A stretch of DNA of 64,000 nucleotides from positions 310,001 through 374,000 of the forward strand of contig JAGTXO010000027.1 in NCBI GenBank assembly GCA_019448385.1, read 5' to 3'. The position numbers and the translations under genes were made by a program. Below are positions 1-64,000 of this stretch, piece by piece. The stretch is from Diacronema lutheri. Taxonomy: Eukaryota > Haptophyta > Pavlovophyceae > Pavlovales > Pavlovaceae. The stretch's first letter is position 1. Each line of letters starts with the position of its first letter. The notes under the pieces were generated by a model that ran no database searches, had not been told where the DNA came from, and saw nothing but the letters and a program-made list of their open reading frames with translations.

Positions 1-35
1 CGCGTCGCCCGCTCTCCGCTTGCCACGTCCACCAT
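1..35 (-). CDS. Start of a divergent paralogous gene (partial)
   Basis: Read on the minus strand from an ATG at 35, the sequence encodes MVDVASGERATR, nearly the same as MVDAASEERATR at the start of the plus-strand gene at 139. The 35 bases match the reverse complement of 139-173 with two differences. I infer a head-to-head duplicate whose body lies outside the window. Only 11 codons are visible, so an untranslated palindromic remnant is the alternative. Confidence 0.4.
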   Translation of the reverse strand, partial: MVDVASGERAT

Positions 36-173
36 CAAGGCGCGGATGGCCGTTGGCCGAAAATAAAGAAAGAGCCCCCATAATCTTGCCGCGTTCCCCA
101 TAGCATCCCAACGGCCATCCCATCCCATGGCCCCCTCCATGGTGGACGCGGCAAGCGAAGAGCGGGCGACGCG
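1..173. repeat. Inverted duplication around a shared promoter
   Basis: Bases 1-35 are the near-perfect reverse complement of 139-173, and GGATGGCCGTTGG (near 44) is matched by CCAACGGCCATCC (near 110). The centre is AT-richer (AAAATAAAGAAAG) and has no gene. The arms contain both putative start codons, so this looks like an inverted gene duplication with a palindromic promoter rather than a mobile-element end. Confidence 0.6.
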
Positions 174-1572
174 CGCGGAGGGTGCGACGCGCGCGTGGGG
201 CGAGCAGCAGGAGATTTTGGAGCTCTCGGAAGAGTCGCACATCACGCGACTCATCATCGATTCGCCGCCCGCCTCGCGCTCTGTCTCGCGCGCCGTCTCC
301 TCATCGGCCGTGACGCCGTGTGGCCGAGCGCTGGCTGCTCGCGCGCCGGCCGCGAGCGAGCCGGTCGCCACTCGAGGTACGCCCGCCGCAGAGCCTCCGC
401 TCGCGCCGCCGCTCGTTGGCTCGGCCGGCCGCGTGAGCTGGTCTCACCACCTTCGCCTCTCCCGCCGCTCGGATGACGAGACGGGCCCGGTACAGCCGCC
501 GATCTTGCGTCGCATCTCGCGCGCGGCCGCGGCCGCGACCGCACCTGTGATCGCCGAGATGGCGGAATGGCACCCCGGGCGGGTGCTCAAGGCGGTGCTC
601 ATCTTCGTCCAACTCCTCGTCGTGTTTTTCTACGCCTCCGAGCTACACGACGTGTACCTCGTCGCCCAGGCGAACCCGGCCATTTCGCAGGACACTCGCG
701 AGGAGCAGCTCCTGCTCTTCCCAAACGTGCGCGCGGCCCACGCGCCCGTGCGGTCATCTGGGGCGAAGCGGGCGCCTTTGCAGGGCATTCCGTGCGCGCG
801 CCGCGCATCGGCGTGGGCCGGGGCAGTGTCCTGGCGTGGTGCGAGGCTCGATTGTGGCTGGGCTATGTACGCTCGGTCACATGCCTGGCGACACGACACC
901 CGCGCCGCGCTGCGTTGGCCGCGCCACGCCGCGGTGGCTGCTTTGCGGCGTAGCCGCCTCTTGAATGCTTGCGCACGTGGTCGCGCACACGCGCCGCGCT
1001 TCTGCGCAGAGCCCTTGCAGCCATGGGGCAATCCGCTTTGCCTAGCGGGGACCGCTCATTCCTGCACTCACACACCGCCTCGCGCCGCTCGTCGCGTCAA
1101 CGCGCCGCCCGCCACGCATCACGCCTCGAATCAACGCATTGCCCGCCGCCCGCCGCCCGCCGCCCGCTGCTCGCCGCCCGCCGCCCGCCGCCCGTCGCCC
1201 GCCGCCCGCCTCGCCCCAGGTGGTCGTGTGCAACGCCTATGCGCCAGGCGTGCCGCTCGAGCCGCTCACGTGCGAACTCGCGGCCGCGACAGGGCGCACG
1301 ACGGCGTGCGGCGATGGTGTTGATCGCTTCACGCTGCCTAGGCACGCGGCTGACTTTGGCGCGCGTCCTCGCCGTATGCTCGCGGCGGACGGCACCGGCG
1401 GCGGCGCCGTCGGCGGCTCGGCGCTCGGCGCTGCACCGCCGGCGGACGCGGACGAGCTCACCGGCGCGCCCGCCACGGACGCGCCGACGAAGCCCGCAGC
1501 GGAATCGCCAAGCGCAGACACAGATCCAACGGCGCAGCCCGCGCAAGCCACGCCCGCGCCGACGCCTATGCC

Positions 1573-1614
<42 letters not shown>

Positions 1615-2704
1615 CGCGCCGGCGCCCGAGCCCGCGGCGGACACACAGCAACTGCACTGTCTCGGCTTCCCGTCAAACCTCGGCCCGGCCGAGCGGTACG
1701 AGCACCTCGACCTCGCGCTGCGCGCGCACACGGAGCTCTTCCCGCCGCCGCCCACGCCGCGCGCGGTGCACGTGTGGTTGCTGGGTGACGTTGAGTATGC
1801 GCGCGTGCTCGGCGCGAGCGACGCCTCTGGCGCGGGCGGTGCGGCGGGGAAAGGGAGCGGCGGTGGCGGCGGTGGCGGCGCGCGCCCGCCGCTGACCCTC
1901 CCGCCGCCGGACCTCCATTCCGTCGAGGTCAAATACCTGACGCGCGTCGCGCTTGACCGAATCGAGACCGTCGCGCTCGAGCATCGTTCGGCGGGCCGCG
2001 GCAGTGCAACCTCGCTTTCCGCCTTCTTCGCCTTTTACAAGCGCGCCGTCGGCTTCGACGAGCGGTTACTGCATGGCGCGGCCGGCACGGCCGACGCGGG
2101 CGCCGGCGGTGGCGGCGCGCGCGACGCGGCGCCGGCGGCGCGGCGCGTCGGCACCGGTGGCGGCGAGGCGGGCGGTGCGCCGACGCCCGACGAGACGCGA
2201 GCGTCGGCGCTCGAGAGCGCGCGCGCGGCGGAGGCAGCACGCGCACGCAGCGAGGAAGGCGGTGGTGTGGGCGCGGGCGCCGCGCGCTCGGTGCGGCTCG
2301 TGCGCTACTTCCCGTCCGTCAACATCCAGCAGGTGCAGGGGCCGTTCCAAAGCCTTGACTGCGTGTTCCTCGAGCTGCGCTGGCGCTCGACCGACGTGAC
2401 GGTCAAGACACAGTACGTCACGTTCACGTGGACGCAGCTGCTTGCGGGCATCTTCGCGACGACGACGTTCACGACGCTCGCGCGCTCGCTCCTCATCTGG
2501 CTGCTCGAGCTGCTCGTGCACTATGGCCGGCACGTCGGCGTCTCGCTCGTCGCGTACTGGCGCCGGCGGAGGCGGCGCGACGAGCGCGGCGCCGCGGCCG
2601 CCGACGGCGAAGCCAGCGGCGGCGATGGCACGGCCGACGAGGCGGCGCTGGCGGGCGCGCCGCCCGCGCAGCCGCAGCATGGCGGCTATGACAAGCTTGA
2701 GTAG
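139..2704 (+). CDS. Unrecognised two-pass membrane protein
   Basis: Two exons, 139-726 and 1220-2704, join in phase 0 (intron GTGCGCG...CCCCAG) and give about 690 residues. The ATG at 139 is chosen because it matches the start of the inverted copy at the window edge; an in-frame ATG at 127 is possible. A hydrophobic segment follows the N-terminal region (VLIFVQLLVVFFYASEL), and a second lies near the C-terminus (LLAGIFATTTFTTLARSLLIWL). The middle carries a (PT)n run coded by ACGCCG repeats and Gly/Ala-rich linkers. Segments that look conserved are LRYFPSVN-like (YFPSVNIQQVQGPFQSLDC) and HVWLLGDVEYARVL. I do not recognise a family. The intron is filled with a CGCCCGC simple repeat. Confidence 0.7.
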
Positions 2705-2837
2705 CTCGCCATGCTGCGGCCAGCTGTTTCTGACTCTTTCTGACTTCTGTGGCCTTGGCCACGAAAATAAACGGAAAAAAAAAATTGGCCTGGATAAATT
2801 TCCAAGTCGCTGGACGGCCGTCCTGCACGCCCGCCCA

Positions 2838-3320
2838 ATGCTTCGCGGCGCGCTCAAGGCGCGCGCTCGCCCCCGCACGTCTGCAGCTCGAGGTAGGCGC
2901 GCAGCGCATGGGCGCGCGGTACACGGCTGCCATTGGCTCACGCGCGTCGTTGGTGCCGCGCCACGCACTCGCCCCAAAGCAGTGCACACGCCCTCCAACC
3001 CGTTCTCGCCGGCGCAGCAGCCGCCGTTCGACCCACCGCGCGAGATCCGCGCGGCCAAGGTCGTCGTTCCTGATCCATCGCCCCCGAAGGACACGACTGT
3101 TTGCGAGTTCAACGTTTACTCGCCCGAGGGCGTGCTCGACGACACGACGGTCGCGCTCCAGAACGACGTGCCAAAGCCAAAGCTCGCGAAGCGCAAGAGC
3201 CTGAAGGAGAGCGTCGTCGAGGCCACAATGTCCGCCGCGCACAAGGTCGTCGAGGCGGAGAAACAGGTGCTGCACAAGCTGAGCGACACGGTCCTCGGCG
3301 GCGAGAAAAAGGTGAAGTGA
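2838..3320 (+). CDS. Small hypothetical protein with helical Lys-rich tail
   Basis: The reading frame from ATG 2838 is open to the stop at 3320. A 90-nt in-frame intron (2893-2982, GTAGGCGCG...AAGCAG) fits in phase 1, giving about 130 residues; unspliced it would be 160. The part after the intron looks like real protein: VCEFNVYSPEGVLDDTTVAL, then a Lys/Glu-rich amphipathic stretch (SLKESVVEATMSAAHKVVEA) ending in GGEKKVK. No family recognised. It lies 133 bp after the previous gene on the same strand. Confidence 0.5.
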   Translation: MLRGALKARARPRTSAARGRRAAHGRAVHGCHWLTRVVGAAPRTRPKAVHTPSNPFSPAQQPPFDPPREIRAAKVVVPDPSPPKDTTVCEFNVYSPEGVLDDTTVALQNDVPKPKLAKRKSLKESVVEATMSAAHKVVEAEKQVLHKLSDTVLGGEKKVK

Positions 3321-3652
3321 GCGCGGCTGAGAGTGCCCCCTTCGGTCGCCTGTGCCGGCGGCATCGGCACTGGCGCGCCGCTCCGCACTCCGCGCTACCC
3401 GCGAGCCGAGCATGGCATGCGGATCTGAAACTCGACCATGCTCCCACCTGCTCAGTGCCCCGCTGAGCTGCCGTCAGATTTGCGCGAGACCGGTGGACGT
3501 GCCCGGCACGCGCGGGATGGTGCAGACGGAGTACGATCTACAGCGCTCCACGCGCATGATGCTCACCGTCCCTCCGCACGTTCCCGGCCGCGTGCCACGA
3601 CGCGCGTGGAGCACGCAGCGCTCATGTCGTGCTCGAGGTGCGGCCGCCCGTG

Positions 3653-4048
3653 TCACGGGCTCGGGTTGAGACAGAAAGCCGCCTGAGAAAGCCAAATGGA
3701 GCGGGCGCGCACGCGCGGTTGCGGGCGTGAGACGCCGTGCGCGGCCGAGCTGGGCGCGAGGATGCCCCGGCCACGCCATCCGCGGCGGAAGGCGAGCACG
3801 GCTCGCGTCGCGCGGCTCTCGACCGTGCTCGTCACCTGGCGTCTGAGCGGTGGCGGCGGACCCGTCGGCCCAGGGGGGGAGAGAGAGAGCGAGGACATCG
3901 CCGTGATGCTTCGGTAGATTGGCTGGTCGTCCTCGGCGGTGTAGACCGGCGCGGGGCGCTCGGTGCCGGACGGAGGTGGATGGCTCCACCCGCACGGCGC
4001 GGGGAACAAGCTCGGCGGCACGACGGGCAGGCCGTCAGCCTCTCGCAT
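3653..4048 (-). CDS. Possible small protein, doubtful
   Basis: An ATG-initiated frame on the minus strand encodes about 131 residues with a credible, less Arg-rich composition in its first half (VYTAEDDQPIYRSITAMSSL). The second half is Arg/Ala-rich and looks like noise. The rest of 3321-4441 shows no convincing exon on either strand. It may be one exon of a gene, a 3' untranslated region of the next minus-strand gene, or nothing. Confidence 0.25.
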   Translation of the reverse strand: MREADGLPVVPPSLFPAPCGWSHPPPSGTERPAPVYTAEDDQPIYRSITAMSSLSLSPPGPTGPPPPLRRQVTSTVESRATRAVLAFRRGWRGRGILAPSSAAHGVSRPQPRVRARSIWLSQAAFCLNPSP

Positions 4049-4441
4049 CGTTCTGCGGCCACGCCTCTTATTGCGCGGGCGGCCGCCTCCCCCGCTCTCC
4101 CCGCCTTTTTCTCCGCCGCTGCGTTTCAATACATGTTTGTGGTCTGTTTGGGGGTCGTGACTGTGAGTCATGACAGAGCGGTTTCCGCACCGAGGCACGG
4201 CACGCCAGCCATGCCTTGCCCGCGATGGGAAGGGGATGCGAAAAAAGGGGCCGCGACAAGAGGGGCTTCGACCGCTGCGCGCCTCAGCGCCGCAGCCGGC
4301 ACTGCCGAGCTGCGCGGCGCCGGCATCCAAATGGCCAACTGCGGCAAACAATTGGCGGCAAGCCGGCAACCCCACCCCCGCGGGCCTCGTCGGCAACGAG
4401 CCGACCGCGACCGCCGCGCTGCATCGCGCCAAGCTATGCCC

Positions 4442-5032
4442 CTAATCGGCGGCGCCGCGCGCGGCGCCGTCGCTGATCGAAACGCACTCGTTGCTCTCTG
4501 CCTTGCGCTTCAGGCCGGGGATGCCCTCGCAGGCGAAGGGCCCAAAGTACGAGGCGGTGCTGAAGCTGTCGGTGTCCTTGGTGCGCGGTGGCGGTACCGC
4601 GTACACGGCGCCCGCAAGCGCGAGCGACTCGTCGAGTGCGGCGAGCAGCCGCTTCACCTCCGCCGCCGCCGTCGGCAGCGACCGGTCGCGGCCTGCGGCG
4701 CTGATCTTGGCGACAGTCTGCTCAAGCGTGCTCGCGAGCGAGCCTGCCTTAGCCGCGTCGAGCCGTGGCGCGAGCGCCGCCAGAGCCGCCGGCGCGGGCT
4801 TGAGCTTGAGCGCGGCAAACTGCGTGACGTAGATAGGCGCGTCCGCGTCGGTGAGCGTCGGGATGGCGCTCAGCAGCTCGGCCGCGCTGTCACGCGCGGC
4901 GGCAAGCTTGCGCACGTCTGCAGTCGGTGACTCAAGCGCGGGTGCGCGCTGCGGCGCGAACGGAACGCTCAGCGCCAGCGCCGCCACGCGCCCGAAGAGT
5001 GCCCTGCGAGACGCGACCGGCGACACAACCAT
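4442..5032 (-). CDS. Probable thylakoid-lumen protein (PsbQ-like helical?)
   Basis: A single exon of 196 residues. The N-terminus has a twin-arginine-like motif (SRRALFG) followed by a hydrophobic stretch and AxA-type cleavage context (APQRAPALES), which is typical of lumenal proteins delivered by the Tat pathway. The mature part is Ala/Leu-rich and helical (LAALAPRLDAAKAGSLASTL), followed by a Cys-containing C-terminus (YFGPFACEGIPGLKRK). Size and helical make-up resemble PsbQ-type extrinsic photosystem II proteins, but I see no diagnostic motif, so that name is inference. It is divergent from the amino-acid transporter at 5117. Confidence 0.65.
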   Translation of the reverse strand: MVVSPVASRRALFGRVAALALSVPFAPQRAPALESPTADVRKLAAARDSAAELLSAIPTLTDADAPIYVTQFAALKLKPAPAALAALAPRLDAAKAGSLASTLEQTVAKISAAGRDRSLPTAAAEVKRLLAALDESLALAGAVYAVPPPRTKDTDSFSTASYFGPFACEGIPGLKRKAESNECVSISDGAARGAAD

Positions 5033-5116
5033 CTTTAATTTTTTCGCGCGAAAACTTGGACCGTCACAAGAGTTGAGGTTCATCGGACCTCGAGAGGCTT
5101 GAGAGCAAGTGCGCAG
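5033..5116. promoter_or_regulatory. Bidirectional promoter with E2F-like palindrome
   Basis: These 84 bp separate two divergent start codons. They hold the perfect 14-bp palindrome TTTTCGCGCGAAAA at 5041-5054, which fits the E2F/DP consensus TTTSSCGC on both strands, preceded by a T-rich run. The spacer is markedly AT-richer than its surroundings. Confidence 0.55.
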
Positions 5117-6919
5117 ATGGGCAAGGAGCCGCCGCGCGGCGAGGCGTACGCCGACCCGCGCGTGCCGTTCCTCGACCCGGACCCGTCGCGGCTGCCGATT
5201 GACAAGCCTGCGAAGCGGCTCACCCTCGCGCGCTTCCTCGGCCTGCGCAACGGCTCGACCCGCGGCTCGATTTACAACCTCTTCTCGTCGGTGCTCGGCG
5301 CAGGAGTGCTCGGGCTGCCGCACGCGGTCGCGGCATGGGGGCTGGTGCCCGGCCTAGTGATGGTGGTGCCGTTTGCGCTCATCTCGCTCTACACGCTGTG
5401 CTTGCTCGGCTGGTCGGGCGAGCTCACCGGCGCCAAGTCGTATCGGCAGCTCGCCGAGCTGACGCTCGGCGATCGCTTCCCCGTCGTCTCGCGCCTCGTG
5501 TCGGTCGCCATCTTCTTCAACACGTTCGGCTCATTGGTGGTGTACCTGATCGTGCTTGGCGACCTCATCCCCTCCTTTGCGCGTGCCGCGCTCGACGCCG
5601 CCGGCGTCGACCCGTCCGCGCCGCCCGCCGTGCTCTCGCCGCTCCTCAGCCCGTCGCTCGTGATCGTCGCGATGGGCGGCCTCTTCGGCCTGCCTCTCTC
5701 GCTCGTGCGCGACCTGTCCATGCTGCGATACACGAGCTTCCTCTCGATGGGCTCGATCCTCTTCCTCGCCGCGCTCCTCGGCGTCCGCTTCCTCCAGGCC
5801 GTCGGCGCTGGTGAGCCGGCGACAGCAACGGCGGCCGCTGCGCTCGCGTCGCGGCCGCGCGGCAGCGTGGCGCAACTGCTCGGCGGGTTGCCCACGTTCA
5901 TCTACGCCTTCTCGTGCCACTTCAACTTCTTCTCGGCGGTCCGCGCGCCGCGCGCGCGAACGCGCGGGGCTCGCGCGCTGCGAACGCCGGCCGGCGTGGC
6001 GCGCGCGCGCGCGTTGCGCTCGTCCTCGCTGGCCCCGCCGCGGCGTACCGTCGCACTTCTGTCCGGACATCCGGATCTGTCCGGACATCCGCGCTTGCGC
6101 TCACGCGCGCGCGCGCGCGTCTCTCTTCGACGTCACGCCGGCGTGGCGCAGGTGGAGGCGCTCAAGCGAAGGTCGCGCAAGGCCGTCTTCCAGGTGCAGC
6201 TCTACGCGATCTCGCTCTCGCTCGCAACGTACGTCGCCATCGTGTCCGCGGTGCTCCTCACCTATAACGATCGGACGGCTTCTGACTTTCTGATCAACCT
6301 GCCGACGGCGGACGGCGCGTTCACGGTCGCGAAGGTGCTGTACACGTCGGTCCTCATCGCCGCCTACCCGCTCAACTGCCACCCGTGCAGGTCTGCCTTC
6401 CTCGAGCAGGTCGGCGCGTGCGGTCGCTCGGACGCGGCACGCACGGCCGCGACCGTCACGCTCGTCGCGCTCTCGATCACACTCGCGATCGTCTGCCCGA
6501 ACATCGCCGTCGCGCTCTCGCTCGTTGGAGGCACGGCCACCTCATCCATCCTGTACATATTTCCCGCGCTTTTCTTCCTCGCGGCGACCGTCGACCAGCC
6601 GACGGCCGCGACGGCCCAGCTCGAGGCCGCCGCGGCGCGCGAGCTCGCCGACGCGCGCGCCGACGCGGCGGCCGACGCGGCGGAGGAGGACGACGACGAC
6701 GAAGACGACGCGTATGTGCCCGCGCAGCTCATGCAGCCGTCGCCTGCCGTGCGCGTCATGCGGCAGGGCTCGGCAATCAAGCACGTCGGCGGCCGGTGCG
6801 CCGGACTTGTCCGGCTGCCACATCATCGGCTCGCGTGCAGGGGCCTCGTCGCGCTCGGCGGCTTTGCGTGGTTCTGCTCGGCGCTCGCGCTCGTCGCGCC
6901 CGCCGCGCCCGACAGCTGA
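5117..6919 (+). CDS. Amino acid transporter, AAAP/SLC38 family
   Basis: Membrane carrier of the amino acid/auxin permease family. Exons 5117-5938 and 6152-6919 join in phase 0 (intron GTCCGCGCG...GCGCAG, 213 nt and without a stop), giving 529 residues. The N-terminal signature GSIYNLFSSVLGAGVLGLPH (TM1) is followed by about ten hydrophobic helices. The exon junction falls inside the conserved FNFFSA/VEALKRRSRKAVFQ loop, where relatives have NFFSIYxELKxRSxxK, which supports the intron. An acidic Glu/Asp tract lies in the last cytoplasmic loop before a final helix. Substrate cannot be read from the sequence. The chosen ATG is the first in frame after the divergent promoter. Confidence 0.88.
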   Translation: MGKEPPRGEAYADPRVPFLDPDPSRLPIDKPAKRLTLARFLGLRNGSTRGSIYNLFSSVLGAGVLGLPHAVAAWGLVPGLVMVVPFALISLYTLCLLGWSGELTGAKSYRQLAELTLGDRFPVVSRLVSVAIFFNTFGSLVVYLIVLGDLIPSFARAALDAAGVDPSAPPAVLSPLLSPSLVIVAMGGLFGLPLSLVRDLSMLRYTSFLSMGSILFLAALLGVRFLQAVGAGEPATATAAAALASRPRGSVAQLLGGLPTFIYAFSCHFNFFSAVRAPRARTRGARALRTPAGVARARALRSSSLAPPRRTVALLSGHPDLSGHPRLRSRARARVSLRRHAGVAQVEALKRRSRKAVFQVQLYAISLSLATYVAIVSAVLLTYNDRTASDFLINLPTADGAFTVAKVLYTSVLIAAYPLNCHPCRSAFLEQVGACGRSDAARTAATVTLVALSITLAIVCPNIAVALSLVGGTATSSILYIFPALFFLAATVDQPTAATAQLEAAAARELADARADAAADAAEEDDDDEDDAYVPAQLMQPSPAVRVMRQGSAIKHVGGRCAGLVRLPHHRLACRGLVALGGFAWFCSALALVAPAAPDS

Positions 6920-7433
6920 CGGCGCGCGCGTGCGCGCCACGAGGCCATTGGCGCGCGGCTGCGTCCTCGTCGGTTGTTTTGATTGTTTCTACCCTGCGCT
7001 CTGCGCGCTCGCGCGCGCGCCATGACCTCGGGTGGCGTCGCGCGGCTGGGCGCGCGCGCGGCAGGCGCAACCGCGCAAGCCGCAAGGCGTGTTGCATCGC
7101 CGCGGCCGCAGGCGCCACAGGCGCGGGCCTCAAAGAATGACATCAGGGTGTTTTGCGCTTTGCGCATTCCGGTGTGCGCCCCACGCCGCACCCGACGCGC
7201 ATCGCCGTGAGACTGCGCTGGCGTGCGCGGCGCGGGCTGGACCAACGTTTTCATCAACATTAGAAACTCGACCGCCATGCTGCCTTGCTCAAACATCGCA
7301 CCGCCGCTAACGGCAAGGGTGGTGGACTGGTGGTGCGGTGCTCCGCGCGCAAGCGGCGAGCCGGGCGAGGCTCGCACTCTGACCGCGCACACCCGCGCCG
7401 CGCGCCAACACCGCGCGCGCACGCGCAGCCGCC
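6920..7433. other. Gene-free spacer
   Basis: This spacer holds GC dinucleotide runs and an AT-richer stretch near 7250-7310 just before IFT57. I see no convincing exon, RNA gene or repeat in it. Confidence 0.5.
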
Positions 7434-9743
7434 ATGGAAGAGCACGACGGACAGGAGATGGGCGACCAGCAGGCCGCAGCCGGCGGCGCTGACGCGGCGG
7501 CGGCGGGCGGCGCACGCGGCGGCGGCGCGCGCGGCGGCGAGGGCGACCAGGCGGCCTTCATGATGATGGACGAGATCGTCGAGCGGCTCAAGCTGCTCAA
7601 TTACGAGCTCACCTTCTTCCCCAAGGGCTTCCGCCCGCTCACGCGCGTCTTCTTCGCGATGCCGTCGTCCAACCCGGCGGAGCAATTCCATTACTTCACG
7701 ACGCTCGCGACGTGGCTCATGAACAAGCTGGGCAACGACGCGAAGCCGCCGAGCCACTACGACGATCCGAACTCGACGGTGGCCAACCTGAGTGCGCACA
7801 CGCGCGCGCCGCGCTCCGCGCGTGCGCGAGGGCGCCGCCGCTCGGCGCGTCGCTCGCCACCGACCGGCGCGGCGCGGCCCGCGCCGCGCGCGCTCTCGCG
7901 CGCGCGCAGCGATCGAGCTGCAAAAGCTGGGCGTGCCCAACGACTACCCGCCGATCAAGGTGAAGCAGGGGCACGGCGACGCCGTCTGCTCCATCCTCCT
8001 CTCGCTCCTCGAGCGCATCGGCCACGAGTGGAGGAAGCCGTAAGGCGCACGCGACCCGACCCCCCCCCCCCCAACCCCCGACCGCCGCAGCACGCGCCGA
8101 GCAGGTCGCGCGTTACACCCCACGCGCCGCGCGCGCCTCGCCCTCGCGCACCACGTGCCGCGCCGGCAGCTACCACGCGCCCGACGACTACGCGGAGGAG
8201 GCGCAGGTCGACGACGACGCGCCCCTCGACGCGGACGCGATCGCGGACGACGTGGGCAACGGGACGGAGGACGAGGAGGACCTGTACTTCGCGCACGCGG
8301 CCACCACGATCCCGGAGGAGGCGAACAAGTGCGCACGCGAGGCGCAGGGAGAGCGCGCGGGTGGACGCGCGAACGGAGGGGCGCGGGGTGGGAGCGCTCG
8401 TTCGCGGCGCGGTGGGCGCGTGGCGCGGTGGGCGCGCGCGCGGCGGCCTGCTGCGCGCGAGAAGGCGTCGAGGCGACGGACGGGCGCGCCGCGCTCGCGG
8501 GCGCGCGTGTGGCGCGTCGAGACCTCAGCTGCCCCTCTGCTGCGCGCGCCGCGCGCGCACGATGGCTGACGCACGCGCAACCCTGCACGAACCCCCGGTC
8601 ACGGCGGATCCGTGCGCGCGCGCGTGCGCGTGCGCGCGCGCGTGCGCGCGCGCGCGAGCAGAGCGGCACCGACGGTGATAGAAGCGACGGTCGAGCCCGA
8701 GGAATGGCGTCTCGAGATGGAGCGCGTGCTCCCGCAGCTCAAGGTGACGATCGTCTCCGACGGCAAGGAGTGGCGCACGCACGTCGCGCAGGCCAAAGTA
8801 CACCAGCAGGCGGTGAACGAGCGTTTGCCCGTTTCCGCGGGTGCGTCTGCGCGCGCACCGCCGGCGTCTGCCGGAGCCGCAGCGACCGCCGCGCGCCCTG
8901 CGCGCCGCCTCGACTTGCGCCCGCGCGCGCGGCGCTCGCCGCCCACGCGGCTCCGTCACAGAGCGCGCGCTCCGTCCGCCCGTCCCGCCCGCCCGTCCCG
9001 CCCGCCCGTCCCGCATCCCCGCCCGTCCTGCCCGCCCGTCCCGCATCCCCGCCCGTCCCGCATCCCCGCCCGCGCCGGCGCGCGCAGCCTCGCTCGCGAG
9101 AATTCTTGCCGAGCTCACGGAGACTACGAGCATGGTCGCAAAGGTCGAGGCCAAGCTGAACGCGCAGTGCGCGACGGACATCTCCGAGTATGCGGGCAAG
9201 CAGGCCGACTTCACCGCGAAGCAGGAGGTGCGCGGGAGGTCGCCGCGCGGCCAAGGGCACGGGACGGCGGTGGGTTGAACCCACCGAGCGTGCGCGGCCG
9301 CCGTGCGCTTGACGCACGTGGCCGCAGCCGACGCTCGGCATGCGCGCCCCGCGCGCGGCTTTCTTCGAGGCTCATGCGCGCCGCGCTCACGCGCGCCGCG
9401 CGCGCTTCGCGCCGCGCGCACCTGCGGCCGGCGCGGCCCGGTCGGCGCGCGCGCGCAGGTGTACAACAAGTCGACCGAGGAGATCAACAAGCTGCAGAAC
9501 ACGCTGACGAGCGTAACTGACGAGCTGCAGCAGATCAAGTCGCGGATGGACGAGCGTGGTTCGGCGATGACGGACACGTCGCCGATCGTTAAGATCAAGG
9601 GCGCGCTCACGAAGATGAAGGCGGAGGTAAGGGCGATGGAGGTGCGCATCGGGGTTGTCTCGCACTCGCTTGTGCTCAAGCGACTCGGCGCCAACTCGAT
9701 GACGGCGCGCTCCGCGCTGCAGCCGTCCATCCTCGCCGGCTGA
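7434..9743 (+). CDS. IFT57: Intraflagellar transport protein 57
   Basis: IFT-B subunit needed to build and maintain flagella. Six exons: 7434-7791, 7910-8039, 8170-8328, 8662-8840, 9088-9227, 9459-9743. All junctions are phase-consistent and give 416 residues, close to the usual size of about 430. The N-terminal calponin-like domain shows MMDEIVERLKLLNYE, FRPLTRVFFAMPSSNPAEQF and YDDPNSTVANL. A linker with an acidic stretch follows (DDVGNGTEDEEDLYF), then EWRLEMERVLPQLKVTI and a long coiled coil ending TSPIVKIKGALTKMKAEV, all family hallmarks. Introns start GTGCGC or GTAAGG; the second has a 13-nt poly-C run before its acceptor. Presence of this gene says the organism has a flagellate stage. 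Confidence 0.95.
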
Positions 9744-9774
9744 GACTCACGGTGGAAAAGGCTGAGTATAATAC

Positions 9775-9881
9775 TAACGACGCTTACAGGCGGGTCAGCA
9801 GGAGGGGCGCGCACGGGGTCGAGGCTGGACAAACGGAGCGAGCGAAAGGGCGCACGCAACATCAGGCCGAAATCAGGGCGT
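9775..9881 (-). mobile_element. Retroelement 3'-end fragment, copy 1
   Basis: From CTAACGACGC at 9775 to about 9881 the sequence matches 15583-15690 with few changes, including CTTACAGGCGGGTCAGCAGG and GCACGCAACATCAGGCCG. By analogy with the copies that have target-site duplications, the element reads on the minus strand and ends ...GCGTCGTTAG. Homology stops abruptly near 9881, as in a 5'-truncated copy. I could not find a clear duplication here. It lies 31 bp after the IFT57 stop. Confidence 0.6.
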
Positions 9882-10246
9882 ATGTTGGTACGAATCCGTG
9901 CGCGCGAGAATGCAGGGCCGCCACAGCCTGCCTCAAATCACCCCTCCACCACCCGGCGGGGGAGCCGCCGCCGTCCGCCGCCGGAAATCAAAAGAGTGCA
10001 CGCAGTCGCACGCCGCCGCCGGCCGACAAGGAGAAGAGGAGCGCGTCGATGGTCGCCACTGGTCGAGTGGGGGGAGATGCAGCCGCCAGCCGAGAAGGGA
10101 AAGAGGAGCGCGTTGATGGTCGTCGTCAGCGAAGGAGGGTAGAAGGGCACAATGAGGGGGATCGTCGTTCACCGAGGTGGGGAAGGGTGCGTGGTGACTG
10201 CGCAGTGACCAGCGCTGCGGCCCGTGGGCGGTGGGCTAGGACCTAG
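9882..10246. other. Gene-free spacer with imperfect direct repeats
   Basis: No exon is visible. The stretch GAGGAGCGCGTCGATGGTCG near 10033 recurs as GAGGAGCGCGTTGATGGTCG near 10103, a 70-bp spaced imperfect duplication. Confidence 0.4.
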
Positions 10247-10381
10247 CGGTCGATCGGGCGGCTCATCCTACCGCTCGTCGACGCGCGCGGGCCGGCCGCG
10301 CCCGTGCAGGGCGCGCTGGGCAACTGCTGGCTGGTCGGCGCCCTCGCGTCGCTCGGGTTAGGGGTTGCCCTGCCGCAGCTG
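10247..10381 (+). pseudogene. Calpain catalytic-Cys fragment
   Basis: The frame encodes PVQGALGNCWLVGALASLG, the nucleophile-Cys motif of calpain-type proteases (QGxLGDCWLLAAIASL). It opens just after a stop at 10244 and has no in-frame ATG, and the coding look fades after about 10360 (possible donor GTTAGGGG). The His/Asn half and C-terminal domains occur from 12102 onward, but the roughly 100 residues that should lie between are not found in any frame, and a whole ATPase gene lies in between. It is therefore either a first exon of a rearranged calpain or a broken copy. Confidence 0.55.
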
Positions 10382-10772
10382 CGCAAGGCGCGCGCGCGCG
10401 CTTGGCCGCAGCTGGCACAACGGCCTGCGAGGTGTCACCTGCGGCGGTGCTCGGCGCAAGCGCGGGCACCGAGGCTGCCGCCGCCGCGCCAGCCGGCGCG
10501 CGCTCGGGCGCGTCTGCCGCTCGCCCGGCGGCGGGTGCGCCGTACGGGCGCGCCAGACTGAGCGCCGCGCGGCAGGATTTTGAGTGAGTGCAGTATGGGT
10601 ATGTGAACAGGCCCGCCGTCAAACGATGGTGCTTCGCGCACAGAGATTTCAGATCTGGGTTCGCGCTCTCGTTCCCCGCTTGGGGCGGCCTGCCGGCGGC
10701 CCACAACGTATTCTGAACCATGTCCAGCCTCTCTCGCCTTACTCCACCGGCCCTTCCTCGACCGGCGTGTCG

Positions 10773-12053
10773 ATGAATGGTGCGGGGCGGTTTGCCCGAT
10801 TGGCGGCGGTCGGCGGCGTGAGTCTTGCGGCAGTCGGAACGATCGCCGGCATCGTCTTCGCGTGGACCTCGCACCGCTCGGAGGCCGCGAAGAGCCTCCA
10901 GACCTCCGAGCTGGAGCGCGCGCGCACGGAGGTTGCGTCGATCCTCGCCTCGCGCGTGCCTCCGCCGGTCGCGGACAAGCTCGGGGTGTACGTGCCACGC
11001 CTCGAGCTCGAAAATGAGCTCAAGTCGTTCGTGCGCAAGCTCAGCACAGCAGGCGGCAAGTACATGGTCGTCGTCGGTGCGCGCGGCGCGGGCAAGTCGA
11101 CCCTCGTGGAACACGTGCTGAGCGAGATGGACGGCGGCGTGCTCATCGTGCCGCTCGGCGAGGCGTCGTCGACGACATCCGACCTGGACGCGCTCATCGT
11201 GCAGGCGGCGCTCAAGAAGTACAAGCTGCCGACCGATTCGCCGCACGCCACGTCCGAGCCCATCAAGGGCGGGTATCTCGCAGAGCGGCTCGAGGCGGCG
11301 GCAAAGGCGCGCGGCGAGCCGGGCTGGCGGCCGACGATCGTGCTCGACATGAATTTGTCGGGCGACGGCCCGCTGATCAGGGCTGCGTGCGCGCGGCTCA
11401 AGGTGCTCGCGCACGACAAGGCACTCTGCCACGCCATCCTCCTGCTCAGCAGCTCGTTTGCGGTGGCCGAGCTGCCGCGCGACCCTGATCGGCAACAGTT
11501 TGTGCGCGTGGGCGACCTCTCGGACGGCGAGGCCCGCGCGCAGCTCGAGTCCAACTTCAAAGCGCTGCTGCCAGAGCACGTTGCGACTGCTGCGGCGGTG
11601 GCCGCGGTGAAGGAGCGCGTGCTGCCGCTCACCACGCGCCCGAGCCGCATGAGTGCGGTGGTTGAGGCGGTGCTCGGCAGCAAGGACGAGGCGGAGTTTG
11701 CGGCGCGCGCAGAGGCGTGGGCGAGCAGCTTCGAGGCGGCGGCGCGCGAGGAGGTGACCGCTGCGCTGCACCCCGTGCTCCATGTGCACTTTCGTGACAA
11801 GGGCGAGGAGGTTGAGCTTGGCACGCGCGACCTGATGCGCGCGCTGCTCGACGCCCGCGCGCCCGTCAAGCTGCCGAGCGCCGGGTACAACGTGCCCGCG
11901 CGGATCTTCGCCTCCAAGATCCGCGATTCGGACGAGGCCAAGGCGACCGTTGACGTGGACCTCGTCGCCAACACGGTCGACTTTGCCAGCAGCGCGCACC
12001 GCAAGGCGGCGGCCAAGCTGCTGTCGCCCAGCCCGTCCGGCCCGCTTGCGTGA
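10773..12053 (+). CDS. P-loop ATPase with N-terminal membrane anchor
   Basis: Single exon of 426 residues. A hydrophobic helix (AAVGGVSLAAVGTIAGIVFA) near the N-terminus is followed by an AAA/STAND-like nucleotide-binding domain. The Walker A motif is VVGARGAGKSTLV near residue 108, a Walker B-like strand is PTIVLDMN near 190, and a sensor-like strand is HAILLLSSSFAV. This resembles archaeal-type/STAND ATPases of unknown role found in many algae; a mitochondrial or ER membrane location is inference from the short basic N-terminus before the helix. ATG 10773 is preferred, and upstream in-frame ATGs exist. The gene lies between calpain fragments on the same strand and ends 48 bp before the next calpain exon. 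Confidence 0.72.
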   Translation: MNGAGRFARLAAVGGVSLAAVGTIAGIVFAWTSHRSEAAKSLQTSELERARTEVASILASRVPPPVADKLGVYVPRLELENELKSFVRKLSTAGGKYMVVVGARGAGKSTLVEHVLSEMDGGVLIVPLGEASSTTSDLDALIVQAALKKYKLPTDSPHATSEPIKGGYLAERLEAAAKARGEPGWRPTIVLDMNLSGDGPLIRAACARLKVLAHDKALCHAILLLSSSFAVAELPRDPDRQQFVRVGDLSDGEARAQLESNFKALLPEHVATAAAVAAVKERVLPLTTRPSRMSAVVEAVLGSKDEAEFAARAEAWASSFEAAAREEVTAALHPVLHVHFRDKGEEVELGTRDLMRALLDARAPVKLPSAGYNVPARIFASKIRDSDEAKATVDVDLVANTVDFASSAHRKAAAKLLSPSPSGPLA

Positions 12054-12101
12054 CTCTTCGCCAGTGGCGGGATGGCCGTGGAATTCAAGTGAGCTGTGCA
12101 G

Positions 12102-15100
12102 AAGGCGATCGCGTCCGTGCGCGGCGGCTACGCCGGCCTGCGCGGCGGCAGCTGCGCGAGCGCCCTCCTCGCGCTGAGCGGCGGGCTGAGCGAGACGCAT
12201 CGCCTCGCGCCGCCGCCGTCCGTGCGCGCGCCCGCGCTCGACGCGGCGAGCGCGGACGTCGAGCTCGGCGCGGCGAACGCGCTGCACGACGAGGCCGCGT
12301 ACCGCCGGGACTGCGCCGCGCGCCTCTGGGCGCGGCTCGGCCCGGCAGCCGCCGACGGGGCGCGCGCGGCCGCGTGCTGCCTGACGGTCGAGCGCGCGGG
12401 CGCGCCGGCCGGCGCGCTCGACCGCGCGAGCGGGCTCACGTGCAACCACACGTATGCCTTCGTGCGCGGCGCGCAGCTCGGCCGAGGCGCGCGCATCGTC
12501 CAGCTCGCCGACCCGCACGGCGGCTTCGGCGCCGGCTGGCGCGGGCCGTGGGCGGCGGGCTCGGCCGAGGTGGCGGGTGCGGAGGGCACGGCGCTCCGAC
12601 GCTCTCTGCTCGCGGCGGGCGCGGACCTGGCCTACCCGGGGAGCTTCTGGATGAGCCTGGACGAGGCCGTGCGCGTGTTCACCAAGGCCGTTGTCTGCTC
12701 GCTCCCTCCGCACGCCGCCGCCGCCGCCGCCGACTCGCCCTCCGAGCTCGCGCGCGGCGCGCGCGACGGCCGCGCCGCCCCGGCGTGGGCGCTCGCGCCG
12801 TGGCCGCGCGCTGACGCGCCGGCGGAGCGCGCGGTGGCCGGCGGCGCGCGCGCGAGCGAGCGCGCGCGGCCGGGCTCGGCGCAGCTCGCACCGGCAGCGC
12901 GCGCGCCGCTGCCGGCGCCGTGGCACCGCGCCGAGTGGGTGGGCAGCTGGGCGGCGCGGTGCGTCGAGGGAAGCGCGGACGGCCGCGTGCGCGCGCCCGT
13001 GTGCGAGTGGCCGCAGTGGTGGCTCACGCTCGCGCCGCAGCCGGCGCGGAGCGGCGCGGCTCCGACGGCGGCGGCCGACGCGGGCTGCGAAGTACTCGTC
13101 TCGCTCGTGCCGCTCCCGCCGGGCGACGGCGCCGAGGCGGGCGCGCTCGCCAGCCTGACGGTGGCGCGCAACGGCGTGGTCCGCGGCACGGCCGCGGCGG
13201 GCGCGACGCGCTCGGGCGAGCCGCGCGCGCGCTGCGCGCGCGAGTGGGCGCTGCGGCGCGCCGACACGGTGGCCGGGGCGGGGCCGGCCGTCGCGGGCGA
13301 GGAGCTCACGCTCCGCCTCGCGCTGCCGCGCGGCGTGTGCGTCGTCCTGCTGCCGTCACTGCACGCGATGCGCTCCGCCGCCGCGAGCACCGAGCGCGCG
13401 GGCCGGGCGCTCGGCGCGCGCGCGCGCGCGCGCCGCTTCGCGATGCGCGTGTGGCCGAGCTGCCCGTTCGAGGTGCAGCCCGTGCCCAGGCTCGCGCACG
13501 CGGTCATCCGCGGCGAGTGGGCCGCCCGACGGCGCGGCCGCCGACGCGAGCGGCGCACGCGCCGAGCCGGGCCGCGACGGCGACGGCGTTAAGCCGGCGG
13601 CCGCGCTCGCCGGCCTGAGCGCGCGCAGCGGCGCGGGCCGCGCGGGCGGGCCTCCGTCAGGCGCGAGCTGGTGCCACAACCCGCAGTTCTGGCTGCGCGC
13701 GCAGCCCCTCGGACGACGCGCGCGCGCGCGCCGACGACGGCGCCGACGGCGGCGGCACAGGCGGCGGGCTGAGCGTCCAGTTCGTGCTCTGCCGCGAGGA
13801 GGGCGAGCTAAGCGCCGACGAGCCGCTCGCGCTGCTCGGGCTGCACGTGATCCGCGCGAGCGCCGAGGACGAGCACGAGCTGGCCGCCCTCGAGCTCGCC
13901 GACGCGGCGGCGACTGCGGCCGGCGCGGCCGCGCTCAGCGAGCGGTTGCAGCGCGCCGAGGCCGAGGCTGCGCTCTCCGTCGGCACGGCCGCCGCGCGCA
14001 GGGACGAGGCGGTTGGCGCGGAGCAGCGCGCCGCGCGCGCCGAGGCCGTCGCGAGCGCGAGCGCGGCGCACCGCGCGGCGAGTGCAGACGCGCGCGCAGC
14101 GGCGGCGGTCGCGCGCGCGGCGGCCGACGCGCACGCGCGCGCCGCCGCGCTGCACCGCACGTGCGCCGCACGCGCGCGCGGTGGCGGCGACGATGACGAC
14201 GACAGCCTCAGCGCGCCGGGCTGGCCGAGCGCGCGACTGTCGGCGGCGACTCTTCCGTCGACGTGGGCGCCGAGCCAAAAGGGCGCGGCGGGCCGCGCGC
14301 GGCCTGGGCGCAGCGGGGCAGTGCGCGGCGAGGCCGAGCTCGGCGCCGCCGGTCTCGGCGGGCTCGACGACTCGGAGGACGGCACGCCTCTCGCGCGCGC
14401 GCACGGCACCGAGCGCGGCTGGGTGCGCTCGAGGAGAACGGGCACGAGCGCGCGCATGCTCGCTGGCGCGGACGGGTCCGTCGCCGACCTTCTGGCGCCG
14501 GGCCGGCTGCTGCGCGCGCTGCCCGAGGAGCTGCTCGCGCACGCGGACGAGCGGCGCGAGGCGGCGAGCGTGGCCGACGCCGCGCGCGAGCGCGCGGCGC
14601 ACAGGGACGGCGCCGGCGCGCGCGCGCGCGCGGTGGTCGGGCTGCTCGGCGTTGGCGAGAGGATCGGCTCGCAGAGCTTCTCGGCGATCGGCGCGTTGGA
14701 AGACGCGGCGCGCGCACCTCGGGCCGAGGTGGGCGGCGCGCCACGCGCGCGCGACGAGGACGACGACGCCGAGGCTGAGGAGGCCCTCGCGTTCGCGGGG
14801 GTGGACGTGCGCACCGCCGGCGCGGCCGTCTGGCTGCCGCCCGCGCCAGCGCGCGCCGGCGGCGCGCGCGACGCTCTGGCCGCGGCTGCCGCGTCCGAGC
14901 GCGCGGCCGCGCCGCGCGCCGAGCTGCGCGCGTGCCTGCACCTCGACCGCGTCGTGCCGTCGACCTCGCGGCCGCTCGGCCTCGGCGCGCTCGGCCGGTT
15001 TGCGCTGCACGCGCTGTGCCCCGGCGCGCCGCTCGTCCTGCGCGCCGTGCACGCCGCGCACGCGTGCGCCGTGTGCGGCGAGTGGCGCGTCGCACGCGGG

Positions 15101-15553
15101 CCGCGCGGCCAAGTCGTGAGCAGCGCGCGCGGCTCCCACGCGGTCGCGGGCGCGGAGTGGTGGCTCAACCCGCAGCACGTCCTCAGGCTCGCGACGCCCG
15201 ACGACGCGTCGTCGATCGGCCGCGGCGGCGACGGTGAGCCGACGGGCTGGGCCACGCTCCGCGCCGAGCTGCGGCGCGTAGGCGCCGGCTGGGACGCGGC
15301 CGCGCGTCGCGACGTGCTCGGCAGCATGATCGGGCTCTACCTGATGAAGGCGCCGAGCGACCTCGTCGCCCAGCGCGTGAGGTGGGACGCCAAGGACGAG
15401 GCGGACGTGGTTTTCGAGACGGCGTTCACCCCCGGGCCGGTCGCCGCGCTCGCCGTCGCCGTGCCCGCGCCCGGCTCGTACATGCTGTTGCCCGCGACGA
15501 TGGACGCGGGCGTCGAGGGCGCGTACGAGCTGGACCAACATATGTATGACTAG
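12102..15553 (+). pseudogene. Calpain-like protease, His half plus three C2-like domains
   Basis: The sequence starts after an acceptor-like GTGCAG with KAIASVRGGYAGLRGG, matching EKAYAKLxGSYxAL of calpains. The catalytic His region is GLTCNHTYAFV; the third catalytic position, usually N in LRNPWG, is D here (LADPHGG). SFWMSLDEAVRVFTK follows. Three beta-sandwich domains follow: WVGSWAARC...WWLTLAP, GASWCHNPQFWLRAQPL, and CGEWRVARG...WWLNPQHVLRL, the last ending near 15553. The frame shifts twice by one base, near 13525 and inside a (CG)n run near 13725; either indels, assembly slips or tiny introns could explain this. With the missing middle of the protease domain and the N to D change, activity is doubtful. 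Confidence 0.6.
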
Positions 15554-15582
15554 GGGTCGAAACTAGAGTACAACAACAAAAT

Positions 15583-16572
15583 ACGAACGACGCTTACAGG
15601 CGGGTCAGCAGGAGGGGCGCACACGGGGCCGAGGCGTGTCAGAGGGAGCGAGCGAAAGGGCGCACGCAACATCAGGCCGAAATCAGGGCGTCGACCCTGT
15701 GCACGCCGGCAGCGGGAACGGCCGGGACGGCAAGGACGCGGCAGGACGCGGTATGGGCGGACACCCACACACGCCTGCCGAGGCCGTCCACACCGCCGCA
15801 GGCGTCCACATCCGCCTGGACGCCGTGGGCGGCGTGGCGGTGTGGCGGCGCCTGCCCGCGCGCCATCTGCGCACGCGCGAGCAGGAGCTGCGCGTGCCCA
15901 CGCACGACGCACGCGGCGAGCTGGGGGCGCATGTGCCGCTCGAGGGCCGCGCGGGCGACGTCGCGCGAGGGCGCTCCCATGCGCGCCATCCACGCGTCCG
16001 CGCCCATGTGCGAGAAGGTGGCGAGCAGGTTGGCGAGGCCGGCCGACCACTCGCCGAACGAGCCGATGACCAGCGCGCGGATCGGCGGGAACGAGTTCAG
16101 GCGCGCCTGCATCGGGCTCACCTGGCCCGGCGGCATGCCGAAGAGCTCCTCGTCGAGTTGAGCGCACGCGCGCCGCCGTTCGCCGCCGACGGCCGCCGCC
16201 CGCCGCTCAGCGGCCTGGCAGCGGCGCGTGTCCGACTGGGCGTAGCGCGTGGGGCAGTACGAGATCGACTTGAGCTCGCACAGTGTCTGCACGAGCTGAG
16301 GGGCCGAGCCCGCACCGTTGAGCACGACGACGAGATCGACGGTGGGCACGCGCCGACGCCGCAGGGCCGCGCGCCCGGCCGGCGGCACGCCGGCGAGCAC
16401 GGAGCCAAAGATGTCCGCGTCCTCGCGCCGCGCGTAGGTCCCAGCGTATCCGCGAGCCAGCGAGGCGAGCAGGTTGAGAGCGGGGTCGTGACGAAGCTTC
16501 GCGACGTGGTCGTGGGCGACGCCCGGTGCCGCCGCGAGCGCGTCGCCGAACGCGCAGCTGACGTGGCGCCGA
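15583..16572 (-). mobile_element. 5'-truncated non-LTR-type retroelement, copy 2
   Basis: The insert is bounded by the 13-bp direct repeat ACAACAACAAAAT at 15570-15582 and 16573-16585, a target-site duplication. Read on the minus strand its 3' end is ...CTGTAAGCGTCGTTCGT with no poly(A). The minus frame over 15672-16572 encodes DLVVVLNGAGSAPQLVQTLC, MPPGQVSPMQARLNSFPPIR, ALVIGSFGEWSAGLANLL and a C-terminal RPQLAACVVRGHAQLLLAR, a pattern I associate with the C-terminal part of reverse-transcriptase ORFs of algae, from memory of the family and not tested here. Truncated at its 5' side, so a dead copy. It sits 42 bp downstream of the MRS2 stop. Confidence 0.65.
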
Positions 16573-16614
16573 ACAACAACAAAATTGCGCGCGCAGCTGA
16601 CGTGGCGCGCGCGC

Positions 16615-18708
16615 TCAGTTGACGAAGAGCAGGCGCATCCGGCGGCACCACAGCACGATGATGACAAAGAGGCCGGCGCAGCCGACAAAGCCGGTGATCG
16701 CGATCGTGCGGAAGATGAATGGGCCGGGTTCATCACCGTCCAAAGTCAGCATGAAGCGCGCGTTCATCCCGAAGAGCGAGCCGACGAGCGCGTAGCACGA
16801 GACACACAACGTTGCGATGGTGAGCAGCAGCTCGAGCTGGATCAGCTGGTTGCGGTGCGAGTCGAGCTCGATCGCGACGTAGTCCTCGGCGTTGGAGATG
16901 TACTCGCGTAGCTCGTCCAGCTTCTTGGCCGCGCCGTCAATCTGCTCAAAGTACGCCTCGATACAGTTCTCCACGTCCTCGAGCGCGTCGCGCTCGATGC
17001 CCGGCGGCATCGCCAGCTTCGAGTCGCGCCGCGCGCCGAGCGTCGGCGAGCCCATGAACGTGGCGAGGCCGCCATCGTCATGGCTCCGCCGGCGGTCGCG
17101 TGCGATCGAGTTGAGTCCATGGCTGAAGCTGTTACCAGCGCTCGGCACGCCGTTGGCCGCGAGCATGAGCGCGTGCTCGCGCTTGCGCGTGAGGCACAGG
17201 TCGGCGAGCTCCGCCTCCGAGTCGAGAAGCTTCTCGAGCGCGTCATGCACGTTTTCAACCTTGTTCTCCATCCGCGCGAGCTGTGTCTTAAAACGGCGCG
17301 CGGTCTCGAGGAGCGCCTTGTTGACGCCACGCGTGAGCCGGTCGAAGATGGGCAGCGAGACGCGCGCGAGCTGGTCCACGTCGTTGCACAGTTTGTCTAC
17401 CACCTCCTGCAGGCAGCACTCGAGCGCGCGCAGCTCGAAGGCTAGACCATCCTCTGCAACGGGCCGCAAGCGCGCGAGCGACGCGTGCAGGTGGTCCTCG
17501 CGGCCGCCGTCGTCGTCGTCGCGCCCGCCGCCGCCGCCGCCGCCGCCGCGCGTGCGCAGCTCGGCGGGTAGCCCGCCGTCGCCGTGGCCGCCGTGCGCCG
17601 ACGCGCCGCCGCGGCCGCCGTGCGCGCTGCCGTGCGCGCTGCCCAGGTGGCCGCCGCGCGCGCCGCCGAGGCTGAGCGTCGGCAAATTGCCCATGGAGAG
17701 GACCATGGGGATCTTGCCCGTGAGCGGCGGCTTGAGCGTCTGCCCGCCCGCGTCGCCGCGCGCGCTCGCGCCGCCCGCCGCGGTGACCGGCGGCGGCGCA
17801 GTCGGGGCGTCTGCGCCGGCGGGCGGTGCGGCGAGCGGCGCAGGGATGACGCCAAGCAGAGGCGGCGTCTGCGATCTTGGCGTGGCGGCGCTCGCGGTGA
17901 ACGCCGGCGGTTTGTGATCCGAGTTGCGCACCTGCCGCCTGCCCACCGTCGCGGCGGAGACGGCGCCCGACCGGGCGAGAAACTCGGCGGCGCGCGACGT
18001 CGCGAGGCTCGCGACCGAAGCCGCCGCGCCCTTCTCCTTGCGCGGCTGCGCGGCGCGGAGGGCGTGCACGGCGTCGTCGTCGCCGACGGGCGCGCTCGCC
18101 GCGTGCCCATCGCTCGCGAGCAGCCGCCGGCGCGTCTTGTCGAGGAAGGCGGTGACGGCGTGCGAGTCGAGCTGCTGCAGGAGCATGAAATCCGCGGTGA
18201 TGATCGCCTTCACGTGCTCGAGGTTGACGACGAGCGCTCGCTCGCGGATCATGATGGAGGAGGGATAGTTGAGCGTCGGGTCCATCACGCGCAGGTCGCG
18301 CGGCGGCACGCCCGTCATCTTGCGCACCTGGTTCCTGTCGAGCGTCGCCGCCTCGCGCACGCCCGGGCCGGCGCCGGTCGCTGGTGGCGTCGCGCGCGCG
18401 TCGATGAACGCCCAGAGGGCGGCCTTGCTCGGCCGGTTGGTTGTCCAGCGCACGCCGGCGGTCGCCAGCCCGCTCGACGCGGCGCCTGCGTCGCCGTTCG
18501 CGCGCCTCGTCGACGACGTGAGCAGCCTGTCGAGGCCGGGCGCGTCAAAGTGCGTGTCTTCGAGCCCGAGGTGCGCGTCCGTGTGTCCGAGGTGGTCGCC
18601 GTCGTGAGGGTCGGGCGGGTTTGACGCGGGGTACGGCTCGGCGAGCTCCGAAACTCGCACCTCATTCGGGAGATCCACCCCGTCGCCGTGCTCGTCCCGG
18701 AAGAGCAT
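16615..18708 (-). CDS. MRS2/ALR-type CorA magnesium transporter
   Basis: Mg2+ channel of the CorA superfamily, single exon, 697 residues. The N-terminal half has RVMDPTLNYPSSIMIRERAL and a hallmark helix-rich domain (LAFELRALECCLQEVVDKL, EDVENCIEAYFEQID). Two C-terminal transmembrane helices follow; the first ends in YALVGSLFGMNARF, whose GMN triad at about residue 647 is the selectivity signature. A long Gly/His/Ala-rich insert of about 170 residues splits the cytoplasmic or matrix domain, which is unusual. It is likely in an organelle or vacuolar membrane, but I see no clear targeting peptide after ATG 18708. Confidence 0.92.
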   Translation of the reverse strand: MLFRDEHGDGVDLPNEVRVSELAEPYPASNPPDPHDGDHLGHTDAHLGLEDTHFDAPGLDRLLTSSTRRANGDAGAASSGLATAGVRWTTNRPSKAALWAFIDARATPPATGAGPGVREAATLDRNQVRKMTGVPPRDLRVMDPTLNYPSSIMIRERALVVNLEHVKAIITADFMLLQQLDSHAVTAFLDKTRRRLLASDGHAASAPVGDDDAVHALRAAQPRKEKGAAASVASLATSRAAEFLARSGAVSAATVGRRQVRNSDHKPPAFTASAATPRSQTPPLLGVIPAPLAAPPAGADAPTAPPPVTAAGGASARGDAGGQTLKPPLTGKIPMVLSMGNLPTLSLGGARGGHLGSAHGSAHGGRGGASAHGGHGDGGLPAELRTRGGGGGGGGRDDDDGGREDHLHASLARLRPVAEDGLAFELRALECCLQEVVDKLCNDVDQLARVSLPIFDRLTRGVNKALLETARRFKTQLARMENKVENVHDALEKLLDSEAELADLCLTRKREHALMLAANGVPSAGNSFSHGLNSIARDRRRSHDDGGLATFMGSPTLGARRDSKLAMPPGIERDALEDVENCIEAYFEQIDGAAKKLDELREYISNAEDYVAIELDSHRNQLIQLELLLTIATLCVSCYALVGSLFGMNARFMLTLDGDEPGPFIFRTIAITGFVGCAGLFVIIVLWCRRMRLLFVN

Positions 18709-18953
18709 GGCGCTCGGATGTTCCCCAGGGCGAACGCGAGCCCCTCCCTCGTGGGGGCGGAGGCAACCGAAATTGGCAACCAACGAAACAGCAAGCAAAA
18801 CAAACTTTAAAAGGGGGTAAAAAAAAGTACACAGGCCCAAGTGAGCCCGCAGACGAGGGGCGAGGGCATCCCCCGCGGCGCGGGGCGGTAGCCGCTGGCG
18901 GCGTGGCAGTGGTCCAAGGACGGCGGGCGCGTTTGAAGTCAGATACAGATATA

Positions 18954-20148
18954 CTAACGACGCTTTCCGACGGGTCAACAGATGGGGTCAGGAAGTGCGC
19001 AGCGAGGCGCCAGGCGGAGCAGGCCCAAAGGCCCACACGCGCCTAGCCACCGCGCGCCGCCGCCCGCGCGCCGCCGCACCGGTGGCTGCCGTCAATCACA
19101 CCACCGGCCGACGCGCACGCGCACGCCGAGGCCCGAAGATCGTCGGCGACGACCGCCACCCCCGAGCCGCCGCCTGCCACGTCGCCAAGCCGCCCGCCGC
19201 CGCTGCAGAGCGCGACGCCCGCCGCCAGCGAGCCGCCGCCCTCCCCGCCGCGTCGCAGCCCCCTGCCGCCGCCGCGAAGCGCACCGCCACCCGCCGCCAG
19301 CGTGGCAAGCGCCGCGATGCTGGCCGCGTGGCCGCGCACGCGCGCCCCGCCACCCCCAAACCCACCGACCGGGGCGAAAAGTACGTTGTTCGCGGTGCCG
19401 GCGCAGTCGATGGGCAGGGGCGGCGGGGCGCGCGGAGCGCGGCCAGCAGAGCGCGAGGGCGCAGCCGTCGCAAGCGAAGGTTTCGTCGTAGAGAAGGCCA
19501 CGCCGCCGTCGCTCGTGCGGCCGTGCGCGCGCGCCCCGCCACCTCCAAACCCACCGACCGGGGCGAAAAGTACGTTGTTCGCGGTGCCGGCGCAGTCGAT
19601 GGGCAGGGGCGGCGGGGCGCGCGGAACGCGGCCATCAGAGCGCGAGGGCGCAGCCGTCGCAAGCGAAGGTTTCGTCGTAGAGAAGGCCACGCCGCCGTCG
19701 CTCGTGCGGCCGTGCGCGCGCGCCCCGCCACCCCCAAACCCACCGACCGGGGCGAAAAGTACGTTGTTCGCGGTGCCGGCGCAGTCGATGGGCAGGGGCG
19801 GCGGGGCGCGCGGAGCGCGGCCAGCAGAGCGCGAGGGCGCAGCCGTCGCAAGCGAAGGTTTCGTCGTAGAGAAGGCCACGCCGCCGTCGCTCGTGCGGCC
19901 GTGCGCGCGCGCCCCGCCACCCCCAAACCCACCGACCGGGGCGAAAAGTACGTTGTTCGCGGTGCCGGCGCAGTCGATGGGCAGGGGCGGCGGGGCGCGC
20001 GGAGCGCGGCCAGCAGAGCGCGAGGGCGCAGCCTGGATGGCAAAGGCAGGCGTCGTCAAGGCAGCCGGCGTTTCGAAGCTGCCGGCCGGCACGGCCGCGC
20101 CGGCGCGCGCCGCGCCGACGGGGACCACGGTGCCTCGCAGCTGTTCAT
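18954..20148 (-). mobile_element. Retroelement copy 3 with tandem-repeat ORF
   Basis: The insert is bounded by the 13-bp direct repeat AGATACAGATATA at 18941-18953 and 20149-20161. Its minus-strand 3' end ...AAAGCGTCGTTAG matches the other copies. Bases 18994-19075 resemble 36310-36395 of copy 4. The minus frame 19043-20128 is open over 361 codons through the 189-bp repeats but lacks an ATG; plus-strand frames are also open, so the coding strand is inferred from element orientation. It sits in the divergent spacer upstream of MRS2 and of the RecQ gene. Confidence 0.6.
19340..20034. repeat. 189-bp tandem repeat, about 3.7 units
   Basis: Units begin near 19340, 19529, 19718 and 19907 and are almost identical (one or two base changes such as GGAGCGCGGCCAGC to GGAACGCGGCCATC). 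The period is exactly 63 codons, so every frame stays open across units. On the minus strand each unit encodes ANNVLFAPVGGFGGGGARAH and GVAFSTTKPSLATAAPSRS. Near-identity suggests recent expansion. Confidence 0.9.
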
Positions 20149-20255
20149 AGATACAGATATAGAGCGGGAAAACGCAACCAAGAGGAGTGGGAGGGGAGGG
20201 AGGGCGAGCGACAGGGCAAGGGCGGGCCGAGCCGACCCGCGCCGACGGCCGTGCA

Positions 20256-23200
20256 ATGGAGGCGTTTGACGACGACGAGCTCGACGCGGCGCTCTGCGAA
20301 TTTGACGTCGATGGTTTCGTCGAGCAGTCGTCCGCGCCGCCCTCCGCGCCGCCCGTGCCGCCGCCGCCAGGCGCGCGCGCTCAGGCTGACACGGGCGCGC
20401 CGAGTCCGCCGCTGCCCGCGCCGGATCGCGCGGCGCCGCTGGCCCTGTCCATGCCACCCGCGCTGCGCGCCCCGCCCGCCGGCTGGGGTGGTGCGCGCGC
20501 GCCGCCGGCCTCGCCGCCGCACGCCGCGCTCGGCGCGCCGGCCGCGCCGGTGAGCGAGCAGCACAGGAGCGCGCTCGAGTCGACGCTGCGCGCGTGCTTC
20601 GGCTTCGGCGCGTTCCGCGACAAGCAGCTCGAGGTCATCGCCGCCGTTACCTTCGCGCGCCGCGACGCCGCGTGCTTTTGGGCGACCGGCGCGGGCAAGT
20701 CGCTCGTCTACCAGCTGCCAGCGCTACACACGGGCAAGACGGCCATCGTCGTCTCGCCGCTCATTTCACTCATGTCGGACCAGGTGCGCAAGCTGAACGC
20801 GACGGTGGGCGCGGCGCGCGGCCGCGATCTCGCCGCCTTCCTAGGCTCCGCCCAGTCCGACCCGTCCGTCGAGCAGCGCGCGTGCGCCGGGGAGTACGCC
20901 GTCGTGTACGTCACGCCCGAGAAGCTCGCCGTCGGCGGGCTGCTCGACCGGCTCGCGCAGCTGCACGCGCGCTCTGGCCTGTGCCTGGTTGCGATCGACG
21001 AGGCGCACTGCGTTTCTGAGTGGGGCCACTCCTTCCGCGACGATTACCGCCGCCTCGGCTCAATCCGCGACGCGCTGCCCGACGTCCCTATCGTCGCGCT
21101 CACGGCGACCGCGACCGCGCGCGTGCGGCGCGACGTGCTGCACTCGCTCCGGCTACGCACGCCGCTCGAATCGATCACGTCAGCTGACCGGCCCAACCTC
21201 GTCGTCAAGATGATGCGCCGGCCCGCCTTTGCGGACGCGATCGCGAAGCTGTGCGAGCTCGCGGGCGAGCACGCGTCCGGCGCGACAACGGACTGCGGCT
21301 CGATGATCATTTACTCGGGTAAAGCCGCGCGGCGCCGCCGGCGCACGCGCCGCGCGCCAAGCCGTGCGGTCGCGCCGCGCCGGCGCCGCGCCCGCTCCAC
21401 ACGTCCTCCACAGCGCCACAATCCGCCATTGCCTTGCGTGCCCCGCGTCCGGCCCGGGCCGCACGCAGGCACGACGAAGGGCGCGGACGAGGTGGCGACG
21501 GCGCTGCGCTCGCAGCTCGAAGCCAAGCGCACCGCCGGCGCGCCGCCCGCGCCCGCCATCGTTGTCTACCACGGCAAGATGGGCGCGGAGGAGCGCGAGC
21601 GCTCGCACGGGGCCTTCCTCACGGGCGCGGCGCAGATCGTCGTCGCGACGACCGCCTTCGGCATGGGGATTGACAAGGCGGACATCCGCTGCGTCGTGAA
21701 CTGGGACGCGCCGAAGACGGTCGAGGAGTACTGGCAGATGATCGGCCGCGCCGGCCGCGACGGCCTCCGCGCCGCCGCGCTGCTGCTGTGGACGCACGCG
21801 GACTTTTCGCGCTACTCGTCGGACTTCTACACGAACGGCGTCAGCAAGGACGCCGTCGAGGCGGTGAGCGCGTCGACGGCGCGGCTGCGCGCGATCGCGG
21901 AGGACGAGCTGGGGTGCCGGCGCGCCGCGCTGCTCGCGCACTTTGGCGAGGCCACACCGCCGTTTGGCAAGCGCTGCGGCACGTGCGACAATTGCGAGCA
22001 GCGCAAGCAGCGCCGCGCCGCGTCCAACGGCGGCGGCGACGGCGGCGGCGCGCGCGGCGCCGCGGTTGACGACGACGACGACCTCGTCGAGCTCTTCGAC
22101 GCGACGGCCGAGGCGACGCTGCTCTGCGCCGCCATCGTCGCCGCGCAGTCGAGCGGCCGCCGCGGACAGCCATGGACGGCGATTCAAAAAGGCGGGCTGC
22201 ACGGAACGCCGCCATCGCCCGTCGTCCTGCGCGCGCGCGCGGCGCTGCCGCGCGGCGCCGGCACGGATGCGCGGCTCAAGGAGCTCGCGCCGTGCCTCGT
22301 CACGGCCGGCATGCTCTCGCGCGAGACGGTCAAGGGCAAGTACGGCGCGTTTGACGTGTACGACCTGACCGCCGCCGGCAGCGCGCTCGCGCGCGCGGGC
22401 GCGGCCGGCGGCAAGCGCGTGATGATCGCAAAGCCGCGCTTCGTGATCGAGCTCGAGATGGCGGCGATGCAGAAGCGGCGCGAGCTCGTGAGTGAGCTGC
22501 GCCAGTACGGTGTCGACCCGGACACCATCCCGACCGACCAGCTCGACGGCGCAGCCGGCCCGGCGCTCGACGCGCAGCTGCAATGGAGCCGCAGGCTGGT
22601 CAATTTTCGCGAGCGCGGCATGCACGACCGCGCCGCGCGGCTCGAGGCGGGGCTCGCGCTCGTGCTCGAGTGGCGCGCGCGCACGGCCATCGAGCTCGGC
22701 ATCCCGCCCGCCTCCGTCCTCGCCGACTGGCTCGCGAAGAGCATCGCGTGCGCGCGCCGCGTCGGCGGGGCGCCGCGCCGCGCGCCGCGCGCGCGCGCAG
22801 TGCGTCGCTGTAGCCCGTGAGGGCCTGGGACGGGCGAATGGGCAACGAGGGTTCTGAATACGTGGATCAGGCGGACAGCCGCGCGAGCCTGGCGCGCGCG
22901 CATGGCAGGGCGCCGCCTCGTCCGCCCGAACGGCTCACGTGCCGCAAACGCGCCGCACGTGCGCACCCCCCCCCCCCCCCCCCCCCCCTACCCCCGGACC
23001 CCTGGACCCCAATCACCCCTCTCCGCCCTTCAGCTACTCGATGCCCACATCGACGCCCGCGCTGCTCGAGTTGGGCGTGCGCGTGCGCGGCGTCGAGAAG
23101 CTCGCCGCGCTGCTGCGCGACGAGGAGGCAAAGCACGCGAGTTCCGCGTCCGCTCGCGCGCTCGACGGCGCGGCCGGCGCGGCCGACTCCCAGAGCCAGT

Positions 23201-24485
23201 GGCGCACCAAACGCGGGCTGCCGTGGCGCACCTTCTGCCTGCCGACGGGCATGTTCAAGCCCGAGCGGCCGTGGCCGGGGCTGCAGGCGAAGAAGGGCAC
23301 CGTGTGGCAGTCCTACTACGGCGCGTACGCACGCGGCTCGTCGATCGATGCGATCGCCACGCGCGGCGAGTTCACAAAGGGCAAGCCCGTGCAGAAGGGG
23401 ACGGTCGTCGCGCACCTGCTCACCGCGCTGCTGCACGCCCAGCCGGTCGACCTGCGCGCCGTCGTCGAGGCGTCGGGCGGCGCGGCGCGCTGCCTGCCGA
23501 CGAAGGACGAGTGGGATGGTCTCGACGAAGCCGCAGCCGTGGTGCGCGCACACCATGCGCTCCAGCCCCGATGCCATTCTCGCCTGGCGCGCGTGAGCCC
23601 CGTTTGCGCGCACGACGCCACGCGCCACACCATGCGCTCCAGCCCCGATGCCATTCTCGCCTGGCGCGCGTGAGCCCCTTTTGCGCGCACGACGCCACGC
23701 GCCACACCATGCGCTCCAGCCCCGATGCCATTCTCGCCTGGCGCGCGTGAGCCCCTTTTGCGCGCACGACGCCACGCGCCACACCGGGCGCTCGCGTGGC
23801 GCGTGGCATGGCGCGCCGCGCGATGGCGCGCCGCGCGAGGCCCCCGCGAGCCGTTAGGTACCCTCGTGCGCACGGCGCACCCCGCCAAGCACACGCCATC
23901 GCGCGCTCGCGCTGCCTGCTCGCGCAAAGGCGCAGGAGGGGCTTGGGCTTGGCGTGCGCTCCTTTTGCCCTTTTCGCGCTGCCTGCTCGCGCAAAGGCGC
24001 AGGAGGGGCTTGGCGTGCGCTCCTCCCGCCCTTTTCGCGCTGCCTGCTCGCGCAAAGGCGCAGGAGGGGCTTGGCGTGCGCTCCTCCCGCCCTTTTCGCG
24101 CTGCCTGCTCGCGCAAAGGCGCAGGAGGGGCTTGGCGTGCGCTCCTCCCGCCTATCGCGCCCGCGCGCGTTGTGCGCGTTGTGCGCCCGCCCGCGCGTGG
24201 TCGCCGGCTGGGCAGGAGGAGCGCGCCGCCGCCGCTCGCGCACCTGCGCTCAAGGCTTTGCGCGACCGTGCGCCATCAAACCGCCCCGCCGCAGCTGCGC
24301 GTCGACGTGCTCGCGCAAGAGGATGTGCCGACCAAGGAGCTCATCGCAAAGGTGCTCAACTTCCCGTCCGTCGATTCGATGCCCGGTGCGTGACACTCGC
24401 CGCCGTGTCCGCGCGCTGCGGTGGCGCAGCCAGCACACGACGCGCACTCGGCCTGAGTGCCAGATTCCCCCCTCTCCCCTTGCCC

Positions 24486-24516
<31 letters not shown>

Positions 24517-24657
24517 TCCCATCGCCGCCTCCTCGTGCGCGCGCGCGTCGCAGCCTATACCGAGCCCGGTTACGAGCGGGTCTCGCAGATGTTCGAGAAA
24601 ATTCGCTGGTGGGCGGTGCTTACCCGCGCCGGTGTGCCGCACGAGTGGACAAGCTGA
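20256..24657 (+). CDS. RecQ-family DNA helicase
   Basis: ATP-dependent 3'-5' DNA helicase for replication and recombination repair. Five exons: 20256-21318, 21469-22747, 23034-23541, 24295-24385, 24554-24657. The phases agree and give 1014 residues. Motif I is [13 protein letters not shown] near residue 145, motif [17 protein letters not shown] near 246, motif III TATATA, motif [11 protein letters not shown]. The RecQ zinc-binding region has [12 protein letters not shown]. After the winged-helix region the tail reads [37 protein letters not shown] and ends in [17 protein letters not shown]. Introns 2 and 4 carry 23- and 29-nt poly-C tracts, and intron 3 is full of minisatellites. A Pro/Ala-rich N-terminal region of about 85 residues precedes the helicase core. 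Confidence 0.9.
23551..23790. repeat. 77-bp minisatellite inside RecQ intron 3
   Basis: Three full units spaced exactly 77 bp (CATGCGCTCCAGCCC at 23554, 23631, 23708) and part of a fourth. All lie between donor 23542 and acceptor 24294, so they are removed by splicing. Confidence 0.9.
23911..24160. repeat. 61-bp minisatellite inside RecQ intron 3
   Basis: Four units starting GCTGCCTGCTCGCGCAAAGG at 23911, 23978, 24039 and 24100; the first is 67 bp because of an extra GCTTGG. It lies in the same intron as the 77-bp repeats. Confidence 0.9.
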
Positions 24658-24739
24658 CTGTGAAGAGTGCCGGCAATGTCTGTGGGTGTCTGCACAAGGG
24701 TGTCTGCACAAAAATAGAAAGGCGGGCACACGCGCGCCA

Positions 24740-27700
24740 TCAGCCCTCTGCCGGCAGGCGCGGCGACGCCCGCCCTTCGCCGTCGCCGTCGGCGGCGGCA
24801 GCTTCGGCCCGGCTGCGCTCCCGCTCCGAGTACTCGCGGACGGGCGCGAGCGGCGGCGAGAGCGCGCGCTGCGCCGCGCCCGCGCCCGCGCCCAGGCCGG
24901 CCGCGGCTGCTGCGCCGTCGTGCGCGCCGCGCGCGCGCGCGCCGAAGTGCGCGACGGGCAGCGCGCCTGCCGCGCCGGGCGATTGGGGCGTGCCACTGTC
25001 GCGGTGGGCGCGCGGCGCGCGTGGCGCGCGTGCCGCCTGGTCGCCATCCTCTGATGGCGCGGGCGAGCGCGCCGGGCTCGCGTCGGCGGACGGCCGCCCA
25101 ACCGACACGGACGGCTCGCGCCGCGGCCGCCAGCCGAGAGCGCGCGCGCGCCGCTCGTCGCCAATCCGTCGGTAGTAGGCCACCCATGCGTGCCGACGCT
25201 CCTCCTCTTCCGGGTCGAGTCCGTCGTCCGAGCCCAAGTCGCCCTCGTCGCCCATCTCGAGCGCCGAGAACGCGTCCGACCACCGGTCGTCGTCGTCCGT
25301 GCCGCGCGCCGTCGGGATGTACGTGAGGCTCGAGTCGAGCCGATTGAGGCGCGCGCGGCCGCCGTACCCGCTGACCGAGCGCGCGCCGAACGTGCTGCGC
25401 GAGCCCGTCGACGCGCGTCGCGCGCGCGAGAAGAGCGAGTGGCGAGCATGGCGGACGCCGATTGCAACGGTTTCAGACGGGAGCAGGATGCGCAGTTCGA
25501 GGAGGTCGCGGTTGTGCCGCTGCTTGGTGCCGCAGCCCTTTGCGACGAAGAGCGACGCCATCTCCTCGCGCGCGATCCCGCCGTAGTGGAAGAGGAGGAG
25601 AGCGACGAGCACGCGCTTCACCTCGGCCGCGCGCGCGGCCGAGAGCGCGAGCAGCGCGGCCGGCGCGTGCGCAGGGTCGACGGAGCCAACCGGCGGCGCG
25701 GCACAGTGGCACTCGAGGGCGATGACGAGCGGCGGCCTGCCGATCGCATCGAGCGCCTCGTTCGCAGCGCCGAGCAGCGCCGCGAGCTCGCGCAGCAGCG
25801 CCTCGTTGCCGTGCTCGCCGCCACGCGCGAACGCCTCGCTGCCCGGCGGGAAGAGAAGCTGCCGCCGGAGCACGACGCGCAAGCCGGGCAGGTCGAGCTC
25901 GACGTGCTCGCACCGGACGTCGAGCTCCGCGCCCGCACGCGCGAGCTTGCCGAGCGGCTGCGCAAGGCGCGCCGCGTAATCAACGGCCTCGGGGTCTGTC
26001 ACGCCGTCCCAACCGAGCCGGCGTGCACCCGCGCGGTCGCCAATCTTGTGCAAGTACACCATCCACTGCCGACGCGCGCGCTCGTGCTGCTCGTCCGTCC
26101 GCCACCACAGGCCCGGACGGTAACGGTACGCCTCGTCGGCTTCGTCGTCTTCGAGTCGGTCGAAGGGGCGCTTGCGTAGGCCAAGCGCGCGGAGCGCGAC
26201 GACGATCGCCGGCTGCACGCAGCAGCACGCGCATAGCACGAGCAGCGCGCCACCGAGCAGCGCGCCGAGCGACGCGAGAAAGGCGAGCGTCGTCGGCCGC
26301 TCGACCCAGTGCCGCGAGAAGGTGGCGAGCAAGCTCGACTCCTCCGCGCCCACGTGCCGCGCCAGACGGCCGACCGCGCGCGCAAGCGACTCGACCTCGC
26401 GAACCGTCGGGTGCGCGCCGTGCCCGACGCCCGCGCTGTCCGACGACACCGAGTCGAGCGTGCGGTCGCGGTGCTGCGCGCCGGCATGCGCGACAGCTGC
26501 GTCCGCCATGGCGCCGGATGCGCGCGCCGAGTCGGCGGTGGGCGGCGGCGACGGCGGCGGCGAGCGCGCACGGCCGTGTCGCCTGCGCGCTGTGGGCGCG
26601 GGCGCATGCGCGCCGCCGTGCGCCGTGGGCGAGGCCGAGGACGTGGGCGCGCCGCCGCGCGCTGTGGGCGAGGCCGAGGACGTGGGCGCGCCGCCGTGCG
26701 CTGTGGGCGAGGGCGCGGGCGCGTGCGCGCCGCCGTGCGCCGTGGGCGAGGCCGAGGACGTGGGCGCGCCGTCGCGCGCGTCCACTGCAGGCGCGTGCGC
26801 GCCGCCGCGCGCCGTGGTCGCGGGTGGCAATGGGCGGACGCCATCGTGCGCGTCGGCTGGTGGAGACGGCGCGTGGCCATCGGCTGGTGCTGGCGATGGC
26901 AGAAGGACGTGCGCGCCGTCGAGCGCGGCGGGCGCATGCGAGGGCGCGACTGAAGGCGAGCCGCCGTGCGCCACCGGTGCACTCCCCGGCGAGGGAGGGT
27001 GTGGAGACGAGGGCGTCAATCGGGAATGTGCGGGCGGGAGCGCGCCGCCGTGCGCCACCGGCGTGTGCCCGCGCGCGCGCATCGTGGGCGACGGCGACGG
27101 TGACGGCGTGGGCGGCGACGGCGGCGGCAGCGGCGACGGCGACGGCGACGGATGAGCCCGCCGGCCGGGCGGCGGCGCCGGCGCGAGCGTTGGCGGAGGC
27201 GCGCGCGCCGGCCCACGCACCGACGACGAAATAAAAAGCGGCGGCGCCAGGATGGGGGCTCCGAGCAGCTCGCCGAGCTCGCGTAGCCGCCACTTGGCAA
27301 GCACGCTGAGCGGCGAGACTGGCCGCTCGGCAAGCGCCGGGTCCGATCGGACTCCGACGACAACGGACGTGACATCCGGCGCGCCGCCCTCCACGTGCGT
27401 CGCGCCGATGTCGACGCGCGCGGGCTCGACCTCGAGGAGCGCGCACATCCGCTCGTGGAAGTCGGAGCCGGCGCCGAGGTACCGCCCGTCGGCGTTGCGC
27501 ACGCTCAGCTCGAAGAACTCGTCAGCGGGCGCGAGAAGCGACGTCGGCGGCGGCGATAGGCTCGGTTGCGGCGCGGACGCGGTCGACGCGGCCGCGCGCG
27601 GCCGCCATGCGTCGGTTGGCCGCGGCGCGAGCGTTGGATCGGCCGCGCCTGTCGGGCCGACGGGGCGCGCGGCAACATGGACGCGCGGCAGGAAGCTTGG

Positions 27701-28363
27701 CGTCGGTGGCGGCGGCGGCGGCGGCGAGACGTACGCCGCGCGCGGCACGGGCGGCGGCGGCGAGTCGAAGCGCGCGCGAGCAGCGAAGTGTGGCGACGGC
27801 GGTGGCGTGGAGATGGCGTTGACGGCAGGCGGAGGTGGGGTACGCCACCGGCGCGGCAACGGAGGGAAGGGCGGGAAGGGCGATGGCGGCGGCGGCGGCG
27901 ACGACGACGGCGGCGGCGATTTGAGCGCGCGCGGTGGCGGCGAGCCGGGCGGCGGCGGGCGCGGCGGCGCGCCGGGCGGTTGCCGTGCGCGCGCGCGGGC
28001 GGCTGCGCCGTCACCCTCCGCAGCGTCGCAGCCGGCGGAGCGCGCGACGATGTCGGCGAGGGCCGGCGGCACGGTCGCATCACCGCGCGGCATGTGCGGG
28101 TCGCCCGCCGCGCAAAGCACCACCTCGGCGCCGCGCGCGTCGACGCACTGCGCCGCGCCGGCTGCAAGCTGGCGCGTGTAGCAGTTCCACCCGCGCGTGC
28201 GCCCAACCTTGAAGCGCGCGGCGGCGCCGGCGCCGAGGCGGCCGGCGCAGTAGCTGTCGAGTAGGCGCTGCAGGCAGTCGGCGCCGCCGCGCGCGCGCGC
28301 GAGCGGCAGCGCCGCCGTGGCGAGCATCAGCCCGAGCCGACGACGGGCGGCTGCCGCGGGCAT
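24740..28363 (-). CDS. Secreted or surface Pro/Ala-rich protein with OmpA-like segment
   Basis: Single exon of 1207 residues. A signal peptide (LGLMLATAALPLARARGG) leads into a Cys-containing domain (DCLQRLLDSYCAGR, GWNCYTRQLAAGAAQCVD), Pro-rich linkers, and a second domain (ERMCALLEVEPARVDIGATH). A degenerate 13-residue tandem repeat (AHGGAPTSSASPT) precedes a transmembrane helix (FLASLGALLGGALLVLCACC). After the helix, LLFPPGSEAF...LSAARAAEVKRVLVAL...KGCGTKQRHNRDLLELRIL resembles the OmpA/MotB C-terminal fold. A short motif around WMVYLHKIGDRAGARRLGW recurs as WVAYYRRIGDERRARALGW. ATG 28363 was chosen; no earlier in-frame ATG. Role unknown, perhaps cell-surface attachment. Confidence 0.72.
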   Translation of the reverse strand: MPAAAARRRLGLMLATAALPLARARGGADCLQRLLDSYCAGRLGAGAAARFKVGRTRGWNCYTRQLAAGAAQCVDARGAEVVLCAAGDPHMPRGDATVPPALADIVARSAGCDAAEGDGAAARARARQPPGAPPRPPPPGSPPPRALKSPPPSSSPPPPPSPFPPFPPLPRRWRTPPPPAVNAISTPPPSPHFAARARFDSPPPPVPRAAYVSPPPPPPPTPSFLPRVHVAARPVGPTGAADPTLAPRPTDAWRPRAAASTASAPQPSLSPPPTSLLAPADEFFELSVRNADGRYLGAGSDFHERMCALLEVEPARVDIGATHVEGGAPDVTSVVVGVRSDPALAERPVSPLSVLAKWRLRELGELLGAPILAPPLFISSSVRGPARAPPPTLAPAPPPGRRAHPSPSPSPLPPPSPPTPSPSPSPTMRARGHTPVAHGGALPPAHSRLTPSSPHPPSPGSAPVAHGGSPSVAPSHAPAALDGAHVLLPSPAPADGHAPSPPADAHDGVRPLPPATTARGGAHAPAVDARDGAPTSSASPTAHGGAHAPAPSPTAHGGAPTSSASPTARGGAPTSSASPTAHGGAHAPAPTARRRHGRARSPPPSPPPTADSARASGAMADAAVAHAGAQHRDRTLDSVSSDSAGVGHGAHPTVREVESLARAVGRLARHVGAEESSLLATFSRHWVERPTTLAFLASLGALLGGALLVLCACCCVQPAIVVALRALGLRKRPFDRLEDDEADEAYRYRPGLWWRTDEQHERARRQWMVYLHKIGDRAGARRLGWDGVTDPEAVDYAARLAQPLGKLARAGAELDVRCEHVELDLPGLRVVLRRQLLFPPGSEAFARGGEHGNEALLRELAALLGAANEALDAIGRPPLVIALECHCAAPPVGSVDPAHAPAALLALSAARAAEVKRVLVALLLFHYGGIAREEMASLFVAKGCGTKQRHNRDLLELRILLPSETVAIGVRHARHSLFSRARRASTGSRSTFGARSVSGYGGRARLNRLDSSLTYIPTARGTDDDDRWSDAFSALEMGDEGDLGSDDGLDPEEEERRHAWVAYYRRIGDERRARALGWRPRREPSVSVGRPSADASPARSPAPSEDGDQAARAPRAPRAHRDSGTPQSPGAAGALPVAHFGARARGAHDGAAAAAGLGAGAGAAQRALSPPLAPVREYSERERSRAEAAAADGDGEGRASPRLPAEG

Positions 28364-28437
28364 GCCGCACCGGAAAGGCAGCGGCAAAAAGTTGACGAGT
28401 TTGGCTGGGCGCGCGGCCCGTGACGTCCACGCAGGCC
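28364..28437. promoter_or_regulatory. Bidirectional promoter
   Basis: Only 74 bp separate two divergent ATGs. It contains an A-rich run (GGCAAAAAGTTG) and a CRE-like GTGACGTCC. Confidence 0.45.
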
Positions 28438-31957
<3,520 letters not shown>

Positions 31958-32353
31958 CGAGACCGCTTCTCATTTGACGCATCGCGAGTCGCGACATGAG
32001 TCGCAGCAACGCGTTCATCAGAATTGAGAAGCCTGGGATATTGGAAATATGCGGAGGCGGACGGCGTGGATTGGTGAGCAGTGAGCTACTCAAATAGGCA
32101 TCGTCCGCCGCCTCCTCTTTAGCCTCATTAACGCACGGAAAGCCGTCGGGCTCGGCGAATGAACCGGCGAAACGCATTTCCACAAACTTCCGTGCCGCGG
32201 TGAAAAGTAGTCGCGTGACCCACCTCAACACATTTGTGAGCGCCCCGCGCCGACGACCCGGCCGTCGCCTCGCCGCGCGCCCTCCTCCTCGAGCTCGCCC
32301 TCTCTCACGCCCACGCGCCTTGCGACCGAGCGTCTCGCCGCGCAGCAGACACC
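31958..32353. other. Spacer and probable promoter of the phosphate transporter
   Basis: The spacer is AT-richer than its neighbours (for example AGAAGCCTGGGATATTGGAAATATG). An imperfect inverted repeat of GGAGGCGGACG (near 32051) and CGTCCGCCGCCTCC (near 32103) could form a stem. No exon is visible. Confidence 0.4.
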
Positions 32354-34041
32354 ATGGTGGCCAACGCAGTCTACCAGCAGTACACCTGGTGCGCGCCCAC
32401 GCCCTCGGCGCAAGCGCGCGCGCGACGTGCCGGCCGCGCCGGGCAACTTGCGGGCCGCGCCGACGCGCGCGCGCGCGCGCGCGCCTCACTCGCACGCGAT
32501 GGCGCGGCCGCGCGCCCCTCGCGCGCAGGATCGTCGTGCTCGCCGGCTTCTTCGCCTTCTTCACCGCGTTCGGCATCGGCGCGAACGATGTCGCCAACGC
32601 GTTTGCCACGTCGGTCGGCTCCAAGGCGCTCACGATCCGCAAGGCGATGATGATTGCGACTGTCATGGAGTTCGGCGGCGCCGTCCTGCTCGGTGGCCAG
32701 GTGTCCGAGACGATCCGCAAGGGCATCTCCGACCCGGCGTGCTTCACGCAGATGCCGGCCGTCCTCATGTGGGGCATGTGCTCGGTCTGCCTCTGCGTCG
32801 GCATCTGGCTCCTCATTGCCACGTATCTCGAGCTGCCCGTCTCGACTACGCACTCGGCCATCGGTGGCGTCATCGGCTTCACGCTCGTCGCGGTCGGCAG
32901 CGACTGCGTGGTGTGGAACAAGACGAGCGACGAGTTCCCGTACGTGAAGGGCGTTGCGTCGGTCGTCGTCTCGTGGGGCTTCTCGCCCGTCTTCTCGGGC
33001 ATCCTCTCGGCGGCCCTGTACTTCTTCGTGCGCCGCTTCATTCTGCGCTCGGAGAACTCGGTGGAGCGCGCGTTCATCTTCTTCCCCGTCCTCGTGGCGT
33101 TCACGAGCGGCCTCTGCTGCTTCTACATCATCATCAAGGGTGCTAAGGGCGTCAACTCGCTGTGGGGCTTTAAGGCCCAGGACGAGGACTTCTGGCTGAC
33201 GTGCGTGCTCGCCATCTGCGCGGGCATCCTCTCTGGCGCCCTCTCGCTCCTCCTCCGCCCGACGATCCGCAAGGTGATCGACGAGACGTCCGAGGACGGC
33301 GAGACGGCCGAGCCGGTCAAGAGTGAGCAGCTCGCGACGGACATGCCGGATGATGGCAAGCAGACGGGTGGCGCGCTCGGCTGGCTGCAGAGAATCCTCG
33401 ACACCGACACGACTGCGATCGTCGCGGACGACGCCACCACGTCGGCGATGCACGCTCAGGCTGAGAAGTTCTCGCCGAAGGCGGAGGTCGTCTTCAAGTA
33501 CATGCAGATCATGACCGCCGCGTTCGACTCGTTTGCGCACGGCGCCAACGACGTGGCCAACGCGATGGGCCCTTTCACGGCCGTGTGGTTCGTCTACTCG
33601 AACAACGGCAAGTACTCAAAGAAGAACAACATTGGCCCGGACATCTACTGGATCCTTGCGCTCGGCGGCTTCGGCATCGTCGTCGGCCTCGGCGTGTACG
33701 GCTACAAGATCATGTTCGCGCTCGGCCTCAAGCTCGCCAAGGTGACGCCGTCGCGCGGCTTTGCCATCGAGCTCGGCGCCATGTTCATCATCCTGATCGG
33801 CTCGCGCTACGGCATCCCGCTCTCGACGACGCACTGCCAGGTCGGCGCGACGATCGGCGTCTCGCTCATGGAGGGCAAGGCGTCGTCGACCAACTGGGTG
33901 ATCGTCGGCAAGGCAGTTGCCGGCTGGATCTTCACGCTCATTATCGCCGGCACGCTTACCGCGACCGTCTTCTCGATGGGCTACGCCGGCATCAACTTTG
34001 ACGACTCGCAGGTCCTCTCCAAGGGCTGGCAGGGCTTCTAG
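32354..34041 (+). CDS. PHO4/PiT-type phosphate transporter
   Basis: Sodium- or proton-coupled inorganic phosphate carrier of the PiT (SLC20) family. A tiny first exon 32354-32388 (MVANAVYQQYTW) joins 32529-34041 through an intron GTGCGCGCC...GCGCGCAG, giving 515 residues. The inverted duplicated signatures are present: FGIGANDVANAF near residue 28 and FAHGANDVANAMGP near 348. Each half also has the PVSTTHSAIGG / PLSTTHCQVGA motif. About ten or more hydrophobic helices flank a hydrophilic central loop of about 90 residues (DETSEDGETAEP). Codon use is cleaner and less repetitive than neighbours, suggesting high expression. Likely the plasma membrane, by family. Confidence 0.95.
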
Positions 34042-34290
34042 GCGACGAGCGCCTCCACCAGCACCTGTTGTACGCACACCACCGCACACGAACTTGTTGC
34101 CATATCACCGTCCGCACACCACCGCCGCCGACGTGGTCTCGCTTGCCTCCCCGCTCGAGTGGGTTGAGGACTGGCGGTCAACGTGCCCGCGCGCAGTACA
34201 CCATGTCCATCCTGTTGCGACCGACCAAATACCTTTGTCTGTAGAATCGTACGCCCATATGGGAATACTCATACTCGTCTGAATGCTCTA

Positions 34291-35651
34291 TGGGGGGGTC
34301 GTTCAGTTTTGGAGGTCGGTTAGTTTTGGAGGTCGTGCGCGGGAACATGTCGTCGTTAGGCAGGGGCCGCATGTGCGGCGCTCACGGAGCGCAGGGAGGC
34401 CGTGTTGGCGGCGCCGCACGATTGCGGAGTCGCTTAAGAAGACGGTGCAGCTCCGCGTTGTCCCCTTCCCCGCCGAGCCCGCGGCGCAGGGTCTGAGCGC
34501 GGGCGGGCGCGACGCGCCGACCGCCGCCGCCCGCATGTACGTGCTCGCATTCGAGGCGATGGAGGAGAAGAACAAGCAGCTCGAAGCTGAAAACGCAGAG
34601 CTGAGGCGGCAGAGCCTCATGAGCATCAGCACGTCTCGTGCCAGCGCATCGCTCCGGACGAGGTCAATGGGCAGCGCAGGCTCCGCAGCTGCCGCGCCCG
34701 TCGTGCCCGTCCCGCCCGCGGCGCCTGCCGCAGGCCGGGCAAGTTCGGCCCCAGCGCGTGCGCGCGGCACGGCGCCGTTGGACCGCGAGATCCTCAGCGA
34801 GGCAAGGCGCGGCGAGTAGCTCGCTGTGATCACAACGGCGAGGGGGGGGGTACCGCAAGTACACGTGGGACGACATCTGCGCGGCCGGCGCGGCGATCAA
34901 AGCGGGCACGCTGAATGTTCACCACCTGCAGACGGACAAGAGCCAGTCGTGCCACGACCCGCGCACGCCAACCCGCGCGGCCAGAGAGCGCGCAAGCACA
35001 ACCGCGACGGCTGCGTGATCGGTGGGGCAGAGTGGACGGCATCGCAGGAAGCCAAGATCGCTGCCGAGATCGATCAGCGGGCAAAGAAGGCCGCCTGCGA
35101 GCGGACTATGTGGGACAGGCACCGTGTTGCGGTGCGCCTGGCTGAGGAGCGGCCCGCGGCGGCGAACGGCGATTCGCAGGGGCTGCCGGTCGCGTCGCTC
35201 AGGGCGCTTGTCTTCTCGCGCACCGGTCGCACCAGCAAGGCCAAAAGCAACAAAGAGGGCGGCATGCTCGAGGAGGCGCGCGCGGCGCTAACCGCGCGCG
35301 ACACCACTCTCATTCCGCCGACTCCGCCTCGCCCCGCCTCGCTCAGTGCCGACAGTGCCGTTGGCACGGAGTCTGACTCCGACGTCGACGGCCTTGTGTG
35401 CCCGCATTGCGGGCACGTGAACGACAAGCTCGCTCCGGACGAGAACGAATACGTCTGGTGCGGTGGTTGCAACACGCGTCTTGACGATGATTGAGTGTGA
35501 TTGTAAACACGAGACGCTTACTCGAACCCACCACGACGGGCGCATGAGACAAGTACATCCAACCCTTCGAGGGGCGCGCTCACTTGGCGAATGAGTCGCG
35601 AGGGAAGGAGGGGGTTGAGAGGGGGGGAGGGAGGGGGAAGGGGGGGAGGAG

Positions 35652-35688
<37 letters not shown>

Positions 35689-36023
35689 TCGCGTGCAACG
35701 CCGGGTCGAGCTGTGATGCAAAGGCTGGCCCGTGGGGAAGCATCCAATGCCCGAAGAGGAAGCCACGCACACGCGCATGGCTCCGGTTAGTTTTGGAGGT
35801 TAGCCAACTTTTGGTCAACTTTTGGTCAACTTTGACGTGCTCTCGTGCCTGAAGGAGAGCGCGCAGCTCGTCGCGCACTGGCGCGTTCGTCCGAGACGTG
35901 CCTCTGGAAGGACGCCCTGTCGTCCATTCGTCGCCATCGTCCGTCTTGCTTCCACAAGAAAGCTTCGAAGCGCGGGTACTTTTGGCGGTTATTCCACCTC
36001 CAAAACTAACCGAAGGCCCCCCA
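34291..36023. mobile_element. Degenerate TIR DNA transposon, TA target site
   Basis: The left end TGGGGGGGTCGTTCAGTTTT and the reverse complement of the right end (TGGGGGGCCTTCGGTTAGTT) align over about 30 bp with few changes, both continuing TTTTGGAGGT. Both ends are flanked by TA, so a TA duplication fits, as in Tc1/mariner-like elements. GGTTAGTTTTGGAGGT recurs inside each end. The interior has only remnants of protein frames and a 32-nt poly-G tract, so the copy cannot be autonomous. Confidence 0.65.
34475..35494 (+). pseudogene. Broken transposon protein: coiled coil, HTH-like piece, zinc ribbon
   Basis: Three frames look protein-like in order. RMYVLAFEAMEEKNKQLEAE and following residues (34535-34640) could form a leucine-zipper-like coil. 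YRKYTWDDICAAGAAIKAGT (34850-34960) resembles the N-terminal helix-turn-helix of transposases. The last frame, ending at 35494, has ASQEAKIAAEIDQRAKKAAC and a C-terminal zinc ribbon LVCPHCGHVN...YVWCGGCNTRL. No DDE catalytic core is visible, so I infer an internal deletion. A captured host zinc-ribbon exon is the alternative. Confidence 0.45.
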
Positions 36024-36174
36024 TATTATGTCCTTTGAGGCGCCATGGCAACCGGTCGGCCGGTCGGGTTTGTCAATGCATGTGTCCGCGACGAGCTTGC
36101 GGGCGCGGCGGTCGGGACTGATCAGAGATGGCGATGCGGAGGACGAGGGGTGACGTCGCTGCTTTCTTTAATAT

Positions 36175-36432
36175 ACTAACGGCTAGAGGGGGAGGGGGGG
36201 GGAGGAGGGAGTGCTTACGTCAGGACAGCGGGGTCAGCACCAGCTGCGGGGGAATCGAGTAGCCACCAATGTCGTCGATCCCCGCGCATCCCGGTCACCA
36301 GCGAGCGGGCAGCGAGGCCCGACGGGCCCAAAGGGCCCGCACGTGCCTAACCGCCGCGCGCTGCCGGTCGCGTGCCGCCGCCCGCGTGCAGGCGATACAC
36401 GCCGTCCAAACCACCGCACGCGTCAGCGCGAG
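36175..36432 (-). mobile_element. Retroelement copy 4, 258 bp with target-site duplication
   Basis: The insert is bounded by CTTTAATAT at 36166-36174 and 36433-36441. It begins ACTAACGG on the plus strand, like the CTAACG ends of the other copies, and bases 36310-36395 resemble 18994-19075 of copy 3 (GCAGCGAGG..., GCCCAAAGGGCCC). No coding capacity is seen. It sits just downstream of the plastid protein gene ending at 36477. Confidence 0.6.
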
Positions 36433-36476
36433 CTTTAATATTGTTTGTACACCTCGGGGGGGATGTGTGAGGCGCC

Positions 36477-37364
36477 TCACTTGGCGGGCGCCCCATCGCC
36501 GCCGTTGAAAAGCTTCTCAAGCAGCGCAATCGTCGCCGCGTCAGCCAGCTTGGGCTCGCCCGGCGCCGGCGCGCGTGGCGGTGCATCTGCGTCGCCGTCC
36601 GCGTCGCCGTCCGAGTCGCGCTGCGGCGGCTCAAGCGTCGCCGTGCCGCGGCGGTCCGCGTCGCGGTTGACGGGGTAGCGGGCGCGCTGCTCGCGCACAG
36701 TGCGCTCAAGGTCGTCGAGCTCGTCGTCGAGCACGCCATCCTCCTCGCCGCCCGCATCGGCGTCCGCCCGGCCGTTGCCCAGATTGAGCATCCGGTTACG
36801 GAGCGATGACATCATCAGCGCATCCTCGTCGAGCTTGGGCGGCTCGCTGTCGGCGATGGCCTGGGCGGCGGCGGCGGCGGCGTCGGCGGCGTCAGCCTCC
36901 GCCCTGGCGATCGCCATCCGGCGCTGCGCCACCACCGCCGCCGAGACGCCCGCGGCCGCAAAGACGGCGCCGACGAGCGGCTGCAGCGCGCCGGCGGCGA
37001 CCGAGCTCGACGCCGTGCTGCTCGTCGCGGCAAAGGCCTGCGTACCAAAGAAGAAGCCGGAGAGGAGCGTAGCGAGCACCGACGCGACAAAGCGCGACAC
37101 GCTCCGCCTCAGCGCGCCGAGCGGCGCGAGCCGGCGCGCGGCGGACGCGCGCGTGCGTGCGGCGAGCTGGAACTGCGCCGGCTGCTCCGGCTCGGGCGTG
37201 AAGAGGTCAAAGACGTCGTCGTGGTCGGCGCGGACGGCAAGAGGGCGCGCGCGGCTCGACGATGCAACGGCGAGGCGCGAATGCGAGGGCGCCGACGGGC
37301 GCGGCGCGTACGCGGCCACGCCGGCGAGCGCCGCGGAGAGAAGCACGAGGGAGATGCGGACCAT
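36477..37364 (-). CDS. Plastid-targeted membrane protein, function unknown
   Basis: Single exon, 295 residues. MVRISLVLLSAALAGVAAYAPRP is a signal peptide with a cleavage site before Tyr/Ala-Pro, followed by a Ser/Arg-rich transit stretch: the bipartite targeting of secondary plastids. The mature part has hydrophobic segments (FVASVLATLLSGFFFGTQAFA; LQPLVGAVFAAAGVSAAVVA) and an acidic coiled-coil-like C-terminus (DDELDDLERTVREQRARYPV). No family is recognised. It shares a 58-bp divergent promoter with the CPP1-like plastid gene, hinting at co-expression. Confidence 0.75.
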   Translation of the reverse strand: MVRISLVLLSAALAGVAAYAPRPSAPSHSRLAVASSSRARPLAVRADHDDVFDLFTPEPEQPAQFQLAARTRASAARRLAPLGALRRSVSRFVASVLATLLSGFFFGTQAFAATSSTASSSVAAGALQPLVGAVFAAAGVSAAVVAQRRMAIARAEADAADAAAAAAQAIADSEPPKLDEDALMMSSLRNRMLNLGNGRADADAGGEEDGVLDDELDDLERTVREQRARYPVNRDADRRGTATLEPPQRDSDGDADGDADAPPRAPAPGEPKLADAATIALLEKLFNGGDGAPAK

Positions 37365-37422
37365 CTCGACACGTCGATGGCAAATTACGGCCCGAAAAAC
37401 ATTCTCGTCCCCCTCGGCCGCC
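37365..37422. promoter_or_regulatory. 58-bp bidirectional promoter of two plastid-protein genes
   Basis: Two start codons face away from each other across 58 bp. It contains GACACGTCG (G-box-like ACGT core) and an A-rich run (CGAAAAACATT). Confidence 0.5.
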
Positions 37423-38522
37423 ATGCGCATCACGTGGCTCGTGTGCAGCGCCGCGCTGCTCAGCGGCGCGGCGGCGTTCACGGCGGGCCGGCCGCGGATT
37501 GCGGCCGCGCGGCGAAGAGCGGCGGCGGTTGCGCACGCACCGCGCGCGCGCGTCGCGCTCAGCAGCGCCGCCGCCGGCTCCGACGGCGCGAGCAAATGGT
37601 ACCGGACGCTCGGCATCACGCCCGACGCGAGCTACGACGAGATCACCGACGCGTTTGCCGCGCTGGTGCAGCAGGCGGGCTCGGACGAGGGGCGCATCGC
37701 GACGCTCGAGCGCGCGCGCGACATGATCCTCGACGCGCGCCTCAAGATGCGGCTGAGCGGCAAGGGCGACACGGTGCGCGACCCGACGATCAAGCCGAAG
37801 CGCAAGCGCGACTGGCTCGCGCCGCTTCGCTTCTGCGCAAAGTACCTCGAGATGCCGACGCGCGAGCACGTAGCCAAGGTGACTACCCTCTTTGGCGGCT
37901 GCGCGATCACGTCGCTCCTCGCGCCCTCCGTCGGCGGACAGCTCTCATTCCTCTGCCTGCTCCTCGGGCCGTCCACGATCTACGCGCGCGGCCAGCCCGA
38001 GCCTGTGCGCGATGACTCTGGGCAGGTGCGCGGCGCGCTGGCGCATGGCGCGTCGGTGGCGCGTGGCGCGTCGGTCGCGGGTGCGAGGGCAGCGCGACGG
38101 GCCGGGCGGAGCCGGCGCGCGCCGCGGCTGTTGCACCGCGGCCGTCGAGCGCCGGCGTGGCTCGTAGGCCGCGCCACCGTCGACAGCGCGGGTCGCCGGA
38201 CCCGCGCACGGCGTGGGCTGCCGCAGTTGTGGCGCGTCTTTGGATCGGCAGACGCTGCGCCAGCTCACTTTTCCGCTTCGCGCCGCACCGCCACCCGCGC
38301 CACGTGCGCGTCCAGATTGGTGAGATCTTACCGACCAAGCCGATCCCGTGGGTGCTCGCGTTCGTCTTGAACAGCATCTTCGCCGGCCTGGGCTACGTGA
38401 TCGGCATGCTCTACCTCTCTTTTATCATCCCGCCCTCCGTAATCCCGCTCAACATGCTGTGCAACGCGATGGTCGCTGTCGGCACGTGGTGCGCGACGCT
38501 TGTCTTCAAGACGCAGGTGTGA
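37423..38522 (+). CDS. CPP1/DUF3353-like plastid chaperone protein
   Basis: Relative of CHAPERONE-LIKE PROTEIN OF POR1, a plastid membrane protein that stabilises protochlorophyllide oxidoreductase in plants. Exons 37423-38025 and 38316-38522 join in phase 0 and give 269 residues. A signal peptide (LVCSAALLSGAAAFTAGRP) with Phe at the predicted cleavage site marks it for a secondary plastid. A J-like domain follows (WYRTLGITPDASYDEITDAF, ILDARLKMRLSG) without an obvious HPD. Three or four C-terminal transmembrane helices include LAFVLNSIFAGLGYVIGMLY. Role in chlorophyll synthesis here is inferred from the family. Confidence 0.8.
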
Positions 38523-38619
38523 CTGTGACGGGGTCTGTCAGTGCGGTTTGAGGAGAATTGCACACAACGAGTCTGAGTTAACCTGCAAGCGGCAAACGTA
38601 TGCACTTGGCAACTACAGT

Positions 38620-38665
38620 CCCCCCCCCTCCCCCCCCCCCCCCCCCCCCACCCCCCCCCCCCCCC
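38620..38665. repeat. Interrupted poly-C tract
   Basis: 44 of 46 bases are C, broken by one T and one A. It lies between two convergent genes (stop 38522 and stop 38685). Confidence 0.95.
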
Positions 38666-38684
38666 GTCGTTCGGCAAGATTCCC

Positions 38685-39862
38685 CTACGAGCTCTTCGCT
38701 TTTGCAGGCGCTCCCCTGCGCGCGCCGCTCGCCCCCGCCAGCTTGACGCCGGCCAGGAGCACGTCCTCCGCCTCCGCGAGCGCCCACTTATGCTCGACGA
38801 GCGAGAGGTTCTCGCGCTCCTGCTCAAAGTTTTTCTTGTTGTCGACGGGCTGGCCGGGCATCGCGCCGCCGGGCATCATGCCGGGCATCATGCCCATGCC
38901 CGCGCTCATCATCAGCGCCGACTCGTCCTCCTCGCTGCCGCCGAGAACCAACCTGAAAAGCCCCTGCATGCCAAACATGACGATGAAGTACCTGGCGAAA
39001 ACCAGACGGCACACCAGCACACGCACGCACACAACACACACACGCGTGCGCGCGCACACGCACACACGCAAGCGGACAGTCCTCAGCGCCTCGGCGCAGC
39101 GCGCGCGCCGGCGCACGCGACCACGGCGGCGGCGCCACGCGCGCGCGCTCGGCGCCGGTGCGCGCGCGCCCGACCAGGATAGTGACGTCACATATGTGAC
39201 ATCGAGTGACGCGAGCGGGATGCCGCGCTGCAGCATCGATTTGAACGAGGGCGTGAGCGGGAAGGGGATCTTCACGAGCACGAAGCCCGAGAAGAACTGG
39301 TTGACCACGCCCATCATCGCGACCTGCGGCACCATCGTCGCCATGTTGCTGCGATGGCGCAGAAGCCGACGGCCGGGGCGGGTGCGGACGCGCGCATGGA
39401 GCTCAGCGGGTCGAGGACGGCTCGAACGGGCGCCGTGCGGTTCGCGCAACGTATGCGCGCGGCCACGGGCGCGCGCCTGCGAGCCGTTCGGCGCGCGGTG
39501 CGCGGTGCACGGTTCGCGCACCCTTTCATCATGTTCTGCATGACGTCCGGGTCGGACATCATGGCCAGGGCGTTGGGCGGCGCCTCGAGCTTTTGAGAGA
39601 AGACGCCGGTGGTCGGGTGGCTAAAGTAATGCCGCCTCGCGTGGTACGCCTCCTCCGGGATGTAGCGCGCATTCGCGCGCAGGCGGCGCGAGCGCATGAG
39701 CGCCATCGACTGCTTGACCTGCTCCTTGTCGCCCGGCTTGGGGTCGGAACGGAGCAGTGACGTGGCGTTGTGGCGGAGAATGCCGACGAGGAACATGATC
39801 ACAATCAGCGGAAGGAAGACCCAGTCGCGGATCGCCGGGTCTAGCACCAGCTCGTGCTGCAT
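38685..39862 (-). CDS. EMC3: ER membrane protein complex subunit 3
   Basis: Oxa1-superfamily core subunit of the EMC insertase in the ER membrane. Exons (minus) 39862-39522, 39348-39175, 38991-38685; phases agree, giving 273 residues against about 260 in animals. The start LDPAIRDWVFLPLIVIMFLV is diagnostic. It is followed by RRHYFSHPTTGVF, VVNQFFSGFVLVKIPFPLT, FKSMLQRGIPLASLDVTYV and FIVMFGMQGLFRLVLGG. The C-terminus has a Met/Gly/Pro-rich run (MGMMPGMMPGGAMPG) and an acidic to basic tail. Introns start GTGCGCG and GTCGGGC. It is divergent from the glycosyltransferase at 39989 across 126 bp. Confidence 0.93.
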
Positions 39863-39988
39863 CGCTGCCCGAGGCCGCCGCAGAGAGCGCGCTTGGCTCT
39901 CGGTCGCAACAAGCGTCTTACGTATTATTAGTACCCGTATGATCAGGATGGCGCGCGGTGCGGACACGACGAGCTGACGCGACCCGCC
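39863..39988. promoter_or_regulatory. Bidirectional promoter between EMC3 and the glycosyltransferase
   Basis: 126 bp between divergent ATGs with one AT-rich patch, TTACGTATTATTAGTACC near 39917, in otherwise GC-rich DNA. Confidence 0.4.
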
Positions 39989-42900
39989 ATGGTGAGCGGC
40001 CGCACCTTCGTCGCGCTGCTCCTTGCCGCGCTGATGGCCGCCGTCCTCACGAGCTCTGTGCTCTTCACGCGTGGCTCGCTACAGCACGCTGAGTCGGCGC
40101 ACATCGTGGAGAGCACGATCGTCGCGCGCGGCGATTCGCGCCAGCTGTACAACTCAGCGGCACGCGTCGCCGCGGCGGCGGCGGCGGCGGCCGGCGAGGG
40201 CGAGGGTGGCATGGCCGAATCAGCGCTTGAGTCCGCGCTCGAGCTCGCCACCGCGTCCGCCGTCGCGTCGGCGCGCGGCGCGGGTGGCGAGTGCGGGCGC
40301 ACGCTTCGACCATACCACGTGCTGATCACCTCGTCCTCGGGGGTGTGCGCTTCGCGCGGCGGCGGCGGCGCGGCGCGCGTGCGCTTCGTGCCGCCGCTCA
40401 GCCGTCACGCGCGCTTCCGGCCGAGCAATGCCGCGCACGTGCTTGGCTGAGAACCGACGCGCCGCGTCGGCCCCCGCCGCGTCGGCCCCCGCCGCGTCGG
40501 CCGCTGCCGCGTCGGCCGCTGCCGCGTCGGGCTCCACGCACCGCGCGCGCAGGTGTACCAAGCGTGGCAGACGCGCGTCATGTATTACCACGTCGTGAAG
40601 CAGAAGCGCGCGGAAGGCACGTGCTCGGAGATCGGCGGCATCACTCGGCTGCTCACGATGCCCGGCGGCCGCGCCGATGACCTGATGATGGCAATCCCGA
40701 CGTACGTCGTGCGCGAGCTGCTGCCGGGCCGCGAGGATCACGGGTTTGTCGTGATGAACCGGCCGCATTCGGTCAAGGCGTTCGTCGAGGACCGCGTGGC
40801 GTTCGCTCGGCTCGTGTCGGAGGAGTATATCATGATTGCCGAGACGGACCATGTCTGGTTGCGCCCGCTGCGCAACCTTGCAACGCCGACGGAGCCCTAC
40901 GCCTTCCACTTCGGGTGCGCAGCCATGCTGCCTGCCCCGCTGCGCCCAGCCGGCGCGGCGCGAGCCGTGAGCCGAGCGCGCCGTCCGTCCCCACCGCCCA
41001 CCTCGCACACGCGCCCAGCTACATGGAGGCCCACTTCCGCGCGCCGCTCGTCGAGCGGTTCTGCGCGGGCGCGTCCAAGACGATGGACCCCGTCGGGCCG
41101 AGTCCGCTCGTCATCCACATCGAGCAGCTGCGCGCGCTCGTCGGCCCGTGGCTCGCGATGTCGCACCGCCTGAAGATGGACGCGGACGCGGACCAGCAGC
41201 TCGGGTGGGTGCTCGAGATGTGGGGGTACGCGATCGCCGCCGCGTGCGCGGGCGTCAAGCACACCGTCTCGGCCGAGTTCCAGTTTGAAGGCGGCTCGAT
41301 CGGCTCGCATGAGCGGCGGATGGAAGTCTTTCGCATCTTTCACTACACCTGTGCGCTGCGCCGCCCTCGCGCCGAGCTCGCGCTCGCGGCCTCCTCTCAT
41401 CGCAGCGCCCTCGGTGCCATACGCACCCTGAGGGCCGCCTGCCCACCTGATGCCCGCGCACGCGCCGCCTGCGCCGCTGCCGCGCGGCTGCGCCCCCCCC
41501 CCCCCCCCCCCCCCCCCCCCATCCCCACCCCATAGATGGCATTGAATATTCAGTGTCCGGCGTTCCAATGGAGCTACAGGTCGGACACTGGTCGCTGGAC
41601 AAGCGCCACTACGGCGGGTCGTACCCGCCGCGCGGCCTGTCGGCGCCGCCGCGCTGCGCCGAGGAGCGCGCACGCCTCCTCTCGGGCGCATTCAACGAGG
41701 CGTCGGCGCAGATCGACGGCTGGCCGGGCGGCGCGCCGGACGCGAGCGCATCGCGGCTGCGCGGCCGCGCGGCTGTCGGGCCGGACACGTGGCGCGTGCG
41801 ACCGGAGGACGCGCCACTGCCGACGAGCGCGCTCGCCTCTTCCGAGCTCGCGCGGCGCGTGCTCGGTACGGGGCCGTGGCGGTGGTCGGGGCCGGGCTGC
41901 TGCGGCGGGCACGGCCGCTCGGAGGAGGCGAGCGCGGTCTCAATCTTCTTCATGCGCGACGGCCTTGTGTACTCGGAGATCGGGTCAGGCGCGTGGGCCG
42001 TCGAGCCCGCCGCGCGCGCCGCGCGCGCCGCCGGCGCCGGCGCCGACGCCGACGCGCAGCCGCTCGCGCTGCTCGTCACATTCGTCGGCGTCACGTCGCG
42101 CCTCACGTTCCAGCTGCCGGACGGCGACGGCTCGGCGGCGTGGACTTTCGAGGCAGTGCCGCTCGGCCACGGCGCGAGCACGGGCTTTGGCGCGGGGCCG
42201 GTGGTCGCGCCGGAGCGGCGGCACCACGCGCTCGCCGGTGACACCGCGCCGCGCGGACGCGGCGAGCTGCAGGCGCCGCGCGGGGTGTTGCGGCGGTGGG
42301 CAGCGCCCGTCCCGCCGCCGCCCGCCGACGTCGGCCCGGCGCGCGGCGAGGCTGAGCAGCGGCACCACGGCGCGCGGCTGGAGGGCTCAGGATTCTTCCG
42401 CACGTGGGGCTGCCTGCTCCGCGCGGGCGTGGCGTGGCGCGGCCGTTACGCGAGCGACGTGTGGCAACTGTGGCAGCTTGCGCACGATGGCGGAGGCGGT
42501 GGAGGAGGCGGCGGCGCCGGCGGAGGCGCCGGCAGCGGCGAGAGCGGCGATGGCAGCGGCGGCGCGCGGCGGGAGTGGGGCAGTGGCGTTGTGCTGCGCG
42601 TGCGGCCGCTCGCCGACTCGGAGCACGTGCCCACGCTGCCGTACGCGCCGGCGCGCGGAGGCGACGGCGGGAGCGCGAGCGGCACGCAGCTGCCCCCTTC
42701 GCTCGTCTTCAGCTCGTGCTGGGCGTTCACGGAGGAGGGCAAGCCGGCGCGGCGGCACGAGTGGCTGATCCCAAAGCCCGCCCAACAAGTGATGCCCGGC
42801 TGCGCCGCCGCCGAGCTGCCGCGCCTCGGCCGCTTTTTGAATCTGCCCGCCGACGCGCTCGCGCAGCGCCTGCTTGCGTCGGGCACGTGGGCGTGGGCGG

Positions 42901-43280
42901 GCGTCGAGGGCATGCGCTTTCTGGCGGTGCGCGCCGCGCGCGCGCGCGCAGCGCCCTGTCGCCGCACCGCGCGCACGGCCGTCGCCGCCTGGCGAGCAGC
43001 CGCCCGATTTCAGCGCCTGCGCCGCCCTGCGCACCGCGCCGCGACGCGCCGCGAACTGCAGGAGGGCGTGCTTGTCACTCCATGGGGGTCGGGGCTGTGG
43101 GGCGTCGTGCCGGGCCAGCCGCGGCTCATCTGGGCGAGCTTCGCACAGCAGCTTCACATGCTCAACTTTGGCGCGCAGGCGGCCGCCGAGGGTGTCCCAC
43201 TCGCGCGCTTCCAGTCGACGCGCTGCTCTGATGGTGAGACTGTTCAGGGCTCCATCGCGACGGGCAAGCAGCGGAGATAA
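39989..43280 (+). CDS. Hydroxyproline O-arabinosyltransferase-like glycosyltransferase
   Basis: Golgi type II enzyme related to HPAT / peptidyl-Ser galactosyltransferases that modify Hyp-rich glycoproteins. Five exons: 39989-40342, 40553-40914, 41019-41350, 41536-42926, 43062-43280; phases agree, 885 residues. A signal anchor (FVALLLAALMAAVLTSSVLF) precedes YHVLITSSSG/VYQAWQTRVMYYH. Then come DDLMMAIPTYVV, YIMIAETDHVWLRPL (DxH-like motif), DPVGPSPLVIHIEQL and DADADQQLGWVLEMWGYAIA. After WSLDKRHYGGSYPPRGLS, a C-terminal extension of about 500 residues holds at least two Trp/Gly-rich repeats (GTGPWRWSG..., SGTWAWAG...TPWGSGLWGV). The C-terminus overlaps the convergent PX gene by 119 bp. Intron 3 has a 30-nt poly-C tract before CCCCATAG. 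Confidence 0.82.
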
Positions 43281-44793
43281 GGTAGCGCTCAAGAGGTGGC
43301 GCCTCTCGAGTGCTGTAAGCGACGCCCAACGTTGCGCCCACGGCCGCGCCGCCGGGCCGCCGGTCGGAACCACGGACGCACGCTTCAAACTCAAAGCGGA
43401 GGCGCCGGCGCGCGAGCGCGAGGAGCGGCACGAGCCGGAGGAAGTCGCGCACCGCGGCGCACCCCTTGGTCGGGTGACGCGTCGCCATCTTGGACGGTGG
43501 CGCGACGAGGCCACGCAACCACGCGCCGAGCTGCTGCGCGCGCGCGCGGCAGTGCGCGCGGTCATGCGCACTCGCGAAAGGCCAGCCGCACGGCGCGGGA
43601 AAGGCGCGCGCGCCCGCGTAGCGCGGCGTGTGCTCGCGCGCGATCCGGTCGTGAAGCCCCTCGAACGCGCGCGCGCGCAGCGGCATCCACTCGGCGAGCC
43701 CGACGCCGTCGAGCGTCGCCGCGAGAATGAAGGCGGGCTCGCGCCATTGGCATGGCCGGGACGTGTCCACACGCACGTGCAGCTCGATCCGAGCGACGAG
43801 CTGCTGGTCCCACGGGAAGAAGCGCTCGGCGAGCTCGGCGCAGGTGTACGCGGCGGGCGCAGCTGTCCGTGAATGGGCGACGCCCCCCGCCGGCGGCGAC
43901 GCGCACGCAGCCTCGCGGCACAGAGCTGCGCGCGATTCGTCGGACGGCGCGCGCATGCCATGCGCCACGCGCTCGGCGTGCCAGGAGCACGCGAGCGCGT
44001 CCGCCGCGCAGCCCGCGTGCTGCGCAGACGCAACGGCGGATGACGCGCGCGCACGCTGCCGCGCGAGCGCGAGCAGAGCTGCGGCCTGCAGCAGGGCACG
44101 TAGCGCGCGCGACGTGAGCAGCGGCGAAAGGTTGTGCGCGGACGGCGCGGCGAGCAGCGCGCGCAGCCACACGCCGAGCTGCCCCGCGCGCCGTTCGCAA
44201 AAGGGCGCGTCCTGCGCGAAGGCGAACGGCACGTCCGGCGGGAACACGGGCAGCTCGCTCGGCGCAAACTCGTCGCCGCACTCGGACGCAATGCGCGCGT
44301 GCGCCTTTTTGAAGGTGGAGAAGCGGAGGGGCTGCCACCGCAGCACCTCTTCGCCGTCCACGCTCGCGCTGAGCACGTACGTTGCGGGCGCGGCCCACGG
44401 GAGCGGCCGGCATGAGTGCACGTCGAAGCGGAAAGTGAGCCGCGCGAGCAGCCCTTCGTCGTCCGTCGCGCACGAGTGCTGCCGAACGGGGCACGCGCGC
44501 GTGCGGCCGGCTGTGACCGACGTGCAGCCGGGCAGAAGCGGTGGCGCGGCTCGGGCGTTGGCCGTGCTCGCCGCGAGGTCGGGTGGACCGAGCGCCACGC
44601 GCTCGCGGGAAGCATGCGCGGCCCAGCTGTCTGCGCGCGCGCTGTGGCCCTCGTCATTGTACGGCGCACGCAGCCGCGATGGCGCGTATTTGGCACGCGC
44701 CACACGCCCATCGACGGCCGCCGCGTCGTCGCGTTTGCGCGTGGTGACCACGGCGGCGTCGTCGATGTCCGCATTTTCGCACGAGGCGCACAT
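43162..44793 (-). CDS. Protein with two PX-like domains
   Basis: Single exon, 543 residues from ATG 44793. Two tandem segments show the phox-homology pattern of lipid-binding PX domains: LRWQPLRFSTFKKAHARIAS...FPPDVPF...CERRAGQLGVWLRALL, and LAEWMPLRARAFEGLHDRIA...FPAPCGWPF...RARAQQLGAWLRGLV. Each is preceded by a beta-rich stretch with FRFDVHSC or IELHVRVD. A role at phosphoinositide-bearing membranes is inferred from this fold. The last 40 residues are antisense to the upstream glycosyltransferase C-terminus; one of the two stops may be wrong, or the genes really overlap tail to tail. Confidence 0.6.
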   Translation of the reverse strand: MCASCENADIDDAAVVTTRKRDDAAAVDGRVARAKYAPSRLRAPYNDEGHSARADSWAAHASRERVALGPPDLAASTANARAAPPLLPGCTSVTAGRTRACPVRQHSCATDDEGLLARLTFRFDVHSCRPLPWAAPATYVLSASVDGEEVLRWQPLRFSTFKKAHARIASECGDEFAPSELPVFPPDVPFAFAQDAPFCERRAGQLGVWLRALLAAPSAHNLSPLLTSRALRALLQAAALLALARQRARASSAVASAQHAGCAADALACSWHAERVAHGMRAPSDESRAALCREAACASPPAGGVAHSRTAAPAAYTCAELAERFFPWDQQLVARIELHVRVDTSRPCQWREPAFILAATLDGVGLAEWMPLRARAFEGLHDRIAREHTPRYAGARAFPAPCGWPFASAHDRAHCRARAQQLGAWLRGLVAPPSKMATRHPTKGCAAVRDFLRLVPLLALARRRLRFEFEACVRGSDRRPGGAAVGATLGVAYSTREAPPLERYLISAACPSRWSPEQSHHQSSASTGSARVGHPRRPPARQS

Positions 44794-44916
44794 TTTTGGC
44801 CGGCTTGGCCTGCGGGCTTGGCCTGAGAAGATTTCGTCACGCGCGCCACTCCTCAGCCTACTCTGCACGCCTGCGCCTCGAGGCCTCAGCGTTGCCGCCA
44901 CACGCCCGACCCGCGC

Positions 44917-46755
44917 TCAGCCCAACGTCTCCCGCGCGTGCTGACGCTCTTGACGCGCTGCGCTGGGCAACGCCTGCACGAACGTCTCGACGATGCGCAG
45001 TTTGCGCACAGCGGAGGCAATTGGGCTTCGCTCGGGCGATCGCGAACTTCGGTCCGTGCGTGCGCTCCGCTGCGCGGCCATGAGGAGCAGCTGCACGATC
45101 ATATCGTTGAACGTGCTGAGCCCGCCGAAACCCACCTCGATCACGGTGAGCAGCTTCTCGCGCTCCTCGAGCCGCAAGCACGACGCGCGCCGCACATCGA
45201 ACGCGTGGATCGCGCCGAGCACGGCGGGCGCGCTCGCCGACTGTGCGCAGGCCGCGTCGTCGCCCACGCCGCCACGCGCGAGCGGTGCGCGCGAAGGGGT
45301 GAGGAGCTCGATGCGGTCGGGCGTGCCACCCATCTGCAAGAAGACGAACAACTCAACGACACACCAGATGCGGCTGAGGTAGGTCGGGCCCAGCAGGACG
45401 AGGATCGTGGAGCAGCTCGCGAGGAAGACAGGCAGGCACATGAGGTTCGCGTCGATGTCGCTCTGCTCGATGCACGCCTTGTCGAGCTAGACGCGCGGCT
45501 CACGGCCAAACTCCAGCTTAAATTTGGCGCGCCACGTCTGCAGCATCAGCCACTTGTCCTCCGAGCAATCTCGCCAGCTGCACAGTGGAGCACGTGCCCC
45601 ACGCGAAGCGGCGGCAGCGCGGGCGCGCGCGCGCGCTCAGGGCGTGTCAAGGCCGGCGCGCGCACGCACAACCTTCTGCTCGCGCGCACGGGCGCGTGGC
45701 GCGCACGGGCGCGCGCGGCGCGCGCGCCTGTGCGAGATGAACGCGTCGATCTGGCCGAGCTGGCAGGGGGCCGATTTGCCGAAGAGCACCGGGTCGGGGC
45801 GCGAGTTGGTGAGGTCGTCCGGGCCGATGAGATCGAGCCGGATGGCGCGCAGCCGCTGCAGCGCGAGTCGCTGCACGTCCTCGGGTGTGCGGTCGCCGAT
45901 GAGCGCGGCGATCGACGCGGCGGTCGTGACCGCCTGGCCCCGGCTCGCAAGCCACGATTGCACGCCGACGCGAAAGCCCGTGCGGTACGAGAGCGCGCCG
46001 AAGACGAGCTGCTCGACCATGACGCCCATCTGCCCCAGGTTGAGCACATCGGGACGCCAGTCACCGTTCACAAAGTCGAGAGAGATGAGCAGCGCGTTGC
46101 TCGCCGCGAACGCAAGCATCGTCGACGCCCACGTGCTGTGCACGAGGAGGAGCATCCTGCGAGCGGAGTGCCCCGCGTGCGCGCCGAGCAGGAGCGGCAT
46201 GGCCGCTGTCCCCGCGCAGAGCGAGAAGGCGGCCGCCGACAGGATTGAACGAATGGCTCGCGAGCAGCTCAGCGTGTACGGCTGGCTCAAAGGCGCCGCG
46301 CCGCACTCGCTCCGTGCGAACGCGCGCGCGCGCTCGACGAGCGCTATGCCAAACACGACGCACAGCACAATCGTAAGCGAGACAAGCGTGAGGCACATCA
46401 CGAGGATCGCCGTGCGGTCTGTCGGCAGCATCGACAGCAGGAGCACAAGCGACGTCGGCACCGCGATGAGGAGCGGGAGACCGGTGTACGGCGTCTCGAA
46501 CAGCAGGACAAACAAGCCCATGGCGACGAAAAGCAAGGTCAGCCCGAGCAGCAGCGTCGGGCGCTGGATCATCCGGTTGAGCCGCCGGCCCTGTGCGCGC
46601 GCGTGCGCGAGCCTGGCTTCCACGTCCGCCTCCGTGACGGTCGGCGGAATCGCAGCGCCCACGCGCTCGTTACCGGGTGTCAGCAGCCGAGCAGCACCCT
46701 CGCTCGCGACCCCACCGATGCCGAGGGGGGCAACGCGCGCCGCAGAGACCACCAT
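44917..46755 (-). CDS. TIR-like polytopic membrane protein, interrupted by an in-frame stop
   Basis: Exons (minus) 46755-45728 and 45577-44917, joined by an apparent GC-AG intron (GCGCGCG...GTGCAG). The N-terminal half has about six hydrophobic helices (LLLGLTLLFVAMGLFVLLF, LLLSMLPTDRTAILVMCLTL). The C-terminal part is a TIR/SEFIR-like signalling domain: DAFISHSWRD, KWLMLQTWRAKF, LDKACIEQSDIDANLMCLPV, FLASCSTILVLLGPTYLSRI, WCVVELFVFLQMGG. In the highly constrained RVWLDKACI motif the Trp codon is TAG (45489-45487), which ends translation in the middle of the domain. The frame stays clean for another 190 codons, so the lesion is recent, an assembly error, or read through. Confidence 0.65.
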
Positions 46756-46965
46756 GACCCCGGTAAATAGGGCCCTTCCGGGTCCTGCAAGCCGACAAGC
46801 GGCCTTGCCGAGGCTGAAGATCGCGTGTGACGCTCTTGCTCACGACCCCGCCGATGACCCCGCGCTCTAGGTCCGACCCAGGTTTGCTTTTTAACGACGT
46901 TCACAAGACACAACCATATTTTTAAATTGACAACCTTCTTGTTGCCCATTCGGCGCAACGTACAG

Positions 46966-47538
46966 TCAGTGCGTCTCGGCCTTGACGACCTCGTACGCCC
47001 AGGCGAGCCATTCGCACATCGCGCTCAGGTCGGCCGCATCGATCGTCGAGCCGCACCAGATGCGCAGGCCGGGTGGCGCGGTACGGTAGGCGTTAATGTC
47101 GTACGCGACGCCCTCCTTCTCCAGCAGCTTGGTCAGCTTGGTCACGCCGTCGGCAGGCAGGTCGAGCGTGAGGCACACCGACGTGTTTGAGCGGTGCGCC
47201 GGGTCTTCACACAGGAAGTGCGCCCACGGGTGCGCGTCGACAAACTTCTCGAGCACTGTGGCGCGCGGCGCGGCGCGCGCAGACGGCGTGGGCGGAAGCA
47301 TCAGCGCCGAGCGCTCGGCCGAGTGCGGAGGCGGAGCTGCGCGGCGCGCGGCGCCGGATGGCGCAGGGACGCCGCAGGCGCACGCGCGCCGCGCGCCAAC
47401 CGCGGAAGTTGGAGAGCGATTTTGCGAGGAGCCCGTCGAGGCCTCCGATCGACTTGGCCCACTCGAGCGCATCGAGGTAGTCCTCGACGCACAGCATCGA
47501 CGGCGTGTTGATCGTCGCGCCGTCGAAGATGTCGCGCG

Positions 47539-47569
<31 letters not shown>

Positions 47570-48935
47570 CTTGGGCAGCGGGAACGCCGGCGTGTGCGAC
47601 TCGAGACGGGCCACGGCGCGCGGGCCGAGGATGAGCATGCCGTGCGCGCCCTCGCCGCCCAGCACCTGCGCCGCAGCGACGGCGACGTTGCGCGCCGCAC
47701 CGCCGCACCGTCGCCGCGCGGGGAGCAGCGCGTCACACGCTGGCGGCGTCGCGCGTGGCAGCGTGCCGCGTCGCGTCGCAGCGCGGCGCGTTGCAGCGCA
47801 GCGGCGGCGCGACGCGGCGTGGCGTGGCATTGCGTGGCGCGGCGCTGGAACGCAGCGTGACGCGGCGAGGTTTCGCGGCGCGCTCGCCTTCTGCCACGAA
47901 TAGGTGATAACGTCCATCTTGGTCCAGGGGAGCATGTCCATGGCGAAGATGGCGCTCGTCGCGTCGCAGATCGAGAGGCCCTCGCGCGCGTCCGAGATCC
48001 AGTCGAGGTTGGGCACCTTGACGCCGGAGGTCGTACCATTAAAGGTGAAGATGCAATCATGCTTTGGGTCCGTTTTGGAGAGGTCCGGCAACAGGCCGTA
48101 GCTGCGCGGGGGGGGGGGGGGGGGGGGGGGGGGGGAGGGGCAGGGCGGGCGTGCGCGCGACACGCCGCGCGCGTGCGGACGCTCGGCGTGAGCAGGGGCG
48201 GCGCTGCGCGCACGTTGCGTGCGCGGAGGCGCGCGCGCGCGGGCGAAGGGGGCGTGCGCGACGGACCGCTCGACCGTGTGGTTACGCACGTCCAACTTGA
48301 GCTGCTGCGCCGCGTCGGTGAACCACTCCTGTGCGGTGATCGCGCGCGCGCGACACGGGCCGGCGGTCCGCGCACGGGCCAGACGCGCGCGCAGCGCATG
48401 GTGAGCGCACGGGTGTGCAGCCGGTACCGTGCGGGGCGCGCACGGTCGCCCAGCGCGTGCGGGTCGCGCCGGCCGTCGCGCGCGCGCCGCAAAAGCCGTC
48501 AGGCGCGCGCTTGGCGCAACAAGGCCATGACCCGCGCCGCGAACGGGTGCGCGCGAGCGAGCGGGCGCTGGGCTCGCGCGTGCGACCGGATGCAGCGCGC
48601 GCCGCCCCGGGTGGGAGGCGCGGCGCGGCGCGTACGCCGCCAAACGTCTCCCAGTGGCAGATGTCGACCGGCCGCGGGCCGAGCATGGACCACATGACCA
48701 TCTCAACTGCGCCGGTGTCGGAGGCGGGGACGATCGCGACAAGGTAGTCGTCCGGCAGCTTGAGCAGCGCCTTCGTCTCGTCAATTGCCTTCTTGAGCTT
48801 GGCCTTGCCGACGGTCGAGCGGTGCGAGCGGCCCATCGGCGCGTCCGCCAGCGCGGCGAGCGACCAGCCGGGGCGCTTGGGGCAGGGGCCCGAGCCGAAC
48901 GCAGGGTTGATGGGCTTGGTCGTGGGTTTCTGCAT
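46966..48935 (-). CDS. serC: Phosphoserine aminotransferase, alphaproteobacterial type
   Basis: PLP enzyme converting 3-phosphohydroxypyruvate to phosphoserine in serine synthesis. Five exons (minus): 48935-48636, 48328-48267, 48101-47888, 47665-47401, 47255-46966; phases agree, 376 residues. Motifs are [20 protein letters not shown]-like [47 protein letters not shown] and [11 protein letters not shown]. The PLP lysine is in [19 protein letters not shown] near residue 192; then [25 protein letters not shown] and [15 protein letters not shown]. These match the alphaproteobacterial subclass rather than the usual eukaryotic PSAT1, so bacterial origin is likely. No targeting peptide is seen. Two junctions use unusual donors (GTCCGTC and GCGAGCG), chosen because they restore the family sequence. 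Confidence 0.92.
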
Positions 48936-49059
48936 CGGCTCGCGCGCGAGGAGGCGAGGGTTGACTGCCGCTTGTCGGAGTTTGCGCGTGGGTCGGGCGC
49001 GTGCTTTTCGTCAAGGCCGTTTCGATTTTGGCCTTCCCAAGGGGTCGGACGGAGGTGAC
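48936..49059. promoter_or_regulatory. Bidirectional promoter of serC and the SOUL gene
   Basis: 124 bp between divergent start codons with an AT-richer patch (TTTCGATTTTGGCC near 49020). No specific factor site recognised. Confidence 0.4.
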
Positions 49060-50319
49060 ATGTTGCTCGCCGTGGTGGGCGTGGGCGTCGCGCTCGGCGC
49101 GGCTCCAAGCGCGCGGCCGGGGCTGGCGCAGAAGCTGAGCAACGCAATGAGCCCGAGCACGCCGGGCGCGCTGCGCGCTTTTTACGTGTACGACGCGCTC
49201 AAGTCGATTCCAGACGAGGCCGACATGGCGCTCGCCGCGCTGCTCGCGACGCGGCCCGAGGCGGTGCGCGAGCTGCGCGAGCAGCTGCTCACGGACCTGC
49301 CTGTGGTGCTGCCCGCTCTCGAGCGGCGCGTATGGCAAGAGGCAGCTGCCTTCCAAAGCGCGCCGCGCGCGCGTGCGCCGACGTCGGCCGGCGAGGCTGC
49401 TCTGCCGCCGCCGCCGCCGCCGGGCGCGGCCGCGCCCGCGGTGACGACCGCCACGCCATTCGGCCTGCGCGCGCCCTTCGAGCTGCCCGCCTTGCCGGGC
49501 TTTGAACGGCCGCCAACTTTGGACATGTCAAGGCTGCAGGCTGAGCTGCAGGAGCTGCTCGTCTCGCCGCCATCGCTCGACACCGTCCTGGGCGAGCTGA
49601 ACGAGGTGCAGAGCGCCATCTGGGGCGACGCGCCGCGAAACGCGCCCGGCACTCCGCGCTTCGCCGTGCTCAGGTCGCGCGACGAGGGCAACAGTGGCGC
49701 GTACACCGAGGGCGCGCTCGCGTACGAGATTCGGCGGTACAAGCCCTACGCCATCGCGCGCACCGCCCTCTCCGGCGACGCGGACAAAGTGCGAAGCGGC
49801 GCAGCGGCCGGCGCGGCGCTCGACCGGCTCGCGGCCTACCTCGCCGGCCGCAACGCGCGCAATGAGACATTTCAGTTCGGCGCGCCGATTGAGCTCGCGC
49901 TCGCGACGGACGGCAGCACTGGCGTGCCGTTGCCCGGCGGCCGCGCGACAATTGCGGTCCCTCTTGGCCGAAACGCGTCGCTCGGCGCGGCCGTCGCGGG
50001 CCTCGCGCAGCCCGAGAGCGCCGACGTGGCGCTCACGATGCGGCCCGCGCGCGTCGTCGCCGTTGCACGCTTCTCGGGCTTTGCAACATTGGGCGCCGTC
50101 GGGCGCGCGCACAAGGCGCTGCTCGCGCAGCTCCGCGCCGACGGCACCCGCACGCTCCCGCACCGCGAGGTGGACGTGCTGTTGCACAACCCGCCGTACA
50201 CGCTGCCGCACCTGCGCACGAATGAGGTGCTCGTGCCCGTCGACTACCTCACGCCGGAGGCGCGCGCGCGTCGCGAGACGGGCGCAATGCGACTGGCAGT
50301 GGAGGAGTTTGACCATTGA
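49060..50319 (+). CDS. SOUL-family heme-binding protein
   Basis: Single exon, 419 residues from ATG 49060. A hydrophobic N-terminus ([20 protein letters not shown]) may be a signal or targeting peptide. A helical region with [19 protein letters not shown] precedes the SOUL/HBP domain: [59 protein letters not shown], then [20 protein letters not shown], the family-typical YNPPxxxPxxRRNEV ending. SOUL proteins bind heme or tetrapyrroles in cytosol or plastids; location here is open. It is divergent from serC and convergent with the PNPOx-like gene. Confidence 0.85.
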
Positions 50320-50494
50320 GGCCGGTGTGCGCAGGTTCATCGCCCTGACCTCCGACCTGCCCCGCGTTCGTCGCGCGCGCGCCTCGGCTCTGTGTACGCC
50401 TCTCAGCTCGCCTCGCCAGAGCGTCGCAGGATTGGCTCATCCCCGGCAAAGAAGACCGAAAACGGCAAGGATGGCCACAATCCACGTGTGCCAG

Positions 50495-51694
50495 TCAGCA
50501 GGAGGGGTTCAAGCTGACAGGGACGGCTGCAGCGGCTGCGGGCGTCCGCGGCACGGATGGGACTGCCGGCGGCGACGGCGACGGCGACTCGCCCGATCGC
50601 GTCTGGCCCTGGGCCTGGCGCGGCCCGACTGCCCAGTGCGAAACCTCGTCGCGCACATTGCACAGGCGCGCCTTCTCGACGAAGATGGCGATCATTGCAA
50701 TCTCGTCCCCGAGGATGAATTGCTCGTAGCCTGCGACGTGCGCAAAGCGTGGGGGCGCGACGCTCGGCATGGGTGAGCATGTCCGCTCGCGGGGCCACGT
50801 CCGCCTGCGCGCAAGTGCGGTGGGACGAGGCGAGGATGCGCGCGCGTTGCACCGGGGTTTGCTACGAGATGCAGTTGGCGGTGGCGCTCCGCGACTGGGC
50901 CTTCCTCGATGACCGCCTGTCGGTGACGACGCCGAGGCGCGACGAGCGGACGAGCAGGTGAGCAGCGCACGCCGGCGCGCGAAACGCTTCGCGCGCCAGT
51001 GACGAGCAGCGCGGGGGCGTGAGCCGGGCAGCGCGAGATGACACGGGCGCGTCGCGCTCGCGCATCACGCCCGCACCGTCCCGTTGAGCGTGATGGAGAG
51101 CGAGCCCGAGCCGCGGCGCGCGTCCGCCTCGCCGCGTCCATCCTCCGGGAAGTCGTGCACGAGCACGGCGACGGCGGGCGAGTTGCACATCTGCTCGTAC
51201 TTTTTGGTGCGGCGCTGCGTCGAGATGAGCACCACCTCCTCGCCGCGCACGTACGTGAACCGCATGAGCGACAGGTGCGGCGACGGCTCGCCCGCGCTGT
51301 CGAGCGAAAAGGTCGACAGGTAGCAGAGCGACGTCGACTCGAGCATCCGCGCGACGCGCTCGTCGAGCGGCGGTCGGAGGACGACATTCATCAAGCTGGC
51401 CATGTCAATTGGCGTGGGCAGCGGGCCGCCGCGCGGGTACGCCTGCGCGAGCGACGCCGCGTGTACCGCCTCGCGCGCCGACGCTCCGCGCGAGATGGCC
51501 GGCGAATTGCACACGCCCGCCGCTCGGCTGCTCGTGGACGGCGCCGAGCGCGGCGGCGCGCGCGCGTGCTCTGGCCGGTCGCTTTGCTGGCGGAGCGCGA
51601 ACATGGTGCACACGGACGCCGCAACACCGACGGCGACGCCCAACGCCACCGAGCCAAGGTCCAACCGACGGGCCGCGATCTCGGCGGACGTCAT
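50495..51694 (-). CDS. PNPOx-like FMN-binding split-barrel protein
   Basis: Member of the pyridoxamine 5'-phosphate oxidase-like flavin family. Exons (minus) 51694-51077, 50916-50853, 50730-50495; phases agree, 305 residues. A hydrophobic N-terminal segment (GSVALGVAVGVAASVCTMF) suggests a membrane anchor or targeting signal. The split barrel reads SLCYLSTFSLDSAGEPSPHL, VVLISTQRRTKKYEQMCNSP, VAVLVHDFP, SLSITLNGT/AVIEEG, ERHRQLHLVANPG/YEQFIL and EIAMIAIFVEKARLCNVRDE. Oxidase activity is not implied; many relatives are heme- or F420-linked reductases. It is divergent from the ferredoxin-like gene across only 34 bp. Confidence 0.8.
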
Positions 51695-51728
51695 CGCTGC
51701 TCTGCGCACCAGCAGTCCTTCTGCCAAA
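51695..51728. promoter_or_regulatory. 34-bp spacer between divergent start codons
   Basis: The shortest head-to-head spacer in the window. Both transcripts must start either inside it or within the neighbouring coding sequence, so promoter elements probably overlap the ORFs. Confidence 0.35.
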
Positions 51729-52157
51729 ATGGCGCCATTGGGATTCGTGCTCGCGTGCGCGTGCGTCGCCGCCCATCCTCATCGGCGCCCGGTGCCTGTG
51801 CTTGCGCGCTCGTCCGTCGCCGCCCATCCTTACCGGCGTCCGGTGCGTGCGCGCGCGCATCGGACGGTGCGCTCGGGGGCGGTTGCAACGGCTGGCACCC
51901 AGCGCGTGGCGCTCGCGGTGTGCACCGATTCGCTATGCGAGTCGCTCGGCTCGGCCGAGGTGGTGCGCGAGCTGCGCGCGAGTGGCCTCGGCATCGCGGT
52001 TTCGTCGTGCGGGTGCCTGGGGCGATGCGGCACCCGAGTGCAGGTCTGCATTGAGGACCTCGAGACAGACGGATGCGAGCTCTGCGACGGCATCGCCGAA
52101 ACGAGACGCTCGCTCGTCGCGTATGGCTATGCGATGCGACCAGGCGAGGAAGGCTGA
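51729..52157 (+). CDS. [2Fe-2S] thioredoxin-like ferredoxin
   Basis: Single exon, 142 residues. The C-terminal domain has the pattern of thioredoxin-like [2Fe-2S] ferredoxins: VALAVCTDSLCESLGSAEVV with C-x4-C, then VSSCGCLGRCGTRVQVCIED with the second Cys pair around the GCLGxC motif. The N-terminal region of about 50 residues starts with a hydrophobic stretch (LGFVLACACVAAHP) and is basic afterwards, consistent with organelle targeting. An electron-transfer partner role for the divergent flavoprotein next door is attractive but only inference. Confidence 0.75.
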   Translation: MAPLGFVLACACVAAHPHRRPVPVLARSSVAAHPYRRPVRARAHRTVRSGAVATAGTQRVALAVCTDSLCESLGSAEVVRELRASGLGIAVSSCGCLGRCGTRVQVCIEDLETDGCELCDGIAETRRSLVAYGYAMRPGEEG

Positions 52158-52306
52158 ACAAGGCGGGCTGCTCATGCGTTGCAGACTGCACTTGCACAGG
52201 GCACGTTGCAACTTGCACAGCCACATCTGTCACACTCAACGTGAGCGTCCAGCCTCGGCCGTGGCGTGGCCGTCGTGGCATGCCCGCGCGATCGGGAGCT
52301 GCGGTC

Positions 52307-55300
52307 TCAGCGCTTCGTGCTCGAGAGCACCTTCAAGATCGACATCGACAGATAGAGGACCCAGAGGCAGACGAAGAGCGCGCCTGTGGCGATCTTGTAT
52401 TTGCGCGGCCCTCCAAGCTCACAGCGCAGCAGCTTCCGCCTCGCCGTCATCACGCCGAGCACGATCAGTGCGCACGCAGTGAAGACAGCCACCGTGAACC
52501 CCAGGTCACCGGCCGGCACCGCAAAGCCGCCATTCGGGTGGAGCACCGCGAGGTCGGGGTAGCGCTCCCTCCACTCATCCGTCACGCCCGTGTACGCCCA
52601 GAAGATCGCGCCGATCGACCAGGGCAGGCCGAGGCCAAGGAAGACGTTCACCTGCCACGGACGCAAAAGCGATGGCGGCGGCGGCGGCGGCGCGCACCGT
52701 CAGCGCGGCGGCAGTTGGGATCGGAGCGCCTCTCGAGTGTGCGAGACGCGCAGGCGCACGAGCTCAGCAGGCTGTGGCGGTGACATGCTGCACGCCACGC
52801 CGTCCGACTCCACGCAGCCGCGCCGCACTACGCGCCGCGCCGCGGGCGCTCGGGGCAACGCGGCTGCAAGCCAGCGGTGCGCACCGAATTGGACCCGGTC
52901 ACGTTGCCCACCGACGAGTCGGCGGTCGGCTCGGCCTTGGCGGACGCGAGCGAGGCAAAGGTGTCCGGGAGCGACGTGCCGAGCGCGACGAGCGTGATCG
53001 CCGTGATCGCGTCTGCACCGCAAGCGAAGAGCGGCGCGCGGCGACGGCGGTTGCGTCGAGCGCGGCGTGAGCGGCGCGCGCGTGCGGCGGTAGCGCGCGC
53101 GTCCTCGCGCAGCGGCGCGCGCCCCGCGCGATGGCGGCGCGCACCGGGGATGCCGAGCACGCAACCGAGCAGCCCGGCGAGATCGCCGATGAGCGCCGTG
53201 ACGACGCCGATCATGACGAGCGCGACGCCGAAGGAGAGCGCACCGTCGCACAGCATCGTCGGAGGGCACAGGGCAAAGAGGAGCTTCCATGGCACGGTGA
53301 GCGCGTGGCCGATGTAGTCGCCGAGCTTGGGCGGCGTCTGCTCATCCTCGCCGCGCACGCTGCGGGGCGCGCGCGCGCGCGCGTGCCGGCGGCGGCGGCG
53401 GCGCGCGCGTGAGGTGCGGCGCGGCGCGGCGCGCGGCGCGATGCGCGGCGAGGATGAGCAGACGCCGCTTAAGCTGACGGGCGAGGATGAGCAGACGGGC
53501 GAGGATGCGCGGCGCCGCCGCGCCGGGCGGCGCGCGCGGTGCGCGACGCACGTGACGGCCTCGACGAACTGCTCGCGCCACTGCGAGGTGCCGACGGCGA
53601 GCTTGTCCGTGTTCATCGTCGGCATCAGCGTCACGATCGAGTCCACTTCCTTCTTGAGGTCCGAATCGTTGACGACCACGACCGTCGCCGTCACCTTGCT
53701 CTGCGCCTTACCGCTCGCCGTGCGCTCGAGCGCGGCGTTCTCGGACGGGTTGGAGAGGTGCACGTAGAACTCCTCCTCCTTGTCGTCGTAAGCGGACGTC
53801 GGGATGATCGGGATCCGGATCTCCTTGACGAGCTCCTTGTCCTCGAAGTGCAGCCGGCCGGACACGGCCTTGTAGTCGTATGCGTCCATAGCCATCCCGT
53901 CGCTCGTCGAGTAGTCGACCGACACGCGGCCCTTGTTGCCCTCGCGCCGGAGGACGCGCATGACAACCTCGCGGTGCGTGTCCATCGTGCGCACGTTCTC
54001 CTGCTCGAAGAGGAAGACGCCGCCCATGTCGTCGTCGTACACGGTGACCGTCGCCTGCGAGATCTGGACAACGACAGGTGCGCTCCGGCCGGGAAGCCAC
54101 GCAAAGCCCGGCACATCCGCCGAAAGGATCTTGACGAAGAAGTGCTCGTCGGTCTCCGCCTCGTCGTCGTCAATGATCCCAATCTTCACCGCCTTCTGCA
54201 CCTCCCCCTTCTCGAAGCGCAGCGTGCCCTCCGCCGCCTGCGCGCGTGCGCGCGGCGCGGCGCACGCGCGCGCGCGTGACGCGACGCCGGCACTTGCACG
54301 TGCTCGCGGCACGCGCGGCGTGCGCTGCGAGGCCGTGCGCTCGCTCGCACGCGCGCAGCGCAACGGCGGCCGCGGCGCGCGCGCGCGCGCGCCTTGTAGT
54401 CCTCGCCCGCCTTGGCGCTCCCGTCGTGCGTCTTGTAGCGCACGTCAACGACGCGCTCGAGGTTGCCCGTGCGCAGGATGTTGACGGTGACGAACGGGTC
54501 GCCCTCGGAGACGGAGTACTTGCCACCCGCGGTAAACGTAATGATCGTTTTGCCCTCGCGCTGCGGCGCGCCGCCGTCGTCGCTCGCGCGCTCGTTCTTC
54601 GCGAGGACGAGCGACGAGCCCACCTCCTCGTCGAGCTTCCGGTCGTCCGATTGGATCACGCGCTTGCCGCCAACCATCTGGCGCGTACCGTTGATGCGCC
54701 AGTACATGCGGCTCTTGGGCGCGCGTCGGCTCGCCTCGTGCGCGACCAGCTCGGCGAGCACCTCCTTTGAGATCTGCTCGTTTGGGAAGCGCTCCTTGAT
54801 CTCGGCCACAATCTTGGTCATCTCCTGCTCCGGCAGCCGGCCGCCGCCGGCGCCGATGACGAAGCCGTGCGAGCCGGAGGCCTTGCGCGAAAAGTAGCCG
54901 ACGTCGACCAAATACGCGATTGTGACGAGGATCGGGAAGAGCATGAACGTCGTGATGCCCTCGGCGAGCGTGACGATCGACGGCGTGAGGACGACGAGGA
55001 TGACAACGAGCCATAGGTACGCGAGCACGGAGAAGGTGGCGGTGGTGAGGAAGACGCCGTACTGTTCGATGGAACGCGACTCGCCGTCGGGAATTACGAT
55101 CACGCACACCGCAAGAATGCACATCAGGTTGTACGCCGCCGAGCCGACGATCGTCGACGGGCCGAGATCGCCAGAGTAAAAGTTGTTGGTCGTCGTCTCG
55201 ATCACGGCGAGGAGAATCTCGGGCGCCGATGAGCCGAGCGCCATCAGCGTGAGGTTGGCAACAGTGCCATTCCACACCTGCATGTGGTACGTCCGCGTCG

Positions 55301-55523
55301 TGCCATCCTTGCCAACCATCGTCACGGGCCGCGTCTTCGACGTCACCTGCTCGATGGCGGCCATGAAGATGTCCGCGACGATCGCGACGCCCAGGAAGCT
55401 CCAGAGCAGGCCGAGCAGGTAGAGCGCGGCACGAACCGTTGTGTCCCAATGCTGCTCCGCCTCGCCGAACAGCGGCAGGAACAGGCCACCGCCGCCCGGC
55501 TCGCAGATGAGCGGCCCGGGCAT
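52307..55523 (-). CDS. Na+/Ca2+ exchanger, NCX type with Calx-beta domains
   Basis: Membrane antiporter that exports Ca2+. Five exons (minus): 55523-54393, 54237-53552, 53359-53145, 53012-52885, 52651-52307; phases agree, 834 residues. The first alpha repeat is NLTLMALGSSAPEILLAVIE. The large loop carries two Calx-beta Ca2+-binding domains (VTVNILRTGNLERVVDVRYK, IGIIDDDEAETDEHFFVKIL; VYDDDMGGVFLFEQENV, VSVDYSTSDG). The second alpha repeat is AITAITLVALGTSLPDTFAS, followed by NVTGSNSV/VNVFLGLGLPW and final helices. The first intron is apparently GC-AG. For intron 2 I preferred donor GTGCGTCGC and acceptor CCGCAG, keeping VRGEDEQT in the protein; a nearby alternative gives eight fewer residues net. 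Likely plasma membrane. Confidence 0.93.
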
Positions 55524-55750
55524 GGCGTCCCGCCGCACCTGAGGACGTACTAGCCAAATTGTGATCACTTTTCGCAAATGACTACCAGCTTAAGTACGGA
55601 CGTTGAGACGCAATTCAGGGGGTCAGGAGGTGCTGCTCTCCGCTCCCCCCCGCCCCCGCCCCGGCGCCCCCCCCCCCGGCACGCGCGCGCGCTTATGGTG
55701 GGGGGGGGGGGGGGGTGTCAAATTTCCGTCTGATCAAAGAAGCGACTTGC
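55524..55750. other. Spacer with paired poly-C and poly-G tracts
   Basis: It holds a C-rich run ending 55678, a GC-dinucleotide stretch and a 16-nt G tract at 55700-55715. The two tracts are complementary and 21 bp apart, so they could form a stem. Otherwise it contains no gene. Confidence 0.8.
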
Positions 55751-56536
55751 TCAGACGGCCGTGCCCGGCCGCTCGTGGCCGTTGGGACAGCTGCAGCCGG
55801 CGACGAGCACGGCCATGGCCTGCAAGAAGGCTGCGTACGATGGATGGTCGTCGCCGACGCCAGGCTGGCCAAAGTGGCCGCTGACGCCGCGCTGGAAGGC
55901 GAGCGCCTGCGCCTCGCGCCCGTCGAGCGCGGCGTTGCGCGCATCAGCGTCAACCGGCACGCGCCACAGCTCGCGCGGCACGCCCGCATCGTACCACAGC
56001 TGCTCGCCCGCCGTGTCGTCGCCAGCCCGGTCGGCGACGAGCACGAGCTCGACGGCGTCGGGCACACCGGCAATCTTTACGTGCAGCGCAGTGTGATCGG
56101 ACGTGGCCCTGGCGATCGTCGTCGCGTCCATCGTCGCGCACCCGTCGCGCCCAAAGTCGAAGGCGCCGCGGAAGATTGTCGGCGCGCCGAAGCTCGTCGT
56201 CGCCTGACGTACATAGTGCACGTACGCGACGGCGCCGTCTGCAAATCCATCGAGGATGCGCGCGAGCGCGTCGCCTGCCGTGCCGCGGCACACAAGCTCG
56301 AACGGGTGCGGCTCGTACGCCCGGTGCAGGTTGGCCGGCCGCACGCACAACCGCGCGCGCGCGCCGTCGATGAGCTGAACGGGCACGCGCTCCGGCGCGG
56401 CGGCGTGCGAATGCACTTCTGTGGCTGACCGCGCCAGCGCGCCGCTGAGCACGCGAGCCAGCTTGCCGTTGTGCTCCCGCGCGCTCTGCAGGCCCTCTAT
56501 GCGCACAAGGTGACCAGTTCGGTCGGCCATGCTCAT
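55751..56536 (-). CDS. Hypothetical protein with N-terminal SH3-like motif
   Basis: Single exon, 261 residues. The start TGHLVRIEGLQSAREHNGKL...VPVQLIDG...LCVRPANLHRA resembles a short SH3-like barrel common in algal proteins that often accompanies zinc fingers or ankyrin repeats. The C-terminal part has VELVLVADRAGDDTAGEQL and YDAGVPRELWRVPVDADARN, with no family recognised. It is divergent from RPS8, 107 bp apart. Confidence 0.6.
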   Translation of the reverse strand: MSMADRTGHLVRIEGLQSAREHNGKLARVLSGALARSATEVHSHAAAPERVPVQLIDGARARLCVRPANLHRAYEPHPFELVCRGTAGDALARILDGFADGAVAYVHYVRQATTSFGAPTIFRGAFDFGRDGCATMDATTIARATSDHTALHVKIAGVPDAVELVLVADRAGDDTAGEQLWYDAGVPRELWRVPVDADARNAALDGREAQALAFQRGVSGHFGQPGVGDDHPSYAAFLQAMAVLVAGCSCPNGHERPGTAV

Positions 56537-56643
56537 TTTGGCAGAGTTTAGTCCGGGAAACTCCGGCAGGCGCGTAGCCAGCAAAACCAGGGCGGCTCGC
56601 GTGAGGAGGGCGACGAGCGACTCGCCGCAACGCGCGGAGCGCC

Positions 56644-57267
56644 ATGGGTATCTCTCGTGACTCGCGCCACAAGCACCGCCGGACGGGTGGCACGAAGCCG
56701 CCCTACCGCAAGAAGCGCAAGTTCGAGCTGGGCCGGCAGGCGGCGATGACCAAGATTGGCACGAAGCGCATCCGCACCGTGCGCGTGCGCGGCGGCAACA
56801 CAAAGTTCCGCGCGCTCCGGCTCGAGACGGGCAACTTTAGCTGGGGCTCAGAGGTGTGCGCGCGCAAATCGCGCATCATCGACGTGGTGTACAACGCGTC
56901 GAACAACGAGCTCGTCCGCACGAAGACGCTCGTGAAGAACGCGATCGTCCAGGTGGACGCCACGCCGTTCCGCCAGTGGTACGAGACGCACTACGGCCTC
57001 AAGCTCGGCAAGAAGCTGAAGAAGGATACGGACGGCGCGCCGGTTGAGACTGACTCGAAGAAGTCCAAGTCGGTGCTCAAGAAGCACGCCGAGCGCCGGC
57101 GCGACTACTTCCTCGACCCGAACCTCGACTCGCAGTTCGACACGGGCCGCCTGCTCGCGTGCATCTCGAGCCGCCCGGGCCAATGCGGCCGCGCGGACGG
57201 CTACATCCTCGAGGGGAAGGAGCTCGAGTTCTACGTCAAGAAGATGGTGAAGAAGCGCAAGGCGTAA
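56644..57267 (+). CDS. RPS8: 40S ribosomal protein S8 (eS8)
   Basis: Single-exon, full-length eukaryotic eS8 of 207 residues. It starts [20 protein letters not shown], the invariant N-terminus of the family. Other hallmarks are [54 protein letters not shown], and a C-terminus with [20 protein letters not shown] and [14 protein letters not shown]. Codon use is strongly biased with few low-complexity stretches, as expected for a highly expressed gene. It acts in the small ribosomal subunit in the cytosol. Confidence 0.98.
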
Positions 57268-57601
57268 AGCGCGTCCCCAGCCACCTCGCGCTCGATTCTC
57301 GAGCCGCGTGCCGCGCAGCGCGGCACGATCGTGCCGTCCGCGGGCGCCTCGCGTCGGTGGCGCGCCCACCCCCCGGTCTGGCGGTCTTTTGCGGTGCGAC
57401 GCGCGAGAGTCGCGCGTGGCCTCGCCGCGCGACGGTGACGTAGCGCCTCGGGGCGCGGTGCTGCAGCATGAGGCGCGCTGTTGGGCGCTGCGGCCTTCCG
57501 GTCCGGCCCGAGGACCAGACGAGGTCTCGTCGGTCATGTCTACTGACGATCCTCGGCTCGAGACTGACAGGAAGTGGGAAGAGAAGATCAAACGAATGAG
57601 A
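57268..57601. other. Gene-free spacer
   Basis: The 3' flank of RPS8. It has one palindrome (CGGCACGATCGTGCCG near 57321) but no exon that I can support. Confidence 0.45.
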
Positions 57602-58000
57602 CTACTCCACCGCGAATTTGAGCGCCGAGTGCATCATGTGCGTGCACAAGAAGAGCGTGAAGCCGAGCCCGCCGATCGCGATGAGCAGCGCCGTGACGAG
57701 GTGGAGGATGCGCAGGTAGTGCGCACGGTTCGAGTGCGAAGCGAGGGGGTCCCAATCAAACGGCAGCGCGTCCGCCCGACGCAGCACGCTGCCGAGGCCG
57801 CACTCGCTCGCAACCCCCAGCGCAAGCGCCGCGGCGTCGACCCCGCCTGCGCCCGCATCCACGCCGTGCTCGCCTTGCAACTCCCAGCCCGCACGCTGAT
57901 TGTCGCTCGCGTGCACCTTCGCGTCGGCTGCATCCGGCCGCGATGGAGCGCGCACGACAATGCAGCCCACCGCTTCTCTTCTCGCCGCGCCGTCGACCAT
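57602..58000 (-). CDS. Small protein or terminal exon with a C-terminal membrane helix
   Basis: An ATG-initiated frame of 132 residues ends in a strong hydrophobic helix (VTALLIAIGGLGFTLFLCTH) and LKFAVE. FDWDPLASHSNRAHYLRILH before it looks conserved. An acceptor-like CTCGCAG lies directly upstream and is phase-compatible with donor GTACAC at 58297, so it could be the third exon of the sialyltransferase-like gene. A separate small gene is the alternative. No family recognised. Confidence 0.45.
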   Translation of the reverse strand: MVDGAARREAVGCIVVRAPSRPDAADAKVHASDNQRAGWELQGEHGVDAGAGGVDAAALALGVASECGLGSVLRRADALPFDWDPLASHSNRAHYLRILHLVTALLIAIGGLGFTLFLCTHMMHSALKFAVE

Positions 58001-58297
58001 CCTGCGAGAGCGCGAGCGGCACGGAGGTACATTGGGGCCGCGCGCGCAAGACGCGAGGAGGGTGTGAGCGCGAGGAGCGGCTGCCGCCGCATTGCGCGCA
58101 CAAAGTGCCGTGGGACCGCACGCTTACGAGCGTTGGCGCATGCGCGGCATGCAGCGCGCCGCGCACACCGCGCAAGGGGGTCAAGCTGATCGCTCACGCC
58201 TCCAGCGGGTTCGCCGGGCCGCTCAACGTGGGCGCGCTCAGCGAGCGCTGAGCGGGCGCCGCCCGCACGGCCGACCGGACGAGCGCGGCTAGTGTAC

Positions 58298-59806
58298 CGT
58301 CCGGCCGCGCGGCGCTGCACGGGCATGATGACGGGCATCTGCGCGTCGGCTGCGGCCTCGGGCCGCGCGAAGCCGTACAGCGTCATGCCTGGGAGCCGCC
58401 GCGCAGGTCGAGCGGTGGAGCGTGCAGGCGCGAGGGCGGCGTGTGAGGGCGGCATCGGGCCATGCACGCGCGCCGGCGCTCTAGCTTGCTCGACGCGCGG
58501 CGCGCGCACCGTTCGGGCAGAGGAGGCTCGCGAGCATCACGCCGACGGCCGCGGCGGATGGCCCTTCGCCGGGCGCGGCGAGCTCGGCGCGCGCGAGCTC
58601 ACGCACGACGCTCGGCACGGGGAAGACGGGCGCGGCGGAGTGAGCGGCGCAGCGCTGCGCGAGCGCGCGCCCCTCCGAACCCCCGTCCGCCGTGACGAAG
58701 ACAGGGTGCGCCGAGCAGCCGGCCGCGCTCGCGTTCGCGCCGCCGTTCGCGCGCGCGCCTGCCGTGCCGTCCCCGTCCGCGTCCACCGCTCGCTGAGCAC
58801 GCGCGGCGACGGCGCGCTCGGCGGCGCACGCGCCGACGAGCCGTGCGGCAACGGCACCGGCACCCAGCACCTCCGCGCTCGTCCGGCTGCCCACGTGCCG
58901 CTCGCGCCCGGCGGTCGGCGCATCTTCGACCCGGAGCACGAGCTCGTGCGAGTCGATCTCGTCGCCGAGCGCGCTGTGGAGGAGGAAGGCGGACGGGCCG
59001 ACGAGCGCGCACGAAGCGTAACCTTCGGCACGACGCATCAATGCGCGCACGTACAGTTTCGCCTTGACCGGCAGGCGGACGAAGGTCGCGTTGAACTGGC
59101 AGTGCTCGCGCGCGAGGCCCTCGCTGCGCGAGTCGAAGCGGTGGATGCCGCCGCCGCCAACGCCGTCCAGGTCGGCGCGCAGCGTGCGCAACTTGAGAAC
59201 GGAGATTGGCGATGGGCCGCGCATGTCTTCGATCCCGCCAATGTGCGTCGCCGCCGCGCACATGAGCGCGAGCACCGCGAGCTGCGCCGCACACATGGAG
59301 CAGAACGGCGGCCGCTCCGGGCAGCCGCCCGCGTCGGGCGAGATCAGGTAGGGTGTGACGGCGGTCGCGGCGGCGGCGGCAGGAAAGCCGTTCGTGCTGC
59401 TTCGTCGGCTGAGAATTCGCACGGGGCGCGGTGCCACGTGCGCAGCGCTCTCCGCCGAGACCCGCATGCGCCGCGCGGCCGCGCCGCGCTCGTGCGCATA
59501 TGGCTGTGGCGCCGAGAGCGACGCGGTGCAGAGGACGCGGCTGGGCTGGCGACTGCGCATATGCGCGTTGTGACGGACTTCGTTGCCCGCTGATCCGGGG
59601 TAAATCACCTCGGTCGGGCACGTCGGGGCCGCCGCGCACGCCGAACGCGCGCGCATCCGCTGCGGCACTGGATCGGCCGTTTCTTGGCTATTTTTGGGTA
59701 GGGGGGCCCCAAAAGTGAAAAATAGTAACGTCAACAAAATTATGCACCACGTCCTACCGACATGACTAGTCCAGAAATTCTGGAGAGAAAGCCATGATGG
59801 CAACAT
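58298..59806 (-). CDS. Sialyltransferase-like glycosyltransferase (GT29)
   Basis: Golgi-type enzyme. Exon 59806-58510 joins 58388-58298 in phase 1 (GTGCGCGCG...TCCCAG). A type II anchor is near the N-terminus (TWCIILLTLLFFTFG). The large sialylmotif is SCALVGPSAFLLHSALGDEI...HELVLRVEDAPTAGRERHVG, matching CxVVGNSGxLxxSxxGxxID and AP..GFE.DVG of GT29. The small motif corresponds to GPSAAAVGVMLASLLC/...MTLYGFARP. The VS region is not certain; it may be in the downstream exon at 57602-58000. Substrate is unknown, and GT29-like enzymes are known from several algae. The N-terminal 130 residues are low in similarity, so an upstream start or intron is possible. Confidence 0.7.
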
Positions 59807-60318
59807 TCGCAACCGTTGGGTACCGTCGATGGCTCTTCACAAGCAGAGCCTTCGGGCGCGCGCGCGCAGGGCGTCACGGCACGCAGGCCCAGTCGTGCGT
59901 TGGGAGACGAGCGCATGCAGGTCGGCATGGCGCTCGCCGATTTTCGAAAGCTCGGACGGGAGGACGCGCGTTGCGATTTGCGCGCCACCCTCTCGCGTTC
60001 GCACTGAAGACGACCGCGACAGCGCGATGCAGAGGAACGTGTGTGTGAGGGTTGGGCGTGTAGATGTGGACGACAATTGAAACGCGGGCGATGGATGGGA
60101 TGGAAAGCCATGACGGAACGGCATGGGCAGTGGGAGGAAGGGTGTGACGGACGCGGGCGGTAATGGTTCGTGTTGAGGGCTGACATGCGAGGAAAATATG
60201 CGTGGGACATGGGCATGGGGCATGTGAAGGCGGCCCGGGAGGGCGCGCCCATGAACGAAGGGTGGGTGTGTTTGGGGGGGGGGGGGACGACGCGTGCGTC
60301 CGGCGGGAGCGCGGCGGT
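59807..60318. other. Spacer without a visible gene
   Basis: Relatively AT-rich, with repeated GGAT/GGGATGG motifs near 60090-60130 and a G10-plus run near 60272. It holds the 5' flank of the GT29 gene and the 3' flank of the homeobox gene. Confidence 0.4.
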
Positions 60319-61185
60319 TCAGTTGACGGCGAGGTCATGCGAGTCGGCAACGAGCCACTCCATCCCGAGCCAGATCGTGTCCATCGAATCGTCCGCCGAC
60401 TCGTCCGCCGTCGAGGACGACTTCGCGTTCGGCGAGCCGTTGAGCGGCGAGCCGTTGAGCGAGAGGGACAACGAATTCTCGCGCGAGCACACGAGCGGCG
60501 GCGGCGGTTGCGGCGGCTCGTGCTGCGCGCAGGCGCTGTCGCGCGTGGGCTCGTCGTGCGCGGGCGCAAAGTTGAGTAGATCGTGCAGGTCGATGTCGTT
60601 GAGCGTCTCGATCTCCGCCTTCACCGCGCGCGCGTGCTCGGCCGGCGCGGCAAAGGCCACGGCCTCGGCCGCGGGCGCAGCGACCACGGCCGGCAGCAGC
60701 GGCGGCGTGTGCGCGGGCGGCGCGGGTGCTGGCGCAGCGCACTCCGCACCTCCACCCGCGAGAGCGGGCGCGGCGGGCGGCGGCGTGCTGGGCGCGAGGA
60801 GCAGCCGCTCCCAGCCGACCGGCATCGACAGCGCGCCGGCGTCGGCGCCTCCAGCGCCGGTGGGCAGCGGCAGAAGGAGGTCGCCGTGGAAGTCAATCAC
60901 CTTGCCCGAGAGCTCGGCGAGCTGCATCGACCGCGCGCGCTCGAGCTCGAGGAAGTCCTTGCGCCAGCGCTGCCGCCGGTTCTGGAACCACACCTGCACC
61001 TGCCGCGGCTTCACGCCGAGCATCGTCGCGAGCTGGTGGATGGTGTTCTTGTTGGGGCGCGGAGACGACGCAAAGACCGCCTCAAGCACGTTCGTCTCGT
61101 GCACTGACACGCGCCAGCGCGATCGCGAGTTGGGCGCATCGTCGGGCGCCGCCGTGTCCGCGCTGTGCAGGTCCGCGTCGCTCAT
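60319..61185 (-). CDS. Homeodomain transcription factor
   Basis: Single exon, 288 residues from ATG 61185. The homeodomain spans about residues 22-80: RWRVSVHETNVLEAVFASSP, PNKNTIHQLATMLGVKPRQV, QVWFQNRRQRWRKDF. Recognition helix WFQNRRQRWR carries the invariant W, F, N, R. The rest is Pro/Ala-rich with an acidic, Leu-rich patch (EIETLNDIDLHDLLNFA) like a transactivation segment, and a Ser/Asn run (SLSLSLNGSPLNGSPN). No TALE insertion is seen between helices 1 and 2. DNA-binding nuclear regulator by family; targets unknown. Confidence 0.9.
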   Translation of the reverse strand: MSDADLHSADTAAPDDAPNSRSRWRVSVHETNVLEAVFASSPRPNKNTIHQLATMLGVKPRQVQVWFQNRRQRWRKDFLELERARSMQLAELSGKVIDFHGDLLLPLPTGAGGADAGALSMPVGWERLLLAPSTPPPAAPALAGGGAECAAPAPAPPAHTPPLLPAVVAAPAAEAVAFAAPAEHARAVKAEIETLNDIDLHDLLNFAPAHDEPTRDSACAQHEPPQPPPPLVCSRENSLSLSLNGSPLNGSPNAKSSSTADESADDSMDTIWLGMEWLVADSHDLAVN

Positions 61186-61675
61186 GATCACCCCCCGAGG
61201 CCCGAACTCTGAGATGCCAAGGGATGCAGGTAGCGCCCCCGGTATCTGGAACGCTTGATTACGCTGCTTTTCAAAATGACTGTCGCCGTTGGGAAAGGGG
61301 CGCGCGCGCGCGCTCGGCGTGCAGAGCGCCGCGGATGCGCACGACGCAGCGTGCGCAATGAGAGCCCTGCGCGCTGCCACCCGCGCGCGCGCCGCCCTCT
61401 CCGGCGCGCGCGAGAGCGACAAACGTCTCGGTGGGCGCGTTGCGCTGTGTGCCGAGCGCTGCCGCGCGCGACGGCTGTTTAGGAAGAAAATAGAAGACAG
61501 GTCATAGTCATCTCGTGTAAGAGTCCTCAGCAGCTTAAACGCTCCCGCGCGCGGGAAACAGCGACGACCATGGCCGCCAGACCCCCCGCGCCGCGCCTTC
61601 AACACGCAACGGATTGCCACGCGGGCAAGCCGCACGCAGCCGCACTCGAGCGCGCTTCGCGATGGGGCACGCGCG
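61186..61675. other. Spacer upstream of the Fanzor fragment
   Basis: I searched all frames here for the missing N-terminal half of the Fanzor (in particular a RuvC-I D-P/x-G motif) and saw none. AT-richer patches occur near 61255-61290 and 61480-61530. Confidence 0.4.
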
Positions 61676-62242
61676 ATGTGCATAGGATCCTGCGGGACGC
61701 GACCGCTGCTCAACGAGGACGAGCGCCGCGAGGCGCGCGAGCTGCTGCGAGGCGCGTACGGGCACGAGTGGTTCCGCACGCGCCGCATGCACGCCTACTC
61801 CAACCACCAGCGCGCGCACAGCAGGATGGTCGACGCGTTCGCGGCGACGTACGGCGGGCCGGGCGAGGTCGTGATCGCGGTCGGCGACTGGAGTCTGCAG
61901 CTGCACTACCCCAAGTTTGGCACGTGGCACGAGCGCGGCAAGATGCCGTCGCAGACGATGGGCATCGTCGACGCCTTCCGCGCGCGCGGCTACACGATCG
62001 GCTTCATCGACGAGAGCTACACGGCGCAGGACTGCAGCAAGTGCGACGGCAAGAGCTGCTGCGACTTCTTCACCAAGACGCGCCGGCAGGTCCGCGTGCG
62101 CAAGCACGACCCGTCGAGCCCGATGACCAACCGCGTCGTCAAGACGCTCGTGCGCTGCGCGTGGTGCCGAACCATCTTTGACCGTGACTTCAACGCCGCG
62201 CGCAACATCTACAAGAAGGCGCTCGAGCTGCGCGGGCCGTGA
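61676..62242 (+). CDS. Fanzor (TnpB-like RNA-guided nuclease) C-terminal fragment
   Basis: 188 residues matching the C-terminal half of Fanzor proteins, the eukaryotic relatives of IS200/IS605 TnpB. FRTRRMHAYSNHQRAHSRMV and EVVIAVGDWSLQLHY correspond to the region before RuvC-II. The RuvC-II glutamate is in IGFIDESYTAQDCSKC, the split zinc ribbon uses CSKC and CAWC, and RuvC-III is FDRDFNAARNIY. RuvC-I and the whole guide-RNA-binding N-terminus are absent upstream, so the fragment cannot be a working nuclease alone. An open frame extends somewhat upstream of ATG 61676. A strong hairpin starts 5 nt after the stop. Such genes occur in algae and in large DNA viruses of algae; lateral origin is inference. 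Confidence 0.8.
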   Translation: MCIGSCGTRPLLNEDERREARELLRGAYGHEWFRTRRMHAYSNHQRAHSRMVDAFAATYGGPGEVVIAVGDWSLQLHYPKFGTWHERGKMPSQTMGIVDAFRARGYTIGFIDESYTAQDCSKCDGKSCCDFFTKTRRQVRVRKHDPSSPMTNRVVKTLVRCAWCRTIFDRDFNAARNIYKKALELRGP

Positions 62243-62247
62243 GCGAC

Positions 62248-62314
62248 GGGGCTGCCGCCGGACACGAGCGCGCGCGCGCGCGCACCGCGCGCTCGTGTCC
62301 GGCGGCGCAGCCCC
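62248..62314 (+). ncRNA. Strong hairpin 3' of the Fanzor frame, candidate omega-RNA part
   Basis: GGGGCTGCCGCCGGACACGA (from 62248) pairs with the reverse complement of TCGTGTCCGGCGGCGCAGCC (ending near 62314), a stem of about 27 bp with one 2-nt bulge and a (CG)n loop. In TnpB and Fanzor systems the guide RNA scaffold lies at the 3' end of, or just after, the nuclease gene, so position fits. Transcription is not shown; a terminator or element-end palindrome would look the same. Confidence 0.4.
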
Positions 62315-63456
62315 CTCGCCGCTCGCTCGCGCCCGAGCTGACGCGCGCGGCCGCGCGCGTGGCGAGCTCCTCCGCTCGCCACGCACCGCGGTTGCCGACG
62401 CGCGCTCGCGCAAGCACCACCACCACGCCGCAAGGCGCACAGACCTGCACGCTCCGTACGGCGGCGCTGCTGTCGGAGGCAAGTTGCTTGCCTTCAGCAG
62501 CAGGCCGTCGGGCCGATCCGCCCCGTGCGTGTGCACGGGGCGGTCGGGCACTTGGGTACCCGCGTCCGCGGATCGCGCGCGCACAGGCGCGCGCGGCTGC
62601 GTTCGCGCACAGGCCGCTACTAGGTGTGCGGTCCCCTCTGCTCGGAGTTTGCGCCGATGGCACAGGCCGCCGGCGTCACGCAAACGAGGTCACATCGTCT
62701 GCCGCAGTTTGGGCGAGCCCAGTTTGGGCGAGCCCAGCTGTGGGCCCCCGACCGTGCTGGTCGGGGGCGCGTTGCTTTCTGGATGCGGCGGCCCCAGAGA
62801 GCGCGCCCCTGCCCCTGTGGAGAGCGTGCGTGCGCGCGCCGACCGCAGGGGCCAGGGTTGCGATCATGTATGGGGCGCACAGGCGCCCTATATATGTCGA
62901 CGCGCCGCATCCTCAAGCGCAGGTCCTCAAGGCCGGCATCGGCTCGAACGACTCGGCCGCAATGCCGCGCGCGCGCGGCTGCCGTCCGAAGGCAGCTAGC
63001 TTTCCAACGCACCCGCTCACGCTTGATCGCGGCCGTGGGAGCTGCTCGCCGACATGCTGCAGCGGGTCGCACGCGCGTCGCCGGAGCTCGAGACTCTCGA
63101 GCGCGGCGAGAAGCACGACCCATCTTTGCGAGCACGCACTCACGAGCCGTCGGCTTGCGCGCGTGCGCGCCGAATGTGCATGCACATGCGCTCGCACTTC
63201 CGAGGCCGGCCCTTCCGAATTCCGATGGATGACAAGTGACAAGGCGATTGCAAGCCAACGAAACGCACGAGCACAGAGGTGGGCAGGGAAATGGGAGAGG
63301 CGAGAGCGGGTGGAGGGCAAGTTACGCAGGCCGTGGCGCACATTTCAAGGTCTTCCCGAGCGACCGGCAACTCGCCGACAGGCGAGCCCCTGCGCGTGGG
63401 CGCGACGACGGTATGAGGCGGTGCGGACAAGCTTGGCCGTTGGCAGGGAACTATCA
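62315..63456. other. Non-coding stretch with several hairpins
   Basis: No exon I can support. Perfect stems occur at about 62519-62544 (CCGCCCCGTGC / GCACGGGGCGG), 62746-62770 (GCCCCCGACC / GGTCGGGGGC) and 62875-62890 (GGGCGC / GCGCCC), the last followed by TATATATG. AGTTTGGGCGAGCCC occurs twice in a row near 62705-62735. Confidence 0.5.
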
Positions 63457-64000
63457 ATGGCGGCCGCTCCGAATGCGGCCCGCGGGAACAACGGCGAGGA
63501 GGACGACTTTGAGGATGTCGGTGCGCGCGCCGCACCTCACCGGCCGTCCATTCTGCGAGCTACGCGTGCGGCCTGCGCGCACCGTGCTCGCCGCCACCAC
63601 CGCCGACTTCGCGTCAGCATTGAGGCGCGTGCGCCTCACCGCCCTGCGCGCCGGCCCACCACCCTCCCGCCGCCGCCGCCGCCGCTGTGCAGTGCACGAC
63701 TCGGGCGAGCCGCTCGAGGGTGTGCTCGACGCGGAGGAGCTAGACTTTGATGGCCACGAGGACGTGATGCTCGCGTCGGCGCCCGCCGATGAGCTCGGCA
63801 TCGTGCTCGGCGCGCTCGAGGACGTGATCATGGACGATAGCTTCAATGAGCGAATCGACGCCTTCATGCGCGCGCACTGCTCCACGTTCGAGTCGGTCGA
63901 CGAGAACAAGCACGAGCACATGACGCTCTTCACCGAGTATACGGCGCTGCTCGAGCGGTACATCCAGGCGAAGATGGAGGCGGCGATCCCGGGATTTGAC
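63457..64000 (+). CDS. ARL2BP/BART-like protein (5' part)
   Basis: Exon 63457-63520 (MAAAPNAARGNNGEEDDFED) joins 63693-64000 in phase 1 across an intron GTGCGCGCG...GTGCAG; the gene runs off the window. The second exon has GIVLGALEDVIMDDSFNERI, AFMRAHCSTFESVDENKHEH and TLFTEYTALLERYIQAKMEA, ending AIPGFD, a clear BART domain (compare the LEDIIMDDEFQ motif of ARL2BP and CFAP36). Such proteins bind ARL2/ARL3 GTPases and work in cilia and mitochondria. Choice between ARL2BP and CFAP36 needs the missing C-terminus. Confidence 0.85.

Follow-up and report, generated by a model that had tools for sequence, protein, structure and literature searches.

A probable young, 5'-truncated relic of a Fanzor element in the genome of the haptophyte Diacronema lutheri

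Is an open frame that encodes only the C-terminal half of a Fanzor nuclease the product of a recent truncation, the visible part of a split gene, or a small protein that the host has domesticated? An initial annotation of one stretch of the Diacronema lutheri genome described such a frame and put forward all three explanations. We examined the whole stretch (the window; 64 kb, positions 310001-374000 of contig C14) and searched the genome (43,492,796 bases in 103 contigs). The features of the window that concern the protein are:

61676..62242, + strand: open frame of 188 amino acids; codons 1-9 are flanking DNA and codons 10-188 are the Fanzor C-terminus
61698..62896, + strand: 5'-truncated copy of the Fanzor repeat, 1,199 bp; the 3' end is intact and the 5' break, at 61698-61703, is inside the coding region (1181/1199 bases shared with the L016/L029 copy by blastn)
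61982..62209, + strand: zinc-ribbon region, with the RuvC-II glutamate (IDESYT) at 62006, CxxC at 62033-62044, CxxC at 62156-62167, and RuvC-III (DRDFNAARN) at 62180 (from PF07282, the motif places, and alignment with the genome's other Fanzor lineages)

The 188-residue frame extends to 244 amino acids if it is read from stop to stop (61508-62242, + strand). In the 188-residue version, IDESYT lies at residue 111, CSKC at 120, CAWC at 161, and DRDFNAARN at 169; we take IDESYT to hold the RuvC-II glutamate and DRDFNAARN to be RuvC-III. The glutamate, both cysteine pairs, and RuvC-III had all been listed as retained, and they are. The Pfam model for the zinc ribbon of TnpB and Cas12f (PF07282), the kind of profile that the annotation had suggested as a check, matches residues 103-178 at 38.8 bits (E = 1.1e-9), above the cut-off of 26.3. 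The guided_TnpB model from NCBIfam and the Cas12f models from PADLOC match the same residues weakly. Because 19 other loci in the genome share this C-terminus (94-99% identical as protein), this frame is not a chance occurrence. Together with the 98.5% identity to a longer element that is described below, the PF07282 match bears out the idea of a Fanzor relic, reduced to its C-terminal nuclease half, in an algal genome.

Searches against other collections gave less. Among solved structures, the top hit of the 188-residue frame was an unrelated fucosidase (E = 0.031), and the Fanzor SpuFz1 came second (E = 0.19), over the right stretch of the protein; since it ranks behind the fucosidase, this match is within the noise and counts for little. 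In UniRef, we found one protein, also from D. lutheri, which is 99% identical over 73% of the frame. It is 138 amino acids long (n=2).

Nothing upstream restores the missing half. When we compared a full-length frame to the entire 64 kb with tblastn (E up to 1e-3), it matched 61751-62239 only, so RuvC-I and the N-terminal half are indeed missing, as had been noticed. Read from stop to stop, the frame does have a lone aspartate (in DPPR) 147 residues further upstream, but this residue precedes the ATG and is encoded by flanking DNA. The window copy lacks the RuvC-I aspartate and the N-terminal guide-binding half because its 5' break is downstream of RuvC-I. The frame itself was correctly delimited as an open frame, but comparison of the copies shows that its first nine codons (MCIGSCGTR, 61676-61702), including the ATG, are flank and not element: homology to the element begins at 61698-61703. 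Also, the conserved YTSQDC has become YTAQDC (S117A), in this copy alone of the 20 copies, so that the [TS][TS]xxC motif fails.

A search of the genome's contigs with PF07282 gave at least 148 matches. We took the first 20 of these, with 40 bits or more, as the window's family, and we read the 19 loci other than the window's. All 20 carry the window's Fanzor C-terminus. In 12 of the 20, a core of 629-632 residues is open as an uninterrupted single frame (93-99% identical to the first of them). RuvC-I is present in every one of these cores, in the same alignment columns, as FDPG in 11 and as FDPF in L016. The full-length copies that the initial annotation had proposed searching for therefore exist. 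The spacing from RuvC-I to TSQDCSKC is 182 residues in 11 of the cores; for the other (L013), our script picked an earlier FDP, and the spacing was not listed. By regular expression, all 12 fit the pattern D-X(125,275)-[TS][TS]-XX-C4 zinc finger-X(5,50)-RD, which is given in a passage of PMC3627910. A fuller relative (P0001) matches PF07282 at 38.2 bits (cut-off 26.3). In the remaining eight copies, which are the window's and those in L009, L011, L012, L015, L023, L025, and L026, the core is truncated, shifted, or stopped.

An AlphaFold model of the 632-residue core, made from 12 near-identical sequences, had a mean pLDDT of 35.5 and a pTM of 0.22, so the assignment to this fold rests on the motifs and the profile matches. 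We also searched protein databases with the core, both excised (E up to 0.001) and within the long frame (E up to 1), and obtained no relative among 7,991 and 7,997 candidates, respectively. Among solved structures, the core alone hit SpuFz1 at E = 0.38, behind four unrelated rows, and a profile of the 12 sequences hit no Fanzor up to E = 5. With E up to 0.001, the genome contains no match to the IS607-type serine recombinase (PF00239) or to the Y1 transposase (PF01797), and we do not classify the element as IS605- or IS607-type. The absence of an IS607-type resolvase fits membership in the Fanzor1 clade and does not demonstrate it.

The DNA upstream of the Fanzor core has features of its own. 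In L029, an 808-residue frame that precedes the Fanzor gene has no match to a Pfam family and belongs to another repeat. The frame upstream of the core in L016 (minus strand, 3505-8547) and in L010 (2611-3551) contains tandem repeats of about 98 residues, whose number seems, by eye, to vary between loci. Nine of the 20 copies have the end of another repeat ahead of the Fanzor part, at a poly-G tract (around 8549 of the joined L029+L016 stretch). This preceding repeat is found without Fanzor in L032 (contig C40), which suggests that the two were fused end to end and later amplified.

The window copy itself (61698-62896) is 98.5% identical (1181/1199 bases, L016) to the 3' end of this multi-kb element, and its right end, ...CCCTATATATG, is common to other copies. 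It starts at residue 454 of the core, 77 residues after the RuvC-I aspartate. To its left is a homeobox gene on the minus strand, with a likely start codon at 61185, so that the two are head-to-head and about 510 bp apart; to its right is a gene with a BART domain. Given the near-identical fuller copies with RuvC-I and a break 77 codons downstream of that motif, recent truncation is the explanation that we retain. The window copy is very probably a young 5'-truncated relic of a recently active D. lutheri Fanzor element, dead on arrival. The protein fragment is almost certainly dead: as the entire N-terminal half is gone, along with one RuvC carboxylate out of three, we infer that it lacks nuclease activity.

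Could the host nevertheless have kept the fragment? The zinc ribbon with RuvC-II and RuvC-III might act, for instance, as a repressor that binds DNA close to the homeobox gene, and the frame is clean and has its own ATG. The 138-residue UniRef protein (n=2) shows that short forms are predicted as genes. It has K and S where the window copy has T and A, so it derives from other copies. Relative to the majority of the 20 copies, the window's fragment has no synonymous changes and three replacement changes: H36R, which is shared with other copies, and K83T and S117A, which are private to the window, with S117A altering the conserved TS motif. Of the 1611 possible changes in the fragment, 360 would be synonymous, 1194 would be replacements, and 57 would create a stop. 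Three changes thus carry a risk of about 10% of a stop, and a frame that is intact after three changes is what we would expect by chance. At this age, an open frame is not evidence of function, and its cleanness reflects youth. We see no sign of selection on the fragment, with numbers that are too small to address weak selection. We consider domestication to be very improbable. A split gene, in which RuvC-I and the N-terminal half would come from an unseen upstream exon, is harder still to credit. Its precedent is the CRe Fanzor1 genes of Chlamydomonas, which have 5 or 10 exons according to a passage of PMC3627910. However, the full-length frame has no further match anywhere in the 64-kb window, the core is a single frame in 12 of the 20 relatives, and the upstream side is occupied by the homeobox gene on the opposite strand.

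If the window copy is a truncated relic, how did it arise? We searched the genome with the last 200 bp of the element and found 48 matches, which are 38 primary places and 10 inverted matches within the hairpin. Of the 38 places, 32 reach position 198 of the query or later, which is to say that they share a 3' terminus. The 5' breaks are scattered: 24 copies with placeable breaks have 23 different ones, with only L037 and L039 sharing theirs, and three copies retain just 39-46 bp. We placed the breaks on the joined L029+L016 stretch, and for divergent copies they are perhaps imprecise. This tally leaves out copies in which the element runs off the piece (L014, L015, L017, L021, and L027), copies nested in other repeats (L012 and L016), copies without the 3' terminus (L024, L047, and L048), and unread places; L043 and L044 are one duplicated site and were counted once. 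Within the tally, L009 also holds an upstream piece and so is an internal deletion, L023 lacks the 3' terminus, and L025 and L026 have altered 3' termini. L011 starts where the Fanzor part starts in longer copies and may mark the true 5' end. As another candidate for the 5' end, we considered position 3172 of L029+L016 and dropped it, as E12, L032, and L033 look alike to its left by eye.

A fixed 3' end with variable 5' truncation, as seen in this family, is a trait of copying like that of non-LTR retrotransposons. LINE-like copying often leaves target-site duplications. Across 20 copies, there is no excess of short ones (the mean match is 3.75, versus 3.35 in swapped pairs). Within 1 kb of ten copies, we found none that were convincing, and the 6-bp GACGCG at the window copy is within chance. 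We propose that copying is polar: it would begin at the fixed 3' end and frequently terminate early, which would give a common 3' end and scattered 5' breaks. The fuller copies encode a Fanzor with RuvC-I, RuvC-II, the zinc ribbon, and RuvC-III; after the gene comes a long structured 3' region, which closes with a hairpin. At the window's locus, copying would have ended within the coding region, 77 codons past RuvC-I and about 510 bp upstream of the homeobox gene.

Two kinds of copying could be involved, and both are compatible with a relic. We give about an even chance to reverse transcription in trans by a resident element with an RVT_1 domain (LINE-like). Polar 5' truncation, down to 39 bp, and the intronless core are as expected for this process, and the genome has 16 matches to RVT_1, 13 of them above the cut-off. 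Also, L010 has a truncated Fanzor start that directly abuts the tail of a relative of the RVT_1 element, an arrangement that template jumping would produce, although a nested insertion could equally account for this adjacency. (Over 319 residues, the relative's protein, taken from L029, and the C-terminus of L049's RVT_1 protein share 65.5% identity.) On the other hand, the 20 copies show no excess of target-site duplications, the 3' ends of the RVT_1-type element and the Fanzor element are not clearly alike, and nothing shows the RVT_1 reverse transcriptase acting on Fanzor RNA. One-ended transposition of the Helitron2 type, as invoked for the Fanzor elements CRe-1 to CRe-3, seems possible and rather doubtful. 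The same pattern of truncated 5' ends and intact 3' ends is described for CRe-1 to CRe-3 (PMC3627910), and in D. lutheri there is one match to Helitron_like_N in the genome and a hairpin at the element's 3' end. But this is a single RepHel-like match, the 26 right flanks share no target or flank motif, and the candidate 5' ends have no convincing inverted repeat with the 3' end (matches are 10 bp or shorter, with the intact 5' end not fixed and copies nested in repeats). Furthermore, this hairpin extends to the very last base of the element, while the 3' hairpins of Helitrons are described in PMC3627910 as subterminal. Our guess, from the genome sequence, is that RNA-templated copying is the better explanation than Helitron-like rolling circles.

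Fragments of the RVT_1 element, or of its relative's tail, are also present in the window, at 36213-36435, 15783-16554, 15614-15720, and 9804-9881 (all on the minus strand, 73-99% identical). Elsewhere, three RVT_1 copies lie in a row at a spacing of about 7.5 kb (L049 and C71:996101-1011779). The final stretch of the RVT_1 protein, with an ELK motif, presumably resembles a restriction-type nuclease; it has no match in Pfam.

The relic keeps all of the element's 3' non-coding region, which makes a ghost-like guide locus possible. The features of this region are:

62243..62642, + strand: first part of the 3' non-coding region, strongly self-complementary; a long hairpin follows the stop codon immediately (RNA fold z = -7.84 versus 100 shuffles)
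62643..62896, + strand: last 254 nt of the 3' non-coding region, a candidate omega-RNA scaffold (RNA fold z = -7.77; covariation)
62865..62896, + strand: terminal 14-bp hairpin, whose final base is the element's final base

The variable flank, which would be the guide, begins at 62897, and across 26 aligned 3' ends, the right flanks share no sequence or motif. As a control for the z-scores, 4 of 45 random pieces of the window scored below -4, and three of these overlap this element, which leaves 1 of 42 others. For covariation within the 254 nt, we used 19 distinct copies (22 aligned) and the structure of the window copy. This fold has 96 pairs, and 95.8% of cells are paired across the 19 distinct copies, a measure that is biased towards this fold because the structure was derived from the window copy. 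Changes on both sides of a pair occur in 13 cells in 6 pairs, as compared to a mean of 4.0 cells in shuffles, and none of 500 shuffles, which do not keep the relatedness of the copies, reached the covariation score of the fold. One of the five measures, further pair types, was not significant (326/500 shuffles). If the structure is slid by +1, there are 8 double-change pairs versus 6 in the true structure, yet these are 8 cells versus 13; other slides give 1 to 3 double-change pairs, and under sliding, pairing falls to 35-48%. The terminal hairpin alone does not covary significantly (113/500 shuffles for cells paired and 62/500 for the covariation score).

These observations suggest that the 254-nt fold may be an omega-RNA scaffold, kept whole by the relic. 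Both the structure and its covariation support a putative omega-RNA locus. The palindromes at the 3' end could instead act as DNA. An Rfam search with the last 254 nt (E up to 0.1) gave no match, and in the literature that we searched, we found no published description of a covarying 254-nt 3' fold that ends at the last base of its element. A further conjecture, which we consider unlikely, would join the two roles: the structured 3' end would be both the omega-RNA scaffold and the start signal for a reverse transcriptase acting in trans. Each truncated copy, including the window's, would then be born as a protein-less guide-RNA locus with its new flank as the guide, and it would load full-length Fanzor produced at other loci to cut the uninserted allele.

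The genome has other Fanzor lineages. An apparent second family accounts for 117 of the at least 148 matches to PF07282, with near-identical scores (30.5-31.5 bits) and often with frames of about 1,015 amino acids. Its C-terminus, which we read in two of the 117 places (L050 and L051), shares 29% identity with that of the window copy across 124 columns. At the start of contigs C1, C6, C8, C12, C26, and C29 lies the 3' end of a Fanzor of the second family, with the match 669-862 bp from the contig start. An association with telomeres could explain this, as could breaks in the assembly at repeats; in the two contig starts that we read (L050, C26:1-1200, and L051, C29:1-1200), we saw no telomere repeat. 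Further lineages are found in L053, L054, and L056 and in L055: a sister of the window's family (IDESYTSKLCSRPGCRG) and a more distant one (LDEYRTTKACSRPGC).

As a relic, the window copy is ordinary, and its value is as a pointer to a recently amplified family of Fanzors in a haptophyte. The initial annotation could not name the type of element; the element can now be described, short of naming its transposase. A compact haptophyte genome holds 12 open-core copies among 20, along with a sharply bounded and covarying 3' RNA structure, which provides a concrete candidate for the omega-RNA and for the guide boundary. The young truncated copies bear on how Fanzor elements that lack a transposase move. 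Among the literature matches listed, in a search whose coverage leaves out many journals, we found no report of a Fanzor family in a haptophyte.

The closest parallels are in a green alga and a fungus. In Chlamydomonas reinhardtii, the Fanzor1 elements CRe-1, CRe-2, and CRe-3 are non-autonomous, and their copies are frequently truncated at the 5' end and almost always intact at the 3' end, which passages of Bao and Jurka 2013 (PMC3627910) ascribe to one-ended transposition by Helitron2. The same passages describe genes with 5 or 10 exons, ends that resemble those of known Helitrons, and insertion after TTTT or at T-rich sites, often with flanking duplications of 7-19 bp. The D. lutheri family likewise has a Fanzor gene in an algal repeat family, with 5'-truncated copies that have intact 3' ends. 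It differs in that its core is intronless and in that we found no Helitron-like end, target motif, or duplication.

In Spizellomyces punctatus, SpuFz1 is present in multiple copies, with both full and partial genes, and ghost loci keep the structured RNA end without the protein, as described in parts of Saito et al. 2023 (PMC10432273). There, the omega-RNA is placed between the stop codon and the right end and includes a guide segment. Spu-1 elements are bounded on each side by a 30-nt inverted repeat, and the ghosts span from repeat to repeat. In contrast, the D. lutheri copies are truncated at the 5' end, and we found no inverted repeats. What the two systems share is a multi-copy Fanzor with full and partial copies and a protein-less locus that keeps a structured, RNA-like end (in D. 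lutheri, as judged from its genome sequence).
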